Origin: Bryobacteraceae bacterium
Lineage (GTDB): Bacteria; Acidobacteriota; Terriglobia; Bryobacterales; Bryobacteraceae
NCBI GenBank assembly: GCA_014379815.1
Contig: JACMLA010000676.1
Coordinates: 1 to 9,772 of the forward strand
Reading direction: 5' to 3'
Length of the DNA: 9,772 nucleotides
Part shown: one piece after another, positions 1 through 9,772 of the stretch
How positions within the stretch are numbered: the first letter of the stretch is position 1
How the letters are laid out: the number at the start of each line of letters is the position of its first letter
Program-made: the position numbers and the translations under genes
The notes under the pieces: generated by a model
The model's database searches: none
Seen by the model: only the letters and a program-made list of their open reading frames with translations
Told to the model about the DNA's origin: nothing

Positions 1-1246
<1,246 letters not shown>

Positions 1247-1275
1247 TTAGGTTACCTCCCCCAGGCGTTTCACTA

Positions 1276-1306
1276 CATAAAAATAAACACATCCGGGGCA
1301 GATGTG
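1276..1306 (-). terminator. Terminator-like hairpin with T-rich tail in the rpoD leader
   Basis: On the minus strand, CACATC (1306-1301) and GATGTG (1293-1288) form a perfect 6-bp stem, extendable by one G-T pair. The loop is TGCCCCG. TTTATTTTTATG follows immediately (1287-1276). This is the form of an intrinsic terminator, although the stem is short and only moderately GC-rich. It lies between the candidate rpoD promoter and the rpoD ribosome binding site. It could therefore act as an attenuator in the leader, or stop read-through from nrdR. No clear competing antiterminator pairing was found by eye. Confidence 0.35.
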
Positions 1307-1395
1307 CGAGGGTGTCGGTCCGAAGTCCGGGAAAGAATCGGAAACGAAGCGTTTTGGGAAACTTTTTGGAATTGCGCTTGTGTAGAGCGTGAGCC

Positions 1396-1401
1396 AGTAT
1401 A
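1396..1401 (-). promoter_or_regulatory. Candidate extended -10 promoter for rpoD
   Basis: Read on the minus strand, the hexamer is TATACT (5 of 6 to TATAAT). TG sits one base upstream (TGTTATACT), the extended -10 pattern of housekeeping sigma-70 promoters. No good -35 is found at 16-18 bp spacing (TAACAG at 17 bp). A TTGGGG exists further up, but at 24 bp. Transcription would start near 1389, giving a leader that includes the hairpin at 1288-1306. Confidence 0.4.
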
Positions 1402-1556
1402 ACACCAAAGCCCCGGGTCTGTTAGCCCCAATTTAAAGATGTTTCGACATCGTTTCGGTTTCAGGTAAATCTTACAATCCAGAACCACCGACCCTGTACT
1501 ATTTCGATGCTCGAGGTCCCACATAAGTAACGCGTAGTTCGAACGGCTTGCGGAAT

Positions 1557-2027
1557 TTAATGTGGATCCGAGCGTTTGTGCCGAATCAAGTCCGATACTT
1601 CGTTCAGGAAGGCCTCTACGTCCTGGAAATCCCTGTAAACGGAAGCGAACCGCACGTAAGCTATTTTGTCCAGACCCCGGAGCCGGGCCATCAGAAACTC
1701 GCCCACCTCGGTCGTCGACATCTCGCGATCGGCATTTTCTGCCAGCTGGCTTTCGACATCGTCTACCATCGCGGCGATATCGCCCATGGCGACCGGGCGT
1801 TTTTCACAGGCTTTCAGCAGGCCAGACAGGACTTTCTGCCTGTCGAACTTTTCGCGGCGGCCATCCTTTTTGATCACCATCCAGGGAATCTCGTCGATGC
1901 GTTCGTAGGTTGTGAACCTTTTCCCGCACTTGAGGCACTCCCGGCGGCGGCGGATCAGTTCTCCTTCCCGGCTTTCCCGCGAATCGATGACTTTATCTTC
2001 CGGATGCGCGCAGAACGGACATTTCAT
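1557..2027 (-). CDS. nrdR: Transcriptional repressor NrdR
   Basis: NrdR is the zinc-ribbon/ATP-cone repressor of ribonucleotide reductase genes. It senses dATP/ATP and binds NrdR boxes upstream of nrd operons. The 156-residue protein has the usual family length. Its N-terminal zinc ribbon carries C3xxC6 and C31xxC34, with the family signature MKCPFC, VIDSRESREG, IRRRRECLKCGKRFTTYER. The ATP-cone follows from about residue 49 to 139 (VIKKDGRREKFDRQKV, then GLDKIAYVRFASVYRDF). Its ATG overlaps the stop of the upstream membrane protein gene (ATGA, 2024-2027), so the two are probably cotranscribed and translationally coupled. No ribonucleotide reductase gene or NrdR box was seen in the window. 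The identification is unambiguous from sequence motifs. Confidence 0.97.
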   Translation of the reverse strand: MKCPFCAHPEDKVIDSRESREGELIRRRRECLKCGKRFTTYERIDEIPWMVIKKDGRREKFDRQKVLSGLLKACEKRPVAMGDIAAMVDDVESQLAENADREMSTTEVGEFLMARLRGLDKIAYVRFASVYRDFQDVEAFLNEVSDLIRHKRSDPH

Positions 2028-3073
2028 CCTTCAACGGCCTTAGCTTCCTGATTACTGATATTGCGCAGATTCTGCCACTGCAGGCCTTCAGTAAAGGCGA
2101 AAAACAGCCCAAACGGAGCAATCGCGAGCCAGCTAACAGCCCAGACAAGCAGGGCGAATGCGGTTGCGGGCTCGATGCCAAGACCGAAGAGCTGCGTCAG
2201 AATCAGGACGGCCGCCGCCTGCAGGCCGCCTCCGATAGCCGGCAGCTGGACGATTCCGCCAAACACCACAAATCCGGTAAACACGAGAGTGTCGTTCAGA
2301 GAAAATCCCGACGTTGGGGGGAACGCACGGAGAAGGGAGTACATCGATCCGGAGATCAGAATCCATTCGACCGCCGTCCAGCCAAGCACGGCGCCGAGAG
2401 TGCGGAGGTCGCCGGTAGACTGAAGTCCAGTGAGGAACGCGTCGAGGCTGCGCTGTACGAAACCTCCGATGCGGGCAGGGAGAATTCCCGCGATTGCCGC
2501 TGCTCCGCTTCGGGCTCTTTCGGTAAAAAGCGCAGCTACCAGCAGAAACAGGACGCAACCTGCCCCGGCAACCACGGCCAGCCATCCGGCGGCTTGCAGT
2601 AGATCCCGAATCTGAGCAGGAACGGCTAGATCGCTTCGCAGACCGGCTAATGAGATACCGAACAGAAGGACCACACTGAGCAGATCGAAGATTCGCTCGA
2701 GAAACCAGGCCGCGATCTGGGACGAGAGCGTGACGCGTTCGCGGACGGAGATCAGCCAGGGTCGGACCAGCTCTCCGGGTCGCCCAAATAGAAGAACGGC
2801 GGTAAAGCCGATGGCTGTAGCCGTGATGAGGTGCCGGAGCGAGGCATTGGGCCGGATGGGAGTCATCATGACCTGCCAGCGCAGGGCCCGGATGAGGTAA
2901 GTAATCAGGTTGAGCACTACCGCCGCGGTAGCCCAGCCGCCGTGAAGCGAAGCCAGGCTTTGTCCAAACTCGCTCCACTGGAAGCCGGACCCGGAGAAGC
3001 GCGCGATACCGGCGGCCACGGCTGCCACCAGCACAACGATGAGGACGATCAGCCCGATACGACGTGATTGCAA
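2024..3073 (-). CDS. Flippase-like integral membrane protein (LPG synthase TM family, UPF0104/YbhN-like)
   Basis: This is a 349-residue, very hydrophobic protein of the lysylphosphatidylglycerol-synthase transmembrane family (flippase-like domain). Members without the catalytic domain are thought to move lipids or lipid-linked substrates across the inner membrane. The substrate here cannot be told. A first membrane segment spans about residues 6-23. Family motifs are visible: RALRWQVMM (62-70), GRPGELVRPWL (97-107), ERIFDLL (126-132) and PAIGGGLQAAAVL (278-290). No soluble C-terminal acyltransferase or aminoacyl-transferase domain is present, so this is not a full MprF. The start is a TTG, with GAGGAG at 3085-3090 (11 nt spacing). 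An in-frame TGA lies just upstream and no ATG or GTG is available there, so TTG is the only nearby standard choice. The gene overlaps nrdR by 4 bp. Confidence 0.85.
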   Translation of the reverse strand: MQSRRIGLIVLIVVLVAAVAAGIARFSGSGFQWSEFGQSLASLHGGWATAAVVLNLITYLIRALRWQVMMTPIRPNASLRHLITATAIGFTAVLLFGRPGELVRPWLISVRERVTLSSQIAAWFLERIFDLLSVVLLFGISLAGLRSDLAVPAQIRDLLQAAGWLAVVAGAGCVLFLLVAALFTERARSGAAAIAGILPARIGGFVQRSLDAFLTGLQSTGDLRTLGAVLGWTAVEWILISGSMYSLLRAFPPTSGFSLNDTLVFTGFVVFGGIVQLPAIGGGLQAAAVLILTQLFGLGIEPATAFALLVWAVSWLAIAPFGLFFAFTEGLQWQNLRNISNQEAKAVEG

Positions 3074-3126
3074 TGGGTTCCAGACTCCTCAGGGTGTTCT
3101 ATGATATTGCGAACGACGAAAACCTC

Positions 3127-3154
3127 GAACTTCCAATGATAATTCTTCGTTCTA
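3127..3154 (+). promoter_or_regulatory. Candidate ECF-type promoter upstream of the sigma operon
   Basis: GAACTT (3127-3132) is followed after 15 bp by CGTTCTA (3148-3154). This resembles the ECF sigma layout of an AAC-containing -35 and a CGT/TCTA-like -10. It sits 60 bp before the sigma-factor ATG, as expected if the operon is autoregulated. The call is based on pattern only, and short motifs of this kind also occur by chance. Confidence 0.35.
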
Positions 3155-3214
3155 CCAGTCAGGTGCGGCACAGGCAAACAGCTGGGCAGAGCGGCGCCGG
3201 GACCGGAGAACGGA

Positions 3215-3889
3215 ATGGCATTTGTTGCGACGATGCAGGGCGATGGAGGATTCCCAGGCTTGCCTTTAGCACATGGCGGAGCATGGACCGGGCGCGGGAC
3301 GGCTTCGGTACGAGCTGAATCTTTGGATCCTGACTTTCAGCTGGTGAACGAGTGTCTCTCCGGGGACGAAGCCGCGTGGGAGGAACTGGTCCGCACCCAC
3401 ACGCGCCGCGTCTATGCGGTCTGCTTCCGCTTCACGGGCACGGGGGAAGGAGCTCAGGATCTGACGCAGGAAGTGTTTCTGCGTGTGTTCCGGACCCTCA
3501 GAAGCTTCCGCTCGAATGAGGGCTCTTTCTCAGTTTGGCTAAACCGGCTGACGCGGAACCTGCTGATCGACCACTATCGGAAGAGCAGACAGGATCGGGC
3601 GACTGAATCGCTGGAAGAGCAACTGCCGTTTTTCGAGGAATCGACCGCGTTGACTTCCAGAGCCGATGGCATGCTTGCCGGAAGGGAAGCCAGCGAGCTG
3701 TTGCAGAAAGCGCTCCAGAGGCTATCGCCGGAGTTGCGGGAGACTGTCATTCTGCGGGATATGGAAGAGCTGGAGTATCGGGAAATTGCTGCGATCTTGA
3801 AGGTGCCGGAAGGTACGGTGAAGTCGCGGCTAAATCGTGGACGCGCCGAGATGGCAAGAATACTGAGGCGGTTTAAGGCCGTGGTCTGA
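3215..3889 (+). CDS. ECF-family RNA polymerase sigma factor
   Basis: This extracytoplasmic-function sigma factor (224 residues as called) redirects RNA polymerase to a stress regulon. Region 2 covers about residues 45-125 and contains QDLTQEVFLRVF (81-92) and FSVWLNRLTRNLLIDHYRK (105-123). Region 4 covers about 158-220 with LQRLSPELRETVILRDMEE, then the helix-turn-helix EIAAILKVPEGTVKSRLNRG (190-209). Regions 1 and 3 are absent, as in all ECF factors. The ATG at 3215 is supported by GGAG 6 nt upstream. Even so, the first 38 or so residues are Gly/Ala-rich and unlike a sigma domain, so a later start (for example TTG near 3323) is possible. A zinc-finger anti-sigma gene begins 7 nt after the stop, which argues for sigma/anti-sigma pairing. 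The gene heads a six-gene operon of membrane proteins. Confidence 0.95.
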   Translation: MAFVATMQGDGGFPGLPLAHGGAWTGRGTASVRAESLDPDFQLVNECLSGDEAAWEELVRTHTRRVYAVCFRFTGTGEGAQDLTQEVFLRVFRTLRSFRSNEGSFSVWLNRLTRNLLIDHYRKSRQDRATESLEEQLPFFEESTALTSRADGMLAGREASELLQKALQRLSPELRETVILRDMEELEYREIAAILKVPEGTVKSRLNRGRAEMARILRRFKAVV

Positions 3890-3896
3890 GAGTTTT

Positions 3897-4481
3897 ATGA
3901 CGTGCGCTGAGTTTGAAATCCTGTTGTGCGACTACATTGACGGAACGCTCGACGCCGGTCAGCGTGCTGTAGTCGAGGACCATCAGCGGACGTGTGTTTC
4001 GTGTGCAGAACTGGCCCGGGATGCTGCAGTTGCCGTCGCGTTTGTGTCCCGGGCAGAAGCGGTGGAACCGCCCCCCGAGTTGCTGTCCAGGATCGCTTTT
4101 GCCATTCCTGCGCAGGGTTCGCGAAAGGGCTGGAAGCAGACGTGGTTCGGCTGGTTGCGACCGGCATTGCAGCCCCGGGTTGCCATGGGTATGGCGATGA
4201 CGATCTTCTCGTTTTCGATGCTGGGTCGCTTCGCTGGAATCGAGGTCAGGCAATTGAAGCCTTCCGACCTGCACCCGGCGGCGGTGTGGTCGGCGCTGGA
4301 TAACCGGCTGCACCGGACCTGGGAGCGAGCCGTGAAGAATTACGAGAACCTCAGGCTGGTGTACGAGGTGCAATCCCGGCTGCAGGAATGGACCGAGCAG
4401 GAAGAAGAAGAGAGGAAAACGCGTGCTCCTGAAAGCAGCGTAGTTCCAGGCGAGACGGAAAAGGGAAAGGGATCGAAATGA
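3897..4481 (+). CDS. Zinc-finger (HC2-type) membrane anti-sigma factor
   Basis: This is the likely anti-sigma factor that holds the preceding ECF sigma at the membrane until a signal arrives. The N-terminus (1-45) has the anti-sigma zinc-finger pattern: C3, CDYIDGTLD (11-19), then H29xxxC33xxC36. One hydrophobic segment at about 94-110 (RVAMGMAMTIFSFSMLG) is the probable membrane anchor. The C-terminal part (about 130-194) is charged and probably helical (LDNRLHRTWERAVKNYENL, then a Glu-rich run at 166-172), ending in a polar tail. The gene starts 7 nt after the sigma stop with only a weak GAGAG upstream, and its stop overlaps the next ATG by 4 bp (ATGA). The context supports regulated release by proteolysis or conformational change, but no cleavage site can be identified by eye. 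Confidence 0.85.
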   Translation: MTCAEFEILLCDYIDGTLDAGQRAVVEDHQRTCVSCAELARDAAVAVAFVSRAEAVEPPPELLSRIAFAIPAQGSRKGWKQTWFGWLRPALQPRVAMGMAMTIFSFSMLGRFAGIEVRQLKPSDLHPAAVWSALDNRLHRTWERAVKNYENLRLVYEVQSRLQEWTEQEEEERKTRAPESSVVPGETEKGKGSK

Positions 4482-5167
4482 ATTGCGTAAATCATCCGGA
4501 AGAATCAGCATCTGCGTTCTGCCGCACCTGTGGCAAAGCCCTGTGCGATTTGTGTCAGAGACCGGCTCTGGGGACCGTATTCTGTCAGGAGCACGTTGCG
4601 GGTTTCTCTCCACCACCGCCGCCACCCAGACCGGATGCCGGCAGCCCCTGGACCGCCAGCGCAGCTTACGCACCTCCTTCGGTTGAAAACTTTGCGTCGT
4701 CACCCGGTCTCGCGTTCTTCCTTGGGTTTATTCCCGGAGTGGGAGCCGTATACAACGGACAGTACGCCAAAGGACTGATCCACGCGGTGATCTTTGGCCT
4801 GATGGTGAGTATTACGAGTTCCGGGGCAGCCCCAGGCATGGAACCCTTAATTGGAATATCCATGGCCGCATTTATTTTCTATATGGCGTTTGAGGCCTAT
4901 CACACGGCAATTCGCAGGCAAAGGGGAGAAGCCGTGGACGAGTTTTCGAGCATACTCCCGATGCACAAACGCAGCGGAGCACAGGGTCTTCCAATAGGAC
5001 CTATCGTGATGATTGTTCTAGGAGTGATCTTCCTGATGAGCACTCTCGAGATCGTTCTGATGCGGGATCTGCTCCGATTCTGGCCTGTTTTCCTGATCGG
5101 TCTTGGAGGATATCTGCTGTGGGTCCGGGTCACGGGCAAGGAAGTAGGAGTAAGCGGCAATGATTAA
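4478..5167 (+). CDS. B-box-like zinc-finger protein with TM2-like and LiaF-like membrane segments
   Basis: This 229-residue membrane protein has an N-terminal double zinc-binding motif: C3xxH6, C15xxC18, C23xxC26, C36xxH39. The arrangement matches B-box type zinc fingers. A proline run (45-50) links it to a hydrophobic segment with the turn FIPGVGAVYNGQYAKGL (84-100), reminiscent of TM2-domain proteins. Another hydrophobic stretch follows at about 122-141. The C-terminus (172-217) is one LiaI/LiaF-like two-helix module: GPIVMIVLGVIFLMS, then RFWPVFLIGLGGYLLW. The cytosolic zinc finger may dock a partner such as the anti-sigma or sigma; that is inference. The start overlaps the anti-sigma stop (4 bp) and the stop overlaps the next gene (8 bp). 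Confidence 0.75.
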   Translation: MNCVNHPEESASAFCRTCGKALCDLCQRPALGTVFCQEHVAGFSPPPPPPRPDAGSPWTASAAYAPPSVENFASSPGLAFFLGFIPGVGAVYNGQYAKGLIHAVIFGLMVSITSSGAAPGMEPLIGISMAAFIFYMAFEAYHTAIRRQRGEAVDEFSSILPMHKRSGAQGLPIGPIVMIVLGVIFLMSTLEIVLMRDLLRFWPVFLIGLGGYLLWVRVTGKEVGVSGND

Positions 5168-5417
5168 TTCGTTTACTTTGCTGCGGGCGGTTCGTGGTCC
5201 GATCGTGCTGATCGCTTTAGGACTGCTGTTCCTGATGGATCAGCAGGATGTCGCAGCGTTTCGCCGAACCTGGCCAATCCTGTTGATTCTGTTTGGCGTG
5301 TTCAAACTCGCGGAGAGACTGCTGGCCCCTCCTCAGGTTCCTCCGGCTTACTATGGTCCGCCAACGGGTGGCAACTGGACACCTCCGGCATCGCCACAAG
5401 GAGGAACACAGGCATGA
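5160..5417 (+). CDS. Small LiaI/LiaF-like membrane protein (one module)
   Basis: This 85-residue protein consists of a single LiaI/LiaF-type transmembrane module followed by a short tail. Helix one is about residues 13-26 (GPIVLIALGLLFLM). A short polar turn follows, then helix two at about 38-51 (TWPILLILFGVFKLAE). The tail (57-85) is rich in Pro, Gly and Tyr (APPQVPPAYYGPPTGG) and is probably disordered. The gene overlaps its upstream neighbour by 8 bp and its downstream neighbour by 4 bp, which indicates a translationally coupled membrane complex. In Firmicutes, LiaF-type proteins act in cell-envelope stress control; the role here is inferred from the family and from the sigma/anti-sigma neighbours. 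Confidence 0.75.
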   Translation: MINSFTLLRAVRGPIVLIALGLLFLMDQQDVAAFRRTWPILLILFGVFKLAERLLAPPQVPPAYYGPPTGGNWTPPASPQGGTQA

Positions 5418-5770
5418 TGAAGAACCGGTTCATAGGCCCGGTCCTGTTGATCACCCTGGGGCTGCTGCTGTTTGTAAACAATCTGGTTTTCCAGCTTCCT
5501 CTGGGCCAACTCGCATCGGAGTTCTGGCCCATCTGGCTGATCGTTCCAGGGATCATCCAGATCGGGTTAGGGTTATCCGCAGGCCTGGCACGCGGCTGGG
5601 GAGCGCTGACCGGGGGCGTGATTACCACCGTCATCGGATGCTTGTTTGTCCTGCAGAACACAGGCGCTGTCGGGTTTGACCGATCCTGGCCCGTGATCCT
5701 GATCGTGGTCGGTCTGATGGAGGCGATGCGCTTTGTAGCCGGAGTACCTTTACGGAGGGGAGTGAGATGA
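5414..5770 (+). CDS. LiaI/LiaF-like membrane protein with two tandem modules
   Basis: This 118-residue protein is almost entirely two copies of the same two-helix module. Copy one (about 6-54) is IGPVLLITLGLLLFVNN, then EFWPIWLIVPGIIQIGL. Copy two (about 67-106) is GGVITTVIGCLFVLQNTG, then RSWPVILIVVGLMEAMR. Together they predict four membrane segments with a basic C-terminal end (PLRRGVR). Both junctions are 4-bp ATGA overlaps (5414-5417 and 5767-5770). The tandem copies look like an internal duplication of the 85-residue neighbour. No catalytic residues are apparent, so a scaffold or sensor role in the membrane is the most reasonable inference. Confidence 0.75.
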   Translation: MMKNRFIGPVLLITLGLLLFVNNLVFQLPLGQLASEFWPIWLIVPGIIQIGLGLSAGLARGWGALTGGVITTVIGCLFVLQNTGAVGFDRSWPVILIVVGLMEAMRFVAGVPLRRGVR

Positions 5771-7248
5771 GACGCGGCTCTCTGGTTGCCCCTTTAGTTC
5801 TGATCCTGCTGGGCGTGCTCTTCCTGCTCAACAACGTGCAGCCAGAGCTGTCCTTAATCGGCATCGCCGCGCAGTACTGGCCCTTCCTGCTGATTGCGTG
5901 GGGAGGGCTCCGCCTGGTAGAGATTCTGCTCTGGTCAGCCCAGGGGAAAGCGTTGCCTGTCTCAGGGATTTCAGGCGGCGAATGGACGTTCATTGTCTTC
6001 CTGAGCATCTTCGGTTCAGGCGCTCATGTGGCGACGCACCGGGAACGCTGGCCGGGTTTTAATGTCCGGTTGCGCGGCCTCGAGGTGCTGGGCGACGTCT
6101 ACGACTATCCGATCGAAGAGAAAGTGGTCTCCACAAGTGGCGGCTCCCAGATCCGGGTTGTCCTGGAGAGCTTACGTGGAAACGCGCGCATCACCGGTGC
6201 CGATGTTTCCGAGGTTCGGGTGACGGGACGCAAAACCATCCGGGCGATGGACAAGAGCGATGCGGATCGTGCCGCAGAGGGTCTGGTGTGGGAGGTGGTG
6301 CGCGAGGGCTCGACCGTGTTGATCCGGCCCAAGGGCAATTTGCCCACCGACAACGACCTGACAGTTTCGACCGATCTGGACATTACGGTGCCGGCGCAGT
6401 CGCGGGTTGAGGCGCGAGGCCGGCGCGGCGATTTCGATATCAGCGACATTCGGGGCGATGTGGACATCGATAGCGACAATGCCGGAGTCCGGTTGCAAAA
6501 CATCTCGGGGAACGCAAGAATCGAACTCCGTGCCAGCGATATCGTCCGTGCGATCGGGGTCACTGGCAATGTCGAGATCAAAGGGTCGGGCCATGACATT
6601 GAACTGGAAAACATCGAAGGTCAGGCTACCGTTTCGGGGAGTTATGTAGGGGAGCTACAGTTCCGGGCGATTGCGAAACCTGTGCGCTTCGAGGGCGGCT
6701 CAAAGAAGTACCTCACGGAACTCCAGGTAGAAGCGTGTCCCGGCCAGATTCGCATGAACCGCGGCAATCTGAGTATGGAGAACGTCACGGGCCCGGTTAC
6801 CGTAGAGGCGAAGTCGAAGGATGTGCAGATTTCCGGATTCTCGAACGGTCTGGATTTGCGGGTAGACCGCGGCGATCTTGAAATTCACGCGGGAAACATC
6901 AGCTTGCCCCGGATCAATGCAGTTACCAAATCCGGAAACATTGAGCTGACGATTCCGGAAAATGCGCAATTTTCTCTAAAGGGCTCGGTAGATAAGGGCG
7001 AAATTGAGAATGATTACGGATCCATGCTCTCCGTGAGGGACGGAGATCGTGGAGGCACCCTTACCGGTGCTATCGGAGGCGGCCCTGAGCTGATCGTGCA
7101 CACCAACCGCGGCGTCCTCCGCCTGCGCAAAGGGGGAAGTGCGGAGATCGCCGAACCCATCCCTCCGACGCCACCTCGTCCCACAGCGAGCCGGGTTCCA
7201 GCGAGGGCAGCCGAGATCGTCAGGCCCATACCGGTTGAGCGCAATTAG
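5767..7248 (+). CDS. LiaF-like membrane anchor fused to a large DUF4097-type beta-repeat domain
   Basis: This 493-residue protein has a LiaF-like N-terminus: helix one about 7-24 (VAPLVLILLGVLFLLNN), helix two about 37-56 (YWPFLLIAWGGLRLVEILLW) and a third hydrophobic stretch at about 73-85. The rest, from about 100 to 457, is a run of short beta-strand repeats (GDFDISDIRGDVDIDSDNAG, GNVEIKGSGHDIELENIEG, KSGNIELTIPENAQF). This is the look of the DUF4097 adhesin-like beta-solenoid fold. The tail (463-493) is Pro-rich and basic. Positive-inside reasoning with three helices would put the solenoid outside the cytoplasm, but this is uncertain. As the last gene of the operon, with a 4-bp overlap to the preceding gene, it is the most plausible ligand- or stress-sensing component. 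It ends 16 nt before the convergent PilZ gene. Confidence 0.8.
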   Translation: MRRGSLVAPLVLILLGVLFLLNNVQPELSLIGIAAQYWPFLLIAWGGLRLVEILLWSAQGKALPVSGISGGEWTFIVFLSIFGSGAHVATHRERWPGFNVRLRGLEVLGDVYDYPIEEKVVSTSGGSQIRVVLESLRGNARITGADVSEVRVTGRKTIRAMDKSDADRAAEGLVWEVVREGSTVLIRPKGNLPTDNDLTVSTDLDITVPAQSRVEARGRRGDFDISDIRGDVDIDSDNAGVRLQNISGNARIELRASDIVRAIGVTGNVEIKGSGHDIELENIEGQATVSGSYVGELQFRAIAKPVRFEGGSKKYLTELQVEACPGQIRMNRGNLSMENVTGPVTVEAKSKDVQISGFSNGLDLRVDRGDLEIHAGNISLPRINAVTKSGNIELTIPENAQFSLKGSVDKGEIENDYGSMLSVRDGDRGGTLTGAIGGGPELIVHTNRGVLRLRKGGSAEIAEPIPPTPPRPTASRVPARAAEIVRPIPVERN

Positions 7249-7264
7249 GCTTGCCTCGGCCTCG

Positions 7265-7603
7265 CTAACGCTTTGCTTCTTTATCGTTTGCAGGTGTGCG
7301 GCAGTACTCCATCCCAAGCTGAAAGACTCCGTCCAGAGGACGGCAGCTGCGAACGATGGCGTACCGCTCAAAGATGGTGTTCTTCAAGAGAAGGACAACG
7401 CCGGGATCCACAAAGTAATCTACCTGGACCGCGATTCCGCCGCCGCTGATGTCGATCAGAAGCGATGGTCCAACCGGTTTACGGTCTCCCCATTGAGTGA
7501 GACGGTACACGTGCAGCAATCCAACCGACGCTGCTGGTTTGCGGGGAGTCTTGCGATGTTCCTTTGCGATGTCAGCCATTACACAAAAAGGGTGGCCTGA
7601 CAT
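7265..7603 (-). CDS. PilZ-domain protein (putative c-di-GMP receptor)
   Basis: This is a small stand-alone PilZ protein, a family that binds the second messenger cyclic-di-GMP to control motility, exopolysaccharide or other outputs. Both halves of the ligand-binding signature are visible: RKTPR (RxxxR) in the N-terminal linker and DISGGG (D/NxSxxG) about 30 residues later, followed by a strand-rich region ending in LGMEYCRTP. Binding is therefore likely retained. The start is uncertain. The ATG at 7603 is used here (112 residues); an ATG at 7579 (MADIAKEHRK, 104 residues) is equally possible, and neither has a good Shine-Dalgarno site. A TTG at 7618 is less likely. The gene lies 60 bp downstream of rsfS on the same strand and converges on the LiaF-like operon. 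Its output partner cannot be told from the sequence. Confidence 0.85.
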   Translation of the reverse strand: MSGHPFCVMADIAKEHRKTPRKPAASVGLLHVYRLTQWGDRKPVGPSLLIDISGGGIAVQVDYFVDPGVVLLLKNTIFERYAIVRSCRPLDGVFQLGMEYCRTPANDKEAKR

Positions 7604-7663
7604 GGCGAGAAATCTCAAAAAGTAGTGTTACAGGAAAGCAACGGCAAAGCGGACTTCTGCTGT

Positions 7664-8086
7664 TTATGCTAGAGCAGGTTCTTCCGGGGGAATCTCCATG
7701 CGTTTCGCGTGCCGCCAGAGCCGTTCCAGATCGTAGTATAAGCGCGTCTTCTCAATGAAGATGTGCAGGATGAAGTCACCGTAGTCCATCAGAACCCATT
7801 CGGCGTTGTCGTAACCTTCCACGCTGACAGGAAGCTCGCCGCGATCGTTCTTCATCTGGACGTGAACTTCGTCGCAGACGGCCTGATTCTGGCGGGTATT
7901 CGTCCCGGTGCAGATGATGAAAAAATCCGTAAGGCTGGTTATGTCGCGGAGATCGAGGGCAACAAAATCGAGAGCTTTCTTTGACTGTGCGGCGCGAACA
8001 GCTGTGAACCAGTTGAGTTGGCCAACGTCAACTTCACTTGCTGCTGCTGAGGGAATAGCCGTAAGATCCTCGTGTTGCGTGCGGAT
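7664..8086 (-). CDS. rsfS: Ribosomal silencing factor RsfS, with non-canonical start
   Basis: RsfS (RsfA/Iojap family) binds ribosomal protein uL14 and blocks subunit joining when nutrients are scarce. The core is clear: KKALDFVALDLRDITSLTDF, FIICTGTNTRQNQAVCDEV, then VEGYDNAEWVLMDYGDFILH and YYDLERLW. The frame is open from the TAG at 8102-8104 down to the TAA at 7664. It contains no ATG, GTG or TTG before the internal Met at 7855, which lies in the middle of the conserved domain and cannot be the true start. The best placed candidate is ATC at 8086, with AGGAG (8093-8097) 6 nt upstream, giving 140 residues. ATT at 8056 is another option. Homologues usually begin near the LNWFTAVRAAQ segment (about residue 24 here), so a CTC or other start there, or a sequencing error, must be considered. 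The gene is divergent from the exported-protein gene. Confidence 0.88.
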   Translation of the reverse strand: MRTQHEDLTAIPSAAASEVDVGQLNWFTAVRAAQSKKALDFVALDLRDITSLTDFFIICTGTNTRQNQAVCDEVHVQMKNDRGELPVSVEGYDNAEWVLMDYGDFILHIFIEKTRLYYDLERLWRHAKRMEIPPEEPALA

Positions 8087-8092
8087 ACTGTT

Positions 8093-8097
8093 CTCCT
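8093..8097 (-). promoter_or_regulatory. Shine-Dalgarno site preceding the ATC codon of rsfS
   Basis: On the minus strand AGGAG lies 6 nt before an ATC codon (8084-8086) that is in frame with RsfS. It is the only strong ribosome binding site at the start of the open frame, and the in-frame TAG is 4 nt upstream of it. This makes ATC initiation the simplest reading, but it is not proven. Confidence 0.4.
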
Positions 8098-8123
8098 GCG
8101 GCTATCGTACTACACTAAAAGAG

Positions 8124-9002
8124 GTGCGTCTATTTGGCATAGCAATCGGATTTGTATTCTTACTTACTCTAGTTCAGGCGCAGACCACCAGTCCAGCGAG
8201 CCCTGCCGGATCCTCCGTCGATCTTAGTACTGCGCCGATGGCGGACTTGACTGAGATCAAAAAGATGGAAGTGGACCGCCTCCGGGCGATGGCGGAAGCC
8301 GGTGCGATTCCTCGCGCGAGACTGGAGCAGGCTCAGGCGGAACTGGCAGACTCGAGAGACAACATGATCCTCCGGCGAAGCCTGTATGGAAGCGTTCGCG
8401 TTGAGGACTTCACACCGGAGCAGGCAGACCAGATGGTCGAGGCCGCCCAGAGGCTGGTGGACCGGCAGTCGGATCGGTTTGAGAGTTCTAAAACTCTTGT
8501 CCGTGAAGGCGTAATGGCTCGGGCAAACCTCGTGGCCATGCTGGAAGATCTCGAGTTCCGGCGTAAAGCTCTGGATCTGGCTCACTTTCGGGCGAAACTC
8601 GTTGAGGAATTGGGAGAATACGCCCGCGCCGAGGAAGCAGCGGATTCTGACGACGGCGTGACGTTTCGGCTGGGTCGGATTGTCGAAAAGTTTAATGGTG
8701 GGGGCATTTTCACCAATCTCGACTGGGCTCGTGTGTCTACGGCATTTCAAAAGCAGTTTGCACGCCCTCTGCCTGTCAGTGCCAAAGGCGAAACGGCGAC
8801 TCACCGTGCGCTGGGCTTTGACCATCGGGGCCGTGTCGACATCGCTTTGAACCCGGACCAGCGCGAGGGAGTCTGGCTTCGCGGCTTTCTGAAACGTGCC
8901 CGCATCCCCTATTTCGCATTCCGAGCCGCAGTACGGGGCTCCGCCACGGCACCACATATCCACCTTGGACCGCCGAGCTTACGTCTGCGGATCGCTGACT
9001 AA
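8124..9002 (+). CDS. Exported protein with coiled-coil hairpin and possible M15-like zinc-peptidase C-terminus
   Basis: I do not recognise this 292-residue protein as a named family. The N-terminus is a signal peptide (MRLFGIAIGFVFLLTLVQAQ, likely cleaved near residue 20), so it acts outside the cytoplasm. Residues 42-172 are charged and helical. They hold two similar elements 69 residues apart: GAIPRARLEQAQAELADSRD (60-79) and GVMARANLVAMLEDLEFRRK (129-148), resembling the hairpins of TolC/HlyD-type proteins. The C-terminus (about 205-288) has H227, D233, H234, D239 in THRALGFDHRGRVDIALNP and H278/H280 in APHIHLGPPS. That pattern of His and Asp suits a zinc peptidase of the M15/DD-peptidase type; the assignment is tentative. 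The GTG at 8124 is chosen because it places the signal peptide first. It has no spaced Shine-Dalgarno site. The open frame continues upstream across rsfS, where it is only antisense shadow. Confidence 0.7.
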   Translation: MRLFGIAIGFVFLLTLVQAQTTSPASPAGSSVDLSTAPMADLTEIKKMEVDRLRAMAEAGAIPRARLEQAQAELADSRDNMILRRSLYGSVRVEDFTPEQADQMVEAAQRLVDRQSDRFESSKTLVREGVMARANLVAMLEDLEFRRKALDLAHFRAKLVEELGEYARAEEAADSDDGVTFRLGRIVEKFNGGGIFTNLDWARVSTAFQKQFARPLPVSAKGETATHRALGFDHRGRVDIALNPDQREGVWLRGFLKRARIPYFAFRAAVRGSATAPHIHLGPPSLRLRIAD

Positions 9003-9023
9003 CAATCGGACCCTACTAACAAT
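8998..9023 (+). repeat. Direct repeat ACTAACAAT flanking the gap before hpt
   Basis: ACTAACAAT occurs at 8998-9006 and again at 9015-9023, and the bases after each copy are similar (CGGA and AGAA). The first copy spans the stop codon of the exported-protein gene and the second ends 3 nt before the hpt ATG. It may be chance or a small regulatory site; nothing else supports a role. Confidence 0.3.
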
Positions 9024-9026
9024 AGA

Positions 9027-9557
9027 ATGAGCGAACACAGGCTTCGCACCCTGATCCCCGCCAGTGACATTGCAGAACGGGTTGCCGCTTTGGGACGGCA
9101 GATTACGATTGACTACCCGGGCGACGCGCCCCTGTACCTCGTAGGAATCCTGAAAGGTGCCGTGATGTTCCATGCCGATCTGGCCCGCGCCATTACCCGG
9201 CCGGTGCGTGTCGACTTCATAGGAATCTCCAGCTACGGAAAAGAGAAAACCAGCTCCGGTCAGGTGAAGCTGACAAAGGATCTCGATATCTCCATTGAAG
9301 GCGCAGACGTGCTGGTGGTGGAGGACATTGTCGACACCGGAGTCACGCTGACGTACCTGCTAGGTGTGCTGCATCAGCGCAAGCCGAAAAGCATCCGGAT
9401 TGCCGCCTTCCTCGACAAGCCGGAACGCCGGATGCGCCCCGTCCATGCCAGCTATGTCGGCTTCACGATTCCAGACGAGTTCGTAGTGGGATACGGCCTC
9501 GACTTCGCCGAAGATTATCGCCACCTCAGAGATGTGTGCGTTCTGGAAAGCGATTAA
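9027..9557 (+). CDS. hpt: Hypoxanthine phosphoribosyltransferase
   Basis: This enzyme converts hypoxanthine (and usually guanine) plus PRPP to IMP/GMP in cytoplasmic purine salvage. The 176 residues match the normal bacterial length. Visible motifs are ILKGA (41-45), the flexible-loop SSYG segment (68-71), the PRPP-binding motif VLVVEDIVDTGVTL (95-108) with the acidic pair E99-D100, and the purine-binding part (AAFLDKP 126-132; VGYGLDFAEDYRHL 154-167). All expected catalytic residues appear intact. The ATG lies 24 nt after the stop of the exported-protein gene and lacks a recognisable Shine-Dalgarno site. Cotranscription with that gene is likely from the spacing, although no functional link is evident. 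Confidence 0.96.
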   Translation: MSEHRLRTLIPASDIAERVAALGRQITIDYPGDAPLYLVGILKGAVMFHADLARAITRPVRVDFIGISSYGKEKTSSGQVKLTKDLDISIEGADVLVVEDIVDTGVTLTYLLGVLHQRKPKSIRIAAFLDKPERRMRPVHASYVGFTIPDEFVVGYGLDFAEDYRHLRDVCVLESD

Positions 9558-9626
9558 AGACACCTGTGGCGTGAGTTGTTTTGGTTTCCTTCCCCGCGAC
9601 CTTGGTTTACGCCCTGATTCTCTCTG

Positions 9627-9772
9627 TTATGCGGCCTCCGGCACTGGAATGGGTTGTGTGTCCTGGGTTTCCGGGGCTTCGGGTACCGGGACGATTGCGC
9701 ATGTTTCGTCCTGACCGAAGGAAGCCAATTTCTCTTCATTTGCTGGGGGAAAGTCCCAGCGGCCCTCCAAAA
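9627..9772 (-). CDS. C-terminal end of an unidentified protein (5' part beyond window)
   Basis: On the minus strand an open frame enters from the window edge and ends at TAA (9627-9629), giving 47 residues. It reads LEGRWDFPPANEEKLASFG, then a tail rich in Pro, Glu, Val and Ala (VPVPEAPETQDTQPIPVPEA). The amino-acid composition is like a disordered C-terminal tail of a real protein, and no conserved domain is visible. It converges on hpt with about 70 bp between the two stops. A competing plus-strand frame (ATG at 9701) also runs to the edge but has no better support. Confidence 0.4.
   Translation of the reverse strand, partial: LEGRWDFPPANEEKLASFGQDETCAIVPVPEAPETQDTQPIPVPEAA

Follow-up and report, generated by a model that had tools for sequence, protein, structure and literature searches.

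LiaF, LiaI, Toastrack and PspC proteins are widespread, and most of what is known about how they signal comes from two-component and PspF-type systems. The locus studied here, which lies in a 9,772-nucleotide stretch of DNA from a Bryobacteraceae bacterium (hereafter the window), instead carries LiaF-like membrane modules together with an ECF sigma factor and an anti-sigma factor. It raises the questions of what controls this operon, what the sigma factor controls in turn, and whether the repeated membrane modules are a general part of the design.

The operon and its regulatory pair

We examined the gene products with Pfam and NCBIfam models. All six open reading frames that the sequence-only reading had described as sigma factor, zinc-finger anti-sigma factor and four membrane proteins were found in place, forming one operon on the + strand (3215-7248) with overlaps of 4, 8, 4 and 4 bp from the anti-sigma gene onward. 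The DNA of the operon gave no match to plasmids, and Rfam gave none on the whole window at gathering scores. The first gene (3215..3889, + strand; its putative start is the first start codon of the frame) encodes a protein of 224 aa with Sigma70_r2 (70.9 bits) and Sigma70_r4_2 (58.7 bits), both above the Pfam cut-offs, and region 3 was not listed. With regions 2 and 4 present and region 3 absent, the product is an ECF sigma factor; indeed, it scored 106.2 against TIGR02937 (cut-off 42.9), and remained below the cut-offs of the SigW equivalogs NF007223 (114.1 vs 209) and TIGR02948 (107.3 vs 243.1).

The second gene (3897..4481, + strand) encodes a protein of 194 aa with a zf-HC2 domain (27.7 bits, cut-off 22.2). 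We aligned it with the proteins of 26 of the 33 loci, leaving aside L008, L020, L023, L027, L028, L029 and L032, which are affected by contig ends or unclear starts, and found C3 and H29-x3-C33-x2-C36 to be invariant in all 27 sequences. This N-terminal Hx3Cx2C motif, in a gene beside the sigma gene, identifies the product as a class I zinc-binding anti-sigma domain protein, and among solved structures its profile came closest to RsiW (5wuq, E 5.4e-9). The protein contains one weakly hydrophobic putative transmembrane segment at residues 95-113, followed by a conserved KxYENLRxVYExxSR-like stretch. The hydrophobic segment is weak within the window's group as well (1.25-1.86).

LiaF-like modules and the Toastrack protein

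The third gene (4478..5167, + strand) encodes a B-box zinc finger (Pfam zf-B_box), three hydrophobic helices and a LiaI-LiaF-TM module (about 4994-5119), and is followed by lia1 (5160..5417, + strand; 85 aa), with a single such module (about 5199-5306), and by lia2 (5414..5770, + strand; 118 aa), with two. The last gene (5767..7248, + strand; 493 aa) combines a LiaI-LiaF-TM module and a third hydrophobic helix with a Toastrack domain (DUF4097, about 6565-7035). The Pfam model LiaI-LiaF-like_TM1 (PF18917) matched three proteins with 34.2, 36.4 and 47.2 bits (cut-off 27), and the N-terminal module of the Toastrack protein, the fifth of the set, stayed just below the curated cut-offs (22.8 vs 27 and 26.8 vs 27 bits). 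When the modules were compared with one another, all ten pairs exceeded the average score of 500 composition shuffles and nine exceeded the largest shuffle, two of them by 1-2 points only, the exception being the pair of the two lia2 halves, lia2a and lia2b (z 3.4); the pairs scored 40-87, and fragments taken from an unrelated membrane protein in the window reached at most 33. The five LiaF-like modules in four genes noticed earlier, each with its W-P-x-x-L-I string, were thus recovered.

The Toastrack domain (PF13349, DUF4097) was detected with 39.3 bits over a cut-off of 22.9, and the protein scored 44.4 against the LiaG model NF049997 of NCBIfam (cut-off 285). Since its profile found no match in the PDB at E <= 0.01, the assignment as a solenoid rests on Pfam DUF4097. 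In an alignment of the window with 28 of 32 loci (L011, L023, L028 and L033 left aside for contig ends or unclear starts), 28 of the 29 proteins carry three hydrophobic helices ahead of the solenoid, so that the domain most likely lies at the outer face of the membrane, a topology call made from hydropathy only.

Conservation in the Acidobacteriota

We then investigated the distribution of the operon. Of the 149 Acidobacteriota genomes that we sampled, 74 encode a relative of the B-box/LiaF protein (E <= 1e-20); the protein could be aligned between the window and 31 of 34 loci (L028, L032 and L034 left aside for the same reasons as above). Where at least 1.5 kb of upstream sequence was available, an ECF sigma gene preceded the B-box/LiaF gene in 64 of 65 loci and a recognised anti-sigma gene in 54 of 65. 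The operon's gene order, whose absence from related genomes had been named beforehand as a refuting outcome, was kept in 33 acidobacterial loci as far as the contigs reach. Of the 56 loci of the phylum that extend far enough downstream, 25 show no Toastrack gene there, so that the Toastrack part is dispensable.

The five-fold repetition did not hold up as a general design and was rejected: exactly three LiaF-TM matches were found at the operon in 14 of 16 related genomes and two in the remaining 2, and lia2 was never the best match of any open reading frame in the acidobacterial loci that reach the Toastrack gene (32 of 33). A large protein search with lia2 likewise scored 59 candidates, of which a single one, at 98% identity, was a homologue. 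Five modules are therefore unusual and special to this window. By protein profile, the first half of lia2 is of the same type as the N-terminal module of the Toastrack protein (toastN; 40.7 bits vs 24.0 for lia1 and 23.1 for B-box), and the second half is of the lia1 type (44.0 bits vs 14.3 for toastN and 22.6 for B-box). As far as seen, lia2 looks like a private tandem duplication of this lineage, visible in the protein profiles only; since no clear trace was found at the DNA level, the duplication is either old or absent.

A conserved promoter upstream of the sigma gene

An ECF-type promoter motif, GAAC-N17-CGTT, lies upstream of the sigma gene (3127..3151, + strand), and GAAC-N17-CGT(A/T) recurs at the corresponding place in 26 of 29 related loci, being absent from L012, L013 and L015. 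Among 48 further loci of the phylum, GAAC-N17-CGT(A/C/T) was present in 40 (background 4.2%), of which 30 have CGTT or CGTA and 10 CGTC, and in 43 when a spacing of N16-18 was allowed (background 7.0%), with the limit that orthologous promoters are non-independent observations. On the basis of this conservation, the operon is very probably self-controlled by its ECF sigma factor, and the sequence-only reading's idea that the sigma factor governs the membrane genes becomes very probable. Most of the loci L011-L032 have a second conserved match to the motif inside the sigma gene, at its 3' end; it encodes part of the sigma protein and was taken as a coding coincidence, although it might conceivably be an internal promoter.

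We also compared patterns with their reversed forms. In 12 genomes, GGAACTT-N15-CGTA gave 61 matches against 17 for the reversed pattern. With the wrong spacing N12 the counts were 21 against 17, and GAACTT-N15-CGTT was little enriched genome-wide (81 vs 58 reversed). In genome G001, GAAC-N17-CGT(A/T) occurred within 600 bp upstream of region 2 at one of 30 sigma-70-family loci (of 32 sigma matches; 600 bp may fall short of the promoter for long housekeeping sigma factors), namely the operon's own, and in another genome at two of 30. As other candidate owners of the motif, we rejected an RpoE-like ECF sigma factor present in 14 of 16 genomes, which has the site in 2 of 16 loci and lacks it in 14, and an ECF sigma factor with the motif in G004, which has a close relative (72%) in a single other genome, alongside three at 37-38%.

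Predicted regulon

Searching for further genes preceded by the motif in the operon-bearing genomes G001-G016, we found it ahead of a PspC gene in 14 of 16 (best locus), with 10 of the 14 sites at -45 to -49, and ahead of the gene of a small membrane protein, which has no Pfam match, in 16 of 16. Of another five genomes that carry the operon but match PspC more weakly, one had the site; counted over all PspC-like loci, it was present in 17 of 27. ABC ATPases, MacB-type permeases and fusion-protein-like genes, as well as the genes of two secreted proteins, one about 320 aa long and the other a Toastrack protein, were preceded by the motif in 2-4 genomes each; since ABC ATPases are a huge family, their sharing is weak as proof. 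The zinc-ribbon PspC, the small membrane protein and, in fewer genomes, the ABC exporters and secreted Toastrack proteins are thus a probable regulon of this sigma factor, a circumstantial prediction from sites seen in related genomes only. The cluster probably also switches on envelope-protecting genes, a task of other switches in other bacteria.

Proposed mechanism and alternatives

We consider the locus to be best explained, with a probability of roughly 0.6, as a self-controlled ECF sigma/anti-sigma operon that runs a Lia/Psp-like envelope stress response in Acidobacteriota. As its family suggests, the zinc-finger anti-sigma factor would hold the sigma factor at rest. The B-box/LiaF-TM, LiaF-TM and LiaF-TM/Toastrack proteins may detect disturbances of the envelope and govern the anti-sigma factor, as the conserved operon would imply. 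The freed sigma factor would then transcribe its own operon from GAAC-N17-CGT, a step strongly supported by the conserved promoter, and would also transcribe the genes of PspC and the small membrane protein, together with, in fewer genomes, ABC exporter and secreted Toastrack genes. More tentatively, the Acidobacteriota might run a Psp/Lia-type envelope defence using a widely conserved ECF sigma factor dedicated to this task, with its own LiaF-TM sensor and an outward Toastrack domain that reads the envelope and holds the anti-sigma factor, and with a regulon convergent with the sigma-W regulon of Bacillus.

Part of this picture would change if the sigma factor controlled its own operon only, the membrane proteins being effectors that patch or stabilise the membrane and the target sites belonging to another ECF sigma factor with a similar promoter. 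In the window-like genomes (G001-G007 and G016), the operon's own -10 element is CGTT in 8 of 8, whereas most targets have CGTA, including 7 of 8 small-protein sites, so that another sigma factor without self-control could drive the targets. The low genome-wide enrichment of the CGTT pattern points the same way, as does the presence of the PspC site in 4 of the 6 genomes that have a PspC match among those without a detected operon (20 of 75 searched). Nevertheless, both -10 forms occur among the targets of a single genome (in G004, CGTT for PspC and CGTA for the small protein; in G016, CGTA for the best PspC site and CGTT for the small protein), operon and targets share CGTA in G008-G015, and the motif was found within 600 bp upstream of none of the 29 other sigma loci examined in G001. 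We regard this separation of operon and targets as unlikely.

RsiW is a substrate of regulated proteolysis, and a similar release could operate here, with a putative protease cutting the anti-sigma factor under stress and the LiaF/Toastrack proteins merely shielding or presenting it. The closeness of the anti-sigma profile to RsiW and the single putative transmembrane segment would fit, but the six operon genes of the window include no protease. We consider such release somewhat improbable, and it is compatible with the self-controlled stress-response operon as its lower half, so that the odds of the two overlap. The sequence-only reading had pictured a multi-module sensor, and finding five recognisable modules spread over four overlapping genes might suggest one built for that purpose; we consider this highly improbable given the three modules of most relatives, the single-module third gene of Toastrack-free loci (in the cases read) and the apparently private origin of the extra gene.

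The analysis supplies a predicted envelope-stress regulon for Acidobacteriota and draws attention to a conserved small membrane protein that Pfam does not match. With its promoter motif, its few predicted targets and a minimal form of just three genes, the ECF-wired version makes it directly testable how LiaF-TM and Toastrack take part in holding a regulator.

Comparison with known systems

Our literature search, covering mainly openly readable papers without supplements, found no envelope-stress regulon described for an ECF sigma factor in Acidobacteriota; LiaF and DUF4097 do not occur in PMC7406223. To call the system possibly undescribed, as the sequence-only reading had, nevertheless goes too far. 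The definitions of LiaI-LiaF-TM and Toastrack come from Ravi et al. 2024, who also report Toastrack neighbourhoods that lack PspA and contain B-box, LiaI-LiaF-TM or PspC; a single sentence mentions in passing an 'operonically linked sigma factor' of Toastrack contexts (PMC11237479). The same domains are found here, and the idea of passing a membrane signal to transcription is shared, whereas the anti-sigma factor, promoter and regulon are not given in these passages, and 'ecf' and 'acidobacteri' have 0 occurrences in the main text (PMC11237479). Furthermore, the same authors place Toastrack inside the cell (PMC11237479), whereas the three helices here point it outward; if true, Toastrack would in this case do its sensing outside the cytoplasm, the reverse of what has been proposed in print.

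As in the LiaFSR system of Firmicutes, the LiaI-LiaF-TM module and Toastrack are tied to a transcription switch, which is here an ECF sigma/anti-sigma pair in place of a kinase and a response regulator. Pfam detected no kinase or receiver domain in the ten proteins of the window that were scanned, and no model of the LiaF C-terminal domain matched. The earlier suggestion that the pair replaces LiaRS therefore holds in spirit, in that it stands where Firmicutes have LiaRS.

In Bacillus subtilis, yknYZ encode a MacB-like exporter. The core sigma-W operons of this species include yvlABCD and yknWXYZ (PMC3498285), of which YvlB is a Toastrack and YvlC a PspC protein (PMC9239133). The predicted targets here likewise include PspC, Toastrack and exporter genes, and the resemblance extends to the regulators, an ECF sigma factor with an Hx3Cx2C anti-sigma factor whose profile matches RsiW. 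In contrast to sigma-W, the sigma factor described here falls below the NCBIfam SigW cut-offs, belongs to another phylum, is accompanied by an additional B-box protein, and has the LiaF-TM and Toastrack genes inside the sigma operon itself.

Architecture and conservation of the operon

We analyzed the six products of the operon (3215-7248, forward strand) with Pfam, which assigned the first two as an ECF sigma factor and a zf-HC2 anti-sigma factor, the third as a B-box zinc-finger protein with a LiaI-LiaF-like TM module at its C-terminal end, lia1 and lia2 as proteins with one and two LiaI-LiaF-TM modules, respectively, and the last as LiaI-LiaF-TM plus Toastrack (DUF4097). The window ORFs bore out the six genes with 4/8/4/4-bp overlaps described in the sequence-only reading. 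The modules resemble one another above shuffled sequences, with the exception of the pair within lia2 (lia2a-lia2b). In the anti-sigma factor, C3 and H29-x3-C33-x2-C36 are invariant across the alignment (27/27 sequences). A KxYENLRxVYExxSR-like stretch C-terminal to a weakly hydrophobic segment is also conserved.

Searching genome contigs with the B-box protein as the query gave 34 loci: 33 bear record names of Acidobacteria or groups within it, and one comes from a Spirochaete MAG, where the match is short. The gene order, which the same reading had put up for checking, proved conserved: sigma, anti-sigma, B-box/LiaF, LiaF and Toastrack are kept in these 33 loci within the reach of the contigs, with lia1 fused into the B-box gene at some of them and a 4-bp overlap of the anti-sigma and B-box genes at 28/33. 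Furthermore, the B-box/LiaF protein was detected at E <= 1e-20 in 74/149 genomes of the phylum (weaker matches were without the B-box part), from which 75 loci were taken, L037 and L006 being one place. A same-strand ECF sigma gene was found upstream at 64, and a recognised anti-sigma gene at 54, of the 65 loci having at least 1.5 kb upstream, and a Toastrack gene downstream at 31 of the 56 having 1.5 kb downstream. The Toastrack-free core, read at nine loci, consists of sigma, anti-sigma (absent from view in some) and one TM protein, which carries the B-box at some loci and lacks it at others. The single LiaF module of this TM protein scored 21.7, below the Pfam cut-off of 27, in the one tested.

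Five modules are not the rule at the operon, since exactly three matches are usual (14/16 genomes) and the other two genomes have two. lia2 (5414-5770) was the best match of no ORF in the 32 loci, out of 33, whose sequence extends to the Toastrack gene, and a large protein search with it returned one homologue, 98% identical. In orthologue-built profiles, its first half groups with the module at the N-terminus of the Toastrack protein (toastN) and its second half with lia1. Given its position, with lia1 on one side and the Toastrack gene on the other, lia2 would be explained by tandem duplication of the lia1-toastN junction. Further pairs or triples of LiaI-LiaF-TM modules occur outside the operon (contigs G003:C189, G007:C141, G008:C400 and G010:C112).

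The divergent minus-strand region upstream (1-3073) holds rpoD (5' part), nrdR and a flippase-like gene of the LPG_synthase_TM family. Window-like relatives share the proximity of the operon to rpoD (8/33 loci) and to nrdR (9/33 loci). Downstream (7265-9557) are a 117-aa ORF, PilZ-like by eye only and without a Pfam match, minus-strand rsfS, another ORF that is unmatched and a hypoxanthine phosphoribosyltransferase gene, and tblastn of these four against the stretches of the 33 loci gave no match.

Promoter motif and candidate regulon

Upstream of the window sigma gene lies GAAC-N17-CGTT (3127-3151), and GAAC-N17-CGT(A/T) was found within 350 bp upstream of the sigma gene at 26/29 related loci; of this first set, the motif was missing at L012, L013 and L015, and L007 was cut. 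The -10 is CGTT in window-like loci and mostly CGTA in the others, the groups being labelled by similarity to the window, with which record names sometimes disagree. Another 48 loci, forming the second set, were complete across this region; of these, 43 carry GAAC-N16-18-CGT(A/C/T) and 40 the N17 form (30 CGTT or CGTA, 10 CGTC), against backgrounds of 7.0% and 4.2%, respectively, in random equal-length stretches. The spacers are unlike between most loci. GAAC-N17-CGTA also precedes the sigma gene at 6/6 Toastrack-free loci with sigma, anti-sigma and a B-box/LiaF-type protein (L058, L060, L068, L073, L075 and L077). Since the conserved motif is shaped as expected for an ECF promoter, self-control of the operon via GAAC-N17-CGT is very likely.

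A second GAAC-N17-CGTA lies in the last sigma codons, before the anti-sigma gene, at most of loci L011-L032 (e.g. L012:5208); it is probably a coding coincidence, or possibly an internal promoter. An additional GGAACTT-N15-CGTA is present at L016:3535, which places it upstream of the sigma promoter by ~0.85 kb.

In genome-wide searches, GAACTT-N15-CGTT showed a weak excess (81 matches vs 58 for the reversed pattern; seven genomes), and GGAACTT-N15-CGTA gave 61 vs 17 (12 genomes), while a control with the wrong spacing, N12, gave 21 vs 17. Downstream genes common to genomes were sought by script behind the 81 CGTT sites minus six at the operon itself, and behind 54 of the 61 CGTA sites, the other seven being four PspC sites and three in the sigma coding end; contig ends shortened some downstream stretches. 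Shared between genomes were a zinc-ribbon PspC protein (PF04024, E 7e-25), a small membrane protein with no Pfam match, and two more gene pairs. Also behind sites were ABC ATPases in four genomes (ABC_tran, a huge family; MacB/LolD-like by eye), permeases in three (MacB_PCD and FtsX in the one scanned), fusion-protein-like genes in three (biotin-lipoyl over and HlyD_2 under cut-off in the one scanned), a secreted protein of ~320 aa in three, and a secreted Toastrack-like protein in two (signal peptide by eye; DUF4097, E 1e-7, in the one scanned). An ECF-sigma cluster and a cluster of unidentified fragments probably reflect family size alone.

A search for PspC across 30 operon-bearing genomes gave matches in 21. 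The best PspC locus has GAAC-N16-18-CGT within 300 bp in 14/16 of G001-G016, or 15/16 counting a second paralogue, with 10 of the 14 sites at -45 to -49; the other five operon-bearing genomes gave 1/5, and all loci together 17/27. The chance rate, scaled from the random-stretch background, is ~5% per 300 bp. The small membrane protein (51-70 aa; L275-L290) is single copy in 16/16 genomes and has an ECF-type motif upstream in all 16, 15 at -35 to -58 and one at -127. Its core, WP(L/I/V)A...YP...W..LLPFR, is well kept. Judging from these sites, PspC, the small membrane protein, the exporter-type genes and the secreted Toastrack probably constitute the regulon.

Probable sigma factor for the motif

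Among 30 sigma-70-family loci examined in G001 (32 matches; 600 bp upstream of region 2), only the operon's own sigma carries GAAC-N17-CGT(A/T). In G010, two of 30 do, the operon sigma and an RpoE-like one, and the RpoE-like ECF has a site at 2/16 loci across genomes. As the motif is so rare at other sigma loci, the operon sigma is probably its natural owner. The G001 result speaks against the counter-reading, which we consider unlikely, that the PspC and small-protein sites are not read by this sigma. In its favour, the -10 differs between the operon and most targets in window-like genomes, and PspC sites also occur where the operon was not detected: 20 of 75 such genomes were searched, six had a PspC match, and four of the six a site. 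PspC-like loci L228-L231, from genomes of this kind, have GAAC-N16-18-CGT upstream; a more distant operon may be present there.

Mechanism and comparison with known systems

We found no published account of the operon, promoter or regulon in a search outside which the 2021 ECF reclassification lay; the sigma may already be numbered there. In the simplest mechanism, the membrane proteins of the operon would set the activity of the anti-sigma factor. Three hydrophobic helices precede the solenoid in 28/29 aligned Toastrack proteins, which, with the basic N-terminus, points to a Toastrack domain outside the cell; hydropathy is weak evidence, and the secreted Toastrack of the probable regulon fits this placement. 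In contrast, Toastrack is proposed to be intracellular by Ravi et al. 2024 (PMC11237479), whose main text has zero occurrences of 'ecf' and 'acidobacteri'. That paper defines LiaI-LiaF-TM and Toastrack, reports gene neighbourhoods in which Toastrack occurs without PspA but with B-box, LiaI-LiaF-TM or PspC, and refers in a single sentence to a sigma factor linked in the operon. PMC9239133, in which Psp networks of Acidobacteriota are reconstructed with PspA at the centre, describes YvlB with DUF4097 and YvlC as the PspC homologue, and 'ecf' is absent from it.

The proposed control of the anti-sigma factor would parallel the way LiaF sets LiaS. Among solved structures, RsiW was the best match of the anti-sigma profile, and the operon sigma matches SigE and SigW, falling under the SigW cut-off. 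In Bacillus subtilis, yknYZ encode a MacB-like exporter. The predicted acidobacterial targets mirror the gene types of yvlABCD and yknWXYZ, which are among the core sigma-W operons of B. subtilis (PMC3498285), whereas the acidobacterial system differs in having LiaF-TM and Toastrack genes inside the sigma operon.
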